From: Sporolactobacillus laevolacticus DSM 442 | GTDB lineage: Bacteria; Bacillota; Bacilli; Bacillales; Sporolactobacillaceae | Assembly: GCF_000497245.1 (NCBI RefSeq) | Contig: NZ_AWTC01000014.1 | Coordinates: forward strand, 1 to 64,000 | Length of the DNA: 64,000 nt | Reading direction: 5' to 3' | In this document: in pieces, positions 1-64,000 of the stretch | How positions within the stretch are numbered: position 1 is the first letter of the stretch | Layout of the letters: each line of letters opens with the position of its first letter | The notes under the pieces: model-generated | Seen by the model: the letters and a program-made list of their open reading frames with translations, nothing else | Told to the model about the DNA's origin: nothing | The model's database searches: none | Translations under genes and position numbers: made by a program

Positions 1-403
1 AGATGACCCCTATTCAATATAGGAATCATCTTCTAGTAGCTTAATCTCTTTTTTTATAGTGTCCTTGACATAGGTACCAGTTTAATTTCAGGGCTCTCTC
101 TTTTTTTGCAGCTGAATGGAAATGGAACAGATTCCACCTTCTTTACTTGTAATCAGTTGATTATAAGAAATCACGTTTATCCATTGAAATAGAATATAAT
201 GTGGCGGTCTCTTTCATAATGGTTGAAGGAGACCACCATGTATGTTCATGTCACTGTGTTTATTATAAACCCTGAAGTTTCACATAATTATTCGGCAACC
301 TGATGAAGCAGCTTAGCTTTTTTCGTCGTAGTTTCCTTGGCTGATCAATCGATATCCAATAGATGATAAATTTAATTCGGCGAATTTAATATTTTTAATA
401 AAT
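1..403. other. Intergenic stretch upstream of fabH
   Basis: No recognisable gene of normal size lies here. The first 31 bases form an interrupted inverted repeat (AGATGA ... TCATCT, with CCTAT/ATAGG inside), which may be the end of a terminator of a gene to the left, although the T-run only follows about 18 bases later. A second hairpin (202-211 with 229-238) precedes the possible 21-codon frame listed separately. Confidence 0.4.
238..303 (+). CDS. Possible 21-residue peptide, weak call
   Basis: A 21-codon frame (starting MYVHVTVFIINPEV) begins six bases after an AAGGAG ribosome binding site at 226-231 and ends in TGA. The binding site and start codon lie in or beside the right arm of a hairpin (GGTCTC 206-211 pairing with GAGACC 229-234, flanked by TGG/CCA), so translation could be gated by RNA folding. 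A TATAAT at 195-200 is a possible -10 box, but no good -35 is seen. No family is recognised and the frame could be chance. Confidence 0.22.
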   Translation: MYVHVTVFIINPEVSHNYSAT

Positions 404-420
404 ATAGTACCAGGTACTAA
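404..420. promoter_or_regulatory. FapR-type operator
   Basis: ATAGTACCAGGTACTAA is a 17-bp near-perfect palindrome (7 of 8 arm positions pair, centre A412). It matches the FapR box known from Bacillus fatty-acid genes (TTAGTACC-N-GGTACTAA type, from memory). It ends 7 bp before a TATAAT -10 (428-433), so a bound repressor would cover the promoter, as expected for a malonyl-CoA-sensing FapR controlling the ketoacyl synthase gene just downstream. Confidence 0.75.
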
Positions 421-427
421 TTACTGG

Positions 428-433
428 TATAAT
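428..433 (+). promoter_or_regulatory. -10 box of fabH
   Basis: TATAAT lies 33 bases before the TTG start. The -35 position falls inside the FapR-like palindrome and is a poor match to TTGACA. An AAGGAGG ribosome binding site at 449-455 follows. Confidence 0.55.
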
Positions 434-465
434 GTTTTTGGGAATAACAAGGAGGTCTAGATAGA

Positions 466-1446
466 TTGGAATCGAAAGCAAAAATTACGGCTATTGGTGG
501 GTATGTTCCAGAGCACATCATGACCAATCAGGATTTGGAACAAATCGTTGATACTTCAGATGAGTGGATTGTGCGAAGGACGGGTATGAAAGAACGGCGG
601 ATTGCAGGTCCGGAAGAATTCGCAAGTGATCTGGCATGTGGCGCAATACGTGATCTTGTTAAACGCTATTCATTTGACCTGTCAGATGTAGATTTGGTAA
701 TCGTCTCAACAACAACTCCTGACTATGGATTTCCGAGTGTCTCTGCAATGATTCAGGCTGCCTTCCATCTTGAGCATGCAGGCGCGTTCGATTTAAGTGC
801 GGCTTGTGCCGGATTTGAATATGCGTTGCATGTCGCGAATGGACTCGTTTCAAGTGGTTTGAACAGAAAAGTGCTCGTCGTTGCCGCAGAAACGATGTCA
901 AAAGTGACCGATTATACGGACCGAACCACCTGTGTTCTGCTTGGGGACGGAGCAGGAGCAGCAGTGATAGAACAAACAGAATCAGACGGAAGTTTTCTTG
1001 GTGCTTACATGGGTGCAGATGGCAGCCTTGGAAAGGCGCTCTATCGTACAGGTTTGTCAACGGTCATGAATGGCGAAGTGCTCATTAATACGGGGAAAAT
1101 GGTGCAAAATGGTCGAGAGGTTTATAAGTGGGCAGTTAAAACAGTGACAACTGGTATTCAAAAATTACTGGAAGAAAACGAGTTTCAGTTTTCCGATATT
1201 GACTGGTTCATCCCTCACAGTGCCAATTTACGATTGATTGAAGCGATCTTTGAGCGTTTGAATGTGCCTATGGATAAAGTTTTATATAGTCTTGAATACT
1301 ATGGAAATACCTCATCGGCTTCTATTGCCCTATCATTATCAGAAGCGGTCAAGAATGGTAAAATAAAGAAAAACGACCGTTTACTTTTGTATGGTTTTGG
1401 CGGTGGGCTTTGTCATTGCGGCCAGATTATTCAATGGGGTATATAA
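466..1446 (+). CDS. fabH: Beta-ketoacyl-ACP synthase III (FabHB-like)
   Basis: This enzyme condenses an acyl-CoA primer with malonyl-ACP to start fatty acid synthesis in the cytoplasm. The 326-residue length and fold signatures fit the FabH family. The catalytic triad is visible: Cys114 in SAACAGF, His251 in PHSAN and Asn281 in YYGNTSS. The C-terminal GFGGGL motif is present, but is followed by an unusual CHC instead of the more common small/aromatic residues. The start is TTG, chosen because AAGGAGG sits ten bases upstream. The gene stands alone, without fabF, like fabHB (yhfB) of B. subtilis. A FapR-like operator overlaps the promoter, so repression relieved by malonyl-CoA is inferred. Confidence 0.92.
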   Translation: MESKAKITAIGGYVPEHIMTNQDLEQIVDTSDEWIVRRTGMKERRIAGPEEFASDLACGAIRDLVKRYSFDLSDVDLVIVSTTTPDYGFPSVSAMIQAAFHLEHAGAFDLSAACAGFEYALHVANGLVSSGLNRKVLVVAAETMSKVTDYTDRTTCVLLGDGAGAAVIEQTESDGSFLGAYMGADGSLGKALYRTGLSTVMNGEVLINTGKMVQNGREVYKWAVKTVTTGIQKLLEENEFQFSDIDWFIPHSANLRLIEAIFERLNVPMDKVLYSLEYYGNTSSASIALSLSEAVKNGKIKKNDRLLLYGFGGGLCHCGQIIQWGI

Positions 1447-1686
1447 ATTGATCGACCAATAGTCTAGTCCACAGTAAGGATACTTCGATTGAACGAGTTG
1501 CTTAGGCATCTCGGTAACTGAAAGATGCATTCTCGATTCGCTCTCATCTTGGACTTTCTGTTTGCACCAGGCGATGTCTATTTAACTGTCTTCATATACC
1601 AACTAATCGAAAATTGACTCTTCGATGTAACATAAAGTGTTAAAAAATCGTTTAAGTAGGTAAAACGAGTTAGAGGGGAGATACAT

Positions 1687-2682
1687 ATGAAGATCCTTAT
1701 TTTAGGCGGAACGGTTTTTCTTGGACGGCATCTTGCAGAGATTGCAATAAGAAGAGGGCATTCCGTAACTTTATTCAACCGTGGACGTCATACAGATGTT
1801 TTGTCTGATGTTGAACAGTTGCATGGAGACCGTGATGGCGACCTGGAGATTTTAAAAGGCAGAAATTGGGACTCGGTGATTGATACATCCGGCTATGTTC
1901 CAAGAGTGGTTCGCAAGTCGGCACGTCAACTCGCACAAGTAACCGATCACTCTACATTCATCTCGAGCATCTCCGTTTATGAAGACTTCAGCAAAAAAAA
2001 TTTAACAGAGGAAGCCTCTACGGGCAAACTCGCTGATGAGACTATTGAGGATATTGGTGAAGGAAATTATGGCCCGCTTAAAGCACTTTGTGAAACGGTA
2101 GTTCAGGAGGAAATGCCTGGCCGTTCATTGATTGTTCGCCCAGGTTTAATCGTCGGTCCCTATGATCCAACCGATCGCTTCACTTATTGGCCATGGCGCA
2201 TAAAGCAAGGCGGGAATGTGCTTGCACCTGGAAATCCTCAAGGACTTATTCAATGGATTGACGTACGGGACTTGGCATCATGGATTCTTGACCTTGTGGA
2301 GAAAAAGCAAACAGGCGTTTATCACGCGACCGGTCCGAGTGAACCGCTCACACTGAACCGTTTTCTTGAAGCGTGCAAGGACACTTTAAACCAAACAGCA
2401 CGGCTTCAATGGATTCCTGAACAAATCTTGCTTGATCAAGGGGTCGAGTATTGGTCGGAGATGCCGCTTTGGATTCCTAAAACAGCAAATATGGATGGAT
2501 TCTTAGCTGTAGATAATCAAAAAGCCATTAAGGCGGGACTCACTTTTCGACCAATTCAGGAATCGATCCGTGACACAGCGGAATGGGCTCAGTCACGTCC
2601 GGCTGGTTATCAATGGAAAGCAGGAATGGATGAACGGCGTGAGAATGAGTTATTGACGTCTTTCAGCAATAAAGAGGTTTGA
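1687..2682 (+). CDS. NAD-dependent epimerase/dehydratase family protein
   Basis: An extended short-chain dehydrogenase fold protein of 331 residues. The N-terminus MKILILGGTVFLGRHL is the nucleotide-binding GGTxFLG motif of the atypical epimerase group that includes isoflavone-reductase-like and CSP41-like proteins. No classical YxxxK catalytic pair is evident, which is usual for this subgroup, so the reaction is unknown. The ATG follows a GAGGGGAG ribosome binding site. The upstream 240-bp gap holds only a weak hairpin and presumably the promoter. The YbaK gene follows 36 bp later in the same direction and may be cotranscribed. Confidence 0.8.
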   Translation: MKILILGGTVFLGRHLAEIAIRRGHSVTLFNRGRHTDVLSDVEQLHGDRDGDLEILKGRNWDSVIDTSGYVPRVVRKSARQLAQVTDHSTFISSISVYEDFSKKNLTEEASTGKLADETIEDIGEGNYGPLKALCETVVQEEMPGRSLIVRPGLIVGPYDPTDRFTYWPWRIKQGGNVLAPGNPQGLIQWIDVRDLASWILDLVEKKQTGVYHATGPSEPLTLNRFLEACKDTLNQTARLQWIPEQILLDQGVEYWSEMPLWIPKTANMDGFLAVDNQKAIKAGLTFRPIQESIRDTAEWAQSRPAGYQWKAGMDERRENELLTSFSNKEV

Positions 2683-2718
2683 TAATCATAATCTTCCCTT
2701 GTCTTTGGAGGCATTAAG

Positions 2719-3162
2719 ATGGAAATAACAGAATTATTAAGAGAAACAAAGTACGAGTATGAACTTATTCAGCATGATAAGCCCATATTGACTAGAGAAG
2801 ATGGTTCAAGCTATTTTGGAATTGATGTGGGTCAAACAGCTCCAACCTTAATCTTGAAAACAGATAAAGGATTTTTTGGAATGATTATATCTGGAAGTCG
2901 TGAAAAAATAGATTTCGAAAAAATCGCCATCCTGTTAAATTGCAAGAAAGTAAAATTAGCTCGGCCAAGTGAGGTTCAGAAAGTAACGGGATACAGTGTG
3001 GGCAGCGTTGCTTTAATTGGTTTTCATTTACCATGTCTCATAGACAAACGCCTTCTCAATTTTGAATTTATTTATGGTGGAACTGGTAAATCAACATGCA
3101 CTTTAAAAATTTCCCCGCAAGCCTTATTAGAATTAAATCGAGTCATTGGATTTATTGATTAA
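2719..3162 (+). CDS. YbaK/ProX-type aminoacyl-tRNA deacylase domain protein
   Basis: A 147-residue single-domain protein of the YbaK/aminoacyl-tRNA deacylase family, which hydrolyses mischarged tRNAs in trans. Visible family signatures are the SGSREKIDF stretch around residues 60-68 with the conserved lysine, GYSVGSVALIGF near 97-108 and GGTGKSTCTLKI near 127-138. Members differ in whether they edit Cys/Ala-tRNAPro or other tRNAs, and this cannot be told from the sequence. AGGAGGC-like GGAGGC precedes the ATG. The gene ends about 70 bp before the convergent Lrp-type gene. Confidence 0.85.
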   Translation: MEITELLRETKYEYELIQHDKPILTREDGSSYFGIDVGQTAPTLILKTDKGFFGMIISGSREKIDFEKIAILLNCKKVKLARPSEVQKVTGYSVGSVALIGFHLPCLIDKRLLNFEFIYGGTGKSTCTLKISPQALLELNRVIGFID

Positions 3163-3232
3163 TATTATTGAGAAATTTAAATGTCTTTAATCTGATAAAA
3201 TCAGCGGGTACGTAAAATTAAGATGTTTCTGA

Positions 3233-3634
3233 TTAATAGAACTCGATTTTCCTGATGGAACTATTCACTTTGTATCTACCGAATTTTAAAAGCTGAGTGC
3301 AGAAGTCATCCAGTTTTTCTGTGTCAGAAAAGCTGGTTTTCAACATATAGCATCCATCACCGGAAATTTTATGGGCTTCAATACAATCTGGATTTTGGAT
3401 AATCATATGTTCGAATCCGGCGTAATCCGACGAGGACATGTATATGGTAATAAATTGAATCGCGTCATATCGCCTTTCAATTGAAAAACGTTGAATGGTT
3501 CCTTGATCAATGAGTCGCTGCACACGTTGACCAACCGCTTGTCCTGTCATATGTATTTTTTCACCGATCTGTTTCCAAGTAAGACGACTATTTTTCGTTA
3601 ACCAGCTGATGATTTTTTGATCGAATTCGTCCAT
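3233..3634 (-). CDS. Lrp/AsnC family transcriptional regulator
   Basis: A 133-residue protein with an N-terminal AsnC-type winged helix-turn-helix (DEFDQKIISWLTKNSRLTWKQIGEKI, recognition helix TGQAVGQRVQRLIDQG) and a C-terminal RAM ligand-binding domain (ISGDGCYMLKTSF). Such proteins form octamers and respond to amino acids or other small molecules. The ATG is preceded by AAAGGAA. The gene is divergent from the isochorismatase-fold hydrolase starting 115 bp away, and may control that gene. The ligand is not predictable. Confidence 0.88.
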   Translation of the reverse strand: MDEFDQKIISWLTKNSRLTWKQIGEKIHMTGQAVGQRVQRLIDQGTIQRFSIERRYDAIQFITIYMSSSDYAGFEHMIIQNPDCIEAHKISGDGCYMLKTSFSDTEKLDDFCTQLLKFGRYKVNSSIRKIEFY

Positions 3635-3748
3635 TTTGTTTTCCTTTCACAGCGAAAGAATAATGGTGTATTTCTTTTCACCGGCCTCTGTCACAGAAGG
3701 CTCTTTTTGTATACAATCACATTATCAGATACAACAGAAGGTGACAAT

Positions 3749-4312
3749 ATGAATGAAGCGTTGATCATTATTGATGTACAGAACGATTATTTTGAGGGCG
3801 GGCGAATGCCGCTTAACAAGCCGGTAGTCGCGCTCGAGCATATCAAAAAAGCACTAAATTATTTTCGTAAGACCAATAAAACAATAGTTTTTGTAAAGCA
3901 CATCGCAAAAAATCCAGGAGCCACATTTTTCTTGGAAAACACAGATGGTGTTAAGATTCATACCGCACTTGCCGCCGGGAGTCAAGAAAAGGAATATATC
4001 GTTCAAAAGAACTTTCCAAACAGTTTTTTGAAAACTGGGTTACAAGAAGTTCTTACAAATAACAAAATTGATACATTAGTGATTTGCGGAATGATGACCC
4101 ATATGTGCGTGGATTCAACAACGAGACAGGCGGCAGAACTCGGTTATCATTGCACACTGCTTGGAGATGCTTGCGCTACTAAAGATTTAACAATAGAGAA
4201 TTACACAGTTGAAGCTGATCAGGTACAAGCCGCTTTCTTGGCTGCGTTAGGTGCATTTGGTCAAGTAAAGACTACAGATAGCTTTTTAACAAGCATGAAC
4301 GATGAAAAATGA
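3749..4312 (+). CDS. Isochorismatase-family cysteine hydrolase
   Basis: A 187-residue cysteine hydrolase of the isochorismatase/nicotinamidase fold. The Asp-Lys-Cys triad can be placed: Asp9 in IIDVQNDYF, a lysine in the VQKNFPNSF segment, and the cysteine in GMMTHMCVDSTTRQA. The cis-peptide segment before the cysteine is typical. The frame is open upstream to 3617, but the ATG here follows AAGGTG and matches the family N-terminus, so the shorter start is preferred. Substrate is unknown; nicotinamide or an amide is possible. The Lrp-type gene is divergent, and a second family member follows. Confidence 0.87.
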   Translation: MNEALIIIDVQNDYFEGGRMPLNKPVVALEHIKKALNYFRKTNKTIVFVKHIAKNPGATFFLENTDGVKIHTALAAGSQEKEYIVQKNFPNSFLKTGLQEVLTNNKIDTLVICGMMTHMCVDSTTRQAAELGYHCTLLGDACATKDLTIENYTVEADQVQAAFLAALGAFGQVKTTDSFLTSMNDEK

Positions 4313-4487
4313 AATGTTATTTACCTGTTCATAAAGTTGATTACTAGACGAAAAAGTTTTAACTTAGCAAGAATATTTTTAAACACGAACAGCGAAGTAT
4401 AAAAAGAGTTTTCATTACATGTAGAGTAGACTACATCGACCATGATATCGTTATAATTAGTGAACGTACGATTGGAGAATGGGATGT

Positions 4488-4982
4488 ATGGAAAATACAG
4501 CATTAATAATTATTGACTTGCAAATAGGCGTTCAATCTGAAGCTACTCCACTTTATAACTTGGCTAATGTCATTGACGGGGTCAATCAAAGAATTCGTTT
4601 ATTTAGAGAAAGAAATAATCCGGTGATTTTTGTTCAACATAATGATGCTGAGTTGGTTCTCAATTCGCCAAGTTGGCAGCTTTTTCCGGAATTGGATTGT
4701 AAGGATACAGATATCTATATCAATAAGACACACGCAAACTCTTTTTACAAGACCAATTTGAAGAATCAACTAATGAAATTAAATATTAATAAGCTTGAAA
4801 TTTGTGGAGCACAAACTGAGTATTGTGTTGATACGACTATTAGAATGGCCCACGGGTTAGGATATCAATTATTTATGAAAAAAGGACTAACGACCACGCT
4901 TAACAATGACCTTCTAGGAGCTAAAATAATCATTGAGCACCATGAGAATATCTGGAATAATAGATTTTTAACATTTTTTTAA
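4488..4982 (+). CDS. Second isochorismatase-family cysteine hydrolase
   Basis: A 164-residue isochorismatase-fold hydrolase with Asp in ALIIIDLQIG, lysine in INKTHANSF and the nucleophile cysteine in GAQTEYCVDTTIRMA. The N-terminus is short, and the loop after the first strand lacks the FxxGG-type metal/substrate segment seen in nicotinamidases, so it is probably not PncA. The start at 4488 sits about ten bases after TTGGAG; an in-frame ATG nine bases upstream is too close to that site. It is only distantly similar to the preceding hydrolase, so these are paralogues rather than a recent duplication. The region is AT-richer than its neighbours. Confidence 0.82.
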   Translation: MENTALIIIDLQIGVQSEATPLYNLANVIDGVNQRIRLFRERNNPVIFVQHNDAELVLNSPSWQLFPELDCKDTDIYINKTHANSFYKTNLKNQLMKLNINKLEICGAQTEYCVDTTIRMAHGLGYQLFMKKGLTTTLNNDLLGAKIIIEHHENIWNNRFLTFF

Positions 4983-5146
4983 AAGTGACTTACTATTTTA
5001 CGTAGTATCCGAAGAACGTTAATTTCTTTATAATAAATCCCAAATAGAGTTATCAGTCTGACAGAGAAATACGCCTTGTGCTGCCGCGAAAAAGCAACTT
5101 TATTGGTATTTATCACTTTAATTAATTTCAAGTGAATCATGATAAA

Positions 5147-5191
5147 AACCCTCATGCTTTGACTGAGCTGGTCGGTCAAAGCATGAGGGTT
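5147..5191. terminator. Bidirectional Rho-independent terminator
   Basis: A perfect 17-bp inverted repeat (5147-5163 and 5175-5191) with an 11-base loop has T-runs on both outer sides when read in either direction. It lies between the plus-strand hydrolase and the end of the convergent IMP dehydrogenase gene and can stop both. Confidence 0.9.
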
Positions 5192-5216
5192 ATTTTTGGA
5201 ATTTAATTATCTTTTT

Positions 5217-6719
5217 TTATTCTCCTGACAAGCTGCTTTCCTTCATGATGACGTCGTGGGCACCGCCTTCAACAAGACTAGTGGCGGAAACAAGTGTAAT
5301 TCGTGCGTTTTTTTGTAAATCTTCTATTGACCTCGCTCCACAATTCGTCATCGTTGATTTGATCTTGCCAATTGACTTGTCTAAGTTTTCTTTCAAGCTT
5401 CCTGCGTAAGGCACATAGGAGTCGACACCTTCTTCGAAAACGAGACCCTCCTTGCCTCCGGTATCATAGCGTTGCCAGTTTCGCGCTCGATTTGAGCCTT
5501 CTCCCCAAATTTCTTTGACAAAGTTGTTTCCGATTTTTAGCTTCTTTGTCGGGCTTTCATCAAACCGAGCAAAGTATCTGCCCATCATGACAAAATCGGC
5601 ACCCATAGCTAATGCAAGTGTAATATGATAATCATGAACAATTCCGCCATCAGAGCATATCGGGATATAAATGCCTGTTTCTTGAAAGTATTTTTCCCTT
5701 GCTTCATTAACTTCAATAAGAGCAGATGCTTGCCCTCTGCCTATGCCTTTTTGTTCTCTCGTAATACAAATAGATCCGCCGCCTATTCCTACCTTTACAA
5801 AATCGGCACCCGATTCAACAAGATACAAAAACCCTTCGCGATCAACAATGTTTCCGGCACCAATTTTTACATCGAAGTTCGATTTTACGTATTTTAACGT
5901 CTCGGATTGCCATTCGGTATATCCATCTGAAGCATCAATGACCAGAACATCGACACCTGCGTTAATTAATGCCGGGACTCTTTCTTTGTAATCTCTTGTG
6001 TTAATCCCAGCACCGACAATATAACTTTTATTATCGTCAAGAAGAGCAGATGGATTTCCTTTATGGGCATCATAGTCTTTTCGAAAAACGAGGTATTGCA
6101 GATTCGTTGCTCCGTCCACAATGGGTAAACAGTTAAGCTTATGCTCCCAAATGATATCATTAGCTTCAGACAATGTGATGCCCGACTTACCGTACACTAG
6201 AGATGAAAATGGTGTCATAAATTCGCTGATTTTTTTATCGAGAGAATCCCTGCTTACCCGATAGTCTCTGCTCGTTACAATGCCAAACAGTTTTCCGTTT
6301 GGCGTCCCGTTGTCAGTAATCGCGACTGTCGAATGCCCGGTTTTCTTTCTTAAATCCAATACATCCTTCAGCGTGTGCTGCGGTGTCAGGTTGGACCGAC
6401 TAACAACAAACCCCGCCTTATATTCCTTTACTTTCCGAACCATTGCAGCCTGATCAGCAACAGATTGCGAACCATATATAAACGAAATACCGCCACATCG
6501 AGCCAATGCAATCGCCATAGTACTATCTGAAACAGACTGCATGACCGCTGATGAGAACGGTATGTTTAATGAGAGATCCGGTTGTTCGCCTTTTTTGAAT
6601 TTGCTGATCGGCGTTTTCAAATCAACATCCTTAGGTGTACAATTCTTTTCCGTCAAATTGGGGATCAGTAAAAATTCATTGAATGTCCGGGAGGGTTCTG
6701 AGTAATAAAAAGCCACCAT
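5217..6719 (-). CDS. IMP dehydrogenase, Tritrichomonas-like type
   Basis: Converts IMP to XMP with NAD+, the committed step of GTP synthesis. From the preferred ATG (AAGGAG six bases upstream; an in-frame TTG two codons earlier abuts that site) it has 500 residues. Order: N-terminal barrel segment, two CBS domains (about 100-220), then the rest of the barrel. The catalytic loop is [17 protein letters not shown] with Cys318, and the flap dyad is Arg417-Tyr418 in RARNWQRYD. Bacterial GuaB normally reads GSICTTR and is about 488 residues. This loop, the YYSEP...TFNE N-terminus and the [12 protein letters not shown] segment resemble the Tritrichomonas foetus enzyme as I remember it. It is probably an additional or replacing IMPDH rather than orthodox guaB. 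Confidence 0.88.
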
Positions 6720-6927
6720 CGTCAACTCCTTATTTTTTTGTAGATTTTTAAAATCTTAACACCTGATTATTTGAACGTCAATAAAATTATTGGTATATTT
6801 TTCTGGTTTTCATGCTATGAGAACTTACTACTGAGATTTTCATTAATAATCCTCCACCAGCATTAAATAAAAATGTATAATAAAAATCAGATTAAAGGAT
6901 CTTCGATTTATAAGAGGCGGTGTCTCT

Positions 6928-8565
6928 GTGGAAAAGTGGCAGACGAAAGAACAATTGACAGAGCTTTTATATGAACTCGTTAAAATTCCGAGCGTTTCCG
7001 GATCGCAGGCGGAAAAAGAGTTTCCTGAATTCGTTATACATAAACTGTCTGAGCTGGACTATTTTAAGGAAAATCCGGCTCAGCTGAATAAAGTCCCGAC
7101 CGAAGATGGTCGCTTTTTTATTTCCGCGTTCGTTCGAGCGCAGCGTCCGATTGAGCAGACAGTCATTCTTTTCAGTCACTTCGATGTTGTTGATGTGCAG
7201 GATTATGGAAAATGGAAGGAATTTGCTTTTGATCCTGAAACATTGACAAATCAATTTTATGATGAAAAGGAGAAACTTCCTAAGGAAGTTCTTGATGATC
7301 TTAATACTGGTAATTGGCTGTTTGGCAGAGGAATCATGGATATGAAGAGCGGGCTTGCGTTGCATCTGTCTTTGATCGAGGCAGCATGTGACGGGAGGTT
7401 TGAAGGCAACGTGCTGCTCATATCCATTCCGGATGAAGAGGTGAATTCTGTCGGTATGAGGGCGGCAGTTCCCTACCTGCTTCAATTAAAGAAAAAATAT
7501 AAGCTTGAATACACTGCAGCTGTGAACTCAGAACCGATGTTTTCGCTGTATCCGGGAGACCGCAATAATTACATATATACTGGTTCGATCGGGAAAGTCA
7601 TGCCAGGTTTTATGTGCTACGGTAAAGAAACACATGTCGGCGAGCCTTTTTCTGGATTAAATGGCAACCTGATGTCGTCTTTTGTTACTGCGGAAATAGA
7701 ACTAAATACAGATTTATGTGATTATGATGAGGGAAAGGCAGCGCCACCGCCCTCGAACTTGATTCAAAAAGGGCTGAAGGAATCCTATTCGGTGCAGATT
7801 CCGCATCGTTCGGTTACACTTTTTAATTTATTCTTGTTAGAGCGATCAATTGAAGAAGTGACCGATCTTTTAAAAGAAAAAGCATCACTGGCAGCTGCTA
7901 AGATTGAGGTTCTTTACCGCGAACAGGCAGAACGTTATGCTTCAGCAACAGGATCAGCAGCTACCAAACATAAAGTGCGTGTGCTAACTTTTGAGGAACT
8001 AGTCAGTTATGCCCGACAGAATTTAGGCGAGGAACGCATACAAAAAATCGTTGACACATTAATTGCTCAACGTGGGGAAAAAGACGATCGGGAAATTTCG
8101 ATTCAGATTGTGGATCAGTTGGCTATCCTATGCAAAGCGCTCGCGCCGATGATCGTCTTATTCTATACACCGCCATTTTATCCGGCAGTGCAATCACACC
8201 ACCGGCCGCTGATTCAAGAAACAGTTACGAAAGTACAGAAACTCGCTCAAACGAATTATCAGACTGAACTCATTGAGCAGCACTATTTTAGTGGAATATC
8301 AGATCTGAGTTATATCGGCATGCCTGCAAAGCGTACGTCAATGAAAGAGCTGACTTCGAACACGCCGATCTGGGGTCATGGGTACTCGATCCCATTCGAT
8401 GCGATGGAACAACTATCTGTTCCAGTATTGAACTTAGGTCCAATCGGTCGTGACGCACATCAATGGACCGAGCGTCTGGATGCTGACTTCGCTTTTGGCC
8501 CCTTAAAAGAGCTTTTGACCATTAGCGTACAGGAACTTTTGACTAAGAAACGCCGATCAGAATGA
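6928..8565 (+). CDS. M20 family metallohydrolase, RocB-like
   Basis: A 545-residue M20/M25/M40 zinc hydrolase of the size and architecture of B. subtilis RocB (arginine utilisation). Metal-site motifs are visible: HFDVVD near residue 92, the GRGIMDMKSG stretch near 137 and PDEEVNSVG near 175 with the catalytic glutamate. The later dimerisation region and a DAHQWTER segment with the C-terminal metal histidine are present. The start is GTG after an AGAGGCGG ribosome binding site. It heads an apparent operon with the Crp/Fnr regulator 18 bp downstream. The substrate is unknown; a peptide or N-acyl amino acid is likely. Confidence 0.85.
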   Translation: MEKWQTKEQLTELLYELVKIPSVSGSQAEKEFPEFVIHKLSELDYFKENPAQLNKVPTEDGRFFISAFVRAQRPIEQTVILFSHFDVVDVQDYGKWKEFAFDPETLTNQFYDEKEKLPKEVLDDLNTGNWLFGRGIMDMKSGLALHLSLIEAACDGRFEGNVLLISIPDEEVNSVGMRAAVPYLLQLKKKYKLEYTAAVNSEPMFSLYPGDRNNYIYTGSIGKVMPGFMCYGKETHVGEPFSGLNGNLMSSFVTAEIELNTDLCDYDEGKAAPPPSNLIQKGLKESYSVQIPHRSVTLFNLFLLERSIEEVTDLLKEKASLAAAKIEVLYREQAERYASATGSAATKHKVRVLTFEELVSYARQNLGEERIQKIVDTLIAQRGEKDDREISIQIVDQLAILCKALAPMIVLFYTPPFYPAVQSHHRPLIQETVTKVQKLAQTNYQTELIEQHYFSGISDLSYIGMPAKRTSMKELTSNTPIWGHGYSIPFDAMEQLSVPVLNLGPIGRDAHQWTERLDADFAFGPLKELLTISVQELLTKKRRSE

Positions 8566-8583
8566 AAATAGGAGTTTGACATC

Positions 8584-9240
8584 ATGAGATATCCAGTCAT
8601 TGTGGACTATTTTGAAACAAAACATGCGACGGTCATTAAAAAGAATAAAAATGAGTATATTACCTACTCTGGGTTTTCTACTTCCCATGTCTGGATGCTT
8701 AAAGAAGGTGTTGTTAAATCAAGCCTGATTTTGAAAGATGGACGGGAGTTTAATGTCGCATATCTGCAAAAAGGGGATATTGTTTCACTCTTGCGTGAGG
8801 ATAATATCGCTGAACCCTTAGCACCGTATAATGTTCGTGTTGAGACAGAAACAGCCTATCTCTATCAAGTAAACAGGATTGATTTCTGGCAGGATGTTTA
8901 TAAAGACAGGGATCTTCAGCGTGAAGTTTACCGATTTTACCGAAAAGAGTTGGAAGACGCGATCCTGAAGATTCGCGACTTTTCAATGAGCGGAAAAAAA
9001 GAGGCACTCTATACAATTTTACTCCGATTCGCCCGTAAATTCGGTGTGCCGTATCAGGAAGGCATTCTCATTGATTTTGTCATCACCAATGAAGAGTTAG
9101 CAAAATTCACAGGGATCAGCACGAGAAACAGTGTAAACCGGATGCTGCATCAATTAAAGGAAAAAGACATTATTGATATGGTGCAATCCAAGATTTACAT
9201 TAAGAATATTCAGTTCCTCGAAGAAAATGTTGTGAAGTAA
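8584..9240 (+). CDS. Crp/Fnr family transcriptional regulator
   Basis: A 218-residue regulator with an N-terminal cyclic-nucleotide-binding-like beta-barrel (about 20-115), a long dimerisation helix and a C-terminal winged helix (TNEELAKFTGISTRNSVNRMLHQL, 171-194). There are no clustered cysteines, so an Fnr iron-sulphur cluster is not expected. It follows the RocB-like gene closely and precedes an acetyltransferase gene. The family includes ArcR, Flp and LarR, the lactate racemase activator of Lactobacillus plantarum. The lar operon ends about 600 bp away on the other strand, so a role as LarR is possible but not shown. Confidence 0.87.
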   Translation: MRYPVIVDYFETKHATVIKKNKNEYITYSGFSTSHVWMLKEGVVKSSLILKDGREFNVAYLQKGDIVSLLREDNIAEPLAPYNVRVETETAYLYQVNRIDFWQDVYKDRDLQREVYRFYRKELEDAILKIRDFSMSGKKEALYTILLRFARKFGVPYQEGILIDFVITNEELAKFTGISTRNSVNRMLHQLKEKDIIDMVQSKIYIKNIQFLEENVVK

Positions 9241-9271
9241 CCTTCGGAAAATTTTTATGGGGGAAAAACGA

Positions 9272-9733
9272 ATGATTGGTGTAAACATAAGAAAAGCGAG
9301 CAGGCAGGATGTTCCTACGTTGGTAGAATTACGGATAAAACAGCTGAATGATGAGGATCATTATCAAACGGTAGACATACAGGCCAATCTTACTCACTAT
9401 TTTTCTGAAAGTCTGGAAAATGGCTCGTTTATCTCGTGGGTCGCTGAAATTGATCAAAAAATAATCGCAACGAGCGGCGTATGCTTCAGCGCGGTTCCGC
9501 CACACTTTGGCAACAGAGATGGGCGAATTGCCACAATTGCCAATATGTACACGGCATCTCAATTCAGACGGCAAGGCATTGCGATCACATTATTGGGAAA
9601 GGTCGTTGATGAAGCAAGATATAGAGGCTTTGAGGTTATTCGGGTAAATGCATCGAAATATGGAAAACCAATGTATGAAAAGTTTGGTTTCAAAGAAAAG
9701 AAAAATGCACTGGAATATTTAAGTAATAAGTAA
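9272..9733 (+). CDS. GNAT family N-acetyltransferase
   Basis: A 153-residue acetyl-CoA-dependent acetyltransferase. Motif A for CoA pyrophosphate binding is FRRQGIAITLLGKVVDEA (about 98-115), and the C-terminal NASKYGKPMYEKFGF segment is typical of the fold. The start at 9272 is chosen because GGGGGAA lies seven bases upstream; an in-frame ATG five codons earlier has no ribosome binding site. It is probably the last gene of the RocB-like/Crp operon. The acceptor substrate is unknown. Confidence 0.85.
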   Translation: MIGVNIRKASRQDVPTLVELRIKQLNDEDHYQTVDIQANLTHYFSESLENGSFISWVAEIDQKIIATSGVCFSAVPPHFGNRDGRIATIANMYTASQFRRQGIAITLLGKVVDEARYRGFEVIRVNASKYGKPMYEKFGFKEKKNALEYLSNK

Positions 9734-9758
9734 TTTCATAGTTCATTGTGACGCGTAA

Positions 9759-9806
9759 AAAACAACCGGAGTGATTAACGCACAAGTTATTTACTCCGGT
9801 TGTTTT
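9759..9806. terminator. Bidirectional terminator between GNAT gene and larC
   Basis: A 14-bp inverted repeat (9759-9772 with 9793-9806, core CAACCGGAGT) is bounded by A and T runs, so it can end both the plus-strand acetyltransferase transcript and the minus-strand lar operon. Confidence 0.88.
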
Positions 9807-9844
9807 ATAGCGAAAATCATAATAAATATTTGGATGAAATGCAA

Positions 9845-11110
9845 TTATTTGCTGATGTTACTCCATTGTTGATTGAGGATACAGTAGTTTGCGGCATCAT
9901 ACACCTCGCGCAATGGCACTTGGTGCTTCGTTGCCAAAGAGGCACACTCCTCATATTCTGGAGTGTATTTTTCTATGTCATTGAGAAATGAATGCTTTAT
10001 TTTTATGGCGCCAAACTTAGTCTCAACTGATTTGAAATCGCGCCTCATGACATAACGCGGACAACGAAAGGCGCGAACGCCAAGCGTTGTTGTTTCAGCC
10101 AGTATGATCTTAGTTATTTTTTGCTCGTCTTCGGGTTTTATGAGAACGGACAACATCGTTGCCGGCCGATTTTTTTTCATGTAAATCGGTGTGTAGAAAA
10201 CATCAAGTGCCCCTTTGTCAAGCAGCCGTGTCATGGAGTAGCCCAGAAGCTCACCAGACTGATTATCAATATTTGCCTGAAGTAGGACAGTCTGATCCCG
10301 GGCACATTCTTCCTGCAGTTCACCGAGAATCCCGCGAAGAGCATTCATTCGACCAGTATCGCGTTTGCCGGTACCATAGCCAATACGCTGCACATTCATC
10401 CGTGGTAGTGTTCCGAAATCATGTGCGATCGTCTTTATTATGGCCATACCCGTCGGTGTAATCAGTTCGGTAGGCACATCTTCTTGAATATAGGGAATCG
10501 GCCGTTCACTGGATGCCAGCATTTGAGCAACCGCTGGAACAGGTACGGGCATTGTTCCGTGGGCGCATGTGATGAATCCATTGCCGTCATGCAAAGCGGA
10601 TGAATATACCTTTTCCACGCCAAGCAATTCAAGTCCGATAAATGTGCCGACAATGTCCACAATGCTGTCTATTGCACCAATTTCATGGAAATGCACCTCA
10701 CTGATTGATTTACCGTGCACGTGAGCCTCTGCACGCGCCACTTCTTCAAAAACGAGTACAGCATGCTTTTTTACCCACTCAGATAGATTACTGGAAGCGA
10801 TAATCCTCGTGCAGTCCTCAAGATTCCTTGATTCGCCATGATGGCTGTGATGATGCTGGTGATCGAAAGATTTGTCCTTGTGCTCATGAGTATGAAGGTG
10901 GTCGCTAGTAAGTTCAACCGCGACATCGGATCCGCTGATTCCATTAACCAGTTTCTTAGAGAAGGTAATGCGGTAGTCTTTAACGTTCAGCTTCTCCAGC
11001 TCATGAATCAGTCGCTGCGGGTCAACACCTAGATCAATGAGTGTGCCAAGGATCATGTCTCCGCTTATTCCGGAAAAGCAGTCAAAATAAAGTGTTTTCA
11101 AGTGTTGCAC
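9845..11110 (-). CDS. larC: LarC, nickel insertase of the nickel-pincer cofactor
   Basis: LarC inserts nickel, using CTP, into the pincer nucleotide used by lactate racemase. The 421-residue single frame starts with LYFDCFSGISGDMILGTL, the family signature. A histidine-rich stretch of about 25 residues lies near positions 75-98, suited to nickel handling, and VHFHEIGAIDSIVDIVG follows at about 141. In L. plantarum LarC is made by programmed frameshifting of two frames; here the gene is one uninterrupted frame. The start is GTG with AAAGGAA upstream, 7 bp after the larB stop. It is the last gene of the lar operon. Confidence 0.94.
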   Translation of the reverse strand: MQHLKTLYFDCFSGISGDMILGTLIDLGVDPQRLIHELEKLNVKDYRITFSKKLVNGISGSDVAVELTSDHLHTHEHKDKSFDHQHHHSHHGESRNLEDCTRIIASSNLSEWVKKHAVLVFEEVARAEAHVHGKSISEVHFHEIGAIDSIVDIVGTFIGLELLGVEKVYSSALHDGNGFITCAHGTMPVPVPAVAQMLASSERPIPYIQEDVPTELITPTGMAIIKTIAHDFGTLPRMNVQRIGYGTGKRDTGRMNALRGILGELQEECARDQTVLLQANIDNQSGELLGYSMTRLLDKGALDVFYTPIYMKKNRPATMLSVLIKPEDEQKITKIILAETTTLGVRAFRCPRYVMRRDFKSVETKFGAIKIKHSFLNDIEKYTPEYEECASLATKHQVPLREVYDAANYCILNQQWSNISK

Positions 11111-11117
11111 ATTCCTT

Positions 11118-11864
11118 TCATTCTCGATTCATCAGGCTGGCGCTATATGCCGCTCCAAATCCATTATCGATATTCACTACACTGACACCGCTGGCACAGC
11201 TATTCAGCATCGTAAGCAATGCAGCAAGTCCGTTGAAGCTAGCGCCATAACCTACACTGGTTGGAACAGCGAGTACAGGGCGATCAACGAGTCCACCGAC
11301 GACGCTGGCGAGCGCACCTTCCATACCGGCGATAACAATAACAACCCATGCACCGCGAATCAAATCAAGTTTTGCGAAGAGGCGATGGATACCGGCCACG
11401 CCGACATCATAAATTCGTTCTACTCGATTACCAAATGTTTCAGCGGTTACGGCAGCTTCTTCAGCGACTGGAATATCGGAGGTTCCGGCTGTTACGACCG
11501 CTATGTAATGTTCCTGGCACGTCATCCTTTTTTCAGGGTTAATGACAATGCAACGTGCAGCTTCATAATACGTAACATGTGGCGTTACTTGTAAAATACC
11601 TTCATAGATTTCACGCGACGCCCGCGTACCGAGAATATTACATTCTGCGTCGATCATTGATCGGGCAATGCCTTGTACCTGTTCGATCGTTTTTCCTTCG
11701 CAGTAAATAACTTCAGGAAAACCATTACGCAATTTGCGGTGGTGATCAATCTTGGCGTAGCCCAGATCCTCAAAGGGCAGTGTTTTTAAATGATCAAGAC
11801 CTGATTCAATACTCAACTCGCCGTTTTTTATCTGCTCAAGCAACTGTTTTAATGAATTAGACAT
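11118..11864 (-). CDS. larB: LarB, nicotinic acid adenine dinucleotide carboxylase/hydrolase
   Basis: LarB carboxylates the pyridinium ring of nicotinic acid adenine dinucleotide and releases AMP, the first step of the nickel-pincer cofactor pathway. The 248-residue protein carries the C-terminal PurE-like AIR carboxylase domain: [15 protein letters not shown] near 122-136, [17 protein letters not shown] near 175-191 and [13 protein letters not shown] near 199-211. Its start overlaps the 3' end of larE by 8 bp, so translation is likely coupled. It is followed by larC after 7 bp. Confidence 0.94.
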
Positions 11865-12711
11865 GGTTTACCTGTGTCCCTTGGATTTTTGTACGTGGAT
11901 CGAGTGTTTCATTCATGCTTCCGGAACGATAACCTCTTAAATCCAACGTCGTATAACTAAATCCGATCTTCTTAAATTGATCGGCAATGATATCTAGTAC
12001 GTCCGTGTCGAAAAAAAGATGGCGTTCTTCCGGAGCAACTTCAATTCTGGCGATATTTCCTTGATGATAACGGACACGCAGTTTTCGAAAGTGGAGACTC
12101 TTCAAATACTGTTCTGCGGCACTGATTTTTTTAAGTTTTTCTTTAGTAATCTTTTCCCCATATTGAACGCGCGACGCCAGACAGCTGCTTGCCGGCTTGT
12201 CCCATGTTTTCAAATGATAGAATTTGGACAAATAGCGGATATCTTCCTTAGTCATACCGGCATCTTTGAGCGGGCTGACTATGCCAATTTCATCCAGGGC
12301 ACGAAGTCCGGGACGATAATCATGAACATCATCAGCATTGATCCCTGCGGCGATCCAGTGAATGCCTCTTTTTCTTGCTTCATTAGCCATGCTTGTAAAT
12401 TCAATCGTCTTGCAGATATAGCATCGGTCGGCAGAATTGTGACGAAAGGAAGCTGAATTCAACTGATTTAGTTTAACAATGACATAGTTCACGCCACTTT
12501 CTTTATAGAAACTATGAACATCTTTGAGATCATCCTCTGTAACAGTAGGGGATTGAATGGTTATTGCAAGCGCGCCATCTCCAAGTTCATCATGTGCGAT
12601 TTTCAAGAGCAAAGTACTATCCACACCGCCGGAGAAAGCAATGGCGATCTTTTGATAGTGGTGGAATAATTTTTTAAGCGTTTCTAGTTTACCGGCCAGT
12701 TCAGGTGTCAA
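11857..12711 (-). CDS. larE: LarE, sacrificial sulfur transferase for the pincer cofactor
   Basis: LarE activates the pyridinium dicarboxylate mononucleotide with ATP and donates sulfur to it. The 284-residue protein has the PP-loop SGGVDSTLL at 27-35, a CYIC pair at 97-100, and Cys177 in [10 protein letters not shown], which corresponds to the sacrificial Cys176 of L. plantarum LarE. A single cysteine there suggests the self-sacrificing type rather than the three-cysteine iron-sulphur type, although Cys97/Cys100 are also present. It lies 41 bp after larA with a GGAGG-type binding site in the gap. Confidence 0.94.
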
Positions 12712-12752
12712 ATCAAATTCCTCCTTTTGTTTCGTAGTGGGCCGAAATGGGT

Positions 12753-14027
12753 TTATTTAACGACAACAGCGAGGCCATCAGGAATAACTGTTACTTTGGC
12801 ATCTTTACCCTCACGTTCATATGCGCGCTTTAGGGCCTCGTCAAATGTAGTCGCGATGTCCATATGCATTTTACGAACGATGTGTGGGTCGACAAGGTCA
12901 GATACGACGATAACATGGTGCTTGTCAAGAATTCGCGCAAGAATTTGTGATGTCCATTGGTCTGGAACGGTCTTCTGGCGCGCTGTATGTGTTGCTTTTT
13001 CTAAAAACTCAGCAGGTGATTCGGCATCGGCAAGATTTTTGTAAAAGCCTTCACCTCCGTGGCCGTCTGCACAACCGGCAACCATGATGATCACGCCGCC
13101 TTCTTTATTTGTCGCTTCAGCAGCCGTCATACCTTTAACCGCTTGGTAAATATTTTGGTCGAGCGGGTAACCGCCATTTGTTACAACAGCAATGTCGCAG
13201 GGCACTTTATTTACTTCCGCAAGTTTCTCAACAAAGCGGCAGCCGGTATTATGGGCTTTCTCAAGATCTCCTGCGAATGATCCAATAATGTGTTTTTCAC
13301 CATCGAGCACGACATTAAGAATAAATTTCAGCCCTGCAGTTTTTGCTGCATACACCATGTCTTTATGAATCGGGTTATGATCCAGGTTTCCAGTGCGTGC
13401 TTTGTCAGAATTGATAAATTCACCGCAGTGATTTGCCATGATTGTTCTATAGGAAGCAACGCCTGGCAAAACAGATTTCCGCCCGCCTGAAAAACCCGCA
13501 AAGAAATGCGATTCGATAAAACCTTCTGAAATCAGAAGATCCGCTTCTGCAGCAACACGGTTAATGATGCACGGTCCTCCGGATGGCAGCGTACCGATTT
13601 TCACCATGGCAGAGTCATCAGTTGAGATATGCATGACAATCTGTTCATTGGCGACGATTTCTTCTCCGTATTTATCCACCAATTCTTCATGTGTGGAAGC
13701 ACGGTGGAAACCAGTTGCCACCAGAATTTTAATGTCTGCATCAGGTGCTGCGGAACGAATCCGCCGAAGCAGGATCGGAGTCATGATTTTGGAAGGTACT
13801 GGTCTCGTGTGATCTGAGCTGATAATGACAATATTTTTCTTTCCTTTCGCCAATTCTTCTAACCTCGGCGTTCCAATCGGATGGTCCAGAGATTGCTCAA
13901 CAAGTTCTTCTTGAGTCAAATCCGTTCGGAAATTCTCCGCTTTTGATGTCAGAACACCGATAAGATTCTTTTCATTGATCTCAGCAACAATCGTTTTCTT
14001 GTCGTATGGCAGTTTGATGCTTACCAT
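12753..14027 (-). CDS. larA: Lactate racemase LarA
   Basis: Interconverts D- and L-lactate with a covalently held nickel-pincer nucleotide. The 424-residue protein keeps every key residue at exactly the L. plantarum numbering: Arg75 and the preceding DHTRP motif, His108 in TGFHRAS, His174 in ESHFFAGFSGG, Lys184 that holds the cofactor, His200 in ANHCGEF, and Gln295/Lys298 in YQAVKG. LarA homologues act on other 2-hydroxyacids too, but the residue match and adjacency to larE/B/C support lactate. GAGGGGG precedes the ATG. It is the first gene of the operon. No larD, nickel transporter or larR homologue is directly attached. Confidence 0.95.
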   Translation of the reverse strand: MVSIKLPYDKKTIVAEINEKNLIGVLTSKAENFRTDLTQEELVEQSLDHPIGTPRLEELAKGKKNIVIISSDHTRPVPSKIMTPILLRRIRSAAPDADIKILVATGFHRASTHEELVDKYGEEIVANEQIVMHISTDDSAMVKIGTLPSGGPCIINRVAAEADLLISEGFIESHFFAGFSGGRKSVLPGVASYRTIMANHCGEFINSDKARTGNLDHNPIHKDMVYAAKTAGLKFILNVVLDGEKHIIGSFAGDLEKAHNTGCRFVEKLAEVNKVPCDIAVVTNGGYPLDQNIYQAVKGMTAAEATNKEGGVIIMVAGCADGHGGEGFYKNLADAESPAEFLEKATHTARQKTVPDQWTSQILARILDKHHVIVVSDLVDPHIVRKMHMDIATTFDEALKRAYEREGKDAKVTVIPDGLAVVVK

Positions 14028-14053
14028 AAATTTTCCCCCTCAGCTTGTGTGAT

Positions 14054-14086
14054 TCACATGTTGTTCTCACCATGTGAGCCAGTATA
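14054..14086 (-). promoter_or_regulatory. larA promoter and inverted repeat over the start region
   Basis: TATACT read on the minus strand at 14081-14086 is a good -10. The -35 position 17 bp upstream does not resemble TTGACA, so activation by a bound protein is likely. Between the -10 and larA, TCACATG (14054-14060) and CATGTGA (14071-14077) form an inverted repeat separated by 10 bp that would span the transcription start. Its TGTGA/TCACA arms recall Crp/Fnr half-sites, but the half-site order is reversed relative to a classical Crp box. Confidence 0.5.
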
Positions 14087-14119
14087 GCAAAAGTGAAAAA
14101 ATGATGGCGTAACGCAGGA

Positions 14120-14187
14120 TGTTAACGATCGTTATTAACATTTGTTATTAACCAAAGATAATAACAAAGGATGTTAACCTAGGTTAC
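14120..14187. promoter_or_regulatory. Three phased inverted repeats upstream of larA
   Basis: Two perfect 12-bp palindromes, TAACGATCGTTA (14123-14134) and TAACCTAGGTTA (14175-14186), flank a third inverted repeat, TTTGTTATTA/TAATAACAAA (14141-14150 and 14159-14168). Their centres are 14128.5, 14154.5 and 14180.5: exactly 26 bp apart, 52 bp in total, close to five helical turns. They lie upstream of the weak -35 of larA, as expected for activator sites. The remaining bases to 14334 hold a TATAAT (14195-14200) on the plus strand, and a GCAGTTAA/TTAACTGC hairpin, but no gene that I can support. Confidence 0.6.
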
Positions 14188-14334
14188 TCAATTGTATAAT
14201 GGATTGATATTTCAGAAAATAAATATTAGGGAAGAGCGAAATAAAGTAGAAGTGAAGGGGGCAGTTAATGAGATAGTTAACTTAACTGCGAATTGAGAAG
14301 GGGATTATTAATGAAATGATCATTTTAAAAATGA

Positions 14335-15213
14335 TTAAGGCTTAAATTCTATATCCGTTAATTCATTAACCTCTTGAATGATAGCTTCAGTCATGAAATC
14401 TAACTCGAGAACTTTGCAGATTGATAATCCTTTTCTAATGAATTGAAGCCCTTCATCTGTCTTATTCATATTAATAAGAGCGATTCCTTTTCGTCCATAA
14501 ACAAGTGCTACTCGATCGAATTGTCTGATGGCTTTACATTCTTCTAACGATTTTTCCACATAATCATAGGCTTCGTTATATTGCTTGTTTTTCATATATA
14601 GTATTGAAATGTTTAATAGATATGATGATCTAAGATCGACGTTTTTTATAATGTACGAAAATCGATCAATTTCTTGCAAAGCCCTTTTTGCAATAGAGAT
14701 GGCTGTTTCAAGAGGAAAATAAAAGAAAATATTATTGATAAGTTTTAGCTCTAGGGAGTACCAATTGTCCAACTTAGATAGTCGATCCCATACTTTTTTT
14801 GCAAAAGGGAAAGCATAATCAAATGATTTTTTTGCATGAATGGATAGAAGTGCTTGGCAAACATAACTGATATCTTGAACAACATTATCGGCGTTGTTGA
14901 TTAAATAATGCTCGCATTTATTATTCAGTGATTGAATTCTATGACTTTCAGTACTGTAAGATAGTTTGAAAAAGTCGTGTAAAATTTCGTCTTTACCATT
15001 AAGTGTATATAAATGTTGAATATAGGTTAATTCTTCATAGGAAATATCGAGCTTCTCTAATATATGCATGAATTTTCCCACTGTAGGCTGCATTTCACAA
15101 GCTTCAATTTTTGCATAGGTTGCTCGGGACATTTCGTTGCCGGCAACATATTTCTGTGTATAGCGTTTTGATTGGCGAACCTTCTTTAATACTTCCCCCA
15201 ATTGATAGGCCAT
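14335..15213 (-). CDS. Rgg/GadR/MutR family transcriptional regulator
   Basis: A 292-residue regulator with an N-terminal Xre-type helix-turn-helix (about 5-60, LGEVLKKVRQSKRYTQKYVAGNEMS... in form) and a C-terminal all-helical, TPR-like peptide-binding domain, the Rgg arrangement. Rgg proteins are usually regulated by short intracellular peptides encoded nearby, and the founding member controls an extracellular glucosyltransferase in Streptococcus gordonii. Here the gene is divergent from a tiny peptide gene and the levansucrase. The ATG has AGGAGGATG upstream. Control of levansucrase is inferred from position only. Confidence 0.85.
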   Translation of the reverse strand: MAYQLGEVLKKVRQSKRYTQKYVAGNEMSRATYAKIEACEMQPTVGKFMHILEKLDISYEELTYIQHLYTLNGKDEILHDFFKLSYSTESHRIQSLNNKCEHYLINNADNVVQDISYVCQALLSIHAKKSFDYAFPFAKKVWDRLSKLDNWYSLELKLINNIFFYFPLETAISIAKRALQEIDRFSYIIKNVDLRSSYLLNISILYMKNKQYNEAYDYVEKSLEECKAIRQFDRVALVYGRKGIALINMNKTDEGLQFIRKGLSICKVLELDFMTEAIIQEVNELTDIEFKP

Positions 15214-15241
15214 GAGAACATCCTCCTATTTATGTGAGTAT

Positions 15242-15269
15242 ATTATACATTTTACTATACGATTGTCGA
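15242..15269 (-). promoter_or_regulatory. Promoter of the Rgg regulator gene
   Basis: Reading the minus strand, TCGACA (15264-15269) and TATAAT (15242-15247) are separated by 16 bp, and transcription would start just before the ribosome binding site of the regulator. Confidence 0.6.
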
Positions 15270-15307
15270 ATCATGCTACTATAAATACATCGAAGGAGGT
15301 GAAGGCC

Positions 15308-15352
15308 ATGTTCAGTCCTGATATTGTTTGGTGTGTTGAGCCATGTAAGTGA
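15308..15352 (+). CDS. Small peptide gene divergent from rgg (14 residues, open beyond TGA)
   Basis: An ideal AAGGAGGTGA ribosome binding site (15293-15302) precedes an ATG that encodes MFSPDIVWCVEPCK and then TGA. The peptide has two cysteines spaced by three residues. In the same frame beyond the TGA, 46 more codons continue to a TAG at 15491-15493 and encode a markedly hydrophobic stretch (FLLLLMLPLTIAYNF, then LAACVACQLYF) followed by a basic, polar tail with GKGTYGREN. So this is either a 14-residue peptide, a roughly 60-residue membrane peptide gene broken by a TGA (possibly from TGG), or a recoded frame. It lies between the Rgg gene and levansucrase. No family is recognised. Confidence 0.5.
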   Translation: MFSPDIVWCVEPCK

Positions 15353-15473
15353 TTTCTGCTATTGTTGATGCTCCCCTTAACGATAGCATACAATTTCTTG
15401 GCTGCATGTGTGGCCTGCCAACTGTATTTTCTCCACGGAAAAGGTACATACGGGAGAGAAAATGGGTTGGTTA

Positions 15474-15532
15474 AGTTGAGAATCTACTATTAGGTGAATC
15501 TGGATCTGATAAGATTCTCAGCTCATTTTTTT
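15474..15532 (+). terminator. Leader terminator between the small peptide gene and levansucrase
   Basis: AGTTGAGAATCT (15474-15485) pairs with AGATTCTCAGCT (15512-15523), with one G-U pair, followed by seven T residues (15526-15532). It lies 136 bp before the levansucrase start, so it either ends the small-peptide transcript or acts as an attenuator. No SacY/LicT-type RNA antiterminator consensus was recognised overlapping it. The remaining 135 bp upstream of levansucrase hold a plausible promoter region but no clear boxes. Confidence 0.75.
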
Positions 15533-15667
15533 CGAATGTATTTACATTATTTGTAAATTAAGATAAATAATGGCAATGTACGGCCGTTATTGTCTAGTTC
15601 AAATGATGGGCAATTGTAACAGATTAGATAACAGAAAATTGGGAAAAAGCCAAAAGGAGAGAAGTGC

Positions 15668-17137
15668 ATGACTATTCAATCAACACTAAAGAAAGCGACA
15701 GTGTCAGTTGCTGCCGCAGCTATACTTCTAGGTGTAGGTGCAACACAAACGTATGCAAAACAGCAAACCAGCGATTATAACGATTATGGATTTACTCATA
15801 TTACACGTTATGACATGCTGAAAGTTGCACAACAACAAGGAAGCAGCAGATATGAAGTTCCAGCATTTGATGCTTCAACAATTAAAAATATCGCATCAGC
15901 AAAAGGTTTTGATAAAGCAGGCAATCCGATTGATCTTGATGTTTGGGATAGCTGGCCTTTACAAAATGCTGATGGAACAACAGCTAATTACCATGGCTAC
16001 CATATTGTGTTCGCACTTGCCGGAGATCCGAAAGATGGTAACGATACTACCATTTATCTTTTCTATCAAAAAATCGGTGATAACTCAATCGATAGCTGGA
16101 AAAATGCTGGACGAGTGTTTAAAGATAACGACCATAATATTCCTAATGACCCTTATCTAAAGCACCAAACGCAAGAATGGTCAGGATCAGCTACGCTGAC
16201 AAAAGATGGTAAGGTTCGTTTGTTCTATACAGATTTTTCAGGAGCTCCTGAAGTTGGAGGAACGGGCGACAGCAATCAGGTACTCACGACAGCTCAAATT
16301 AATGTAAGCGAACCTGATCAGAGCACGTTAAAAATTGATGGCGTGGAAGACTATAAATCAATTTTTGATGGTGGAGACGGTACGATTTATCAAAACATTA
16401 AGCAATTCCATGACGAAGGTCTATTTGCTTCAGGTGACAATCACACATTAAGAGACCCTCACTATGTTGAAGATAATGGTCACAAATACCTTGTTTTCGA
16501 ATCAAATACTGGGACAGAGACCGGTTATCAAGGTGACGATCAATTCTACAATCCGGCATATTACGGTGGAAGCTATGAGTTCTATAAAATTGAACAACAA
16601 AAACTTCTGAGCAGTCCTAAAAAAGACTTAGCATCTCTGGCGAATGGTTCACTTGGCATCATCGAATTAAACAATGACTTCACCTTAAAGAAAGTTTTAC
16701 CGCCACTGATCGCATCAAACACGGTAACGGATGAAATTGAACGTGCGAACGTATTCAAACTCAACGGCAAATGGTACCTGTTCACAGATTCTAGAGGATC
16801 TAAAATGACTATTGACGGAATCAGTGATAAGGATATCTATATGCTTGGTTTCGTATCTGATTCATTAACTGGTCCATATAAGCCACTGAACAAGAGCGGA
16901 CTCGTCCTACACTTAGATCTGAATCCTGCAGATTTGACCTTTACGTATTCTCATTTTGCAGTACCGCAGGAAAAAGGAAACAAGGTTGTCATCACGAGCT
17001 ATATGACGAACCGCGGATTCTTCGCAGATCACAAGTCGACATTTGCGCCAAGCTTCTTGCTTAGCATCAATGGCTTAAACACAAAAGTTGTAAAAGACAG
17101 CAATCTTGAACAAGGACAATTAACAATCGATCGTTAA
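15668..17137 (+). CDS. sacB: Levansucrase, secreted, GH68
   Basis: Transfers fructose from sucrose onto a growing levan chain, or onto water, outside the cell. The 489-residue protein has a signal peptide (STLKKATVSVAAAAILLG core, likely cleaved after TYA at residue 30). GH68 catalytic residues are visible: nucleophile Asp94 in VWDSWP, transition-state stabiliser Asp263 in LRDPHY and acid/base Glu358 in TDEIERANVF. WSGSA near 171 is also conserved. Length matches B. subtilis SacB (473) with a slightly longer N-terminus. AAAAGGAGAG precedes the ATG. Neighbours are an Rgg-type regulator upstream and a secreted GH31 enzyme downstream; a leader terminator lies before it. Confidence 0.96.
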   Translation: MTIQSTLKKATVSVAAAAILLGVGATQTYAKQQTSDYNDYGFTHITRYDMLKVAQQQGSSRYEVPAFDASTIKNIASAKGFDKAGNPIDLDVWDSWPLQNADGTTANYHGYHIVFALAGDPKDGNDTTIYLFYQKIGDNSIDSWKNAGRVFKDNDHNIPNDPYLKHQTQEWSGSATLTKDGKVRLFYTDFSGAPEVGGTGDSNQVLTTAQINVSEPDQSTLKIDGVEDYKSIFDGGDGTIYQNIKQFHDEGLFASGDNHTLRDPHYVEDNGHKYLVFESNTGTETGYQGDDQFYNPAYYGGSYEFYKIEQQKLLSSPKKDLASLANGSLGIIELNNDFTLKKVLPPLIASNTVTDEIERANVFKLNGKWYLFTDSRGSKMTIDGISDKDIYMLGFVSDSLTGPYKPLNKSGLVLHLDLNPADLTFTYSHFAVPQEKGNKVVITSYMTNRGFFADHKSTFAPSFLLSINGLNTKVVKDSNLEQGQLTIDR

Positions 17138-17150
17138 AGTTAACATGAAG

Positions 17151-17199
17151 TGCACCGTTCACAGTGAGATCCAACCTACTGAAGTTCGGTGCATTTTTA
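17151..17199 (+). terminator. Terminator after levansucrase
   Basis: TGCACCG (17151-17157) pairs with CGGTGCA (17187-17193), followed by a short T-run. A second imperfect hairpin (GCCGCTGATT with AATCAGTGGC) lies at about 17223-17255. Confidence 0.65.
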
Positions 17200-17273
17200 C
17201 AAAAGTTTAAATTAAAAAGAAAGCCGCTGATTCTCATGCCCGAAAATCAGTGGCGGTCATCATGAAACTAAGC

Positions 17274-17309
17274 AAAAAGTCTTTAGTGATTAGTAATATA
17301 AGACTTTTT
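17274..17309. terminator. Second terminator-like hairpin before the GH31 gene
   Basis: A perfect 10-bp inverted repeat AAAAAGTCTT/AAGACTTTTT (17274-17283 and 17300-17309) has T residues on its 3' side. It separates the levansucrase transcript from the alpha-glucosidase gene. Confidence 0.65.
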
Positions 17310-17395
17310 ACTTAAAACTATAATATCAAAATTATACATGAAATTGAAACGGAAATGTAAAAAATGTAAAAAAAAACACAGGCGGGTGAATAGAT

Positions 17396-19927
17396 TTGAC
17401 AGTTATTAAACCTAGATTCAAAGTAATTACATCGATCATTGTTGCTTTGATTATTGCCTTAACCTCATCTATTTCAACAACATTTGCTGCGCAGCCGCAT
17501 CCGGAGCGCCCATTGGACAAGAATAATCTGGAGAAGCTCACCGTTGATGACGCGAAAAGAATCAAGGACGGAGTAAAATTTGATCTCGGAAAGTACGATG
17601 GTTATATCCACTTTCTGTCTGAGGATATGATCAAAGTTTCAATTATTCCGGACGGATCCGCTGAAAAGGATTCATCAGCGATTGCCAAGAAAGATTGGGA
17701 GACACCGAGATTCAGCGCGAAAGAAAAACAGGATCACTACACATTAAAAACAAAAAAAATTACTGTTGAAGTTAATGAAAAAACTTTTGGCGTTAAAATT
17801 CTTGATAAACAAGGAAATGTAATCAATGAAGATGAAGCGTTGAACGGTTCATCTTCCGGATATGAAAATGGCAAGCCTTATGTGATTAAGAAAACGGATC
17901 CAAGTGAAAACTTTTATGGATTTGGCGAACAAACAGGCAGTCAATTAAACAAGCGTGGTAAGAGCTTAGCTAATTTTAACTCTGATTCTTACGGATACAA
18001 TAACAGCACAAAGTATGTTTATACTGCGATCCCTTTCTTTATTGGCTTGAAAGCTGGTAACGCATATGGAATTCTCTTTGACAATTCATATCGTACCTAC
18101 TATAACATGGCAAAAGATTCGGACGACTACTATTATTTCTATGCAGACGGTGGACCATTAACCTATTATTTCATGAATGGCCCGGATATTTCTCATGTCT
18201 TGGATCAATACACGGAACTCACAGGTAAAATCAAGCTGCCTCCGGAATGGGCACTCGGTCTTCAACAAAGTGCTTGGGCTTATACACCGGAACAAATTGA
18301 GAATATCGCTCAAACGTACCGTGATAAAAAGATTCCGCTCGATACAATGAACTTCGATATCGACTATATGAACGGGTACCGAGTATTCACCTGGAGCGAC
18401 GCTTACAAAAAAGCTTTTGATACAATCAAGAGCATTCCGGGTATGCATGCGGTCACCATTAACGACCCAGGGGTTAAGAAGGACGATCAGTTCTCTGTTT
18501 TCAACGAAGGGATCGCTAAAGATTATTTCGTGAAAAAAGCGGATGGAACTCCTTATATCGGTCCGGTTTGGGCTGGCGATTCAGGGTTCCCAAATTTTGT
18601 GAACAGCCAAGTACGTAACTGGTGGTCTTCAAATATCGCGTCCACACTGTTAAATGCTGGTGTTGACGGAATTTGGAACGACATGAATGAACCTGCTGTA
18701 TTTAATGATGATCAAGGCTTGTTCCATACGCTTCCATTAGACTCTTACGGAATCGATGATGAAGGTAATAAAGTACTTCATGAACAATTCCATAATGAAT
18801 ATGGTCACCTCGAAGATGAAGCGACTTATAATGCATGGGCAGCTGCTAATTCAAATAAACGGCCATTTGTTTTGACACGCGACATGTTCGCCGGTACTCA
18901 ACGCTATGCAGCTGTATGGACCGGTGACAGCCTAAGTGATTGGGAACACCTACAAATGTCCATGCCTATGAATATGAACATTGGTTTGTCTGGACAGGCT
19001 TTTGTCGGTAATGATATCGGCGGATTCGGTAATCAAGCGACTCCAGAACTGTTTGCTCGCTGGATCGAACTAGGATCATTCCTGCCATTCTCTCGTATCC
19101 ACTATGACCAATGGAGCGACCGTAATTATCATCAAGAACCTTGGTCCTTCGGATCTGATGTTGAGAAAATCAGCAAGAAATATATTGAATTGCGCTACCA
19201 GCTGCTTCCTTATCTGTATAACGCATTCAATGACGCATCGAAAACAGGCAAACCGGTTCAACAGCCACTCGTTTACCAGTTCCAGAAAGATCCGGGAACC
19301 TACAACATTGACGATGAATCTATGTTCGGCGACTCACTTCTTCTTGCACCAGTCGTAGAACAAGGTAAGACATCACGAAGTGTGTATCTGCCAAAGGGTG
19401 AAACATGGATCAATTATTGGGATCAGAAAGAATATCAAGGTGGACAAACCATCACGGTGGACGCACCACTTGATTCAATGCCAATTTTTGTGAAAAAAGA
19501 CTCCATTATTCCAACTCGTGAAGTGCAGCAATACACACAACAAAACAAATTAACAAATCTTACTTTAGACACATACTTGGATCATCAAGCATCGTACAGC
19601 TTCTATGAAGATGACGGTAAAACGCTGGATCATGATAAAGGCCAATACAATATTACTGATTTCCAAGTCAAAAAAGACGGAAACGCGATTACTTTTGATG
19701 CAGATAAAAAAGTGAGCAACTATGATTCTGCTCTTCAATCCTACACATTGAAGATCCACGAAGCTAAGGATCCGAAACATGTAGTTGGCGGATTTCAGAA
19801 ATATGATCGTGTGAGCAGCTTGAATGAGTTGGATAACCAGAAAAATGGTTACTATTTTGACTCAAATGCAAGCATTCTGTATGTGAAAGTGCCTGTAGAT
19901 CATGCAAGTAAAGTAATCATTCACTAA
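17396..19927 (+). CDS. Secreted GH31 alpha-glucosidase
   Basis: An 843-residue retaining glycoside hydrolase of family 31, acting on alpha-glucosides outside the cell. A signal peptide (basic start, then VITSIIVALIIALTSSIS) ends near TFAA at residue 32. The catalytic barrel carries the nucleophile Asp in DGIWNDMNEPA (about 427) and the acid/base Asp in VWTGDSLSDWEH. FGFGEQ-type FYGFGEQTG near 180 belongs to the N-terminal domain. The C-terminal beta domains end the protein with no sorting signal. The start is TTG, chosen because it opens the signal peptide; GGCGGGTG lies upstream. Specificity (maltose, isomaltose or other) cannot be assigned. It has its own gap from levansucrase with two terminators between. 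Confidence 0.94.
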   Translation: MTVIKPRFKVITSIIVALIIALTSSISTTFAAQPHPERPLDKNNLEKLTVDDAKRIKDGVKFDLGKYDGYIHFLSEDMIKVSIIPDGSAEKDSSAIAKKDWETPRFSAKEKQDHYTLKTKKITVEVNEKTFGVKILDKQGNVINEDEALNGSSSGYENGKPYVIKKTDPSENFYGFGEQTGSQLNKRGKSLANFNSDSYGYNNSTKYVYTAIPFFIGLKAGNAYGILFDNSYRTYYNMAKDSDDYYYFYADGGPLTYYFMNGPDISHVLDQYTELTGKIKLPPEWALGLQQSAWAYTPEQIENIAQTYRDKKIPLDTMNFDIDYMNGYRVFTWSDAYKKAFDTIKSIPGMHAVTINDPGVKKDDQFSVFNEGIAKDYFVKKADGTPYIGPVWAGDSGFPNFVNSQVRNWWSSNIASTLLNAGVDGIWNDMNEPAVFNDDQGLFHTLPLDSYGIDDEGNKVLHEQFHNEYGHLEDEATYNAWAAANSNKRPFVLTRDMFAGTQRYAAVWTGDSLSDWEHLQMSMPMNMNIGLSGQAFVGNDIGGFGNQATPELFARWIELGSFLPFSRIHYDQWSDRNYHQEPWSFGSDVEKISKKYIELRYQLLPYLYNAFNDASKTGKPVQQPLVYQFQKDPGTYNIDDESMFGDSLLLAPVVEQGKTSRSVYLPKGETWINYWDQKEYQGGQTITVDAPLDSMPIFVKKDSIIPTREVQQYTQQNKLTNLTLDTYLDHQASYSFYEDDGKTLDHDKGQYNITDFQVKKDGNAITFDADKKVSNYDSALQSYTLKIHEAKDPKHVVGGFQKYDRVSSLNELDNQKNGYYFDSNASILYVKVPVDHASKVIIH

Positions 19928-19948
19928 GCAGCTTCGCATAGCAACAAG

Positions 19949-19992
19949 AAAAGAGTTCTGCATGGACGTGATCCATGACAGAACTCTTTTTT
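19949..19992 (+). terminator. Terminator after the GH31 gene
   Basis: AAAAGAGTTCTG-CATGGA (19949-19966) pairs with TCCATG-A-CAGAACTCTTTT (19972-19990), one bulged base, followed by more T residues. Confidence 0.88.
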
Positions 19993-20125
19993 TCTTTATT
20001 TTGGATCATTTAATCTAGCTTTACAAAATCATTAGTGAACATTTTCCAAAAGTATTGTATAGTTTTGTTAGAGGTTCACCCGCACTTGCATTATAGTCAC
20101 CACTTCGCAAACAAGGAGCCCCTAC

Positions 20126-20650
20126 ATGGAATTACATTATCAAGTCACAAAGGAAGACTTCATAGCCTTCAATCTGCAAGCATATCAGAACTCACAAACA
20201 GTGAGACGTTCGATTCTGATACAGCGCTTCCTAGCACTCATTTTCTTGCTCGTCCCTTTAGCTATTTCATTAATAACCGGTGAGTTTCTCCTGGATATGA
20301 TTATTATCTTTTGTATCCTAGGTGTGCTTTGGTTTCTCTTTGCTCACAAGTTCTTTTATCGAAGTGTCAGACGCAACCTTTCCAAAATGATTGATGAACG
20401 AATGGGAAAGAAACTGCCGATCGATGAAACACTCATTTTGACTCAGAAAGGCATTATTAAACGAATGGGACCGGAAGAGGAGTATAAAACAACTTGGAAT
20501 GGCATTGAAAAAATCGCAGAAACAGAGACTCACTTATTTCTTTATGTGAAAGCGATGGCTGCGATTATTGTGCCGAAAAGTGCAATTGGAAGTCAAGAAG
20601 CAACCATCAAATTAAAGCAAATCATTCCGGAATTTGTTCCGAAAGAATAA
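20126..20650 (+). CDS. YcxB-like membrane protein
   Basis: A 174-residue protein with two adjacent transmembrane helices (about 37-53 and 56-72) and a cytoplasmic C-terminal domain of the YcxB-like type, with a KGIIKRMGPEEEYKTTWNGIEKI segment typical of that family and LYVKAMAAIIVPKSAI near the end. Function is unknown. AAGGAG lies upstream of the ATG. It stands between the GH31 terminator and a second small membrane protein gene. Confidence 0.75.
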   Translation: MELHYQVTKEDFIAFNLQAYQNSQTVRRSILIQRFLALIFLLVPLAISLITGEFLLDMIIIFCILGVLWFLFAHKFFYRSVRRNLSKMIDERMGKKLPIDETLILTQKGIIKRMGPEEEYKTTWNGIEKIAETETHLFLYVKAMAAIIVPKSAIGSQEATIKLKQIIPEFVPKE

Positions 20651-20750
20651 ATAGGGTTAACGAAACATTCAGGCATTAATGCGTAAAATTTTTGCCTGTT
20701 TATCCACAAAGATTTTGGAATGATGGAATGAATCTCGAGGAGGAATTTTG

Positions 20751-21155
20751 TTGAAAAGAACTGGTGAAATTGCTTTAACAATCATTGGTGGATGTATTAA
20801 TATCCTGGGTTTGCTTTTAGGTGTTCGTTTGAAAACTATTGACTATGCAGCTTTTAAATCACAATTACAAGCTGCTGGCGCAGAACAGAATTTAAGCAGT
20901 AAGGATATCAACCAGATCATCAACTATGCTCAGACGGCAGGAAGCGTCATCACCGTTTTCACGATCATCATTCTTGTGCTTACTGGAGTCGGTCTGTTTT
21001 TATTGTTGAGAACGAAAAGAGCTAAGACAGCTGGAACGCTTATTCTTATTGCTGGTGTACTGAGCCTTCCTGAGTTGCTTGTCCCAGGCATTTTACTGAT
21101 TATCGCCGGAATCATGGCACTCGTAAGAAAACCGAAAGTTGAATTTACTGAGTAA
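20751..21155 (+). CDS. DUF4064-like small membrane protein
   Basis: A 134-residue protein with an N-terminal hydrophobic segment (EIALTIIGGCINILGLLLG), an extracytoplasmic loop of about 45 residues and two further transmembrane helices ending in a short basic tail. This is the layout of DUF4064 proteins, whose role is unknown. Two adjacent TTG codons can start it; the second is preferred because AGGAGG ends seven bases before it. The gene is followed by a terminator. Confidence 0.72.
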   Translation: MKRTGEIALTIIGGCINILGLLLGVRLKTIDYAAFKSQLQAAGAEQNLSSKDINQIINYAQTAGSVITVFTIIILVLTGVGLFLLLRTKRAKTAGTLILIAGVLSLPELLVPGILLIIAGIMALVRKPKVEFTE

Positions 21156-21162
21156 TTGCCCA

Positions 21163-21190
21163 AAGCCTCTCGCTCAAGGAGAGGTTTTTA
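21163..21190 (+). terminator. Terminator after the DUF4064-like gene
   Basis: GCCTCTC and GGAGAGGT arms (about 21165-21184) around a short loop are followed by TTTTT. Confidence 0.75.
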
Positions 21191-21196
21191 TTTTTA

Positions 21197-21230
21197 TTCA
21201 AGTTACAAAATAAAATATATGTAACTTGAA
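21197..21230. promoter_or_regulatory. Perfect 11-bp inverted repeat, putative operator
   Basis: TTCAAGTTACA (21197-21207) and TGTAACTTGAA (21220-21230) form a perfect inverted repeat with a 12-bp AT-only spacer, just before the SDR gene fragment. It looks like a binding site of a dimeric regulator, possibly an HxlR-type protein, that once controlled the lost SDR gene. Confidence 0.5.
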
Positions 21231-21244
21231 TATTGTATTGATTC

Positions 21245-21364
21245 ATGAGAAGGTTTGGAAAAGTCGATATTCTCGTGAACAATGCCGGAATAATGATCAC
21301 CAAACCGATTGCTGAAGTTACTGAAGAAGACTTTGAACGATTATTTGCGGTTAACGTCATATGA
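21245..21364 (+). pseudogene. Fragment of a short-chain dehydrogenase gene
   Basis: Thirty-nine codons encode the middle of a classical SDR: FGKVDILVNNAGI, the NNAG structural motif, then ITKPIAEVTEEDFERLF and VNVI, after which the frame stops. The Rossmann GxxxGxG start and the catalytic YxxxK part are absent, and no ribosome binding site precedes the ATG. It is a deletion remnant and not a functional gene. A preserved operator-like palindrome lies upstream and a strong terminator follows. Confidence 0.8.
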
Positions 21365-21368
21365 ACAG

Positions 21369-21411
21369 AAAGGACCGGCATGATTCTGAAAGATGATCAT
21401 GCCGGTCCTTT
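21369..21411. terminator. Bidirectional terminator
   Basis: A perfect 16-bp stem AAAGGACCGGCATGAT (21369-21384) with ATCATGCCGGTCCTTT (21396-21411) lies between the SDR fragment and the end of the HxlR-type gene. Confidence 0.85.
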
Positions 21412-21415
21412 GTAT

Positions 21416-21775
21416 TTAATGATTAAGCACACTGTCTTCAAGATAATCTTTCGTGTCCCCGTATTTCTTTATTATATGTTTTTCACCCCATAGACAAAGT
21501 GAAGAGAGGATTTCACTCAGTGTGTCTCCATATTCACTAAGCTCGTATTCAACTTTTGGAGGAACCTGATTATATACAATTCGATTGATGATTCCGTCAT
21601 GTTCCAGTTCGCGCAATTGCTGGGTCAGCATCTTCTGTGTGATGTTCGGAATCAGTCTTTTTAATTCACCAGTTCTTTTTTTACCATGAATCAGGTGGCA
21701 TAAGATCACAGGTTTCCATTTTCCTCCGATCACTTCAAGTGTTGCTTCGACTGAAATGTTATATTTTTTCATCAT
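21416..21775 (-). CDS. HxlR family transcriptional regulator
   Basis: A 119-residue winged-helix protein of the HxlR group: EVIGGKWKPVILCHL (the family's signature near 15-29), KRTGELKRLIPNITQKMLTQQLRELE in the recognition region and VEYELSEYGDTLSEIL after it. Family members sense electrophiles or oxidants, often through an N-terminal cysteine; here a cysteine is at 26, in the helix after GGKWKP. The gene is divergent from an MFS exporter and a GTRC-rich repeat region lies between, so it probably represses that transporter. Confidence 0.88.
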   Translation of the reverse strand: MMKKYNISVEATLEVIGGKWKPVILCHLIHGKKRTGELKRLIPNITQKMLTQQLRELEHDGIINRIVYNQVPPKVEYELSEYGDTLSEILSSLCLWGEKHIIKKYGDTKDYLEDSVLNH

Positions 21776-21788
21776 GCCGAATCTCCTT

Positions 21789-21832
21789 TAGGTACTTTTT
21801 GGTGCCTACAGCACTGAAAAGTGCGTACTTGT
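21789..21832. promoter_or_regulatory. Repeated GGTGCCTAC / AGTGCGTAC elements between HxlR and MFS genes
   Basis: The intergenic gap has GGTAC (21791), GGTGCCTAC (21801-21809) and AGTGCGTACTT (about 21820-21830), direct or near-palindromic copies of a G-TGC-TAC motif. This pattern is typical of operators for HxlR-family repressors divergent from their targets. Assignment is by pattern and position only. Confidence 0.5.
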
Positions 21833-21906
21833 TGCGATGTCACGCACCATTCATAATAGCACGTGCAGGCAAATTTGAACATAACCTTATGAAAGGAGTC
21901 ATACTA

Positions 21907-23118
21907 TTGACATCAAAAAGAAGTTTGTTTTCATTAATATCATTGGCAATTAGTGCCTTTGCCATAGGAACGACTGAATTTATCAGCGTAGGCCTTCTAC
22001 CGTTAATCATGAATGAGTTCCATGTCTCCTATTCACTGGCTGGATTGACGGTTACCTTATATGCGCTTGGTGTTACTATTGGGGCACCGGTTCTGACGTC
22101 TCTAACTGTAAAAATACCAAAAAAGGTATTGTTGATTTTAATCATGGTTGTTTTCATCATCGGTAATTCACTTGCGGTTGGTGCTGTAAGCATCACAATG
22201 CTTCTCATTGCAAGAATCATTTCCTCTTTCTCACATGGCGTGTTTATGTCGATTGGATCGATGATTGCCGCCGATGTTGTTGCACCGAATAAACGGGCAA
22301 GCGCGATTGCGATCATGTTTACAGGTGTCACATTGGCTACAGTAACGGGTGTCCCAATTGGAACATTCATCGGACAGACTTTTGGCTGGAGAGCAGCTTT
22401 TATCATTATTGTTGCGATCGGGCTTCTCGCGTTGATCGCAAATATTTTGCTTGTCCCGTCAAATCTGAAGAAATCCCCAAATATGAAATTCAGGGATCAG
22501 TTTAAATTGATCAAAACCGGACCTCTGTTACTCGTATTTGCGATCACAGCGCTTGGTTACGGAGGAACATTCGTTGTATTCACCTACCTATCACCTCTTT
22601 TGGAGAAGGTCACAGGATTCTCGCCAAGTTCAGTTGCTCTCATTCTATTTATTTATGGCGTTGCGATTGCGGTTGGAAATACTTTTGGCGGCAGAGTATC
22701 GAATAATAATCCGATGAAAGCTTTAATCTATATGTTTCTTTTTCAGTCGGCAGCGATCTTTCTTCTGTTGTTTACGGCTCCGTCGAAAATTTTAGGCGTT
22801 CTAACAGTTATGCTTATGGGCCTGTTCGCTTTTATGAATGTGCCCGGACTGCAACTTTACGCTGTTGTCCTGGCTGAACGGCTTGTTCCTGAAGGTGTGG
22901 ACGTTGCTTCAGCGGTAAACATATCCGCTTTTAACGGTGGAATTGCACTTGGTTCCTTGATCGGCGGCCAGGTTGTCTCTCATCTTGGTTTGATCAACAC
23001 AACGTGGATCGGTGCATTAATGGTTCTGGTCGCAGCCTTCATGAGTATGTGGAGTTACGCATTAGAAAGTAAATCCATGGCAAAGCAAGAAGCTTTACTG
23101 ACTGATGGGAATGCGTAA
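21907..23118 (+). CDS. MFS transporter, AraJ/YdhP-type DHA1 exporter
   Basis: A 403-residue inner-membrane drug:proton antiporter-like protein with 12 predicted helices. SAFAIGTTEFISVGLLP at the N-terminus is the hallmark of the AraJ/YdhP/YdeA group, and GWRAAF with SSFSHGVFMSIG in helix 5 are also typical. The frame is open further upstream, but a TTG at 21907 has GAAAGGAG upstream and starts the canonical N-terminus; the longer version would read into the divergent regulator. Substrate is unknown. It is probably repressed by the divergent HxlR protein. Confidence 0.9.
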   Translation: MTSKRSLFSLISLAISAFAIGTTEFISVGLLPLIMNEFHVSYSLAGLTVTLYALGVTIGAPVLTSLTVKIPKKVLLILIMVVFIIGNSLAVGAVSITMLLIARIISSFSHGVFMSIGSMIAADVVAPNKRASAIAIMFTGVTLATVTGVPIGTFIGQTFGWRAAFIIIVAIGLLALIANILLVPSNLKKSPNMKFRDQFKLIKTGPLLLVFAITALGYGGTFVVFTYLSPLLEKVTGFSPSSVALILFIYGVAIAVGNTFGGRVSNNNPMKALIYMFLFQSAAIFLLLFTAPSKILGVLTVMLMGLFAFMNVPGLQLYAVVLAERLVPEGVDVASAVNISAFNGGIALGSLIGGQVVSHLGLINTTWIGALMVLVAAFMSMWSYALESKSMAKQEALLTDGNA

Positions 23119-23138
23119 TGTATATCGATCTCTTTAAG

Positions 23139-23179
23139 AAACCCCGAACGAGGTATTTAGTCCTCTAATTCGGGGTTTT
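23139..23179. terminator. Bidirectional terminator
   Basis: AAACCCCGAA (23139-23148) pairs with TTCGGGGTTT (23169-23178), flanked by A and T tracts, between the MFS gene and the convergent SDR gene. Confidence 0.85.
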
Positions 23180-23236
23180 ATTTGTTGAAATGGGCAAGGC
23201 TACGTAACTTTACGGCTGATTTTTTTATTTCTAAAA

Positions 23237-23989
23237 TTATCTTCCAAACAACCATCCACCATTAACATTTAGAATTTCACCATTGATAAAGGATGCATCT
23301 GGCGAGGCTAAGTACCAAACGGCTGAAGCTATATCATCAGGCTTTCCAGCACGGCCAACAGGAATTTGTGTTACAGTACGATTTACTCGTTCGTCTGTTA
23401 ATTGACCATTAAAAAAATTCGTTTCGGTAATGAGTCCAGGTGCAATAGCGTTTACTGTAATGCCGTCTATGCTTAACTCACGTGCGGATGCAAAGGTAAG
23501 TCCATGCAGACCTGACTTTGATGCTGCGTAAGCGAGTCCTCCTGCGCTGCTTCCTCCGGTGAATGCACCGATTGAACTGATATTAATAATTCGACCACTC
23601 GGACGTTTTAAAAATGGAGCAACAGCCATGGTCATTAAAAATGCTCCTTTTAAGTTGGCGTCGTTCACTTCGTTCCACACAGATTCTGCTTCGAGTAAAG
23701 GCGTTTGAGTTGTTATTGCTTTACCGGATCCCGCATTATTAACAAGAATATCAATTGATCCAGTACGTTCAACAACTGAATTAATAGCCAGTTCAACATC
23801 AGGCCGATTACCGACATCTGCCTGTATCCAATGAACATTATTTTCTAATCTGAACGCTGCTTCCTTCAGTGCAATTTGTTTTCTTCCTAATATTGTTACA
23901 TCTACTTGATTTTCAACCATCTTTTTTGCTATTGCATAACCAATTCCGCTACTGCCTCCTGTGATGATAGCCACACGCTTCTTTTTCAT
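23237..23989 (-). CDS. SDR family oxidoreductase, FabG-like
   Basis: A 250-residue classical short-chain dehydrogenase. TGGSSGIG (10-17) binds NAD(P)H, NNAG is at about 87-90, the catalytic Ser is in INISSIG, and YAASK carries the Tyr and Lys. The C-terminal NGEILNVNGGW matches FabG-type reductases. The gene is divergent from the frameshifted LysR gene, 120 bp apart, a standard regulator-target pair. Substrate is unknown. Confidence 0.9.
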   Translation of the reverse strand: MKKKRVAIITGGSSGIGYAIAKKMVENQVDVTILGRKQIALKEAAFRLENNVHWIQADVGNRPDVELAINSVVERTGSIDILVNNAGSGKAITTQTPLLEAESVWNEVNDANLKGAFLMTMAVAPFLKRPSGRIINISSIGAFTGGSSAGGLAYAASKSGLHGLTFASARELSIDGITVNAIAPGLITETNFFNGQLTDERVNRTVTQIPVGRAGKPDDIASAVWYLASPDASFINGEILNVNGGWLFGR

Positions 23990-24109
23990 AATTTAACCAC
24001 CTCGTAATGTGATAATTATTGACTTTAATTGTATGATTAAGTGATAAATAAGTGAAATATATATGTTTTATTATATTAATAAGTTATTTGTATTAAAGGA
24101 GTGTGAAAA

Positions 24110-24999
24110 ATGGAACTGAGACAAGTCAGGTATTTTGTTGCTGTAGCTGAAGAGTGTCATTTTGGGCGTGCTGCTCTGAGAATGGGCATTGCCCAGCCGG
24201 CACTCAGTCAACAAATTAAGCAACTCGAACAAGAATAGGTGGAGAACTTTTCACTCGAACGAAGCGCCACGTTTCAATCACTGATGCTGGAAAAGTTTTT
24301 TTTACTGAGGCGAAGCTACTTTTAGCACAAGCTGATCATGCGAAAAAAGCAGTAGAAAATGCGTTTTCAGGAACTGTTGGAGAATTGGTACTTGGGTTTG
24401 TTGAATCTGCAACATGGGCTATTCTTCCGCGAACACTAGCGATCTACCGTAAGCTATATCCTGATGTTAAAATTTCGTTACAGCCACTTCATACAGTAAA
24501 CCAAATCAATGCTATTCGGGATGGAAAAATTGATATTGGGATATTAGGAAAACCTGTAGATGACTCAGCATTGTCTGTTTATACCTTAAGAAAAGAATGC
24601 TATCTGGTCGCTTTACCGGGAGACCATCCTTTGGTTTCGAAAGTCAAAATTCATATAAAGGATCTTGCTCAGGAATCATTTGTGACAACGCTTAGAGCAG
24701 TTGGCGCTCCTTATTATGATTCGATGATTAAGGTTTGTATGGATGAAAATTTCAGCCCATCAATCATTCAAACAGCTACAGATATGCAAACTGTTTTAGC
24801 ACTTGTTTCCTCAGGTATGGGCATCGCGTTGATCAATGAATCAGCAAGACACATACGAGATGATGTGGTGTACAAACCCTTATTTGGGGCGAATCAAATA
24901 GCCTACCAGATGTCTTTTGCATGGCGAACAGGGAATGAGTCTCATGTTATCAAAAACTTTTTGAACGTTATTCAACGACTTTATTTAAGATCGATTTGA
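24110..24999 (+). pseudogene. LysR family regulator with one-base frameshift
   Basis: AAAGGAG and an ATG open a LysR-type helix-turn-helix: [21 protein letters not shown], then [15 protein letters not shown], in register up to a TAG at 24236. Shifting by one base after GAA (24233-24235) restores the usual continuation GGELFTRTKRHVSITDAGK and then the full effector-binding domain to the stop at 24999. GAA-TA-GGT needs one extra base (for example C, giving CTA) to read through. The effector domain is otherwise intact, so the damage is recent, or is a sequencing error. It lies divergent from the SDR gene it probably regulated. Confidence 0.85.
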
Positions 25000-25048
25000 T
25001 CCCATGTACTGATCAGTTTCTATTCGTTTATCAAAAACTTTTTCATGC

Positions 25049-25095
25049 TTGACAAAGGATGGGATCCATTATAAAATTATCTCGAATTCGAGATA
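25049..25095 (+). promoter_or_regulatory. Promoter and MhqR-type operator of the fusion gene
   Basis: TTGACA (25049-25054), 17 bp, TAAAAT (25072-25077), directly followed by the perfect 18-bp palindrome TATCTCGAATTCGAGATA (25078-25095). This matches the inverted repeat known for MhqR, the B. subtilis MarR-type repressor of quinone and catechol response genes. Its position over the start site fits repression. Confidence 0.88.
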
Positions 25096-25124
25096 TTATT
25101 TTCAAAAATGAGGTGGTGGTAAAA

Positions 25125-26975
25125 ATGACTTATCGTTACATTTTTAAGGAAGGTAAATCCTTGAACGAGCCCGTATTTGTATTGCTGCATGGTACTGGGG
25201 GGGATGAATACTCTTTGCTGCCGCTTATGGAGATGATCGCTCCTGATTCTGCTGTCCTTAGCCTACGCGGTAATCGAATTGAAAACGGCATGAATCGTTT
25301 TTTTAATCGCTATCCAGATGGCCGAATTGATGTGGCGGATATGATTGAAGAAACGGAAACCTTGCATCAATTCTTAAATGATTTTGGCAAAGACCATGGA
25401 TTCAATGAGCGAACAATTATTGCATTGGGCTACTCGAATGGTGCCAATATGATCATTAGCCATTTTTATCATTCGAACCCCGTATTCAATGGTGCTCTTT
25501 TATTCCATGGAATGGATTATCGCTCAACTGATCAATTACCGGACTTAAAAGGCGTGTCTATTTTTGCAGCCGCCGGTTTAAACGACCCGTTGGTTTCACA
25601 GCAAGCAACTAGAGAGATGATCGCAAAATTTCAAGCGAGTGGTGCAGACGTTCAGGATTACTGGTCAACTTCCGGTCATCAATTGACAGAAGATGAAATC
25701 TTAGCAGCACAAAAATGGGTCAAATCTATTGATGACGGACAAAATCAAATGAAAAATCTGTTAAAAGAAATCAATCGTTTAGCTCGTTTGTCAAGAGAAA
25801 GGGTGCTGACACAAAAAGAACTTGATATGCAGCGTGAATTACGAGAACAATATCTGAGCATCTTTCGTGGCAGTCTCAAACACCATTTATTGAATATGAA
25901 ATTAATTGACGAAAAAGGTAATGACGTGACGCCACATAAAGTTAAAGTGATCCAGAGCAATTTGGATAAAGAAAAGGATGAGCAATTGGTTAGTAAGTTA
26001 TTAAATAAGATGAAGGAGGTTGAACCGATGAACGAGTTGTTAGGAATTCATCACGTTTCAATGGTCACCAGTGACGCCAAGAAGAATGTTGCATTTTATA
26101 CAAAAGTATTGGGTATGAGGATGGTTAAAAAAACAGTTAATCAGGATGATGTGTCTGTTTATCATTTGTTCTACGCTGATCAAAAAGGAAGTCCAGGAAC
26201 AGATCTGACTTTCTTTGAGTTTCCAGGTACAATGGCAACGAAAAAAGGAACAAACTCCATTTCACGTGTCTCTCTGCGTGTACCAAGTGATCGGTCACTA
26301 GATTTCTGGATCAATCGTTTTGATGAGCTGGGTGTGACCCATGATGAAATAGGTACATTGTTCGGGCATAAAGTGCTTGAATTTGAAGATTTCGATGGAA
26401 CACCGATGCGTTTGGTTTCGGATGAAAAAAACAAGGGTGTATCAGGCGGAACCCCTTGGGAAAAAGGACCGATTCCGATCGAACACGCCATCTATGGATT
26501 AGGTCCGGTTACGCTCACCGTATCACGACTTGCGTTAATTCGTACCTTTTTGAATAATGTCCTTCATTTCAGAGAAGTCGCTCAAGAGGGAGATCTTATT
26601 CTGTTTGAAGTAGGGGAAGGAGGACACGGTGCACAAGTGATTGTTCAGGAAGATGCGTCTCATTCACCAGAAAGACCAGGCTACGGTAGTGTGCATCATG
26701 TTGCTTTTCGGGTGGCGGATCGTGAAGCCCTTAATGAATGGATTAATATTATGAATCAAACGGGGCTGCCGAACTCTGGTTTTGTTGATCGTTTCTATTT
26801 CCAATCTCTTTACGTTCGTGAGTATAACCACATCCTGTTTGAACTTGCAACGGATGGCCCAGGCTTTGCAACCGATGAAGATGAGGATGTACTCGGACAA
26901 AGATTGTCTCTGCCGCCATTTCTGGAAGGAAAACGTGCGTTTATAGAGGAACAGCTAGAACCGTTAGATCTTTAA
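25125..26975 (+). CDS. Three-domain fusion: MhqD-like hydrolase, DUF896, MhqO-like ring-cleaving dioxygenase
   Basis: One 616-codon frame joins three normally separate proteins. Residues 1-205 are an MhqD-like alpha/beta hydrolase: HGTGGDE, Ser104 in GYSNGAN, Asp154 in GLNDP, His185 in SGHQ. Residues 209-277 match DUF896 (YnzC-type small helical proteins): INRLARLSRERVLTQKE, LREQYLSIFRGSLKHHL, and EKGNDVTPHKVK. Residues 302-616 are an MhqO-like two-module glyoxalase/ring-cleaving dioxygenase starting MNELLGIHHVSMV. The ATG of that last part has its own AAGGAGG (26013-26019) eight bases upstream, so a separate 315-residue MhqO may also be made. The start is the ATG after GAGGTGGTGG; an upstream in-frame ATG lies within the promoter. 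It is likely involved in quinone/electrophile detoxification under MhqR. Confidence 0.88.
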   Translation: MTYRYIFKEGKSLNEPVFVLLHGTGGDEYSLLPLMEMIAPDSAVLSLRGNRIENGMNRFFNRYPDGRIDVADMIEETETLHQFLNDFGKDHGFNERTIIALGYSNGANMIISHFYHSNPVFNGALLFHGMDYRSTDQLPDLKGVSIFAAAGLNDPLVSQQATREMIAKFQASGADVQDYWSTSGHQLTEDEILAAQKWVKSIDDGQNQMKNLLKEINRLARLSRERVLTQKELDMQRELREQYLSIFRGSLKHHLLNMKLIDEKGNDVTPHKVKVIQSNLDKEKDEQLVSKLLNKMKEVEPMNELLGIHHVSMVTSDAKKNVAFYTKVLGMRMVKKTVNQDDVSVYHLFYADQKGSPGTDLTFFEFPGTMATKKGTNSISRVSLRVPSDRSLDFWINRFDELGVTHDEIGTLFGHKVLEFEDFDGTPMRLVSDEKNKGVSGGTPWEKGPIPIEHAIYGLGPVTLTVSRLALIRTFLNNVLHFREVAQEGDLILFEVGEGGHGAQVIVQEDASHSPERPGYGSVHHVAFRVADREALNEWINIMNQTGLPNSGFVDRFYFQSLYVREYNHILFELATDGPGFATDEDEDVLGQRLSLPPFLEGKRAFIEEQLEPLDL

Positions 26976-27020
26976 ATGGAAGGCTATGTTCAAATATAAC
27001 GTTGTTTTTTTATCATAATG

Positions 27021-27150
27021 CCGCCTGAATGTGAGACGCCTGTGGATCGTTCCTGTGGATCGCGATCCAGGCAAACCCCGCAGATAAATGTCATATCCGA
27101 GGAGGCTCCCGGATCGCCGGCGGTAAGCGAGCACGTGCAGTGACGGCTAA
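27021..27150 (+). repeat. Dispersed GC-rich intergenic repeat, copy A
   Basis: Contains four blocks in order shared with the copy at 42.4-42.6 kb: GAGACGCCTG (27033), ACCCCGCAGA (27075), GAGGAGGCT (27099) and AAGCGAGCA (27125). CTGTGG and CCCCGCAG can pair. Compared with the other copy it has about 11 extra bases between blocks 1 and 2, with a GGATCGCGATCC palindrome. Similar elements are scattered between genes in many Bacillales, as I remember. No coding potential is seen. It fills most of the 311-bp gap before mhqR. Confidence 0.7.
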
Positions 27151-27217
27151 TAAGCGGTAAAAAAATCAACATCAAACGTTAACAAAACCAAACTGGAAAA
27201 ATAAGTTCTTTGATCAC

Positions 27218-27264
27218 TTGACAACATTAAATAGTCGTTTTATAATTATCTCGAATTCGAAGTA
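27218..27264 (+). promoter_or_regulatory. Promoter and MhqR-type operator of mhqR
   Basis: Consensus TTGACA (27218-27223), 17 bp, TATAAT (27241-27246), then TATCTCGAATTCGAAGTA (27247-27264), the same operator with an imperfect right arm. Its position suggests autorepression. Confidence 0.85.
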
Positions 27265-27286
27265 AATGGATGAAGGGTGAACCATC

Positions 27287-27757
27287 ATGACGCTGAAACC
27301 GCAGGAAAGCATGACTGATGAAAAGGATATTTCTTTGAAACTGCTCGTTGTGCTGACACGTGCTGCCCAGTCAATTCGTAAAGGAATTGAAGAGGATATC
27401 AGACATTACGGATTGAATCAAACGGAATTCGGCGTTCTTGAACTGCTCTACCATAAAGGAGATCAGCCGATTCAGAAAATTGGCGGGAAGATTTTAATCG
27501 CGAGCAGCAGCACAACTTATGTGATTGATCAGCTAGAAAAGAAAAAACTGCTTAAACGAAAACCTTGTCCCAGTGATCGCCGTGTAACCTATGCATCGCT
27601 GACCAAAGAAGGTCAGGAGTTGATGGATAAAATCTTTCCCGACCATAAGGAAGCTGTAAACACGCTTCTTGGCGGACTGACTGCTGCAGAGAAGCTAGAG
27701 TTGATTGGGCAACTAAAAAAGTTAGGTTTGTTCGCTGCTTCATTAAGCGATCGATAA
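27287..27757 (+). CDS. mhqR: MarR family regulator, MhqR-like
   Basis: A 156-residue MarR-type winged-helix repressor: LNQTEFGVLELLYHKGDQPIQ, IGGKILIASSSTTYVIDQLEKKKLLKR for the recognition helix, and the wing CPSDRRVTYASLT. The DRR motif of the wing is intact. It has one cysteine (in KRKPCPSDRR). MhqR in B. subtilis represses mhqA, mhqNOP and mhqED; here the gene lies between two genes carrying the same operator, the fusion gene and the DoxX gene, and has the operator itself, so the assignment is strong. Confidence 0.88.
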   Translation: MTLKPQESMTDEKDISLKLLVVLTRAAQSIRKGIEEDIRHYGLNQTEFGVLELLYHKGDQPIQKIGGKILIASSSTTYVIDQLEKKKLLKRKPCPSDRRVTYASLTKEGQELMDKIFPDHKEAVNTLLGGLTAAEKLELIGQLKKLGLFAASLSDR

Positions 27758-27796
27758 ATGTTTAGTGATTTTGTTAAATTGGTTATTTAATGTCAT

Positions 27797-27810
27797 ATAT
27801 CTCGAATTAA
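27797..27810 (+). promoter_or_regulatory. Partial MhqR-type operator before the DoxX gene
   Basis: The left half TATCTCGAATT (27798-27808) is identical to the other two operators, but the right half is AT-rich and degenerate. TTGTTA (27771-27776) and CATATA (27794-27799) are a weak promoter candidate just upstream. Confidence 0.55.
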
Positions 27811-27850
27811 TAATATATGAATTAAAAATAATATTTATGAGGTGATTGAA

Positions 27851-28249
27851 ATGATGGGTTTAGGTTTATTAATTATTCGTATTGTATTGGGAGTAACTTT
27901 TTCCGGGCATGGTACGCAAAAGTTATTCGGCTGGTTTGGCGGACATGGCATTAAAGGAACCGGTGGCTTCTTTGATTCCATAGGTATTAAACCGGGAATT
28001 GCCATGGCGACTATGGCCGGGCTATCAGAACTGGTTGGCGGGGCTCTGTTCGCAATTGGGCTGTTAACACCGCTTGCCGCTCTTTTGATCACGGGCACAA
28101 TGGTTATTGCCATTGCGACGGTTCATGGGAAGAATGGGTATTGGGTAACTGAGAACGGGTTTGAATACAACTTGCTGATCATTGCTGTTGTTGTTGGTGT
28201 GGCTTTCATAGGTGCCGGCCAATACTCACTAGATGCCTTAATATTTTAA
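27851..28249 (+). CDS. mhqP: DoxX family membrane protein, MhqP-like
   Basis: A 132-residue protein with four predicted helices and the DoxX signature (GVTFSGHGTQKLFGWFGGHG, GGFFDSIGIKP, GLSELVGGALFAIGLLTPL). MhqP of B. subtilis, in the MhqR regulon, is a DoxX protein and may pair with a reductase for quinone or thiol stress. A partial MhqR operator and the adjacent mhqR support this name. The ATG at 27851 follows AGGTGA; a GTG three codons upstream overlaps that site. Confidence 0.83.
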   Translation: MMGLGLLIIRIVLGVTFSGHGTQKLFGWFGGHGIKGTGGFFDSIGIKPGIAMATMAGLSELVGGALFAIGLLTPLAALLITGTMVIAIATVHGKNGYWVTENGFEYNLLIIAVVVGVAFIGAGQYSLDALIF

Positions 28250-28264
28250 GAAATCGTATGAATA

Positions 28265-28314
28265 GAAAAAAGCCTTTCTTGCTCAAATGTACAATGAGCG
28301 AGAAAGGCTTTTTT
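28265..28314. terminator. Bidirectional terminator
   Basis: AAAAAAGCCTTTCT-GCTCA (from 28265) pairs with TGAGC-AGAAAGGCTTTTTT (to 28314), one mismatch, flanked by A and T runs. Confidence 0.88.
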
Positions 28315-28389
28315 GTGTTTTGAGAGGTATTGAACAAAATGGAATTCAGATACAAATGAAAATCGTGAGCATTATTAGACTGGATTTTA

Positions 28390-29196
28390 TTAAAGCACAA
28401 ATTTTTCGACAGCAAAAGCGACACCATCTTCTGTATTGGTTCGCGTCACAAATTGCGCAACTTTCTTTAATGGCTCAATCGCATTGCCCATGGCCACACC
28501 GAGTCCGGCATATTCAATCATTGCCAGATCATTTTCCTCATCACCAAGTGTCATCATTTCTTCTGGTGCGATACCGAGATAGCTGCCAAGAGCTTGGAGA
28601 CCTTTGCCCTTATCTACTTCTTTGTTAAGGATTTCAAGCAAGGATGGTCTTGATTTCATAATTGTATAATTTTCAAAATAAGTATTGGGTATTCTTTCGA
28701 TTGCCGGATCAAGAGTCGTTTGGTCCGTGCAGAATATTGCCTTATTTGCTTTAAAAGGATCCGGTATTTGATCTATATCAATGTCGACGAAAGGAAGCGC
28801 CTTCATGATGTTGCTGTATAAAGAAGGCTTATCCGCCGGATAAGGAGGACAATAAACCTGTTTCAAATCGATAAAATTCATTGGAACACCAAGATTTTGA
28901 CTAAGTTCATAAATAGAAAGAACCTGATCTCTATTAAGTACCTTTTCTGAAATCACTTCTCCTGTATCTGTTTTTTGCACGAGTCCGCCGTTATAAGTAA
29001 TCGCAAAATCCCCATTTTCCGTTAACCCCAGTAGATCTAAATAACTTTTAATGCCAAGAAGCGGCCTTCCGGAGCAAAGCACGACTTTAACACCTTGTTT
29101 TTTTGCTTTTTTCAGTACGTCTTGCGTTTGATCTGAGATTTGTTTCTCATCATTCAGCAGCGTTCCATCAAGATCAATGGCAATCAGTTTTATCAT
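28390..29196 (-). CDS. HAD superfamily Cof-type phosphatase, YidA-like
   Basis: A 268-residue HAD hydrolase of the Cof/IIB group, acting on sugar or cofactor phosphates. The nucleophile motif is AIDLDGTLLND (residues 6-16), motif II is VVLCSGRP, and motif IV is MTLGDEENDLAMIEYAG. The cap is large, as in YidA. The start is the ATG after GGGAGGGAAG; a longer frame has no ribosome binding site and lacks homology. Substrate is not predictable. Confidence 0.88.
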   Translation of the reverse strand: MIKLIAIDLDGTLLNDEKQISDQTQDVLKKAKKQGVKVVLCSGRPLLGIKSYLDLLGLTENGDFAITYNGGLVQKTDTGEVISEKVLNRDQVLSIYELSQNLGVPMNFIDLKQVYCPPYPADKPSLYSNIMKALPFVDIDIDQIPDPFKANKAIFCTDQTTLDPAIERIPNTYFENYTIMKSRPSLLEILNKEVDKGKGLQALGSYLGIAPEEMMTLGDEENDLAMIEYAGLGVAMGNAIEPLKKVAQFVTRTNTEDGVAFAVEKFVL

Positions 29197-29386
29197 TTTC
29201 TTCCCTCCCCAATCACTTCTTTTCTCAGTATACAGCGATCTCACTAAGAAAAAAATAAATAACCTAAGCTATACGAATGACAATGCTTGTCATAAGGGTT
29301 TTCATGATAAACTAAGCAGGCATGCAATAATAAGATTGTAGTGGTTTGCGGAAGTTTATAACAGGTGAGGAAAGGAGCAATCATCG

Positions 29387-29809
29387 ATGGCGGAATTTAT
29401 CGAAAAATGGAATGACAAAGATTCGGTCAACTTTATTCGCAAAGGTTTGATCAAGTATAATGCGAGCTGCTTGCCGGATGAGATTAAATCGCCGCTAGAT
29501 CAGTTCAGTCTGCTAATCAGGGACACGGAAGGCTACCCGTTCGGCGGTGTTACGGGCACCATTTTTTGGCAGCATCTCCATATTGATTTTTTATGGGTCG
29601 ATATCGAGTATAGAGGCAAAGGTTATGGCAGCCAGCTCCTTAAAAAAGCGGAACGTGTAGCCAAAGACAAACATTGCAGAATCATTTTGCTGGATACATT
29701 CAGCTTCCAGGCACCTGACTTCTACAAGAAACACGGTTATGTTGAATACGGAATAATTCAAGACCATCCTAAAGGATTCAGTCAACACTTTTTTCAAAAG
29801 CGCCTTTGA
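29387..29809 (+). CDS. GNAT family N-acetyltransferase
   Basis: A 140-residue acetyltransferase of the short type. Motif A is YRGKGYGSQLLKKAERVA (about 74-91), preceded by FLWVDIE, and LDTFSFQAPDFYKKHGYVEYG completes motif B. GAAAGGAG precedes the ATG. It stands alone between the HAD gene (divergent) and the convergent PAP2 gene. Acceptor substrate is unknown. Confidence 0.87.
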   Translation: MAEFIEKWNDKDSVNFIRKGLIKYNASCLPDEIKSPLDQFSLLIRDTEGYPFGGVTGTIFWQHLHIDFLWVDIEYRGKGYGSQLLKKAERVAKDKHCRIILLDTFSFQAPDFYKKHGYVEYGIIQDHPKGFSQHFFQKRL

Positions 29810-29825
29810 ACTATAAGGGTAAATG

Positions 29826-29862
29826 AAAGCGGCTGATTCCGTGTCAAGGAACCAGCCGCTTT
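29826..29862. terminator. Bidirectional terminator
   Basis: AAAGCGGCTG (29826-29835) pairs with CAGCCGCTTT (29853-29862); inner bases TTCC/GGAA extend the stem. Confidence 0.83.
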
Positions 29863-29890
29863 CTTTGAAGATAAGAATAGGACAGTAAGC

Positions 29891-30424
29891 TTAGAATGGG
29901 ATTACAATTTTCAAGAAACAAATATATCCGGTGAGACTTCCAAGCAGCATACCTGCAAGTACATCTGATGGGTAGTGCAGTCCAAGAAAAATCCTTGAGA
30001 TGGCAACGCTAAAACCTACCGGAAGCAAGATGATGCTGAGTGACGGATGAAACAGAATAAGCGGTATTATAACAGAAAAAATGGCTGTAGTATGTCCTGA
30101 TGGAAAAGAATGGTCCCGCAGCGCGTTAATTGGAAAATTTGTTCCGTCAAGAATTAGATATGGTCTTTTTCGCGGAAAGCACTTTTTAAATATCTGAACG
30201 ACCAGATGGCTTGCGGTTAATGATACGGCGCAAGCAACGGCGGTCAACCGCAATTGTCCTCGTGCGAAGACCAGCAAGAATAACACGAGAAGGATCTCTA
30301 AAATGGCACCTCCGATATTCGTGATGGTGCGGAAATAGGCGTTCCATATTTTTCTCTCAAAATGCTGATTAATCTTTTTGAAGATCCGGCATTCCATCTC
30401 GTATAATGCATGAATGGACAGCAA
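29891..30424 (-). CDS. PAP2 family membrane phosphatase
   Basis: A 177-residue integral membrane phosphatase with five or six helices. The three PAP2 motifs are present: KKCFPRKRP (KxxxxxxRP), FPSGHT with the catalytic His, and SRIFLGLHYPSD. This group includes undecaprenyl-pyrophosphate phosphatases such as BcrC/YwoA, and diacylglycerol-pyrophosphate phosphatases. Recycling of the lipid carrier is plausible but not shown. The start is TTG with GGGGAGGTG seven bases upstream. Confidence 0.87.
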   Translation of the reverse strand: MLSIHALYEMECRIFKKINQHFERKIWNAYFRTITNIGGAILEILLVLFLLVFARGQLRLTAVACAVSLTASHLVVQIFKKCFPRKRPYLILDGTNFPINALRDHSFPSGHTTAIFSVIIPLILFHPSLSIILLPVGFSVAISRIFLGLHYPSDVLAGMLLGSLTGYICFLKIVIPF

Positions 30425-30783
30425 TGCTTTTCACCTCCCCAATGGTTCACAAGCGCTGTAAGAAATGAAGTTCTTACTCATTCATGAGTTCTGAATGGCA
30501 AATCATTCGTTGCGAACGTTCATTTTTTGATCCAATGCGCGTGTTCAATTCAATTATATAGTAAACAATGGCTATTGAGAAAACATAAACATAAGCTAAA
30601 GATATTGTTAATCGATAATTAATTGTCAGCTCTTCATGTTTTGACGACACATACATTATTATATACAAACATTCTCTATATATTTGAAATGAGTTACAGT
30701 TTACAAGATTGTTTGGCAATAGTATACTCGATTCAATGTATGCGGGTGATTTACATAACGGACATATTGGAGGAACTAGGACA
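30425..30783. other. Divergent intergenic region, no gene seen
   Basis: The gap holds the 5' regions of the PAP2 gene and pncB. GTAAGAA-N6-TTCTTAC (30458-30477) and CATTCA-N7-TGAATG (30479-30497) are inverted repeats that could be regulatory sites or part of the PAP2 leader. The pncB reading frame is open into its right end, but without a ribosome binding site before the 30784 start. Confidence 0.4.
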
Positions 30784-32256
30784 ATGGAATCCAGGTTTGA
30801 CGTGAGAAACGATCGAGATCTCACGATGCTGGTTGATTTTTATGAACTCACTATGGGCAATAGTTATCTTGCAGAAGGAGTGGGCGACCAGATTGTTTAT
30901 TTTGATATGTATTTTCGCAGGGTTCCCGATGGTGGCGGGTACTGCATCATGTCAGGTGTGGAGCAGCTGATTGAATACCTCGAAAATCTAAGGTTTACAG
31001 TGGATGATATCAACTATCTGCGTTCTACAAAAGCTTTCTCTGAGAAGTTTTTGGACTATCTCTCCACATTTGAATTTTCTTGCGATGTTTGGGCAATTCC
31101 GGAAGGGTATCCGGTGTTTCCAAATGAACCACTAGTGACCGTGAGAGGTCCGGCGATTCAGGCTCAGCTTCTTGAGACGATGATTCTCGTTACAATCAAT
31201 CATCAGACGCTGATCGCAACGAAAGCAAACCGTATCTGCCGTGTCGCCGGTCATCGTCCTGTTATGGAATTTGGGTCGAGACGTGCACAGGGTTATGACG
31301 GTGCCATTTATGGAGCCCGTGCCGCAGTAATTGGCGGCTGTGCGGCGACGGCGAATACACTCGCGGGCATGATGTTCGACATTCCGGTCTCAGGAACAAT
31401 GGCACATAGCTGGGTTCAGCTGTTTGACAGTGAACTCGAAGCGTTTCGTGCGTGGGCAAACGCTTATCCGGATCAATGCCTTGTTTTGATTGACACTTTT
31501 AATGTATTGAAATCAGGTCTTCCCAATGCCATTCAAGTATTTAAGGAATTACGCGCAAAGGGCCATGAACCGCTAGGCATCCGTATTGACTCCGGGGACA
31601 TTACTTATCTGACGAGAAAAGTTAGAAAAGCATTGGATGATGCGGGTTTTCCGAAAGCTGTGATTGTCATCTCCAACTCACTTGATGAGCACATCATTAA
31701 AGATGTGCTTGCTGAAGGTGCGCAAATAGATTCATTTGGTGTAGGCGAGCGTCTGATTACAGCACGTTCTGAACCTGTGTTCGGCGGTGTCTATAAATTG
31801 GTTGCCGTTGAAAAGGACGGCGAGATTGTTCCGCGAATCAAGATCAGTGAAAATGAAGAAAAGATCACAAATCCTGGATTTAAGAAGATCTACAGGATCT
31901 ATGATCAAGATGCGGATAAAGCGATTGCCGATCTAATCTGTGACAATGATGAAGTAATCGATGAAAGCAAGCCGCTGACCTTGTTTGATCCGGTTTCTAC
32001 CTGGAAAAAGAAACGATTAATTCGTTACAAAGCGGAATTGCTGAGAAAACAAATTTTTGATCATGGGAAATTATGTTATCAGAGTCCTTCGGTTACTGAA
32101 ATCCGTCAATTTGCGCAGGAGCAAGTGCAGCGTCAGTGGGCTGAAGTGCTGCGCTTCGAAAATCCGCATAATTATTTTGTGGATCTTTCGAGAAAGGTTT
32201 GGAACGCCAAACATAATCTCTTGAACAGTTACTCAGAAGAGTTCAGTGGAAAATAA
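30784..32256 (+). CDS. pncB: Nicotinate phosphoribosyltransferase
   Basis: Forms nicotinic acid mononucleotide from nicotinate and PRPP, the salvage route to NAD. From the ATG after TTGGAGG it has 490 residues, the long Gram-positive form. Family signatures are TMLVDFYELTMGNSYL at the N-terminus, EFGSRRAQGYDGAI around the catalytic region, SGTMAHSW and the phosphate-binding GIRIDSGDITYL. In a lar-containing genome this also supplies NaAD, the LarB substrate, though the genes are not linked. Confidence 0.94.
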   Translation: MESRFDVRNDRDLTMLVDFYELTMGNSYLAEGVGDQIVYFDMYFRRVPDGGGYCIMSGVEQLIEYLENLRFTVDDINYLRSTKAFSEKFLDYLSTFEFSCDVWAIPEGYPVFPNEPLVTVRGPAIQAQLLETMILVTINHQTLIATKANRICRVAGHRPVMEFGSRRAQGYDGAIYGARAAVIGGCAATANTLAGMMFDIPVSGTMAHSWVQLFDSELEAFRAWANAYPDQCLVLIDTFNVLKSGLPNAIQVFKELRAKGHEPLGIRIDSGDITYLTRKVRKALDDAGFPKAVIVISNSLDEHIIKDVLAEGAQIDSFGVGERLITARSEPVFGGVYKLVAVEKDGEIVPRIKISENEEKITNPGFKKIYRIYDQDADKAIADLICDNDEVIDESKPLTLFDPVSTWKKKRLIRYKAELLRKQIFDHGKLCYQSPSVTEIRQFAQEQVQRQWAEVLRFENPHNYFVDLSRKVWNAKHNLLNSYSEEFSGK

Positions 32257-32270
32257 GCAATAATTAAGAA

Positions 32271-32314
32271 GAAGCTGGAGAAGTGACGGTTAAGTCGATT
32301 CTCCAGCTTCTTTT
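32271..32314. terminator. Bidirectional terminator
   Basis: GAAGCTGGAGAA (32271-32282) pairs perfectly with TTCTCCAGCTTC (32299-32310), followed by TTTT. Confidence 0.88.
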
Positions 32315-32326
32315 ATTTTGCATGAA

Positions 32327-32883
32327 TTATAATTGGAATGTCTCTTTTATTTTTTGTGCAACTTGTTTCGCACTAACATGGGTATTGTCGATCCTTAGAT
32401 AATGAGGTTCGGTAATTTCACCATCGATTGAATTTAATCGATCATTCTCCATTGTCTCCAGCAAGTTTAGTTCGGAGTATTCAATATTACGTTTAGTAGG
32501 TTTTTCCTTTAAACGGTTTGGCGTTCTATTACGTTTCAGTCGTTCATCTACATTCGCTTCCAATTCAACGAAAAAAATCTCTCCTCCCGCTGAACGGAAA
32601 ATCTGGCAAACTTTTTCGACAAACGCACGATCCTCAGGACGATTAAATGCCCAAACGGTCGTGAAAATAATCCCGTCCAGATCACTTTTCGCGACGACTT
32701 AAAAACTTCTTCCCGAAACAAATGACATAAACGCCACATTTCCGGACTAAATCCAAATAAAGGAACAAGTAATTCAATGGTCATATGATTATGGAATAGC
32801 TTTAGATCTGTTATTTTTGCTAGTTCCTGACCAACCGTCATTTTACCAACAGCTTGCGGTCCAAATAACAGTACAAATTTCAT
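32327..32883 (-). pseudogene. P-loop kinase-like ATPase with one-base frameshift
   Basis: The first part encodes MKFVLLFGPQAVGKMTVGQELA, a Walker A (GPQAVGKMT), up to FREEVFK. About 185 bases into the gene, near 32695-32702, the frame shifts by one base; in the next frame the sequence continues VAKSDLDGIIFTTVWAFNRPEDRAF, then GGEIFFVELEANVDERLKRN and the C-terminal part to 32327. Together they make a 185-residue adenylate/shikimate-kinase-like protein of unknown substrate. One base is missing after AAG. The start codon overlaps the MFS stop by 4 bp, so the pair was cotranscribed. A sequencing error is possible. Confidence 0.82.
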
Positions 32884-34151
32884 GACTCTGCCTCCAGACG
32901 ATCAATAGGTTTCTGGATTCCCCTAATTGAGCGATAAAAACAATAGATACCTGATATACCCAAGATGAGATACAGTGCTGCCATACCGAAAGACGGAAGA
33001 AATGCGCCGATGATGACGCCGAGAGAACCCATGATCTTAGCACCTTGAAACACCAATCCATAAACAGCCATATATGAGCCGCGGACACTCTCTTGAGCCA
33101 TAGAGGCCATCATTGTTTGGCAGATTGGCACATACATCAATTCACCTAGTGATGACACAATGATCATGAAAAACAACAAATACCATAAATTACTGAACCC
33201 TAATGTCACATAACCGGAAATATAGAGAATGAGACCGATAAACAAAACATGGTTTGGCTGATAGCGTTTCATCCATTGATTTACCAACAATGTAAAAAAG
33301 ACAATAAGCACTGTGTTTTCTACACGTAACCAGCTGAGCAGCTTAAGTCCATCTACAGAATAGCCTAAAATCAGCGAATGAAAGTCGCGGGCAAGCCGGA
33401 TAGCGATATAATTGTTCATTTGAAATTCCAATGAGACAATCAGCAAATGTGCCAGGCAAAAGATAAGGAAACGATGGTCAGTGATGACGATTTGATAACT
33501 TTTGCCCATGTCCCGAATGAGCTGCAATGCAGTTGTTGTTTTCGTCCGACTTGTTTGCTCGTGCCGGCTTTCTTTCATGAAAAAGGCAAGCAACATAAAG
33601 ATAAATACGGAGGTCAAAGCAAGAATGACAAACAGTGCGAAACGATGACTGTTAAAGTAAAGACCCCCAATGATGCTTCCTGCCGCGATCGATAAATTAA
33701 CCGACCAGTAATTAACGCTGTACATAAATTGCCGGTTTTCTTTTGTGCTCACATCAATCAGCATGGCTTCAGCAGCAGGGTTCATTAATCCGCTGCTGAT
33801 ACTTTGCATAACCATCATGGCAAAAGTCGTAACAGAAGAGATGAACCACGGCGAATTAGCTGTTGCCATTATCGAAAAGGCAATAATTTGGATGTCCTGA
33901 GCGAGAATCATGACTCTTTTTCGGCCAAAGCGGTCAGAGACATAGCCTCCAAAAAAACTCGTTATCAATGAGACGATAACATTGATTAAAAGTAGAAAAC
34001 CTGCTGTTGCCGTCCCGAACTCCTTCGCAAAATAGATCGCCATGAATGGAAAAACCATGTTTCCCACAAATCGTGAAATGAAGGATGTCAGAAGGCGGAT
34101 TTTTATGTTAGGGTGCAGTGCCATAAACGTATTCATAGGTTTGCTCTCCAA
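32880..34151 (-). CDS. MFS transporter
   Basis: A 423-residue major facilitator protein with 12 helices. The loop 2-3 motif GGYVSDRFGRKRVMILAQ is well conserved. It resembles the MdtH/YttB-like exporters. An amphipathic insert near 190-205 (HEQTSRTKTT) forms the central loop. It is divergent from an SgrR-like regulator, which frequently controls an adjacent MFS exporter. Substrate is unknown. The frameshifted P-loop gene overlaps its 3' end. Confidence 0.88.
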   Translation of the reverse strand: MESKPMNTFMALHPNIKIRLLTSFISRFVGNMVFPFMAIYFAKEFGTATAGFLLLINVIVSLITSFFGGYVSDRFGRKRVMILAQDIQIIAFSIMATANSPWFISSVTTFAMMVMQSISSGLMNPAAEAMLIDVSTKENRQFMYSVNYWSVNLSIAAGSIIGGLYFNSHRFALFVILALTSVFIFMLLAFFMKESRHEQTSRTKTTTALQLIRDMGKSYQIVITDHRFLIFCLAHLLIVSLEFQMNNYIAIRLARDFHSLILGYSVDGLKLLSWLRVENTVLIVFFTLLVNQWMKRYQPNHVLFIGLILYISGYVTLGFSNLWYLLFFMIIVSSLGELMYVPICQTMMASMAQESVRGSYMAVYGLVFQGAKIMGSLGVIIGAFLPSFGMAALYLILGISGIYCFYRSIRGIQKPIDRLEAES

Positions 34152-34299
34152 TCTAAACTAAAAAGCTGTAAACCTATTTTTCTATAAAATAAATGATGAA
34201 AAAAGTGTAGAATGAAATTAATAATTTCCCCTTTTATCAAACAGAGCAAAGTACAATAAAAAGAAAACAGTAATAAACAACCGGTGAGAAGGTGACAAG

Positions 34300-36081
34300 A
34301 TGAATGCACTCGATTATTACACCGAATTGTATCTTGCGGTGGTTCGCGGGCAACAGCAGCGCATTGAAACCAGTATAAAGGAGTGCGCAACAATTTTTTA
34401 TTGCTCGGAACGCAATGCCAAATTGATCATTCATAAAATGGAAGACTTGCATTGGATTCGTTGGATTAGCGGCCTTGGACGCGGAAATAAATCACATATT
34501 GTTTTTCTTAAGACGCTTGACGCGTTAGTTGATAGACAAGTAAGCACATTCATAAGTGCAGGCCAATTAGATAAGGCGCTCAATTATATTCAGTCACATG
34601 CGTTGCCTGAAGGACTGAGTAAACAGTGTTATGAGCGTATTAAACAAGAGTTTGGCTACAAAGTTGAAACGGAAAATCAGCTTGAATTGGATATTTTGCG
34701 CATTCCAATGAGGCGGACATTGGCAACCCTTGATCCTGCCTATGCAGCCATCACAAGTGAATCTCATATCTCGCGGCAACTTTTTGATTGCCTAGTCAAC
34801 TATAATGTTTCTACGAATAAGTTTGTGCCTCACATCGCGCATTCTTGGGAGGTTACTCTAGATAAAAAAGTGTGGACGTTCTACTTGAGGCGCGGCATCC
34901 TGTTCCATCACGGAAAAGAACTGACTGCACAAGATGTACTATTTTCTTTTGAACGGATTTGTGATGATGAAAATCAAATTCCTTGCCGTTGGTATTTTCG
35001 TGCACTGCAGAAAATTAATGTTGTTCATCCCTATGTCATTACGTTTACTTTTTCAGAGCCGACACCATTGCTTCTCTACTTGAGTTCTTTGAATCTGGCA
35101 ATACTCGCTTCCGATATTGGGTTCAATCCTAAGCGGATTATTGGAACAGGCGCTTTTAGAATTGTAAAATACAATAGACAGCAATTGGTGCTTGAGCGAT
35201 TCGCCGATTATTTTCGTGAGCGGGCGCTTCTTAACCGTATTGAACTTTATTACGCCCCAAACCTTATCAGTGGGCAGAAAGTATACGATGTGTCCAACAC
35301 TCAGCCTTGCGCAGCGAAGAATGAACAGATGTATGAAGAAAACGGCAGCGGTTATATCATGTTTAATTTTAGAAAGCAAGGGCCGCAGCATGATCCTTGG
35401 TTGAGAAAAGCGATCAGTATGCTGATTGATCGAAATGCCATGATTCAAAAGCTAGGGGGAAACCGTTATCAGCCTTCTAACAGTTTCCTCCCATCAGAAT
35501 CAAGAAAAAATCCGCCTGTCATGGAGCAAGAACAGCAAATCTTTCAGACACTAAAGAAGAGCAGCTATCATGGTGAAACGTTAAAATTTTATCATTTTAA
35601 CCATGATACGGTCCTTCATGATGCATTGTGGATCAAGAATCGTGCGGAACGAATCGGAATTACTTTTGAACTTCTCCCTTTATCTTTGGAGAGATTTTAC
35701 GACGCAAACCTTGTTCATGATGCGGATCTGGTTCTCGGCGGAGAAGTGCTTGAAGAGAATATTGAACTTGGAATCAATCATTTGTTTCGTGATCAGAGTA
35801 GTCTTGTGCGGCGGATGTTAGATACTGAGCAAACGAAAAAAATTGATCAATTCATGGATAATTTTATTCAGAAAGATTGTCTGGAAGAAAGAATGTCCGT
35901 TTTCAGAGAAGTAGAGAACTATTTACGAGAAGAAAAGATATTAATTTATTTGTACCATAGTAAACGAGAGATTACGTTTCATGCCGCTTTGGCGGGAATA
36001 AAATTGAACGCGTTTGGCTGGGCAGACTTCAGCAAGCTTTGGATCAAGCCAAACTTGTCTAAAGAGAAGAAACAAAGTTGA
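34300..36081 (+). CDS. SgrR-like regulator with solute-binding domain
   Basis: A 593-residue protein with an N-terminal winged helix domain (YYTELYLAVVRGQQ, then CATIFYCSERNAKLIIHKMEDLHWI) and a family 5 solute-binding domain from about residue 125 (TLATLDPAYAAITSESHISRQLFDCLV, FYLRRGILFHHGKELTAQDVLFSFERI). This is the SgrR architecture, where the binding domain senses a small molecule in the cytoplasm. There is no signal peptide. It is divergent from an MFS gene and probably controls it; exoA follows 10 bp after its stop. The ligand is unknown. Confidence 0.88.
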   Translation: MNALDYYTELYLAVVRGQQQRIETSIKECATIFYCSERNAKLIIHKMEDLHWIRWISGLGRGNKSHIVFLKTLDALVDRQVSTFISAGQLDKALNYIQSHALPEGLSKQCYERIKQEFGYKVETENQLELDILRIPMRRTLATLDPAYAAITSESHISRQLFDCLVNYNVSTNKFVPHIAHSWEVTLDKKVWTFYLRRGILFHHGKELTAQDVLFSFERICDDENQIPCRWYFRALQKINVVHPYVITFTFSEPTPLLLYLSSLNLAILASDIGFNPKRIIGTGAFRIVKYNRQQLVLERFADYFRERALLNRIELYYAPNLISGQKVYDVSNTQPCAAKNEQMYEENGSGYIMFNFRKQGPQHDPWLRKAISMLIDRNAMIQKLGGNRYQPSNSFLPSESRKNPPVMEQEQQIFQTLKKSSYHGETLKFYHFNHDTVLHDALWIKNRAERIGITFELLPLSLERFYDANLVHDADLVLGGEVLEENIELGINHLFRDQSSLVRRMLDTEQTKKIDQFMDNFIQKDCLEERMSVFREVENYLREEKILIYLYHSKREITFHAALAGIKLNAFGWADFSKLWIKPNLSKEKKQS

Positions 36082-36091
36082 GGAGAATAAA

Positions 36092-36850
36092 ATGAAACTG
36101 ATTTCGTGGAATGTGAATGGATTTCGCGCGTTACAGCGAAAAATGGATGTCTATCAATGGCTTAAAGAAACAGAGGCTGATGTCTTATGTATACAGGAGA
36201 CAAAAATGCATCGGGATCAAGTGGAGTTTGATACCCCGGGTTATTTTCAGTATTGGAATGACGCAGTCCGAAAAGGCTATTCAGGAACAGCTATATTCAC
36301 AAAAAAAGAACCGCTGAATGTCATATATGGTATGGGGATTGACGTACATGATCAGGAAGGCCGCCTTATTACGCTTGAATACGAAAACTACTATTTGCTG
36401 ACAGTCTATACACCCAATGCGAAGCGAGATTTAACACGTCTGAATTATCGGCTCGAATGGGGTGCAGCTTTTACCGAGTACATAAAAAGACTTGATCAAC
36501 ATAAGCCGGTCATCTTTTGTGGTGACTTGAACGTCGCACATCAGGAAATTGATCTCACGTATCCCAAGAGCAACGCTAAAAATTCCGGATTTACCGAAGA
36601 AGAACGGACTGATTTTTCACGCCTGCTCAATGAAGGTTTCATTGATAGTTACCGCACGCTTTATCCGAATCAAAAAGGTGCGTACTCCTGGTGGTCTTTT
36701 CAATTTAGCGCAAGGCAAAGGAATGTTGGCTGGCGGATTGACTATTTTGTTACATCTCAACGTTTAAAAGATCAAATTACCGATGCAAAAATCCTCAGAG
36801 AGGTTGCCGGATCGGACCATTGCCCGGTCGAACTTGATCTGGCTGAATAA
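36092..36850 (+). CDS. exoA: Exodeoxyribonuclease III / AP endonuclease
   Basis: Base-excision repair AP endonuclease and 3'-5' exonuclease. From the ATG after TGAGGAG it has 252 residues, the same as B. subtilis ExoA. Metal and catalytic motifs are all present: SWNVNGFRA with Asn7, IQETKMH with Glu near 34, FCGDLNVAH (Asp, Asn), and the C-terminal GSDHCPVELDL. It lies directly behind the SgrR-like gene; the ribosome binding site overlaps that gene's stop codon. Confidence 0.95.
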   Translation: MKLISWNVNGFRALQRKMDVYQWLKETEADVLCIQETKMHRDQVEFDTPGYFQYWNDAVRKGYSGTAIFTKKEPLNVIYGMGIDVHDQEGRLITLEYENYYLLTVYTPNAKRDLTRLNYRLEWGAAFTEYIKRLDQHKPVIFCGDLNVAHQEIDLTYPKSNAKNSGFTEEERTDFSRLLNEGFIDSYRTLYPNQKGAYSWWSFQFSARQRNVGWRIDYFVTSQRLKDQITDAKILREVAGSDHCPVELDLAE

Positions 36851-36954
36851 AATGACTTATCAATAGGACGACATGCATAAGGTTAGAATAGAGTCTGCAT
36901 ATCGTTCGACCATTAATTTCAATGAAAGATGCAAAAAATGGAAGGATGTTGTAC

Positions 36955-38082
36955 ATGGATGGCTATGATGCCCTATTTCAGCCAATTGAATTGCCTAATG
37001 GTGTCCGACTTTCCAATAGGCTTGCAATTGCGCCAATGACCACATGGTCGGGAAATGTGAATGGAACGGTTTCTGATCAGGAAATTGCCTACTATGCAAG
37101 GCGCGCTGCATTGGCCTCATTATTTATTTCTGCTTGTATTGCTGTTTCTCCGACTGGTGTTGCATTTGACCGGCAATTTATCGCATTTGATGATGCAGTT
37201 CTGCCGCGTCTCAAAAAAATGGCTGAAGCAATGAAATCGGCCGGTGCAAAAGCCATTCTCCAAATTCACCATGGCGGAAGTGAGGCAAAAAAAGAGTATG
37301 TGCTGTTTCAACAAACGTTAAGTGCGAGCCCTGTACCTTCGTATTCTAACCCGGATGAAATTCCGGAAGCGATGACGGAGGAACAGATTGAAACCGTCAT
37401 TAAAGAATATGGATTAGCCGTGAAGCAGGCAATTCGCGCTGGTTTTGATGGTGTTGAAATACATGGAGCTAATCATTATCTGATTCAGCAATTTGTTTCG
37501 GCACATTTTAACCAAAGAACAGATGCATGGGGCGGCAATTTAGAGAAACGGCTGCGTTTCCCATTTGCCGTTTTGAATGAAGTAGTCGAAACCGCAAAAA
37601 AATATGCGAATGATTCCTTTATTATTGGCTATCGTTTCTCACCAGAGGAGATAAACCGTGATTATGGCTATAATTTACAAGATACGTTCCAGCTCGTTGA
37701 TGGACTGATTAAACGTGGTGTTCATTATCTGCATGTATCGCAAAATGATATCACCGCAGTACCGAATGAACGTGATCAGAGTAATTCTACTATTGTTCAT
37801 AAGGTATCGGAGCATGTCGGCGGCAGAGTCCCGCTGATTGCGGTAGGAGGCATTCATTTGCCCAATCAGGCAGTTGCCGGTTTGCATGACGGGGCGGATC
37901 TAATCGCGCTAGGACGTGAAGCAATTATTGATCCGGATTGGACGGAAAAAGTGAAAAAGGGGCAAATTGACCAAATCAGTGTTGCGCTGGATTTGAATCA
38001 GAAGCAAACGCTTGTTATTCCGGATCGACTATGGTCAGTGATTACGAATAGAATCGGATGGTTTCCACTTAAAAAGGCATAA
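36955..38082 (+). CDS. NADH:flavin oxidoreductase (old yellow enzyme family)
   Basis: A 375-residue FMN barrel of the old yellow enzyme family, similar in layout to B. subtilis YqiG. LFQPIELPNGVRLSNRLAIAPMTTW is the N-terminal FMN-binding segment, HHGG lies near 107 (QIHHGGSEAKK), IHGANHYLIQQFVSAHFNQRTDAWGG is the catalytic/FMN segment, and GGIHLPNQA near the phosphate site. Members reduce enone-type electrophiles. The start is ATG with GGAAGG upstream; a longer in-frame start lacks one. Substrate is unknown. Confidence 0.9.
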   Translation: MDGYDALFQPIELPNGVRLSNRLAIAPMTTWSGNVNGTVSDQEIAYYARRAALASLFISACIAVSPTGVAFDRQFIAFDDAVLPRLKKMAEAMKSAGAKAILQIHHGGSEAKKEYVLFQQTLSASPVPSYSNPDEIPEAMTEEQIETVIKEYGLAVKQAIRAGFDGVEIHGANHYLIQQFVSAHFNQRTDAWGGNLEKRLRFPFAVLNEVVETAKKYANDSFIIGYRFSPEEINRDYGYNLQDTFQLVDGLIKRGVHYLHVSQNDITAVPNERDQSNSTIVHKVSEHVGGRVPLIAVGGIHLPNQAVAGLHDGADLIALGREAIIDPDWTEKVKKGQIDQISVALDLNQKQTLVIPDRLWSVITNRIGWFPLKKA

Positions 38083-38099
38083 ATAGATATCAACAAGCA

Positions 38100-38138
38100 A
38101 AAAAGCTGGAGCGTGTTTATTCTTCGCCCCAGCTTTTT
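38100..38138. terminator. Bidirectional terminator
   Basis: AAAAAGCTGG (38100-38109) pairs with CCAGCTTTTT (38129-38138), between the old yellow enzyme gene and the convergent Fe-ADH gene. Confidence 0.87.
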
Positions 38139-38145
38139 AAGTTTA

Positions 38146-39261
38146 TTATTTTACTGAATTCTGCCTAGCCCATTCTTCGAGTCCAATTATAGCGTCATAA
38201 ACGGTATCTACCGTGCATTTCATCGGATGCATGTGGATGAGTGATGTTGGCTTCAACGCGGACACAGCAATTTCCCTGATCTCAGTATTTGATAGTCCGG
38301 ACAATGAGAGATCTGATAGAGAAAGAGGAAGATTCAAAGCGCGATAGAATGGAAGCAGCCGGTTCATTTCCTCATATTTTTTCTCTATCATAAGTTCGAC
38401 CAAGATGCCGTAGGATACTTTGATGCCATGCAGTAAATGATGCGTTTCCGGTCTGATTGTCAAAGCATCGTGGACGGCATGTGCGGCAGTAGCACGTGCA
38501 TATTCATCGCCAAAGCCCCCGACGAGACCGCTAGCCATGATATTCGTTTCCATCACTTGAACCCAATCCTCGGAAAGCTTTCCCTGTTTCATATCTTGGA
38601 TCGCCTTTTCTGCATGAGCTAACGGGATTTCAAGACATTGCCGAGCAGCTTCGCGAGAAAAGAAAAGTGCTATGCTCTTTCGGTCGGCTTGCTGCAGGAG
38701 CAAGTCGGATTCATACCATTTCGCTATCGTGTCTGCAACTCCGGCAACAAAATAGTCGACAGGCGAGTCAAGAATGACACGCGGTTCAACAAGCACCAGA
38801 CTTGTTTGTTGAGGGTAGATTTCATGCCCGATACATTCGCCGTTATCCTTATAAAGAACAGATAGGCAGGACCAAGCCGCACAATTGCTCGCCATTGTCG
38901 GGAGCAGGATCACAGGAACTGCGCCGGCTTTATACCCTGCAGCTTTTGCGGTATCCAAGACTTTCCCGCCACCGAGACCGATGATTGCATCAAGCTGCTT
39001 GTTCTTTAAGATATCAATCATACGCTCGATTTCGTTATTTGAACATTCTCCATTAAAGAGAACATCGACGACCTCAATTCCTTCCTCAGATAGATCCGGT
39101 AAAAATGGAACAGCTTTCGTCATCGATTTTGTACCGTGCAGGAAAAGTACACGTTTGATAAAACGATCTTTAAGCGCAGAAGCCAAACGATTATAAGCGC
39201 AGACCTCTGAAACATATTCCTGCGGGGCGATACGTGAAACTAATTGCAATGTCATTTGCAT
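38146..39261 (-). CDS. Iron-containing alcohol dehydrogenase family (GldA/HcxA-like)
   Basis: A 371-residue group III metal-dependent dehydrogenase. The nucleotide-binding GLGGGKVLDTAKAAGY motif (about 95-110) and PTMASNCAAWSCLSV follow the glycerol dehydrogenase pattern. Metal ligands can be placed in GVADTIAKWYE (Asp), AHAVHDAL and LLHGIKVSYG (His). It resembles YbdH/HcxA-type enzymes that reduce 2-oxo acids as much as glycerol dehydrogenase, so a role in hydroxyacid metabolism is possible. It lies divergent from a D-2-hydroxyacid dehydrogenase gene, 297 bp apart. Confidence 0.85.
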   Translation of the reverse strand: MQMTLQLVSRIAPQEYVSEVCAYNRLASALKDRFIKRVLFLHGTKSMTKAVPFLPDLSEEGIEVVDVLFNGECSNNEIERMIDILKNKQLDAIIGLGGGKVLDTAKAAGYKAGAVPVILLPTMASNCAAWSCLSVLYKDNGECIGHEIYPQQTSLVLVEPRVILDSPVDYFVAGVADTIAKWYESDLLLQQADRKSIALFFSREAARQCLEIPLAHAEKAIQDMKQGKLSEDWVQVMETNIMASGLVGGFGDEYARATAAHAVHDALTIRPETHHLLHGIKVSYGILVELMIEKKYEEMNRLLPFYRALNLPLSLSDLSLSGLSNTEIREIAVSALKPTSLIHMHPMKCTVDTVYDAIIGLEEWARQNSVK

Positions 39262-39558
39262 TCTCTCCTTAGACGCGCCTATTCGATTGATTCATCCGAA
39301 CGATGAATCACAAGAGTGTGAACTATATAGTAGTCGTAATTGGTTCAACCTGTCAATCAGAAAAGGACTAATTTTTTTGCGTTTCTCATGCAAATATAGC
39401 ATGGTTTTGATTCAAGTCATAATAAAGCCTTTCATTAGATTCAAGCTTCATTTTTAATTATACTGAAGATTAGATTTGTTAACTTGGCACGTCTTTTTTA
39501 CCAGTGAGGTTTTAAATCTATCAGTGCATCTTGCTGAATGAAGGATCGGTGAACATTA

Positions 39559-40521
39559 ATGGAGAAAGTTGTTTTTGGATTTGAAGAAGAATTTCGCCTT
39601 CCAAAAGCGGAATTAAAGCAACTGGCGGAAAAATATCAAGAAAAATTTACGTTCATTGAGGTAAATAATGATCATGTGCCTGAAGGGGTATCTTTGGAAG
39701 ATGCGGTTGCGTATATAGGCGCACCGTCGAGCGAACTACTTAAAAAAATGCCGTATTTGCGCTGGCTGCAGCTGCCAAGCGCGGGTGCCAATCATTTTGT
39801 AAAACATCCTGATCTTTCTAAGAAGGTGATTCTTACAAATTCCAGTGGCGTCTTTGGTGTTTTAGGCGCGGAGCATACTCTGGCAATAATCCTTGCACTC
39901 ACTCGAGAAATACCTTTGCATGTGAAGCAGACCAACTCTCATGTATGGAAGTTAAGCAGTCATTGTCTGCAGCTGGATGGGGCAACAGCGGGCATTGTTG
40001 GTTATGGAGATATTGGATCGGAAATTGCGCATCGATTAAAAGCGTTTGGCACTCGGATTCTTGCGGTAAAACGTACGGCGGATAAAGTGCCAGAGGATGC
40101 CGATGCAGTCTTTGACATGAGGGGATTGGATGAAGTGCTCAGCTGCTCTGACTTTGTGATTAATGTACTTCCATTTACAAATGAAACCGATCATTTGTTT
40201 AATGAGGATCGTTTCAGAGTAATGAAACCAGGGACGATTTTTATTAACGTTGGTCGTGGCGGAACTGTTGATGAGAAATCCTTAATTGAAGCATTGAAGT
40301 CAGGGAGACTAGGTGGTGCAGGCCTTGATGTCACTGCTGAAGAACCGCTGCCTAAGACAAGTGATTTGTGGGATATTCCCAATGTGCTAATCACCTCGCA
40401 TTCACTTGGTGTTGGTCCAGGTAAAGATGGAAAGAGAAACGCTTTGATCAAAAGAAATCTGGAAAATTTCAGTTTAGGCAAGACACTTGAAAACATTGTT
40501 GATCGCAAACTAGGTTATTGA
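39559..40521 (+). CDS. D-2-hydroxyacid dehydrogenase family protein
   Basis: A 320-residue NAD(P)-dependent dehydrogenase. The Rossmann motif is GIVGYGDIGSEIA (about 145-157), the catalytic Arg lies in INVGRGGTVDE, Glu in TAEEPLP and His in ITSHSLG. The N-terminal lid is diverged from D-lactate dehydrogenase of lactobacilli, and resembles YoaD/GhrB-like proteins, so it should not be called ldhD without tests. The start ATG has a GGATCGGTGA upstream, a moderate binding site. Confidence 0.87.
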   Translation: MEKVVFGFEEEFRLPKAELKQLAEKYQEKFTFIEVNNDHVPEGVSLEDAVAYIGAPSSELLKKMPYLRWLQLPSAGANHFVKHPDLSKKVILTNSSGVFGVLGAEHTLAIILALTREIPLHVKQTNSHVWKLSSHCLQLDGATAGIVGYGDIGSEIAHRLKAFGTRILAVKRTADKVPEDADAVFDMRGLDEVLSCSDFVINVLPFTNETDHLFNEDRFRVMKPGTIFINVGRGGTVDEKSLIEALKSGRLGGAGLDVTAEEPLPKTSDLWDIPNVLITSHSLGVGPGKDGKRNALIKRNLENFSLGKTLENIVDRKLGY

Positions 40522-40852
40522 TTAGGTGGATCCCAAAAATTACGACACATAACTGAAGCGCTTATTCTCGCGTCTCCGTTCATTCGGGGATTTTTTTTCG
40601 GCCTTTATTCAGAAAGCCTGTAAAAAACTCAACATTTAATTTGCTTCTCTATTGATTGGATCGCCCGCGGCCGCACCCTTTTATGCGAATGCATGGAGCT
40701 AATATCAACAGGCAAGTTTAACAAAGTTATTCAGAAAGAAAAAAGGAACTATTGAACTATAAAACTATTGGACATTTCAACCGAAACATATTTGTAATCA
40801 AAATTTGTCAAAAAAACGCGTAAGTTGTTGCTATAATAAGAATAGAGCAGAA
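40522..40852. other. Intergenic region, no gene seen
   Basis: AT-rich apart from a CGCCCGCGGCCGC stretch at about 40662-40674. A CGGGGA followed by eight T residues (40576-40590) may be a weak terminator for the preceding gene. TATAAT at 40832-40837 is the best -10; TTGTCA at 40805-40810 is 21 bp upstream, longer than optimal. Confidence 0.35.
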
Positions 40853-40957
40853 ATGAAAGAGTTTATGAGTTACATAGAAAAATTGGAACAACATCTGTCT
40901 ATGATGTGCAAACAGTATGCAAGAGTTCGACAAAGCAAGGTAGGGAGTCTGGTATAA
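40853..40957 (+). CDS. Possible 34-residue upstream peptide, weak call
   Basis: A 34-codon frame starting MKEFMSYIEKLEQHL ends in TAA immediately before the ATG of the M23 hydrolase (TAA|ATG), so it could be a translationally coupled leader. Its composition is that of a charged amphipathic helix. The upstream AGAGCAG is a poor ribosome binding site, and no homologue is recognised. Confidence 0.3.
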   Translation: MKEFMSYIEKLEQHLSMMCKQYARVRQSKVGSLV

Positions 40958-42325
40958 ATGAAAGCAGTAAAAATGAAAGTGGTAGTCGCAGCATGCCTTT
41001 CCTGCTCCTTAATTTTGGGTATTGGCGGTGGAAAGGTTTCGGCGCAGTCGCAGGCCCAACTAAATGAAAAATTAGACACAATTAAGCAACAAAAACAGGA
41101 TAATAACAACGATCTTGCATCTTCTAAAAAGAAGCTCTCGGAGAATCATAATAAACAGGATGACGTGGTTAACAACATAAAAGATACGGAGAAAAGGATT
41201 GCATCAATGAATGGCCGTATTGACCAGACACAAGCCAGAGTCCGTCAAAATCAAACAGATATGGTTATTCTAAAAAAAGAGATAAGCAAGATTGACAGTC
41301 GGATCAAGATTCGCGGCCAACTTCTGAAGGGGCGTCTGCGATCTATATATATGAGTGGCGGCGCAGTCAGTTACTTGGACGTCATTATGGGCTCGAAAAG
41401 CTTCGGTAATTTTCTTGATCGATTGCTTGCACTGAAAATGATTACCGATCAGGATAACAAAATAATTACGGATCAAAAAAAAGATAAAGTCGCACAGGTG
41501 ACAAAACAGAAAAAACTTCAGACTGTTCTGGCTCAAACGACAAACGATTTACATAATTTGCAAACGATGAAGACGAGTCTCGATCAAGAAAATGCGCATA
41601 AACAAGATTTGCTAGACAAGTTAAAGAGCCAAGCATCTGACATTGAAAAGACAGTCATGTCTTCTAACGAGCAATCTGAGATTTTGAATGCTCAAGAATC
41701 GGTAATCAAACAGCAGCTTGCTGATCTGGCAGCTTCACAAGCAAAGGAAAAAGCTCGTGCGGAGGCTGAGGCAAAAGCGAAAGCAGATGCAGAAAAAGCG
41801 GCAGCGGCAAAAACAGCAGCAACAACAAATTCTTCTTCCGGTCAGACTGTCTCTGTGCAGAATAATACTCAAACTTCGGCAGAAACCATTTCATCTGCGG
41901 ATAGTCAACCAACGAATACCCAGGCTTCTTTCATCATGCCAGCCGCCGGATATATTTCATCAGGATTTGGTTATCGTTCATTTGATAACGGGTTTCATCC
42001 TGGTATTGATATTGCCAATAGCACCGGGACGCCGATTCGAGCTGCAGCTGATGGCATTGTTTTCAAAGCTTACCAATCAGCAAGCTACGGCAATTGTGTG
42101 ATGATTTCTCATAGTATTGGTGGAAAAATATATACGACAGTTTATGCACATATGTCCTCGTATTCTGTATCGACCGGTCAGAGTGTTTCCCAAGGACAGG
42201 TGATAGGTTCAATGGGCAGCACTGGTGAATCTACTGGTTCCCATCTTCATTTTGAATTGTATATTGGACCATGGACACCGCCTCCGCATAATGGTGCCGT
42301 CAATCCTTTAGCCTATATAAATTAA
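40958..42325 (+). CDS. Secreted M23 peptidase with coiled-coil domain
   Basis: A 455-residue cell-wall hydrolase. After a signal peptide (to about VSA, residue 29) comes a long coiled coil of the PcsB/EnvC type (about 30-260), an Ala/Lys/Glu-rich linker, a Ser/Thr/Gln-rich spacer (about 285-325) and a C-terminal LytM/M23 domain. Zinc ligands are visible in FHPGIDIAN (His, Asp) and SHLHFEL (His), with VYAHMS between. GYRS and GFGYRSFDNGF precede the ligands as usual. It likely acts at the septum or in growth with FtsEX-type partners, by family analogy. Confidence 0.9.
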   Translation: MKAVKMKVVVAACLSCSLILGIGGGKVSAQSQAQLNEKLDTIKQQKQDNNNDLASSKKKLSENHNKQDDVVNNIKDTEKRIASMNGRIDQTQARVRQNQTDMVILKKEISKIDSRIKIRGQLLKGRLRSIYMSGGAVSYLDVIMGSKSFGNFLDRLLALKMITDQDNKIITDQKKDKVAQVTKQKKLQTVLAQTTNDLHNLQTMKTSLDQENAHKQDLLDKLKSQASDIEKTVMSSNEQSEILNAQESVIKQQLADLAASQAKEKARAEAEAKAKADAEKAAAAKTAATTNSSSGQTVSVQNNTQTSAETISSADSQPTNTQASFIMPAAGYISSGFGYRSFDNGFHPGIDIANSTGTPIRAAADGIVFKAYQSASYGNCVMISHSIGGKIYTTVYAHMSSYSVSTGQSVSQGQVIGSMGSTGESTGSHLHFELYIGPWTPPPHNGAVNPLAYIN

Positions 42326-42356
42326 GTGATTCATAGTCAAGCAAACAGATTTGATT

Positions 42357-42382
42357 AGAGCCGAATTGTTCGGCTCTTTTTT
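42357..42382 (+). terminator. Terminator after the M23 peptidase gene
   Basis: AGAGCCGAA (42357-42365) pairs with TTCGGCTCT (42369-42377) around a 3-base loop, followed by a T-run. Confidence 0.9.
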
Positions 42383-42440
42383 ACAAGTGAAGAATGTATA
42401 GGGTTTTGCCTCGTATTCAAACACTAAATCAATGTCTTGG

Positions 42441-42565
42441 CCGAGAATCAAAGCGGAGGTGCGAGACGCCTGCGGGATCAGCGTGCCAGCAAGACCCCGC
42501 AGAGTTTTACCTGTCTGAGGAGGCTTGCGGTGCGCCCGTGGCAAGCGAGCAACCGATGCGACGAT
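42441..42565 (+). repeat. Dispersed GC-rich intergenic repeat, copy B
   Basis: Same four blocks as the copy at 27.0-27.15 kb, in order: GAGACGCCTG (42463), ACCCCGCAGA (42494), GAGGAGGCT (42517) and AAGCGAGCA (42543). Two hairpins are possible: CTGCGGG with CCCGCAG, and GCTTGC (42523-42528) with GCAAGC (42541-42546). It sits between two terminators in a gap without genes, so it is probably a mobile or passive intergenic element rather than part of a gene. Confidence 0.72.
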
Positions 42566-42613
42566 TCAGAATCATAAAGACACAAACGAATGACGCATAG
42601 CTGGAAATTAAGG

Positions 42614-42638
42614 ACCGGGCGTTTTTGCCCGGTTTTTC
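42614..42638 (+). terminator. Terminator-like hairpin after repeat copy B
   Basis: ACCGGGC (42614-42620) pairs with GCCCGGT (42627-42633) over a T-rich loop, followed by TTTT. No gene ends just before it; the repeat does. Confidence 0.75.
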
Positions 42639-42780
42639 TTATTTGGTGGAATATTTATCCAAATAAAATAGTTTTCAAATGAATTCAAGATCCTCTCTGT
42701 TCTGATTCATTCGGATGCGCATAGAGTTAGAGTATATGCGAAAATCCAGGTGTTTTGGATTTGATGAATAGGGGCGGATT

Positions 42781-43923
42781 ATGATGAAACACCAAAATAT
42801 TTGTGGCATCATCAACTTAAACGAATCAATTAACCCGACACAACCACTGACTGCACATCGGCCAGTAGCAGGTCTGCCTTTTTGCGGCAGATATCGGCTT
42901 ATCGATTTCCCGCTATCAAACTTGGCTTCAGCACATGTGGAATCAATTGGTATATTTATGAACAACCAATATCGATCAATCTATGATCATGTGCGCAGTG
43001 GTAGCGATTGGGATATGGATCGTACAAATGGTGGCTTATTCTTTTTTTCTCCAGAGGTTTATCGAACGAAACCCGGAATGACAAATGAAGATCTTACTAA
43101 TTATTATAATAATCTAGAGTTTATTGAGAAATCGGGGGCAGATTATGTTCTTGTGATGGGTTCACGCACATTATGTAATTTAGATGTGCGCGCAATTTTG
43201 CGCCATCATTTAGAACAAAATGCTGAAATAACCGTAGTTTACAAGACGGTTCATCGATTGGCAATTGATGGGCGACCGATGACTTGTGTTGTGCTTGGCG
43301 AAGACGGCAAGGTAAGGAGCATCATGCCATGCTCTACGTGCCATGATGACCAAATCGCTGTAAACATGGAAATTTACTTCATGAAGTGTTCGTTATTTGC
43401 GAAGTTAATTAGGCGTTTCATAGCTTGGAATGAACTCTACAATCTGAGAGATGCGCTTCATCAGGCAGTTACAATAGTCTCGACAAATGGATATGAATAT
43501 ACAGGTTATCTTAAAACCATTCAATCCATCAAATCCTATTATGACGGGAACATGGATATGCTCGAAGAATCTAATTTGACTGCATTACTAGGGGGCAATC
43601 ATCGGATTCAAACAAAAGTCAAAAATGAAGTGCCCGCCTTCTATGGCAAGAATGCTGATGTTACGGATGCACTAATAGCCAACGGTTGTGTGATAAAAGG
43701 AAAGATTGTGCGCTCGCTCCTTTCTCGGAATGTGACTGTTGCTAAGGGGGCAGAGGTAAAGGGTACAATCCTGATGGAAGGATGCATGATCGGTGAAGGC
43801 GCATATTTAGAAAATGTCATAATGGATAAAGAAACCAGAGTTGCACCAGGTTCACAACTTATCGGATCAAAAGAACATCCAATAGTGGTTGAAAAAAAAT
43901 CAAAGATTCATTTGGGCCAATGA
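42781..43923 (+). CDS. glgD: GlgD, regulatory subunit of ADP-glucose pyrophosphorylase
   Basis: A 380-residue protein with the nucleotidyltransferase fold and C-terminal beta-helix of the GlgC/GlgD group. HRPVAGLPFCGRYRLIDFPLSNLASA at the N-terminus and the diverged active site match GlgD, which in Bacillales partners the catalytic GlgC. No glgC, glgA, glgB or glgP is nearby, so this copy is outside a glycogen operon. AGGGGCGG lies upstream of the ATG (a second ATG directly follows). Confidence 0.87.
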   Translation: MMKHQNICGIINLNESINPTQPLTAHRPVAGLPFCGRYRLIDFPLSNLASAHVESIGIFMNNQYRSIYDHVRSGSDWDMDRTNGGLFFFSPEVYRTKPGMTNEDLTNYYNNLEFIEKSGADYVLVMGSRTLCNLDVRAILRHHLEQNAEITVVYKTVHRLAIDGRPMTCVVLGEDGKVRSIMPCSTCHDDQIAVNMEIYFMKCSLFAKLIRRFIAWNELYNLRDALHQAVTIVSTNGYEYTGYLKTIQSIKSYYDGNMDMLEESNLTALLGGNHRIQTKVKNEVPAFYGKNADVTDALIANGCVIKGKIVRSLLSRNVTVAKGAEVKGTILMEGCMIGEGAYLENVIMDKETRVAPGSQLIGSKEHPIVVEKKSKIHLGQ

Positions 43924-44081
43924 CGATTTATGCAACATTTGGAGACGTATGTGCTTTTTCTTCTAAAAGTGGACAAGCTTTTCGACAAACTCCAAACTTT
44001 TTTCAACAAAAAAGTTTAATTGACGTAAAGCAAGGGAATGTAACAGAGTAAGGAATTAAGAAAATACGAGGAGGGAAGCTG

Positions 44082-44468
44082 ATGAGAAAATTGATTTTCT
44101 ACACTTATCCGAGTTGCACTTCATGCAGGAAGACAAAAGGATGGCTGAAGGATCATGACGTAAATTATGAGGAAAGGCACCTGTTCCGAAATCGTCCGGA
44201 TGCTAAGGAATTACTGGAACTGATTAAATTATCTAAATCAGGAGTTGAGGAATTACTTGCAACACGTAGTGCGACTTATAAAAAGTTGACTGTCAATCTA
44301 AATGACATGCCGCTTAGTCAGGCTCTTCAGCTTCTTTCCGATGAACCAAAATTGTTGAAAAGGCCGATTATTACCGATGGGACACAACTTATTGTCGGTT
44401 ACCATCAGGATGATTTGCAAAGGCTAGCAATAAGAGATAAACGCGAACAACAGCAATCAATCGGATAG
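44082..44468 (+). CDS. Spx/MgsR family regulator
   Basis: A 128-residue ArsC-fold protein. The CTSC redox pair is at 12-15 (YPSCTSCRKTKGWL), followed by NYEERHLF and the conserved RPIITDG segment. MgsR (YqgZ) of B. subtilis, a Spx paralogue in the general stress regulon, lies next to the com/gcv region in that species, and the same neighbourhood here supports MgsR rather than Spx itself. An AGGAGGG binding site precedes the ATG. Direct contact with RNA polymerase alpha is inferred from the family. Confidence 0.85.
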   Translation: MRKLIFYTYPSCTSCRKTKGWLKDHDVNYEERHLFRNRPDAKELLELIKLSKSGVEELLATRSATYKKLTVNLNDMPLSQALQLLSDEPKLLKRPIITDGTQLIVGYHQDDLQRLAIRDKREQQQSIG

Positions 44469-44475
44469 ATTATTA

Positions 44476-44510
44476 GGCAGGTATCGTTTAAGATGCCTGC
44501 CACATTTTAT
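44476..44510 (+). terminator. Terminator-like hairpin after the MgsR-like gene
   Basis: GGCAGGTATC (44476-44485) pairs with GATGCCTGCC (44492-44501) with one T-G pair, followed by a short ATTTT. Confidence 0.65.
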
Positions 44511-44743
44511 GGGTAGACTTAAGTTGAATATAGTTTATGACATCTACGAAACACACACTTACGTTCTTAAACTAAATTGTATGGATTCAGCTCCCGTGAA
44601 TTCATAGTCGAAGAATTTAGAAACATGAATGATCAAAGTACATGTGAAAAGAAGGGATTGGATTGTCCGGTGTAGAACCTTATAAATAGCCCTTTTTACC
44701 GGAAATCAGCCAGTTTTCATGAATAGTGAAAGCAGGTGATCTT

Positions 44744-45844
44744 GTGGACAATTTAGAAAATGTTGTAGAAAATGATGTTATTGAGCAAAGCCGTGACTTA
44801 CTGGAGCATGCGTATAGATCAGGAGCCTCAGACATTCATTTTACCCCTCGAAGCTGCGACACATTAGTTGAGTTAAGGATTAATGGGTATCTGTACGAAC
44901 TTGTAAAACTTGCTCCAGCTATTGCTGTACGAATGATTAATCATTTCAAATTTCTTTCCGGCATGGATATTGGTGAGCACAGGCTGCCTCAAAGCGGTGC
45001 GATGCAGGCAGTGATTAACCATGATTCCGTATCGCTGCGTATGTCCATTCTACCTACCCCTAATAATGAAAGTCTCGTCATTCGTTTGCTTCCCCAAAGA
45101 AATGAATTGCCAATTGATGATTTAACCGTATTCGATGAAGCGAAGAGAGGCTTATCGTCACTTCTTTCCTATGAAAGCGGCTTGATACTCATCTCAGGAC
45201 CTACCGGATCCGGCAAGACTACGACATTATATAGCATGCTTTCAACCCTTCAGAGACGTTACCATGCCCGTGTCATTACCCTTGAAGATCCTATTGAAAA
45301 GAAAAACGATGCCTTTATTCAAATGGAAGTAAACGAAAAAGCTGATTTTACCTATGCAAAAGGATTTCGAGCAATATTGCGCCATGATCCTGATATAGTG
45401 ATGATTGGTGAAATACGTGATGAAGTAACCGCAAAAATGGCAGTACGTGCATCTCTAAGCGGACATTTGGTGCTCTCAACCGTACATGCGTCGAACGCCG
45501 CATCCACTGTGCAAAGAATGCTTGAATTGGGAATCCCGCGCTTTGATCTGAAAGAGACATTGGTGGCGGTCATCGCCGAAAGGTTGGTTACCATCCAATG
45601 CCCTGAATGCGGGCAAGTCTGCGCTCAAAACTGCAAGCACCGTCACCACCCAAAACGGACCGGTGTTTTTGAAATACTCGCTGGAATGCCGCTTCACGAT
45701 TTATTATCAGCAAAAATCTCAGGGCGGCGTCATACCGGTTATAAGACAATAGAGGATTATTTGGAGGAAGGTATTGAAACCGGATGGATTGCTGCCGAGG
45801 CCGTGAGGAGGCGTGGTGATGTTCTTTCAAAGAAGCTGGACTAA
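44744..45844 (+). CDS. comGA: Competence ATPase ComGA
   Basis: A GspE/PilB-type traffic ATPase that drives assembly of the competence pilus at the inner membrane. The Walker A is SGPTGSGKTTT, the Asp box is LEDPIEK, Walker B reads LRHDPDIVMIGEIRD, and the His box is LSTVHAS. A C-terminal cysteine cluster (CPECGQVCAQNC) is the usual zinc motif. From a GTG after AGGTGA it has 366 residues; B. subtilis ComGA has 356. comGB overlaps its 3' end by 26 bp. Confidence 0.93.
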   Translation: MDNLENVVENDVIEQSRDLLEHAYRSGASDIHFTPRSCDTLVELRINGYLYELVKLAPAIAVRMINHFKFLSGMDIGEHRLPQSGAMQAVINHDSVSLRMSILPTPNNESLVIRLLPQRNELPIDDLTVFDEAKRGLSSLLSYESGLILISGPTGSGKTTTLYSMLSTLQRRYHARVITLEDPIEKKNDAFIQMEVNEKADFTYAKGFRAILRHDPDIVMIGEIRDEVTAKMAVRASLSGHLVLSTVHASNAASTVQRMLELGIPRFDLKETLVAVIAERLVTIQCPECGQVCAQNCKHRHHPKRTGVFEILAGMPLHDLLSAKISGRRHTGYKTIEDYLEEGIETGWIAAEAVRRRGDVLSKKLD

Positions 45845-46850
45845 GAAAGATCAGGCACAACTCTTAATTGATATCGGGCGTTGTCTGAGTGATGGCTATC
45901 CCCTTATAACGGCGCTATCTTTACCGGAAAACCGGAAAAGGCCGAAGGTTCAGGAGGATATGGAGCGTATGAGACAAAGCATGATCGCAGGGTCTCCGCT
46001 TCATGAGGTCTTGCATGCATTACACTTTCCGGGAGAGATCGCTAGTAGCATTTACTTTGCGGAGACAGGTGGAAACTTATCTGCAGCACTGATTGAGAGC
46101 GGCACAATGATTTTGCGGAGGGAACAGTATAAAGAAACGATGAGGAGGTTCATGCGATATCCTTTGTTTCTGATTTGGGTACTTTGCACCATTATGTTTG
46201 TGATTGGCCGTTTTCTATTACCAAGTTTTATCCAACTCTACCGGTCGTTATCACTTGAACTCCCACTGATCACTAAGGCGTTGCTTTATCTTTCGGAGCA
46301 TGTTGCAGAAGCAGCAGTGATTGCTGTAGTGATTGGATTTGCGCTTGCATTATGTGTAATTTATTATCGCAAACTACCGCTTTTACCTCGTCTCCGTTTT
46401 ACATCTCGCTTACCCATCATTGGGCGATATATCCGACTCTATCACACACACCTTTTTGCATTTCATTTGGGGTCCCTTTTGAGTTCAGGTCTTAATATCA
46501 AACAATCGATTCACATATTAACAGAAAAAGGCACATCACCATTTTTGAAATCTGAAGCTGAACGTATGGAACAGAATTTGTTAAACGGTCTACCGCTGGA
46601 TTCTTTTGTGCTTGGTCCTGTCTATTACTTACCGGAACTTGCAGAAGCCATTCATCAGGGCCAGCGTCATAGCTTGCTCGGTAAAGTTTTGTGCCAATTC
46701 AGCATGCAATTGATGAAACGAATGGAACAGCAATCCAAATGGTTAATATCTATGTGCCAGCCACTAATGCTTATTTTGGTCGGCGGCTTTGTGCTGATGC
46801 TGTTTCTTTCAATCCTGCTGCCGATTTTTCATATGATTAATGCCCTTTGA
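45819..46850 (+). CDS. comGB: Competence pilus membrane protein ComGB
   Basis: A GspF/PilC-type polytopic platform protein of 343 residues, with two T2SF domains (about 10-130 and 205-330) and three hydrophobic segments near 115-135, 165-185 and 315-338. GFVLMLFLSILLPIFHMINAL closes the protein as usual. Its ATG follows AGGAGG. The expected pseudopilin gene comGC does not follow: the convergent yqhG gene overlaps the last 14 bp of comGB. Confidence 0.92.
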   Translation: MFFQRSWTKKDQAQLLIDIGRCLSDGYPLITALSLPENRKRPKVQEDMERMRQSMIAGSPLHEVLHALHFPGEIASSIYFAETGGNLSAALIESGTMILRREQYKETMRRFMRYPLFLIWVLCTIMFVIGRFLLPSFIQLYRSLSLELPLITKALLYLSEHVAEAAVIAVVIGFALALCVIYYRKLPLLPRLRFTSRLPIIGRYIRLYHTHLFAFHLGSLLSSGLNIKQSIHILTEKGTSPFLKSEAERMEQNLLNGLPLDSFVLGPVYYLPELAEAIHQGQRHSLLGKVLCQFSMQLMKRMEQQSKWLISMCQPLMLILVGGFVLMLFLSILLPIFHMINAL

Positions 46851-47640
46851 TTAATCCCGGTAAAAAGGTCGAGGATTGAAGATAAAATATACCGGCGTTT
46901 ATTAGCTTTACATTTATTGTTGGTTGATACTGCTCTTCTAGTGCCTTTTTTTCCTGAATATAACGTTCTGGTTTCTGCTCTTGATTTTCGTAGAAGGCAT
47001 CCAGTAGCTGCTGGTCTTTTGCCCATCTTTCATTTGCCTGATCCGCCCATTCTGTCGGCTCTGCTTCCAATTCAGACTCGATAAAGCGCTCTATCCTCTG
47101 GATACCGCTTTGAATCTTTATTAATGGACTTAATGTGTAGCAGTAATCCGGCATTTTTTGATTAAGTTGAAGCTTCTTTAACATAGTCTGAAACCCTTCA
47201 ATTAATGTTCCGTTAATTAATTGAAGGCCAACGGAACGGATCTCGTCCTTCTTTAGATCACACTGATAACTAATTTTCAGATTGAGCCCAAGCCATGGTT
47301 CGAGTGCCGGAGCGGATTGGGGAGGAAGAATTTGATATAGGCGAATAAATTGCCCCATTTTTTCTGCAGCATTAAAAATTTGATGAAGGCGTGGAGACCC
47401 GAAATGAATAAATTCGCCATCATCAATCTTGTCACTTAGCCGAAATGTCAGTGTCGCGGTTTCAGGTTCTGCACCGATCTGTTCAATATAGTGCCAGTAA
47501 AATGGTCGGTTCATCAGCATCTTATCCATTGATTTGTTCAATTTTACTTTTACCTGAAAAGTGCTTTGGACGGGCATAAGCGTACAATCTGAGCTGGTAA
47601 AGAAACGAACGAGAAAATCATGGATTTCCGCTTGCTGCAT
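46837..47640 (-). CDS. yqhG: YqhG family protein
   Basis: A 267-residue protein corresponding to B. subtilis YqhG, encoded just after yqhH there as here. It has no recognised catalytic motifs. YWHYIEQIGAEPETATLTFRL near 45-65, LGLNLKISYQCDLKKDE and a charged, coiled-coil C-terminus (RFIESELEAEPTEWADQANE) are visible. The second ATG is preferred since GAGAGG is nine bases upstream of it. It overlaps yqhH by about 20 bp and, on the other side, the end of the convergent comGB. Confidence 0.85.
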   Translation of the reverse strand: MQQAEIHDFLVRFFTSSDCTLMPVQSTFQVKVKLNKSMDKMLMNRPFYWHYIEQIGAEPETATLTFRLSDKIDDGEFIHFGSPRLHQIFNAAEKMGQFIRLYQILPPQSAPALEPWLGLNLKISYQCDLKKDEIRSVGLQLINGTLIEGFQTMLKKLQLNQKMPDYCYTLSPLIKIQSGIQRIERFIESELEAEPTEWADQANERWAKDQQLLDAFYENQEQKPERYIQEKKALEEQYQPTINVKLINAGIFYLQSSTFLPGLIKGH

Positions 47641-49294
47641 GATCTGCATCCTCTCTTAAACTGTTTTGCTCAAAATTAATAACACTGCTTAGGTTATCAA
47701 GCTTGATCTTTAGTTCTCCTTCTGATTCCGATTCCTCAAATATTCTTTGAACTTGTTTATCAACATCTTTCAGGTCAATATGCGCCAGAATTTTATCTAG
47801 TTCACCAATAACTTGTTCAAAAAGATGAATTTTGTTATAGAGCAAGTTCAGAATGTGACTCTCTACAGTTCCCTGCGTTGCAAGATTATAAATGTGCACG
47901 TCATTTTCCTGTCCAAGGCGGTGGATGCGTCCGATTCTCTGTTCAATGCGCATCGGATTCCAAGGGAGATCATAGTTAATCAGATGGCTGGCAAACTGAA
48001 GGTTAATTCCTTCTCCACCTGCTTCGGTAGCAACAAGTACCTGAACTTTATTTTGAAAGAGCATGCGCATCCAGTCTTTTTTGTTGCGCCTGAATCCACC
48101 ACTGAAAGGAACAGAGCTGATTCCGTTTTTCTTCAAAAACCATTGCAAATAGAGTTGTGTAGCTCGATATTCTGTGAAAATGATCACCTTGTCGTTGATT
48201 TGCTGGATCAACTCAAGCGTTTTTTCCGCTTTTGCATTTTGGCTGATCGCGTTCAATTTTTCAAATATCTGATGCCAAATACGTTCAGTGGCCGGACTAG
48301 CAGAGGATCTATAAATTTTGTTTAATGTAACAAAGGCTGCCTCTCTGCTGCTGCAAGCCTCCCTCTGCAAGGTAAGCAGAGAGAATGGCTGGACAATGCC
48401 GCTCTCTCTCAATTCAGTTAGTGAATCGTAAAAAATGTTCTCGGCATGGGAAAAAGGGATATCAAAAGATTTGATGATCCTTTTTGGCCAACGTAACCCT
48501 GTATCTTCACGTCGATTGCGTACCATGACCTGATTAACGAGTGCTTTCAGTTTTTCTTCGTTTTTGACTGAGCGTAATCCTGATTTGAAATTTTTGGCGA
48601 AGCTTTCGGCACTTCCAAGATAACCAGGTTTCAACAAAGAACACAGATAAAAAATTTCATTAAGCCGATTTTGAATAGGTGTTGCAGTCAAAAGGAGGCA
48701 GAACTTTTTTTTCAGCGCTTGGACAAACTGATAGTTTTTGGTGTTTTGATTTTTAAGTTTGTGCGCTTCATCAATGATAATTAAGTCGTAATCTTGCTCC
48801 TTCACGATACTGCAGTGAGGCTCTCGCTTCGCTGTGTCAATGGATGAGACAACGACGTCATATTGGCTCCACACGTAAGACTTTCGCTGCGCAACAGCGG
48901 GAATGTAGAATTTTGTATTAAGCTCTGAGACCCATTGCAACACTAAGGAGGCAGGGACAAGAATAAGCACCTTTTTTGCAAGCCCTCGTATCATGTATTC
49001 CTTAATAATTAATCCGGCTTCAATCGTTTTTCCAAGACCTACCTCGTCGGCCAGAATGGCTTTTCCATGCATCTCTTCAATGACAATTCTAGCAGTCTCC
49101 ACTTGATGAGGATGCAGTTTTAATTGAGGTAGACGCCCGGGAGCGATCAAACCATGAAATGTAGGAATGACGCGTTCTTTTTCTGCGAGATAAGCGAGTG
49201 AGAATAGTTCGGAATTTGCCCACGGTCCGTCATCTTGTATGTGTTTTAGAAATGTGTCATGCCAGGTTCTGTCAAACTGTACAATAGGCTTCAT
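47618..49294 (-). CDS. yqhH: SNF2-family helicase YqhH
   Basis: A 558-residue Swi2/Snf2 ATPase, matching B. subtilis YqhH (557). Helicase motif I is ILADEVGLGKTIEAG, motif II IIDEAHKLKN, motif III LLTATPIQN, and motifs V/VI are VATEAGGEGINLQ and RIEQRIGRIHRLGQ. The start is the ATG six bases after AAGGTG; the GTG three codons earlier lies in that site. It probably remodels protein-nucleic acid complexes (RapA-like) but the role is unknown. Transcribed with yqhG, away from the glycine riboswitch. Confidence 0.92.
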   Translation of the reverse strand: MKPIVQFDRTWHDTFLKHIQDDGPWANSELFSLAYLAEKERVIPTFHGLIAPGRLPQLKLHPHQVETARIVIEEMHGKAILADEVGLGKTIEAGLIIKEYMIRGLAKKVLILVPASLVLQWVSELNTKFYIPAVAQRKSYVWSQYDVVVSSIDTAKREPHCSIVKEQDYDLIIIDEAHKLKNQNTKNYQFVQALKKKFCLLLTATPIQNRLNEIFYLCSLLKPGYLGSAESFAKNFKSGLRSVKNEEKLKALVNQVMVRNRREDTGLRWPKRIIKSFDIPFSHAENIFYDSLTELRESGIVQPFSLLTLQREACSSREAAFVTLNKIYRSSASPATERIWHQIFEKLNAISQNAKAEKTLELIQQINDKVIIFTEYRATQLYLQWFLKKNGISSVPFSGGFRRNKKDWMRMLFQNKVQVLVATEAGGEGINLQFASHLINYDLPWNPMRIEQRIGRIHRLGQENDVHIYNLATQGTVESHILNLLYNKIHLFEQVIGELDKILAHIDLKDVDKQVQRIFEESESEGELKIKLDNLSSVINFEQNSLREDADHAASGNP

Positions 49295-49435
49295 GTGCTG
49301 CACCTTATTATGTTAAATTTTTGTGAACAAAGTATTGCTAAATTTACTGAGAAAATGGTAGGATAACATTGTTAGTATGTACTATATAGTCTTGAGTTAA
49401 ACGATCTTAATTGAATGGATTGCGGATGACGCTAT

Positions 49436-49610
49436 GGGGAGAGACCAGATGAATGAGGTCGCCGAAGGAGCAAACGAACAGTGAATCTCTCAGGCAAACA
49501 GGACTCATAGTGGACGCACCTCTGGAGAGTGCCACGGGGCTACCAAAGGGGATACCGCTCGAAGCTTAGGCTTTTAACAGCGATAAACTTTCAGGTATAA
49601 GGACAGAGGA
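49436..49610 (+). promoter_or_regulatory. Tandem glycine riboswitch
   Basis: Two consecutive glycine aptamers lie upstream of gcvT. The first has the conserved GGAGAGACC, GCCGAAGGAGCAAA, CAGGCAAACAGGAC and GGAGAGT elements. The second begins GGGGCTACC, then CAAAGGGGATACCGCTCG and TTTCAGGTATAAGGACAGAG. The 3' end of aptamer II overlaps the left arm of the following terminator, so glycine binding should favour readthrough, as in the B. subtilis gcvT switch. Confidence 0.95.
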
Positions 49611-49642
49611 AGACATGAAGGTGTCTTCCTCTGTCCTTTTTT
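49601..49642 (+). terminator. Expression-platform terminator of the glycine riboswitch
   Basis: GGACAGAGGAAGACA (49601-49615) pairs perfectly with TGTCTTCCTCTGTCC (49622-49636), followed by six T residues, 65 bases before gcvT. Confidence 0.93.
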
Positions 49643-49706
49643 GGTGCCATTTCAATTGCAATGTCTTTGGATTCACTAATTTGCATTAGCGGGAGGAAAA
49701 AACTGG

Positions 49707-50804
49707 ATGCCGGATTTGAAAACAACGCCGCTTTATGAGTATTACAAAAGACAGGATGCAAAGCTGATTGATTTCGGTGGATACTTATTGCCTGTTCAGA
49801 TCTCAGGAATTAAAAATGAACACAACGCTGTTCGAAACAGCGCAGGCATTTTTGATGTGTCGCACATGGGTGAATTTTTGGTGGAAGGCATTGAAACGGA
49901 AAAATTTCTACAACAAATGGTGACCAATGATGTTTCGAAAATCAAACCAGGTGATGCATTATATACAGCCATGTGTTATGAAGACGGCGGCACTGTTGAC
50001 GACTTGATGATCTATTGCCTGACTAAAAATAAATTCCAGCTTGTTGTGAATGCCGCGAATATTGAGAAGGATTTTGAGTGGCTGTCTAGTCATTTGACTC
50101 AAGATGTTAAAATAATTGACTTATCGGCAAAAACGGCATTATTGGCGATTCAAGGCCCCAAGGCAATTTCAATTGCTCAAAAAATAACTGATTTTGAATT
50201 AAATACAATTCCACATTTTAAATTTAGTGAAAAAGTTCTTCTGAAAAATGTTCCGTGCCTTATTTCCCGTACAGGATACACAGGGGAAGATGGGTTGGAG
50301 ATCTACTGCCCTTGGGATCAGGCTCCGGGTTTATGGGATGCACTGCTTGAAGCAGGCGAAGAGGATGGACTTATTCCTTGTGGTCTGGGCGCGCGGGATA
50401 CTCTGAGATTTGAAGCGCGACTCCCCCTATATGGCCAAGAATTAAGTGCTACGATTACACCGCTTGAGGCAGGGATCGGTTTTGCAGTCAAAACAAATAA
50501 AACTGCTGACTTCTTTGGAAAAGAAGTGCTGTCCAAGCAAAAAGAAGAGGGCTTAAAGAGAAAAGTGGTTGGTCTTGAAATGATCGATCGTGCAATTCCG
50601 CGAACGCATTATCACGTTTATGTAGGTAAAAATAAAGTCGGAGAAGTGACGACGGGTACACAATCGCCTACACTAGGCAAAAATTTGGGATTGGCGCTTA
50701 TTGACATTGACTGGACAAAAATCGGCACGCTCGTTGATATAGACATTCGTGGTAAACGAAAACAAGCGAAAGTTATTAAAACACCGTTTTATAAAAAAGC
50801 CTGA
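49707..50804 (+). CDS. gcvT: Aminomethyltransferase (glycine cleavage T protein)
   Basis: Transfers the aminomethyl carbon from lipoylated H protein to tetrahydrofolate. The 365-residue length fits. [19 protein letters not shown] contains the folate-binding region, [12 protein letters not shown] and [19 protein letters not shown] are family signatures, and the catalytic Asp is in the IFDVSHMG area. GGGAGG precedes the ATG. First gene of gcvT-gcvPA-gcvPB under the riboswitch. gcvH is not in the window. Confidence 0.95.
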
Positions 50805-50816
50805 GGAGGAAATGAA

Positions 50817-52172
50817 ATGTCACAATTCCGTTATTTGCCGGTCACTGAGGAAGACCGCGAGGAAATGCTTAAGGTGATCGGCGTCAAGTCAGATGAAGAC
50901 TTGTTTTCAGATGTACCGGAGAAAATCCGGTTTAAAGGTGAATTGAAACTCGAACCGAAACTTTCAGAACCGGAATTAATTCGTTTTCTCTCCGGACTCG
51001 CGAAGAAAAACGTAAGTACGAGCGACTACCCATCTTTTCTCGGTGCAGGAATATACGATCATTACATTCCTTCGGTTGTGGACAGCGTCATTTCTAGAGG
51101 CGAATTTTATACGGCGTACACACCCTACCAGGCTGAGGTATCTCAAGGAGAATTGCAGGCAATTTTTGAATTCCAGACGCTCATTTGTGAACTGACCGGG
51201 ATGGAAGCAGCAAATTCGTCAATGTATGATGGATCAACCGCACTTGCTGAGGCGGCACTTCTCACAAGCGGAGTTACACGAAACAAGAAAATTATTGTTT
51301 CTGAGACCGTTCATCCTGAATATCGGCAAGTTCTTGCCACTTATGCGCATGGCCGCGGTCTTGATGTGTTAACAGTTCCTTCAATTAATGGAAGCGTTGA
51401 TCTCCAAGCACTTGAAGCTGCAGTTGATGAGCAGACCGCGGGTGTGATTGTGCAGTATCCTAATTTCTTTGGGGAAATTGAACCATTGAAAGAAGTAGAA
51501 CAAATCACTCATGGTGCCAAACGTGCGCATCTGATTGTAGCCAGTAATCCACTTTCATTAGGCTTGCTAACTCCCCCAGGAGCATTTAATGCGGATATCG
51601 TCGTCGGAGACTGTCAACCGCTCGGTATTTCCGAATCTTTTGGCGGTCCGCACTGCGGTTACTTCGCTGTATCAAAGAAATTGATCCGCAAAGTTCCGGG
51701 AAGACTCGTTGGCGAGACAGTCGATGAACAAGGACAGCGCGGCTATGTTCTGACTCTTCAAGCCCGTGAACAGCATATTCGCCGTGAGAAAGCGACATCC
51801 AATATTTGTTCAAATCAGGCGTTAAACGCACTCGCTTCATCAGTGGCAATGAACGCGTTTGGAAAGAAAGGTATCCGTGAACTAGCGGAACAAAATATTC
51901 AAAAGGCACATTATGCTGCACGGAAACTTAAAGAAGAAGGAATACGTGTACACGCGGAACAGTCTTTTTTCAATGAATTTATCGTTGAATGCGGTCGTCC
52001 TGTTTCAGAAGTCAATCAAGCCTTGTTTGAAGAAGGGATCATTGGCGGCTATGATTTAGGCAAATCCTATGCTCAATTGGATACTAAAATGCTCGTTGCT
52101 GTTACAGAGATGCGGACTAAGGATGAAATTGATCAATTCGCTGAAGTGCTTGGAGGGATTATTCATGGATAA
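50817..52172 (+). CDS. gcvPA: Glycine dehydrogenase (decarboxylating) subunit 1
   Basis: The N-terminal half of the split P protein. It has 451 residues and lacks the PLP lysine, which is in subunit 2. [36 protein letters not shown] and [18 protein letters not shown] are family hallmarks. It forms an alpha2beta2 enzyme with GcvPB that decarboxylates glycine and loads H protein. TGAGGAGG is upstream of its ATG, 12 bp after gcvT. Its stop overlaps the gcvPB start by 8 bp. Confidence 0.95.
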
Positions 52173-53628
52173 TCAGAATCAGCCGCTCATTTTTGAACTG
52201 AGCAAAAAAGGAAGAACAGCCTACAGTTTGCCTGCTCTAGATGTACCTGAGACACCGCTTAATGACATGGTTGGGGAAGATTATTTGCGACAAGACGAAC
52301 CGAATTGGCCAGAGGTTTCCGAACTGGAACTTGTTCGGCACTATATGGCCTTATCAAAAAGAAATTTCGGTGTCGATAATGGATTCTATCCACTAGGCTC
52401 TTGTACCATGAAATATAATCCAAAGGTGAATGAGCTTGTCGCACGTCTCGATGGACTTGCACATATTCATCCGTATCAGGATGAGCATTCGGTGCAAGGC
52501 GCACTTGAATTACTCTATAGACTACAGGAAAATCTGCAAGAAATAACCGGAATGGATACGGTCACTTTACAACCTGCGGCAGGAGCTCATGGTGAATGGA
52601 CCGGCTTGATGATTATCCGTGCCTTCCATGAAGCGAATGGTGATGTCAAACGTACAAAAGTTATTGTTCCGGATACTGCACATGGCACAAACCCCGCTTC
52701 CGCAGCAGTAGCAGGGTTTGACACGGTTACGGTCAAGTCTGATGAAAATGGTTTGGTAGATCTAAATGACCTCAAACGAGTTGCAGATGAAACAACAGCA
52801 GCTCTTATGCTGACTAATCCGAATACACTTGGTTTATTCGAAACAAACATCCAAGAGATTGCAGATATTGTGCATGCTGCCGGCGGTAAAGTGTACTATG
52901 ACGGAGCGAATATGAACGCAATTATGGGTGTGACAAGGCCAGGCGATATGGGGTATGATGTGGTTCACTTGAATCTCCACAAAACATTTACCGGTCCACA
53001 CGGCGGCGGCGGACCAGGTTCAGGTCCAGTTGGTGTAAAGGCTGAGCTAGAGCCATTCCTGCCCAAGCCTCTTATAGTGAAAAAAGCAGATGGGAGCTAT
53101 GGTTTAGACGATGACCGACCTCAGTCCATTGGCCGCGTCAAAGCATTTTATGGAAACTTTGGAATCAATGTTCGTGCCTATGCCTATATTCGAACAATGG
53201 GTGGCAACGGGCTTTTCCAGGTTTCTAAGGATGCTGTACTCAATGCAAATTATTTACTGAAGCGGCTCACCGATTATTTTGAAACACCATTCAAACAGCT
53301 GTGTAAGCATGAATTTGTTCTGTCCGGCAGCCGTCAGAAAAAGCTGGGTGTTCGTACGCTGGACATGGCGAAACGGCTGCTCGACTTTGGCTATTACCCG
53401 CCAACCATCTATTTCCCTCTGCTCGTTGATGAAGCGTTAATGATTGAACCGACGGAAACGGAATCAAAGGAAACTTTGGATGCTTTTGCCGATCATTTGA
53501 TCGCCATCACTCAAGAGGCAGAAGAGAATCCGGAAATTGTTCAAGAGGCGCCTCATAAAACAGTTATTGGCCGGTTGGACGAGACACAGGCAGCCCGACA
53601 TCCAATCCTCCGATACGCCAAGCACTAA
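52165..53628 (+). CDS. gcvPB: Glycine dehydrogenase (decarboxylating) subunit 2
   Basis: The PLP-bearing half of the split P protein, 487 residues. The PLP lysine lies in [20 protein letters not shown], preceded by [22 protein letters not shown] near the N-terminus is another signature. The ATG overlaps the gcvPA stop (ATGGATAA), so translation is coupled; TTGGAGG lies upstream. A strong terminator follows. Confidence 0.96.
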
Positions 53629-53676
53629 TTTATATTAGGTACCGCTAATTTCTTATATTTTGCACATTCTTATTTG

Positions 53677-53715
53677 CACAAAAAACGCACTTCTTGTTGA
53701 AGTGCGTTTTTTGTG
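53677..53715. terminator. Bidirectional terminator after gcvPB
   Basis: A perfect 17-bp stem (CACAAAAAACGCACTTC at 53677-53693 with its complement at 53699-53715) around a 5-base loop, T-rich on both outer sides. Confidence 0.92.
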
Positions 53716-53757
53716 TGTACAGGTTTTGAAGTCTGAAAAATCGCAGCTGCTATTTAA

Positions 53758-54135
53758 TCAACCTTTTTTGATTCTTCCGTTCCATTTTTTAAATCCGCCA
53801 TCAAGATGGTAAAGGTGAGAAAATTTCAATCTCTTGAGAATAGCCGCCGCGCGTGCGCTCCGTGTGCCATTAGAATCATAGAGATAAATCGGCATGTCGT
53901 GACGCACCTCAGTTTGGCGCATTTTCAGTTGTGTAAGCGGAATGTTTCTTGCACCAAGAATATGGCCGTTTTTAAATTCGTCGGGTTCACGAACATCAAT
54001 TAATTGAGCCTTTCTGTATCCGGCACGAAAATCCACTTCCGACAATGTGGTGAGATAGCGGCGCTGTAAGTATCTGGCTACAAAAAAGTAACCAAAGTAA
54101 GCGGCAATCATTGCGAGTAAAAAAATCCAGCCCAT
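53758..54135 (-). CDS. yqhL: YqhL-like membrane-anchored rhodanese domain, active-site Cys absent
   Basis: A 125-residue protein with an N-terminal transmembrane helix (WIFLLAMIAAYFGYFFVA) and a rhodanese domain (LIDVREPDEFKNGHILGARNIPLTQL). The sulfurtransferase loop CxxGxR is YDSNGTRSARAA here, with Asp87 in place of the catalytic cysteine, so it should not transfer sulfur in the classical way. It may bind an anion or a protein. Position between gcvPB and mntR matches B. subtilis yqhL. Confidence 0.88.
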   Translation of the reverse strand: MGWIFLLAMIAAYFGYFFVARYLQRRYLTTLSEVDFRAGYRKAQLIDVREPDEFKNGHILGARNIPLTQLKMRQTEVRHDMPIYLYDSNGTRSARAAAILKRLKFSHLYHLDGGFKKWNGRIKKG

Positions 54136-54330
54136 GACTAGTTGTCCCCCTAATTCATTTCAAATACCATTATAACGATTTCAACTCATGAATGAAAGAG
54201 TATGCAAACGCTTTGATGACTTGATCCTCAGGTTTTTGGGCTTGGTTAGCAAAAGGTATCTCCTTGTTTTTTAAGCGCTGTTATAGTAACATGAGGAGAG
54301 TAAAATGGGATGTTGTTAGGGGGAGACACG

Positions 54331-54759
54331 ATGTCGCCTACTCCGAGTATGGAAGACTACATTGAGCGTATTTATTGGCTAATACAAGATAAAGGTTATG
54401 CAAGAGTCTCCGATATCGCTGAAGCACTGGATGTGCACTCTTCATCGGTGACTAAGATGGTTCAAAAATTGGATAAGGATCAATACCTTATTTATGAAAA
54501 ATATCGTGGATTTATTTTAACGCCTAAGGGCAAGAAAATGGGAAAAAGACTCGTTTACAGGCATGAACTGCTCGAAGATTTTTTGAAGCTAATTGGTGTT
54601 CATGAGGAAAACGTGTATAAGGACGTTGAAGGGATTGAGCATCACCTCAGCTGGGATTCCATCGACCGGATCGGCGATGTTGTTCAGTATTTTGAAGAGG
54701 ATCCGAAACGTGTCAGTCAATTGTTTGAAATAAAAGAGAGGAGCGAAGAGGAGGAGTAA
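54331..54759 (+). CDS. mntR: Manganese-responsive repressor MntR
   Basis: A DtxR-family metalloregulator that represses Mn(II) uptake genes. It has 142 residues from the ATG after AGGGGGAGA, as in B. subtilis; an upstream ATG seven codons earlier has no binding site. The helix-turn-helix is [22 protein letters not shown]. Mn ligands correspond with an offset of one: Asp9, Glu12, His78, Glu100, Glu103 and His104 ([25 protein letters not shown]). All are present. Confidence 0.95.
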
Positions 54760-54892
54760 AAACAAGATTGTTTTTCCATTCCTCACTTTGTCGCTTATTG
54801 AGTACATTGTTCATAAAGGGATCGGAAGATGAAATTCTTCCGGTCTCTTTTTTCTTCTTGCTTCATTTAATGATAGTGAGGAGGGGGCGCCA

Positions 54893-55780
54893 TTGTGGAT
54901 CGATATCGTATTCTCGGGGGGCGGCGTCAAAGGTTTTGCCTTTGCAGGAGCGCTCAAAGTGCTTGAAGAAACGGGTTATCAATTTAAACGTACGGCAGGA
55001 ACAAGTGCTGGATCGATTGTGGCGGCATTAGTGGCGGCAGGATACACAGCGCAGGAATTAAAGAAAATTATGAGCCAAATGGACACGAATAAACTGCTTG
55101 AACCTTCTGCACGCATGCGTTTTCCATTTTACAAATGGCTTAGGTTGTATTTCAAAATGGGCTTGTTTAGTGGTGAATACCTTGAATGGTGGCTTGCTGA
55201 GCTGCTTAAAGCCAAAGGGATCGAAGAATTTGCGGATCTGCCAAAAGATGCGCTTAAAATTATTGCTTCTGATGTTACTAAGGGGAAGTTGGCTGTATTC
55301 CCAGATGATTTAGAAGACTATGGATTGGATCCGAATCATTATTCAGTGGCGCGCGCGGTAAGAATGAGTTGCTGTTTGCCTTTCTTTTTTGAACCGGTTC
55401 CTCTATATGATGGAAATGGAGTGAAGTCGCTGATCGTTGATGGAGGAATTCTGAGTAACTTTCCTCTATGGGTCTTTAGCAGTGATGGAGAATTGCCGAC
55501 ACGGCCTTTCCTTGGACTCCAAATCGTAGATAAAGATTCAGAGTTCAAAGAAGAGATGAAGATTAATAATGCCGCGGAATTGTTTCGGGGGTTGTTCAAA
55601 GCAATGCGTGAGGCACATGATGAGCGTGAAATTGAAAAATTAAAAGGATCAAGTATCGTTTTCCTGCCCGTGGACAAAGTCAAAACAAAGGACTTCACGA
55701 TCTCGCATGAGGAAAGAGAACGATTATTCCAAATCGGAGAAACAGGAGCAAAAAAATTCTTGAAAAAATGGTCGTATTAA
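54893..55780 (+). CDS. yqhO: Patatin-like phospholipase YqhO
   Basis: A 295-residue patatin-fold lipid acyl hydrolase. The oxyanion motif is FSGGGVKGFAFAGAL (7-21), the nucleophile Ser lies in GTSAGSIVA, and the Asp of the dyad in VDGGILSNFPL. It is cytoplasmic, with no signal peptide. The start is TTG, preceded by GTGAGGAGGGGG. The position after mntR matches B. subtilis yqhO. Substrate is unknown. Confidence 0.9.
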   Translation: MWIDIVFSGGGVKGFAFAGALKVLEETGYQFKRTAGTSAGSIVAALVAAGYTAQELKKIMSQMDTNKLLEPSARMRFPFYKWLRLYFKMGLFSGEYLEWWLAELLKAKGIEEFADLPKDALKIIASDVTKGKLAVFPDDLEDYGLDPNHYSVARAVRMSCCLPFFFEPVPLYDGNGVKSLIVDGGILSNFPLWVFSSDGELPTRPFLGLQIVDKDSEFKEEMKINNAAELFRGLFKAMREAHDEREIEKLKGSSIVFLPVDKVKTKDFTISHEERERLFQIGETGAKKFLKKWSY

Positions 55781-55820
55781 TGTTGAATGGCCATCTCCTG
55801 ATAAAGTGTTCAAAATAAAT

Positions 55821-55849
55821 AAAAGGATTGGCTGAGCGCCAATCCTTTT
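55821..55849. terminator. Bidirectional terminator
   Basis: AAAAGGATTGGC (55821-55832) pairs with GCCAATCCTTTT (55838-55849), a 5-base loop, between yqhO and the convergent yqhP. Confidence 0.9.
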
Positions 55850-55870
55850 ATGCAATGAATATAGATATAT

Positions 55871-56284
55871 TTAGAATAATAAGCGTTTCTTTTTCTTGTT
55901 TTTTCGTCCTTCAATCACTGTTAAATGATCGTGGCTTTTCGATGAATGATGTGTCAGATCCTTCAATCTGTAAGCACCATTTTTAATAACTTTTAGTTTT
56001 TGGGTCGGATGAAGGTTTCGTGTTCTGCGGCTAAACGAAGCTAACTTTCTTCTTTTGCGTGATTGGCGTGCTGCTTTACGATAACGCGCTTGGTCACCAT
56101 TTCCTGTCCATTCAGCCAGACGCCGGAAAAAGAACAGGCCAACAATAACGATGAGTGCTACGATGATTAGTTGAGTAAAGATAACGGTATTTTGGCTAGG
56201 AAGAAACATGGAGAGCAAGCCGAAAAGTCCGAGTCCACCAATCAGCAGGAAGGCAAAGGAGTACAGAAACGTTCTCACGGACAT
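55871..56284 (-). CDS. yqhP: YqhP-like membrane protein
   Basis: A 137-residue protein with two N-terminal transmembrane helices (about 6-24 and 33-52, FLYSFAFLLIGGLGLFGLL and VIFTQLIIVALIVIVGLFF) and a strongly basic soluble tail rich in Arg and Lys (KAARQSRKRRKL). Function is unknown. Assignment rests on place between yqhO and yqhQ and overall layout. GGAGGTGA precedes the ATG, 14 bp after the yqhQ stop. Confidence 0.8.
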   Translation of the reverse strand: MSVRTFLYSFAFLLIGGLGLFGLLSMFLPSQNTVIFTQLIIVALIVIVGLFFFRRLAEWTGNGDQARYRKAARQSRKRRKLASFSRRTRNLHPTQKLKVIKNGAYRLKDLTHHSSKSHDHLTVIEGRKNKKKKRLLF

Positions 56285-56298
56285 TCACCTCCGGTTAG

Positions 56299-57249
56299 TT
56301 AAAGCACCTGGTCCACAAGTGCTTGATTTTGTTCAATGACAGATTCCCTGTGACGCATTTTTTCAAAAGCATGGATTCCGATTTCAATTTGGTCATCATC
56401 AGGTTCTTTTGTTGTCAACAGTTGTACCCAAAGCCCTGGATATCCAAGCCAGCGGAGCACGGGAATGTGACGAACCTTGTTTGTTAGCCTGAGAATTTCA
56501 TAGGCGAGCCCTAAATCGAGAGGGATCAGTGCGATACGGTAAATTAATCTAAGCCATAGTGGCTCAGTAGGCACGAAAAAATAGAGAAAGATGCTTATAA
56601 TCGCAGTAAACAGGATAAAGCTCGAACCACAACGGTAATGAAGTCTAGAGTGTTCTCTAACGTTAGCGACAGTCAACGCGGCGCCGCTTTCATAGGTATT
56701 AATTACTTTATGCTCGGCACCGTGATATTGAAACAGCCTTTTCATCATTGGTGTTAACGAGATAAAATAAACATAACCGATAAGAAGCAGAATTTTAAAA
56801 AAACCTTCAAGCAAAACCTGAGCAATATCTCCGGAAATGATTGGCTCAAATAAATTCGCAATGAACGCAGGGACAAGAGTGAAAATAAACTTAGCGAACA
56901 AGAACGAAAGAATGCCGATCGCTGTAAGACCTATGACCGTTTCAAGATGAAAGCCTTTTTTTGATTCTTCTTGTTTTGCTTCCGTTTGGCCTGGCTCTTC
57001 GTCGTACACTTCTGATGCGTAATTTAAATGTTTGGTCCCAATCGCGCTTGCTTCAATAATGGCAACAATTCCTCGAATAACCGGTATTTTTTTAAATAAA
57101 GACAGTGACCGGAATTCTTTTTTCTTTGCTTCGAAGTAAGAGACCGATTGATCTTTTCGACGCACAGCGGTTACCGTAGTGTATTTGCCGCCCATCATCA
57201 CGCCCTCAATGACCGCCTGGCCACCATATATAGGAAGAATTTTTGCCAT
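56299..57249 (-). CDS. yqhQ: YqhQ, DUF1385 family membrane protein
   Basis: A 316-residue protein with four or five transmembrane helices and the DUF1385 signatures: IYGGQAVIEGVMMGG at the start, VIRGIVA, FQYHGAEHKVINTYE and HYRCGSSFILFTAI. Function is unknown; the HGAEHK motif suggests metal or substrate binding. It is first of a two-gene minus-strand unit with yqhP. The ribosome binding site is weak. Confidence 0.88.
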   Translation of the reverse strand: MAKILPIYGGQAVIEGVMMGGKYTTVTAVRRKDQSVSYFEAKKKEFRSLSLFKKIPVIRGIVAIIEASAIGTKHLNYASEVYDEEPGQTEAKQEESKKGFHLETVIGLTAIGILSFLFAKFIFTLVPAFIANLFEPIISGDIAQVLLEGFFKILLLIGYVYFISLTPMMKRLFQYHGAEHKVINTYESGAALTVANVREHSRLHYRCGSSFILFTAIISIFLYFFVPTEPLWLRLIYRIALIPLDLGLAYEILRLTNKVRHIPVLRWLGYPGLWVQLLTTKEPDDDQIEIGIHAFEKMRHRESVIEQNQALVDQVL

Positions 57250-57492
57250 AACTCAATCAGCCCGATTCTTGAAAAATTTAGGATATCCATTTTCTTTATA
57301 CTTATACTTATTCTTATTCTACCCGAATTCGCTTAAAACCTCTAGAAATTGTGATAATGAATCTGTTCATAGTTTTCTATTTAAACATGTTTTTCAGTCG
57401 GTAGATGCGATCGTTTTCTTATTTCACACATTGCTTTAGCATTGAATGGGCACACTAAGGTATATGAAAAAAGCTTGAGAGGTGCATAGATC

Positions 57493-58005
57493 ATGGCAAG
57501 GCGTAAAAAAAAGACAAGCGCAAAACCAAGTCAAAAACATGAATTTATAAAATCGTTAGGCCGCGCTGCAGTCACTGGAATTTTTGGCGGGGTGTTCTGG
57601 TCGGCAGCAGGTCTTGTGTGCCATTTATTGAATTTCAGCACTGTTGGTCCTTCTTTGCTGTTTGCGCCGCTTTCGTTTTGGAGTTGGAGAAATAACATGA
57701 GCGGGCAATTAATCGCTGTTGCGGTGATCGGTGTTTTATCCGTTATTATTGCTCTAATCTATCTTCTCGCTCTGAGTAAACTTAAATCGATCTGGATTGC
57801 GATCGGATTTGGTCTTATGCTGTGGGGCTTTGTCTTCTTCCTCTTACAACCTTTTCTTAAAGGGCTTCCAAAACTAACTATGCTCGGATGGAACACACTT
57901 ACCACAACCTTGTGCCTGTATGCTCTGTACGGATTATTCATCGGTTATTCAATATCTTTTGACATTGAGGAAAATTCAGGAACGAACACCTATTCAAATC
58001 AGTGA
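57493..58005 (+). CDS. yqhR: YqhR-like membrane protein
   Basis: A 170-residue protein with a basic N-terminus (ARRKKKTSAK) and four predicted transmembrane helices, matching YqhR by position and topology. YSISFDIEENS forms the C-terminal tail. Function is unknown. GAGAGGTG precedes the ATG. In B. subtilis aroQ and the Xaa-Pro peptidase gene papP separate yqhR from efp; here a 225-bp gap does, with only a GGGG/CCCC hairpin near 58180. Confidence 0.78.
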   Translation: MARRKKKTSAKPSQKHEFIKSLGRAAVTGIFGGVFWSAAGLVCHLLNFSTVGPSLLFAPLSFWSWRNNMSGQLIAVAVIGVLSVIIALIYLLALSKLKSIWIAIGFGLMLWGFVFFLLQPFLKGLPKLTMLGWNTLTTTLCLYALYGLFIGYSISFDIEENSGTNTYSNQ

Positions 58006-58230
58006 TGCTGTGGTAAAATGGCTAAAGTGAATTTTGTCTGCGCACAGTTTCAACTATGCGAGCGGAATCGACCATGTGAACATATGCATTTATTTCCTTT
58101 ATTTTGGAAATAATGCTTTTTTCATGGGCGCTAGGATTATCGTTTCCAGGCATTGTTTTTTATTATTAATAGAGACAAGCGGGGGATGGTCCCCATATGC
58201 AGCATGTGGCGCATTTAAAGGAGGAAGCTT

Positions 58231-58788
58231 ATGATTTCTGTAAATGATTTTAAGACGGGTCTGACAATTGAAGTAGACGGAGACATCCTCTCTGTTATTG
58301 AGTTCCAACACGTTAAGCCGGGTAAAGGCGCGGCGTTTGTTCGTTCGAAACTAAGAAATCTCCGTACCGGAGCCATTCAGGAAAAAACGTTCCGCGGCGG
58401 TGAAAAAGTGAATCCGGCTCGGATTGAGAACCGTAAAATGCAATATCTATACGCAAGTGGTTCTGCTTATACGTTTATGGATCTGGAATCCTACGAACAG
58501 ATTGATTTAGATGCAAGCCAGATTACACAGCAATTGAACTTCCTGAAAGAAAACATGGAAGTCAATATCCAATCCTATCAGGGTGAAACACTTGGTGTAG
58601 CTTTACCAAACACAGTGGTTCTTGAAGTGTCTGAAACCGAACCGGGTATTAAAGGTGATACTGCTTCCGGTGGATCTAAACCTGCAACGCTTGAAACGGG
58701 TTATGTTGTCAGCGTGCCGTTTTTCGTCAATGAAGGTGACAAGCTTGTGATCGATACACGTTCAGGACTTTATGTATCTCGTGCATGA
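58231..58788 (+). CDS. efp: Elongation factor P
   Basis: Rescues ribosomes stalled on proline-rich segments. A 185-residue three-domain protein: KOW-like N-domain ([35 protein letters not shown]), in which the loop residue Lys32 at PGKGAA is the modified position (5-aminopentanol in Bacillus), a middle OB domain and the C-terminal domain with the [17 protein letters not shown] signature. AAAGGAGGA precedes the ATG. Confidence 0.97.
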
Positions 58789-58820
58789 TCATATGAACGT
58801 TTGAATTGAATAGAAACCTC

Positions 58821-58850
58821 AAAAGCAGCTTCTTAGGAGGCTGCTTTTTT
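58821..58850 (+). terminator. Terminator after efp
   Basis: AAAAGCAGC at 58821 pairs with GCTGCTTTT near 58840-58848; the stem continues with G-U pairs and is followed by T residues. Confidence 0.85.
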
Positions 58851-58866
58851 GTTGTCTATGAAATAA

Positions 58867-58894
58867 GCATAATGCGTACAAGCCAGCATATATT
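58867..58894 (+). promoter_or_regulatory. Possible sigma-E promoter of spoIIIA
   Basis: GCATAAT (58867-58873) and CATATATT (58887-58894), 13 bp apart, resemble the sigma-E -35 (xCATATT) and -10 (CATACAAT) elements. The position 44 bp before spoIIIAA and the known sigma-E control of spoIIIA in B. subtilis support it; the match is imperfect. Confidence 0.45.
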
Positions 58895-58937
58895 TTGAGA
58901 AGAACCTGTTCAATTACATCAAGCCAAGGTGATTACG

Positions 58938-59891
58938 TTGAATCAAATCTTGCCTTACTTACCTGAATCTTTTCAGCAATTTCTTCATCGGATGCCTGAA
59001 AATGACAGGAAAATGCTCGAGGAAATACGATGCCGAACAGAATGGCCGTTGGAACTCATTGTATCCGGCCAAAAATGGATACCTGCGGATGATATGGAAA
59101 TGCCAGTGTTTCATAAAGAACAGGCAAAGCAGATGCTTCAAAAGATAAGTAAGTACTCACTTTATACACTCGAAGAGGAATTAAAGCGCGGCTACGTGAC
59201 TGTCCCTGGGGGGCACCGAATTGGCCTTGCCGGGCGTGTCATCACTGAACATGGACATGTTCTTAGGTTGCGTGACGTGACATTCTTTAACATTCGGCTG
59301 GCGAAGCAGAAAATCGGTGCAGCTCTGCCCCTTGTTCCGTATTTGTATAACAGACAGCGTTGGCTCAATACACTTCTGATCGGTGCTCCACAAACAGGAA
59401 AAACGACAATGCTTCGAGATATGGCGCGACTGATCAGTGAAGGAATTCCGGATCGCTATATTAGCTCTAGAAAGACGGCAATTGTTGATGAACGATCAGA
59501 AATTGCCGGATGTGTTGATGGTGTTCCGCAAAACCGGTTGGGAATGAGGACCGATGTCATGGATGCTTGTCCGAAAGCCGAAGGGATGATGATGATGATC
59601 CGCTCAATGAGTCCCGAAGTCATGGTTGTTGATGAAATCGGCGGTAGTGAGGATACAGCTGCGCTATTTGAAGCATTGAATGCCGGGGTGACAGTCATGG
59701 CGACCGCTCATGGATTCACTTTTGATCAATTGTCTCATCGTCCATCGATTCGCCCTTTAATTGATGCGCAACTGTTCGATCGTTATGTTATTCTTTCCCG
59801 ACGACTTTTTTCAAATAAAGCAGGCTGCCGCTTAACTATATTGGACCAACTGGGGCGGAAAATGACTGCAACAGAGGGGATTTGGCATTGA
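58938..59891 (+). CDS. spoIIIAA: Stage III sporulation protein AA (ATPase)
   Basis: A cytoplasmic secretion-type ATPase that energises the SpoIIIA-SpoIIQ channel between mother cell and forespore. Walker A is IGAPQTGKTTML, Walker B reads PEVMVVDEIGG. From the TTG start (AAGGTGA five bases upstream) it has 317 residues; an in-frame GTG three codons earlier overlaps that binding site. The family is about 307 long. First gene of the operon; its 3' end overlaps spoIIIAB by 4 bp. Confidence 0.94.
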   Translation: MNQILPYLPESFQQFLHRMPENDRKMLEEIRCRTEWPLELIVSGQKWIPADDMEMPVFHKEQAKQMLQKISKYSLYTLEEELKRGYVTVPGGHRIGLAGRVITEHGHVLRLRDVTFFNIRLAKQKIGAALPLVPYLYNRQRWLNTLLIGAPQTGKTTMLRDMARLISEGIPDRYISSRKTAIVDERSEIAGCVDGVPQNRLGMRTDVMDACPKAEGMMMMIRSMSPEVMVVDEIGGSEDTAALFEALNAGVTVMATAHGFTFDQLSHRPSIRPLIDAQLFDRYVILSRRLFSNKAGCRLTILDQLGRKMTATEGIWH

Positions 59892-60403
59892 TTAAACTGG
59901 TAGGCTCACTCATCATTTTGTTCGCGTCGACCGCTGCAGGAATGATGCTTGCCCGGCAGTACCGCGACAGACCTAGAGAGATTCGCCAATGGCGGTCAGC
60001 CCTTCAGTCGATTGAAGCGGAGATTGTATATGGCAGAGTACCTGTGGATCAAATGGCTGCTGATCTTTCAAAACAATTTCCCATGCCGCTATCAAAATTT
60101 TTTCAGTTGCTTCACGAACAATTACGTGGTGAAGGACTGCCTCTACAAATTGCTTGGTCAACTTCTATTGAACATTTCTGGCCAAGAACAGCGTTGAAGC
60201 GGCCGGAAAAGGAAATTTTGCTGCAATTTGGAACAACGCTTGGAACAGAGGATGCGGAAAATCAGAAGAAGCATATTCAGCTAGCGTTAGCGCATCTGGA
60301 ACGTGAGGAGAACGATGCACGGCAATCTCAAAAGGCGAATGAGAAAATGCTGAGAAGTCTCGGATTCCTGGCTGGCGTGCTGTTCATTCTTCTGTTCATA
60401 TAA
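59888..60403 (+). CDS. spoIIIAB: Stage III sporulation protein AB
   Basis: A GspF-like protein of 171 residues, the same as in B. subtilis. It has an N-terminal hydrophobic helix (LVGSLIILFASTAAGMML) and a C-terminal one (SLGFLAGVLFILLFI), and a helical cytosolic domain between (REIRQWRSALQSIEAEIVYGRVP is typical). The TTG start follows AGAGGGGA by seven bases and overlaps the spoIIIAA stop. Confidence 0.92.
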   Translation: MIKLVGSLIILFASTAAGMMLARQYRDRPREIRQWRSALQSIEAEIVYGRVPVDQMAADLSKQFPMPLSKFFQLLHEQLRGEGLPLQIAWSTSIEHFWPRTALKRPEKEILLQFGTTLGTEDAENQKKHIQLALAHLEREENDARQSQKANEKMLRSLGFLAGVLFILLFI

Positions 60404-60449
60404 AAGATTATTCGGACCTGTTTGTTGCGAGAGAGAGGAGGGAGTCCCG

Positions 60450-60653
60450 ATGTCACTGGATGTGAACACGATCTTTCAAATAGCGGGAATCGGTATCATC
60501 GTCGCTATGATCCAAACGGTCCTGAAACAGATGGGAAAGGACGATTGGGCACAGTGGGTCACTTTAATTGGATTTATTGTGATTTTATATATGGCGGCTA
60601 CGCTAATTGATGATCTCTTTGAGAAAATACGTCAAGTATTTCTCTATATGTAG
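60450..60653 (+). CDS. spoIIIAC: Stage III sporulation protein AC
   Basis: A 67-residue protein with two membrane helices (IFQIAGIGIIVAMIQTVL and WAQWVTLIGFIVILYMAATLI) joined by GKDDWAQ. This is the standard SpoIIIAC layout. GAGGAGGGAG precedes the ATG. It is followed by spoIIIAD after 14 bp. Confidence 0.93.
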   Translation: MSLDVNTIFQIAGIGIIVAMIQTVLKQMGKDDWAQWVTLIGFIVILYMAATLIDDLFEKIRQVFLYM

Positions 60654-60667
60654 TGAGGGACTGGCCT

Positions 60668-61069
60668 ATGGATATCCTTCAAATTGTCGGTCTGGGACTC
60701 GCCGTTACCTTTCTCGCACTCATTTTAAAAGAGAAAAATCAGGTGTTCGCTTTGCTTGTTTCGCTAGTTGCCGGCATTTTCATTTTACTGATGATGGTTG
60801 ATCAGATTCGTCTCGTGATGGACATGCTGAAAAACATGGCGCAAAACGCTCACTTGAACAACATGTATGTTGCAACGATTCTAAAAATAATCGGCATTGC
60901 TTATATTTCGGAATTTGGTGCTCAGATCGCCAAGGATGCTGGACAAGGCTCAATGGCTGGGAAAATAGAGCTTGCAGGCAAACTGATTATACTTGTTATG
61001 GCCATCCCAATTCTAACAGCAATCGTTGATACAATTATGAATCTAATGCCGCAAATAGGAGGAGGTTAA
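60668..61069 (+). CDS. spoIIIAD: Stage III sporulation protein AD
   Basis: A 133-residue membrane protein with four helices, the same length as in B. subtilis. MDILQIVGLGLAVTFLALILK opens it and ISEFGAQIAKDAGQGSMAGKIELAGK is the conserved loop. The ATG follows GTGAGGG. spoIIIAE starts after 1 bp. Confidence 0.93.
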   Translation: MDILQIVGLGLAVTFLALILKEKNQVFALLVSLVAGIFILLMMVDQIRLVMDMLKNMAQNAHLNNMYVATILKIIGIAYISEFGAQIAKDAGQGSMAGKIELAGKLIILVMAIPILTAIVDTIMNLMPQIGGG

Positions 61070-61070
61070 A

Positions 61071-62270
61071 ATGGCGGATAGTCTGATTTCACAACGATTT
61101 CGCATACTCATGTTTGCAATCTTTGCCGCTTTGCTCATATTAAGCGCGGACAAGCCGGCAATGGCCGCAGAACCAAAGAGCACAGTTGATCAGTGGTCCG
61201 ACAAGCAGCTGGATAAGATTGATACTGATCAGATCGAAGCGTACTGGAATAAAGTCGTCACCGATTATAAGGGCTTTCTACCCGAGACTCAGCCCGATTT
61301 CAAAAGTTTTGTTCATTCAAACAAACAGGGATTCTTCAAGAAACTGATTAATGGTCTTCTGCATTATTTCCTTAATGAACTTGTGGTCAGTAGTAAATTA
61401 CTGGGTACATTAATTTTGCTAACCGTTTTTTCAACACTGCTTCAGACTATCCAATCCGCATTTGAACACAAAGCTGTATCTAAAGTGGCTTACATCGTTG
61501 TCACACTTGTGCTAATGATCCTACTCCTGAACAGCTTTCGGCTTGCCATCAATTATACTAATGATACAGTGAGCGCGATGAGCCATTTTCTTATCGCTCT
61601 CATACCGCTAATATTTGCATTAACCGCTGCAACCGGCGGAATGGCTTCAGTTGCTTTCTTCCACCCTTTGGTGATTTTTCTTGTGAACGCATCCGGCTGG
61701 CTGATATCCTCATTTGTATTACCTCTGCTCCTCATGTCCGCATTATTGGCGATTGTGAGTACTTTATCGGATCATTACAAACTGACGAGGCTTAGTGAAT
61801 TGATGAAAAATGTTGCGCTGTTTACTCTTGCAGGCTTTTTTGCCATATTTCTCGGTGTGATCTCCGTGCAAGGTGCTGCTACCTCCATTTCAGATGGCCT
61901 GATGGTCAAATCCGCTAAATTTTTCACCGGAAATTTTATTCCGGTTGTCGGCAGAATGTTTACTGAAGCTGCAGATACGGTCATGGGCGCATCTGTCCTA
62001 TTAAAGAACACGATCGGCATTGCGGGACTGCTGATCCTCATTTGCATTACCCTTTTTCCGCTCCTTAAAATTCTGTCGCTCGCGTTTATCTACAATCTAG
62101 CTGCCGCGATTTTACAGCCTCTCGGCAGCGGACCTGTGATTGATTGTCTCGTTATTATGGCAAAAAGCATTTTCTATCTCTTTGCATCACTGGCTGTTGT
62201 ATCACTGATGTTTTTTCTGGCTCTGACGATTATCATCGCTTCCGGTAATCTTTCACTGATGGTGCGATAG
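61071..62270 (+). CDS. spoIIIAE: Stage III sporulation protein AE
   Basis: A 399-residue polytopic membrane protein, with a signal-like N-terminus (ILMFAIFAALLILSADKPAMAAEP) and six or seven later helices. FFKKLINGLLHYFLNELVVSSKLLG and PLGSGPVIDCLVIMAKS are conserved segments. In the SpoIIIA machine it lies in the outer forespore membrane of the mother cell. ATG follows AGGAGG. Confidence 0.94.
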   Translation: MADSLISQRFRILMFAIFAALLILSADKPAMAAEPKSTVDQWSDKQLDKIDTDQIEAYWNKVVTDYKGFLPETQPDFKSFVHSNKQGFFKKLINGLLHYFLNELVVSSKLLGTLILLTVFSTLLQTIQSAFEHKAVSKVAYIVVTLVLMILLLNSFRLAINYTNDTVSAMSHFLIALIPLIFALTAATGGMASVAFFHPLVIFLVNASGWLISSFVLPLLLMSALLAIVSTLSDHYKLTRLSELMKNVALFTLAGFFAIFLGVISVQGAATSISDGLMVKSAKFFTGNFIPVVGRMFTEAADTVMGASVLLKNTIGIAGLLILICITLFPLLKILSLAFIYNLAAAILQPLGSGPVIDCLVIMAKSIFYLFASLAVVSLMFFLALTIIIASGNLSLMVR

Positions 62271-62283
62271 GGGAGGCATAATC

Positions 62284-62916
62284 GTGAGTTATCTTGTTCA
62301 TTGGGTTTCTGAAATTGTCTTGATTGTGCTTTTCGCTGTGATTTTGGAATTATTAGTGCCTACCGGCGTATTCCAGAAATATATTAAATTTGTCATTGGC
62401 CTCGTTCTAATTGTTGCGCTGATGGATCCGGTTATCAGACTTCTTCAGGTTGATCCGGACAGCCTGCTCAAAGGCGTCATCACCGATCAAAACAACACGT
62501 CAATAAAAAGCGAGACAGCTCGTCAAAAAAATGAAATAGAAAAGGCACAAGCCGCATATATTCAAGAACAAGTGGCTGTCCACATGAAAAATCAGGTGAA
62601 GGAGGAGTTGAATGAACAATACGGATTACAAATTACGCATCTGGCATTATCCGCAAACCAAACCAGCCAGCAGGAACTGTCCGTTGACAAAGTCACTGTT
62701 AATCTTGAAAAAACAACGCGCAACCATCGCGATCAAGAATCCGGAATTCGGACCATTCAACCCGTTAAAAATGTATCGGTCAACATAGAGAAAGATGGAG
62801 AGCAGAAGAAAACGGTGCAAGAATCCAATGAGATGAAGACGGTCCGATCCTTCCTTGCGAAACGGTGGGAACTCAATAAGAGCCTCATCTCAGTACACTT
62901 GGAGGGAGGGGGATAA
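62284..62916 (+). CDS. spoIIIAF: Stage III sporulation protein AF
   Basis: A 210-residue protein with two N-terminal transmembrane helices (about 6-24 and 31-50), followed by a soluble domain of the ring-forming EscJ/PrgK-like type. The GTG start follows GGGGAGG. Typical start: VHWVSEIVLIVLFAVILELLVPTG. It is one of the channel ring components, between spoIIIAE and spoIIIAG. Confidence 0.92.
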   Translation: MSYLVHWVSEIVLIVLFAVILELLVPTGVFQKYIKFVIGLVLIVALMDPVIRLLQVDPDSLLKGVITDQNNTSIKSETARQKNEIEKAQAAYIQEQVAVHMKNQVKEELNEQYGLQITHLALSANQTSQQELSVDKVTVNLEKTTRNHRDQESGIRTIQPVKNVSVNIEKDGEQKKTVQESNEMKTVRSFLAKRWELNKSLISVHLEGGG

Positions 62917-62920
62917 ACCC

Positions 62921-63583
62921 GTGAGGCGATGGATTGAATTCTTCAAGCACATAATCTTTGGTGGACGGGATAAGGACGGGCAACCGGTTAAAAATGTAAA
63001 AAGCACTTTGTTTAAGCTTGTGGCGCTTGCACTCATTGGCGTCGCACTCCTTGCTGGAAATCGTTTCTTTTCTGGCAATTCACAGGATCATAAACCGACG
63101 GCTCGACAGGTGTTCAGTAACAACGACTCAAAGAATCTGTCAGATATAAAATCAAATATCGGAAATAATTCCATGACCTCGATTGAGAAATATGAATCCT
63201 ATGTCAATCAGAATTTGAAAAATATACTGGAACAGATTCAAGGAGTTTCGGATGTCTCAGTCATGGTGACTTTTGCATCGACGGAGAAAAAAATTTACCA
63301 AAACAATGTCAAAACGCAGGACAACCAAACGAGCGAGACTGATCAGAAAGGCGGCAAGCGTGAAGTCAATCAACGTAATGAAGATTCAGAAGTCGTTATG
63401 ATTGATCAAAATGGTAATAAGGTCCCTGTTGTAATCGGCAAAGAGCAGCCAACAGTTCGAGGTGTGATTGTCGTCGCCAAGGGTGCAGACCAACCGACTA
63501 CAAAAGTTCAGGTGATGGAAGCAGTTTCAACTGTTTTGGACATCCCTACTTATAAAGTTAAAGTCTTAGAGAAGAATGAATGA
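62921..63583 (+). CDS. spoIIIAG: Stage III sporulation protein AG
   Basis: Forms a large ring of the mother cell-forespore channel. 220 residues, one transmembrane helix (about 31-48), a disordered segment and a C-terminal ring-building motif domain (EKYESYVNQNLKNILEQIQGVSDVSVMVTF). An insert rich in Asn, Gln and Lys lies in the ring domain as in other Bacillales. The GTG start follows GGAGGGAGGGGG and lies four bases after the spoIIIAF stop. Confidence 0.93.
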   Translation: MRRWIEFFKHIIFGGRDKDGQPVKNVKSTLFKLVALALIGVALLAGNRFFSGNSQDHKPTARQVFSNNDSKNLSDIKSNIGNNSMTSIEKYESYVNQNLKNILEQIQGVSDVSVMVTFASTEKKIYQNNVKTQDNQTSETDQKGGKREVNQRNEDSEVVMIDQNGNKVPVVIGKEQPTVRGVIVVAKGADQPTTKVQVMEAVSTVLDIPTYKVKVLEKNE

Positions 63584-63596
63584 GGAGGCTTTTATC

Positions 63597-64000
63597 ATGA
63601 TAAAGAAACAGACCGTATGGTTATTGACTATGCTTAGCTTAATTGTTGTATTGTCGGTATACGCATTATCAACCCCAGGCCATTCTTCAGATCAGGCATC
63701 GCAGCCGACTGCCGATAAGGCGAAACCTGTTGCGGCAGATGTGAAAAATGGCAAATCTGTAACTGCGAGTGCAGCGGAAACGAAGCTGGCAGATATTGAA
63801 CTCAGCAAAGATGAAGAGAGGGCGCAGCTCGAAAAGAAGTATGAAGGAGTAATCGCTTCAGGAAAGAGCTCGGCGAAAGAGGTTAGCGCGGCTTACGATA
63901 ACATTGCGTCGTTGAAGACAATTGCTGATAATGAGACCATGCTTGAAGATGTGATTCAATCTAAAGGTTTTAAAAACAGTGTGGTAAAAACAAGCGGCGA
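63597..64000 (+). CDS. spoIIIAH: Stage III sporulation protein AH, partial
   Basis: The first 134 codons of SpoIIIAH, cut by the window end. The N-terminal helix is WLLTMLSLIVVLSVYALS, then a linker and the start of the ring domain that binds SpoIIQ across the intermembrane space. GAGGAGG precedes the ATG, 13 bp after spoIIIAG. Confidence 0.93.
   Translation, partial: MIKKQTVWLLTMLSLIVVLSVYALSTPGHSSDQASQPTADKAKPVAADVKNGKSVTASAAETKLADIELSKDEERAQLEKKYEGVIASGKSSAKEVSAAYDNIASLKTIADNETMLEDVIQSKGFKNSVVKTSG

What the first reader, a model, noticed from the sequence alone, without database searches (positions are those of the whole stretch)
25125..26975. MhqD-DUF896-MhqO three-domain fusion under an MhqR operator
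One frame joins an alpha/beta hydrolase with complete Ser-His-Asp triad, a DUF896 (YnzC-type) small helical module and a two-module ring-cleaving dioxygenase. MhqD and MhqO are separate proteins in B. subtilis, both induced by quinones and catechols; I know no protein where DUF896, a domain of unknown role, is placed between them. If real, the fusion links DUF896 to electrophile detoxification and predicts that the two enzymes act on one intermediate.
Basis: partly seen in the sequence, partly recalled or inferred. Interest (0 to 1): 0.85.

Follow-up and report, generated by a model that had tools for sequence, protein, structure and literature searches.

The report
DUF896 fused into quinone-detox enzymes
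Some Sporolactobacillus bacteria make one protein out of two quinone-breaking enzymes with a small domain of unknown role between them, and a distant bacterial group has separately fused the same domain to a sister enzyme under the same kind of switch, which ties this widespread mystery domain to quinone detoxification.

Summary
Window 25125-26975 (+) is one 616-codon frame (69.7 kDa): MhqD-type hydrolase, DUF896, ring-cleaving dioxygenase. It is no assembly error: the same fusion, 67-69% identical, is in three more Sporolactobacillus genomes (4 of 15 in the genus). A perfect 18-bp MhqR-type palindrome follows its -10 box; a second copy precedes a MarR gene whose best solved relative is S. aureus MhqR. 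Correction: the dioxygenase is nearer MhqE than MhqO. S. kofuensis has mhqD and mhqE separate without DUF896, probably a later loss. Beyond the finding: in the order of an Acholeplasmataceae genome, 14 of 160 genomes have DUF896 above cut-off, all 14 beside an MhqO-type dioxygenase (13 in one readable frame), with an MhqR-type palindrome 23-36 nt upstream in 14 of 14. So DUF896 joined MhqR-type dioxygenase operons at least twice, at different ends. Elsewhere the printed DUF896 frames were at most 183 aa, apart from two of 243 aa with a stop inside. Most likely a one-chain, two-step quinone detoxifier with DUF896 as helical docking module; enzyme pair and switch are well supported, the DUF896 role is inferred.

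The parts
25049..25077 (+). sigma-70-type promoter of the fusion gene: TTGACA (25049-25054), 17 nt, TAAAAT (25072-25077)
   Evidence: 11 of 12 consensus positions; letters checked
25078..25095 (.). MhqR-type operator, perfect 18-bp palindrome TATCTCGAATTCGAGATA, directly after the -10 box
   Evidence: motif and place as for the S. aureus MhqR operator (-6 to +12) in PMC6798810
25110..25127 (+). ribosome-binding site GAGGTGG and start codon ATG (25125)
   Evidence: read
25125..25739 (+). MhqD-type alpha/beta hydrolase domain (residues 1-205); triad S104, D154, H185
25758..25946 (+). DUF896 (PF05979) helical hairpin, residues 212-274
   Evidence: helices 189-225 and 230-257 in the model; 2hep YnzC 2.8e-11
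25947..26027 (+). helical linker to the dioxygenase (residues 275-301)
   Evidence: helix 270-296 in the model; changes faster than DUF896 and the dioxygenase
26013..26030 (+). internal ribosome-binding site AAGGAGG (26013-26019) and in-frame ATG (26028-26030) for a free dioxygenase
   Evidence: only in-frame start after an SD-like motif in G000 and G015, one of two in G013; no start codon there in G011
26028..26975 (+). MhqE-type two-module ring-cleaving dioxygenase domain (residues 302-616) and stop TAA; metal ligands H310, H525, E573 by alignment
27218..27264 (+). mhqR promoter (TTGACA 27218, TATAAT 27241-27246) and second operator TATCTCGAATTCGAAGTA (27247-27264)
27287..27757 (+). mhqR-type MarR repressor
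   Evidence: best solved relative 9qdr = S. aureus MhqR, 2.2e-29; quinone-pocket F39, E43, H111 align with F48, E52, H120, F11 with L20 (chain numbering shifted by 3, my count)
27842..28249 (+). DoxX-family gene after mhqR (mhqP-like partner is a recalled guess)
   Evidence: Pfam DoxX 4.5e-23; next to mhqR also in S. shoreae and S. kofuensis

Best explanation
The gene encodes one chain that detoxifies quinones or hydroquinones in two steps. MhqR sits on the palindrome at the transcript start and lets go when a quinone binds it (shown in print for S. aureus MhqR, inferred here). The C-terminal MhqE-type dioxygenase opens the ring and the N-terminal MhqD-type hydrolase cuts the ring-cleavage product (chemistry inferred from the families). 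DUF896, a two-helix hairpin whose first helix runs on from the last helix of the hydrolase in the model, is a docking and spacing module that holds hydrolase and dioxygenase together; in Acholeplasma-type bacteria the same module on an MhqO-type dioxygenase would do this between chains. An internal ribosome-binding site probably also yields free dioxygenase in three of the four species. Shown: one frame, conserved fusion, operators, intact catalytic residues, selection on DUF896, second independent fusion. Inferred: catalysis, order of steps, docking role, use of the internal start.
For: Fusion open in 4 of 15 genus genomes, 615-617 residues. MhqR-type sites before the fusion and before mhqR in the four (0-3 mismatches but for a 4-mismatch site before mhqR of G011, read); window MhqR nearest to S. 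aureus MhqR. 73 of 80 fetched loci hold an MhqD-type frame in the same locus as the dioxygenase (the two fused ones included; the fetch patterns came from both enzymes, so biased upward). PMC12673573 proposes MhqO and MhqD as consecutive extradiol cleavage and C-C hydrolysis. DUF896 under purifying selection: G013-G015 dN 0.075, dS 1.01; dioxygenase 0.059, 0.93; hydrolase 0.140, 0.93; linker 0.136, 0.67. Second fusion: 14 of 14 above-cut-off DUF896 in 160 genomes lie beside an MhqO-type dioxygenase (13 in one readable frame), MhqR-type palindrome upstream in 14 of 14, operon mhqO-DUF896, mhqE, mhqR, mhqD in 4 of 4 long loci. Models: mean pLDDT 93.2 and 87.5, helical hairpin in both.
Against: S. 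kofuensis keeps the operator and both enzymes without DUF896 between them; five of 15 genus genomes have no DUF896 at all. pTM 0.64: the arrangement of the domains is not fixed by the model. DUF896 is found in 343 of 398 Bacilli genomes, mostly as a short protein in the rows printed, and YnzC of B. pumilus is listed in the LexA/SOS regulon (PMC3896406, passage), so its stand-alone role need not be quinone-related. No stand-alone DUF896 gene was found in the 80 fetched mhq loci, flanks up to 8 kb. Paenibacillus MhqO was inactive in vitro.
Confidence: 0.55

Rival explanations
1. Passive linker: a DUF896 gene happened to lie between mhqD and mhqE and was read through; the enzymes work as two separate modules and DUF896 only joins them.
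For: The ribosome-binding site and start codon of a separate dioxygenase survive inside the fused frame in 3 of 4 species; S. kofuensis lacks DUF896 there; the first junction and the linker vary most.
Confidence: 0.25
2. Turnover or stress tag: DUF896 hands the enzymes to a stress-response partner, for example the MecA-ClpCP protease, when quinones damage proteins.
For: A DUF896 protein is listed in the S. mutans MecA interactome, enriched in one of three experiments (PMC10845952, passage); in S. aureus under citral a DUF896 gene tops the induced list (log2 9.7), which also holds clpC, mcsB and an alpha/beta hydrolase (PMC10213633, passage; that this hydrolase is MhqD is recalled).
Against: Single enrichment; a general stress list that includes chaperones; nothing here tests binding.
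Confidence: 0.15
3. Assembly or sequencing artefact that joins three genes.
For: The neighbouring LysR gene is broken by a frameshift in this assembly, so indel errors are thinkable.
Against: The same continuous frame in three other genomes, 67-69% identical.
Confidence: 0.01
4. The two enzymes serve different substrates and are joined only for equal dosage.
For: mhqE and mhqD are one operon in S. aureus, where the passages read show no shared intermediate (PMC6798810).
Against: Both enzymes lie together in loci of several phyla, and extradiol cleavage followed by C-C hydrolysis has been proposed.
Confidence: 0.04

Closest known systems
mhqRED operon of Staphylococcus aureus and the MhqR regulon (mhqED, mhqNOP) of Bacillus subtilis
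   Same: MhqR-type repressor, same 9-9 bp palindrome at the transcript start, MhqE-type dioxygenase and MhqD-type hydrolase
   Different: Separate genes there and no DUF896 described in the passages read; here one chain with DUF896 between the enzymes, and mhqR has its own promoter downstream
mhqPOD cluster of Paenibacillus sp. B2 (PMC12673573)
   Same: Dioxygenase and C-C hydrolase next to each other with a MarR regulator, proposed as consecutive steps
   Different: Separate genes, dioxygenase called MhqO, azoreductase and MFS transporter instead of DoxX; DUF896 not mentioned in the parts read (1-3 of 4)
YnzC / UPF0291 (DUF896) of Bacillus subtilis, PDB 2hep, 3bhp
   Same: The domain in the middle of the fusion and at the end of the Acholeplasma-type dioxygenase
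   Different: YnzC is a stand-alone protein, listed in the SOS regulon of B. pumilus; here it is part of quinone enzymes behind an MhqR-type operator
S. kofuensis mhqD-mhqE locus (L052)
   Same: Same operator, order, mhqR and DoxX; enzymes 69% and 83.5% identical to the window's
   Different: Two genes 38 nt apart, DUF896 absent between them, a stand-alone DUF896 17 kb away

Membership tests
DUF896 / UPF0291 (PF05979) | Pfam score above the curated cut-off over the whole domain | tested here: met
   77.2 bits against 24.2, profile 2-64 of 64
DUF896 / UPF0291 (PF05979) | Two-helix hairpin | tested here: met
   Helices 189-225 and 230-257 in the model; the part was not searched alone against solved folds
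MhqD (NCBIfam NF047577 equivalog) | Score above the equivalog cut-off | tested here: not met
   164.2 bits against 325; so called MhqD-type, not MhqD
MhqD-type alpha/beta hydrolase | Ser-His-Asp triad and fold | tested here: met
MhqE/MhqO-type ring-cleaving dioxygenase | His-His-Glu metal ligands as in 3OAJ | tested here: met
   H310, H525, E573 by alignment
MhqE/MhqO-type ring-cleaving dioxygenase | Ring-cleavage activity on hydroquinone or catechol | not testable with these tools
   No assay
MhqR regulon | Palindromic operator at the promoter | tested here: met
   compared
MhqR regulon | MhqR repressor with the quinone pocket | tested here: met
   9qdr best of 55 solved sequences; three of four pocket residues kept, F11 is leucine
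MhqR regulon | Induction by quinones | not testable with these tools
   No expression data at hand; one library search for Sporolactobacillus and quinone listed nothing on it among the 5 of 18 papers shown

The most novel reading that the evidence does not exclude
DUF896 is a dedicated partner module of MhqE/MhqO ring-cleaving dioxygenases: where it stands alone (YnzC and its kin in most Bacilli) it binds these enzymes, or a common partner of theirs, from outside, and the two fusions are frozen versions of that contact.
Probability: 0.25. Interest if true: 0.82.

Novelty: new variant of a known kind. Interest (0 to 1): 0.66.

Why it matters
DUF896 occurs in most Bacilli genomes examined (343 of 398), a pneumococcal homologue is treated as potentially essential in PMC4143570 (passage), and its Pfam entry still says unknown function. 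Two independent fusions to dioxygenases behind MhqR-type operators give it a first concrete partner and a testable prediction: stand-alone DUF896 proteins should touch quinone-detoxifying enzymes. The one-chain hydrolase-dioxygenase also makes the supposed shared intermediate of mhqE and mhqD testable with a single purified protein.

Tried and rejected
Assembly artefact: rejected by three relatives. Recent internal duplication of the genome's own DUF896: its stand-alone copy is only 46% identical to the fused one, so not recent. Fusions elsewhere: a profile of the Acholeplasma-type fusion (A4) searched in 398 phylum genomes at E 1e-60 gave 16 genomes with matches; all 34 matches end at profile position 298-329 of 397, none reaches DUF896 (weaker matches were not asked for). 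Plasmids: 10 of the 15 rows listed (of 512 records) carry annotation, each with separate genes. Long DUF896 frames: the printed rows (list cut short) reach 143 aa at most; (80 genomes that I chose for weaker scores) matches over the cut-off lie in frames of 57-183 aa, apart from two of 243 aa with a stop inside the match (G511, G684), not looked at further; three matches below cut-off in frames of 189, 551 and 1062 aa were dropped, as was G874 (below cut-off). The four fused rows as one clade without S. kofuensis: not rejected (AU p 0.149, 0.080, 0.055), so the loss in S. kofuensis is likely, not proven. Remnant of the linker in the S. kofuensis spacer: no signal once the ribosome-binding site is left out, 459 of 2000 shuffles score as high. 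Structured RNA at the internal start: none, z 0.25. Rfam, window 20000-32000: no match. In one search one of 17 stand-alone rows (L145) was a wrong short frame and is worthless. No paper on such a fusion in the held library: searches (listings; DUF896 is in 3 papers, UPF0291 or ynzC in 12 listed; passages of 6 papers read). The placement of the domains in the models was not analysed, and the second model was not searched against solved folds.

Full report

It is real. In 26 genomes of the family, searched with the whole protein, three others carry it full length in one open frame: G015 (Sporolactobacillus shoreae), G013 (unnamed) and G011 (S. mangiferae), at 69, 68 and 67% identity; the names come from matching contig lengths. 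The four are 615-617 residues long with one internal single-codon gap. So 4 of 15 genomes of the genus hold it. Of 397 genomes drawn from the order, only G000, G015 and G011 gave full-length matches among the rows printed, which are cut short but sorted by score (G013 was not drawn). The catalytic residues are invariant in the four: S104, D154, H185, and H310, H525, E573, which align with His11, His218 and Glu266 named as ligands in 3OAJ by PMC12673573 (parts 1-3 of 4 read).

Which dioxygenase. The domain scores 292 bits to 1zsw and 176 to B. subtilis MhqO (3oaj). The dioxygenase of Staphylococcus simiae that lies between a MarR gene and an MhqD-type gene, the layout of mhqRED, behaves alike: 228 and 164 bits. 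The better name is MhqE-type; B. subtilis MhqE itself was not at hand. The MhqD label is approximate too, as the NCBIfam equivalog cut-off is not reached.

Control. A perfect palindrome TATCTCGAATTCGAGATA at 25078-25095 follows the -10 box; a copy with two mismatches at 27247-27264 follows the -10 box of the MarR gene 27287-27757. Chance gives 0.09 matches in the window. In S. aureus the MhqR operator is TATCTCGAA-aTCGAaATA at -6 to +12 (PMC6798810, passages). Against this, the control pattern (read backwards) also finds 1-3 sites per strand in those four genomes at 3 mismatches, and none in G000, so a 3- or 4-mismatch site counts only because of its place. The MarR protein has S. aureus MhqR (9qdr) as its best solved relative, 2.2e-29; by that alignment and the residue list of PMC12893000 (abstract and passages) F39, E43 and H111 of the quinone pocket are kept, F11 is leucine.

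An internal start. AAGGAGG at 26013-26019 and ATG at 26028 sit in frame where a separate dioxygenase gene would begin. By a motif scan G000 and G015 have no other in-frame start after an SD-like motif; G013 has one more; G011 keeps AAGGAGG but has no start codon there. The Lys-Glu codons are AAG GAG in all four although AAA and GAA are commoner in these genes; the naive product of the four codon probabilities is 7.4e-5, which ignores shared descent. I infer that free dioxygenase is made beside the fusion in three species; this is untested.

History. S. kofuensis (G010) has mhqD and mhqE 38 nt apart, no DUF896 between them, and a stand-alone DUF896 17 kb away. Its hydrolase is 69% and its dioxygenase 83.5% identical to the window's, against 58-61% and 77-79% for the other fusions. 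Trees put it beside G000: 89/53 (dioxygenase), 98/88 (hydrolase), 95/91 (both); the AU tests do not reject the four fusions as one clade (p 0.149, 0.080, 0.055). A single fusion and a later loss of DUF896 in S. kofuensis is the likelier history. In the genus, G011, G013 and G015 have no DUF896 but the fused one; G000 has both; six genomes have only a stand-alone one; five have none.

DUF896 matters to the protein. Between G013 and G015 dN is 0.075 and dS 1.01 in DUF896, 0.059 and 0.93 in the dioxygenase, 0.140 and 0.93 in the hydrolase, 0.136 and 0.67 in the linker (NG86, one pair, the other pairs are mostly saturated).

A second, independent fusion. Looking through loci of mhq enzymes with a DUF896 profile turned up, besides the two Sporolactobacillus fusions, four of 80 loci, from Haploplasma modicum and three Acholeplasma-type MAGs, in which an MhqO-type dioxygenase ends in DUF896 (Pfam 1.8e-12 to 4.2e-15; for L094 3oaj 288 bits against 1zsw 159). 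In the order of one of them, 14 of 160 genomes have DUF896 above the cut-off, these four included, and one more below it. All 14 lie beside an MhqO-type dioxygenase: 13 as C-terminal domain of a single frame of about 400 aa, the fourteenth (L177) in a locus with a masked stretch where one frame cannot be shown; 13 of 14 are followed by a second dioxygenase gene, one by mhqD. A palindrome TATTTCGAATTCGAAATA or close to it lies 23-36 nt before the start in 14 of 14, two or three mismatches from the window's operator; 0 of 500 plain shuffles did as well in 13, 1 of 500 in one. As positive control the two Staphylococcus loci tested have sites with 2-3 mismatches around mhqR; as negative result three of four other Acholeplasma-type loci and both Listeria loci tested have none within 3 mismatches. 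The four loci with long flanks have the order mhqO-DUF896, mhqE, mhqR, mhqD. The model of L094 (17 rows, mean pLDDT 87.5, pTM 0.79) shows the same hairpin, 320-345 and 350-374. Different partner, different end of the chain, different order of bacteria: a separate event.

How special. DUF896 is common in Bacilli (343 of 398 genomes) and in the rows I could see it is otherwise a short protein (with the limits told under Tried and rejected). The second fusion was found by looking, not predicted beforehand, so no probability is attached.

Print. DUF896 is named in three papers of the library: a DUF896 gene is the top induced gene of S. aureus under citral (log2 9.7; PMC10213633), YnzC is in the LexA/SOS rows of B. 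pumilus (PMC3896406), a DUF896 protein is in the MecA interactome of S. mutans in one experiment (PMC10845952) (passages). The citral list also holds chaperones and Clp genes, so it is weak support. Under the names UPF0291 or YnzC, passages of three more papers were read: slightly raised under aeration in L. rhamnosus, seen only under gliotoxin in E. faecalis, and a pneumococcal homologue treated as essential. None of these passages mentions a fusion.

Verdict. Observation confirmed, partner renamed, interpretation strengthened in its main point. It works like mhqED with DUF896 built in; whether DUF896 docks, stabilises or tags is open. I score it a new variant of a known kind, interest 0.66.

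Noticed in passing
window 27008-27170: The spacer between the fusion and mhqR is a copy of an interspersed repeat: 31 places in the genome, itself included, at 72-100% identity; no Rfam match.
   Followed up: partly
window 24110-24999: A LysR-type (AlsR-like) regulator gene upstream is broken by a frameshift in this assembly: the HTH part (read by eye) and the ligand-binding part (24385-24999) lie in different frames.
   Followed up: partly
window 27842-28249; L050, L051, L052: A DoxX gene follows mhqR in the window, S. shoreae and S. kofuensis but was not found near mhqR in S. mangiferae.
   Followed up: partly
G014, G017, G018, G020, G022: Five of 15 Sporolactobacillus genomes have no DUF896 match at all, so the domain is dispensable in this genus.
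   Followed up: no
L053, L055, L056, L058, L059, L062, L084: Seven of eight Listeria loci hold two dioxygenase genes in a row before mhqD, the first a divergent paralogue of unknown role.
   Followed up: no
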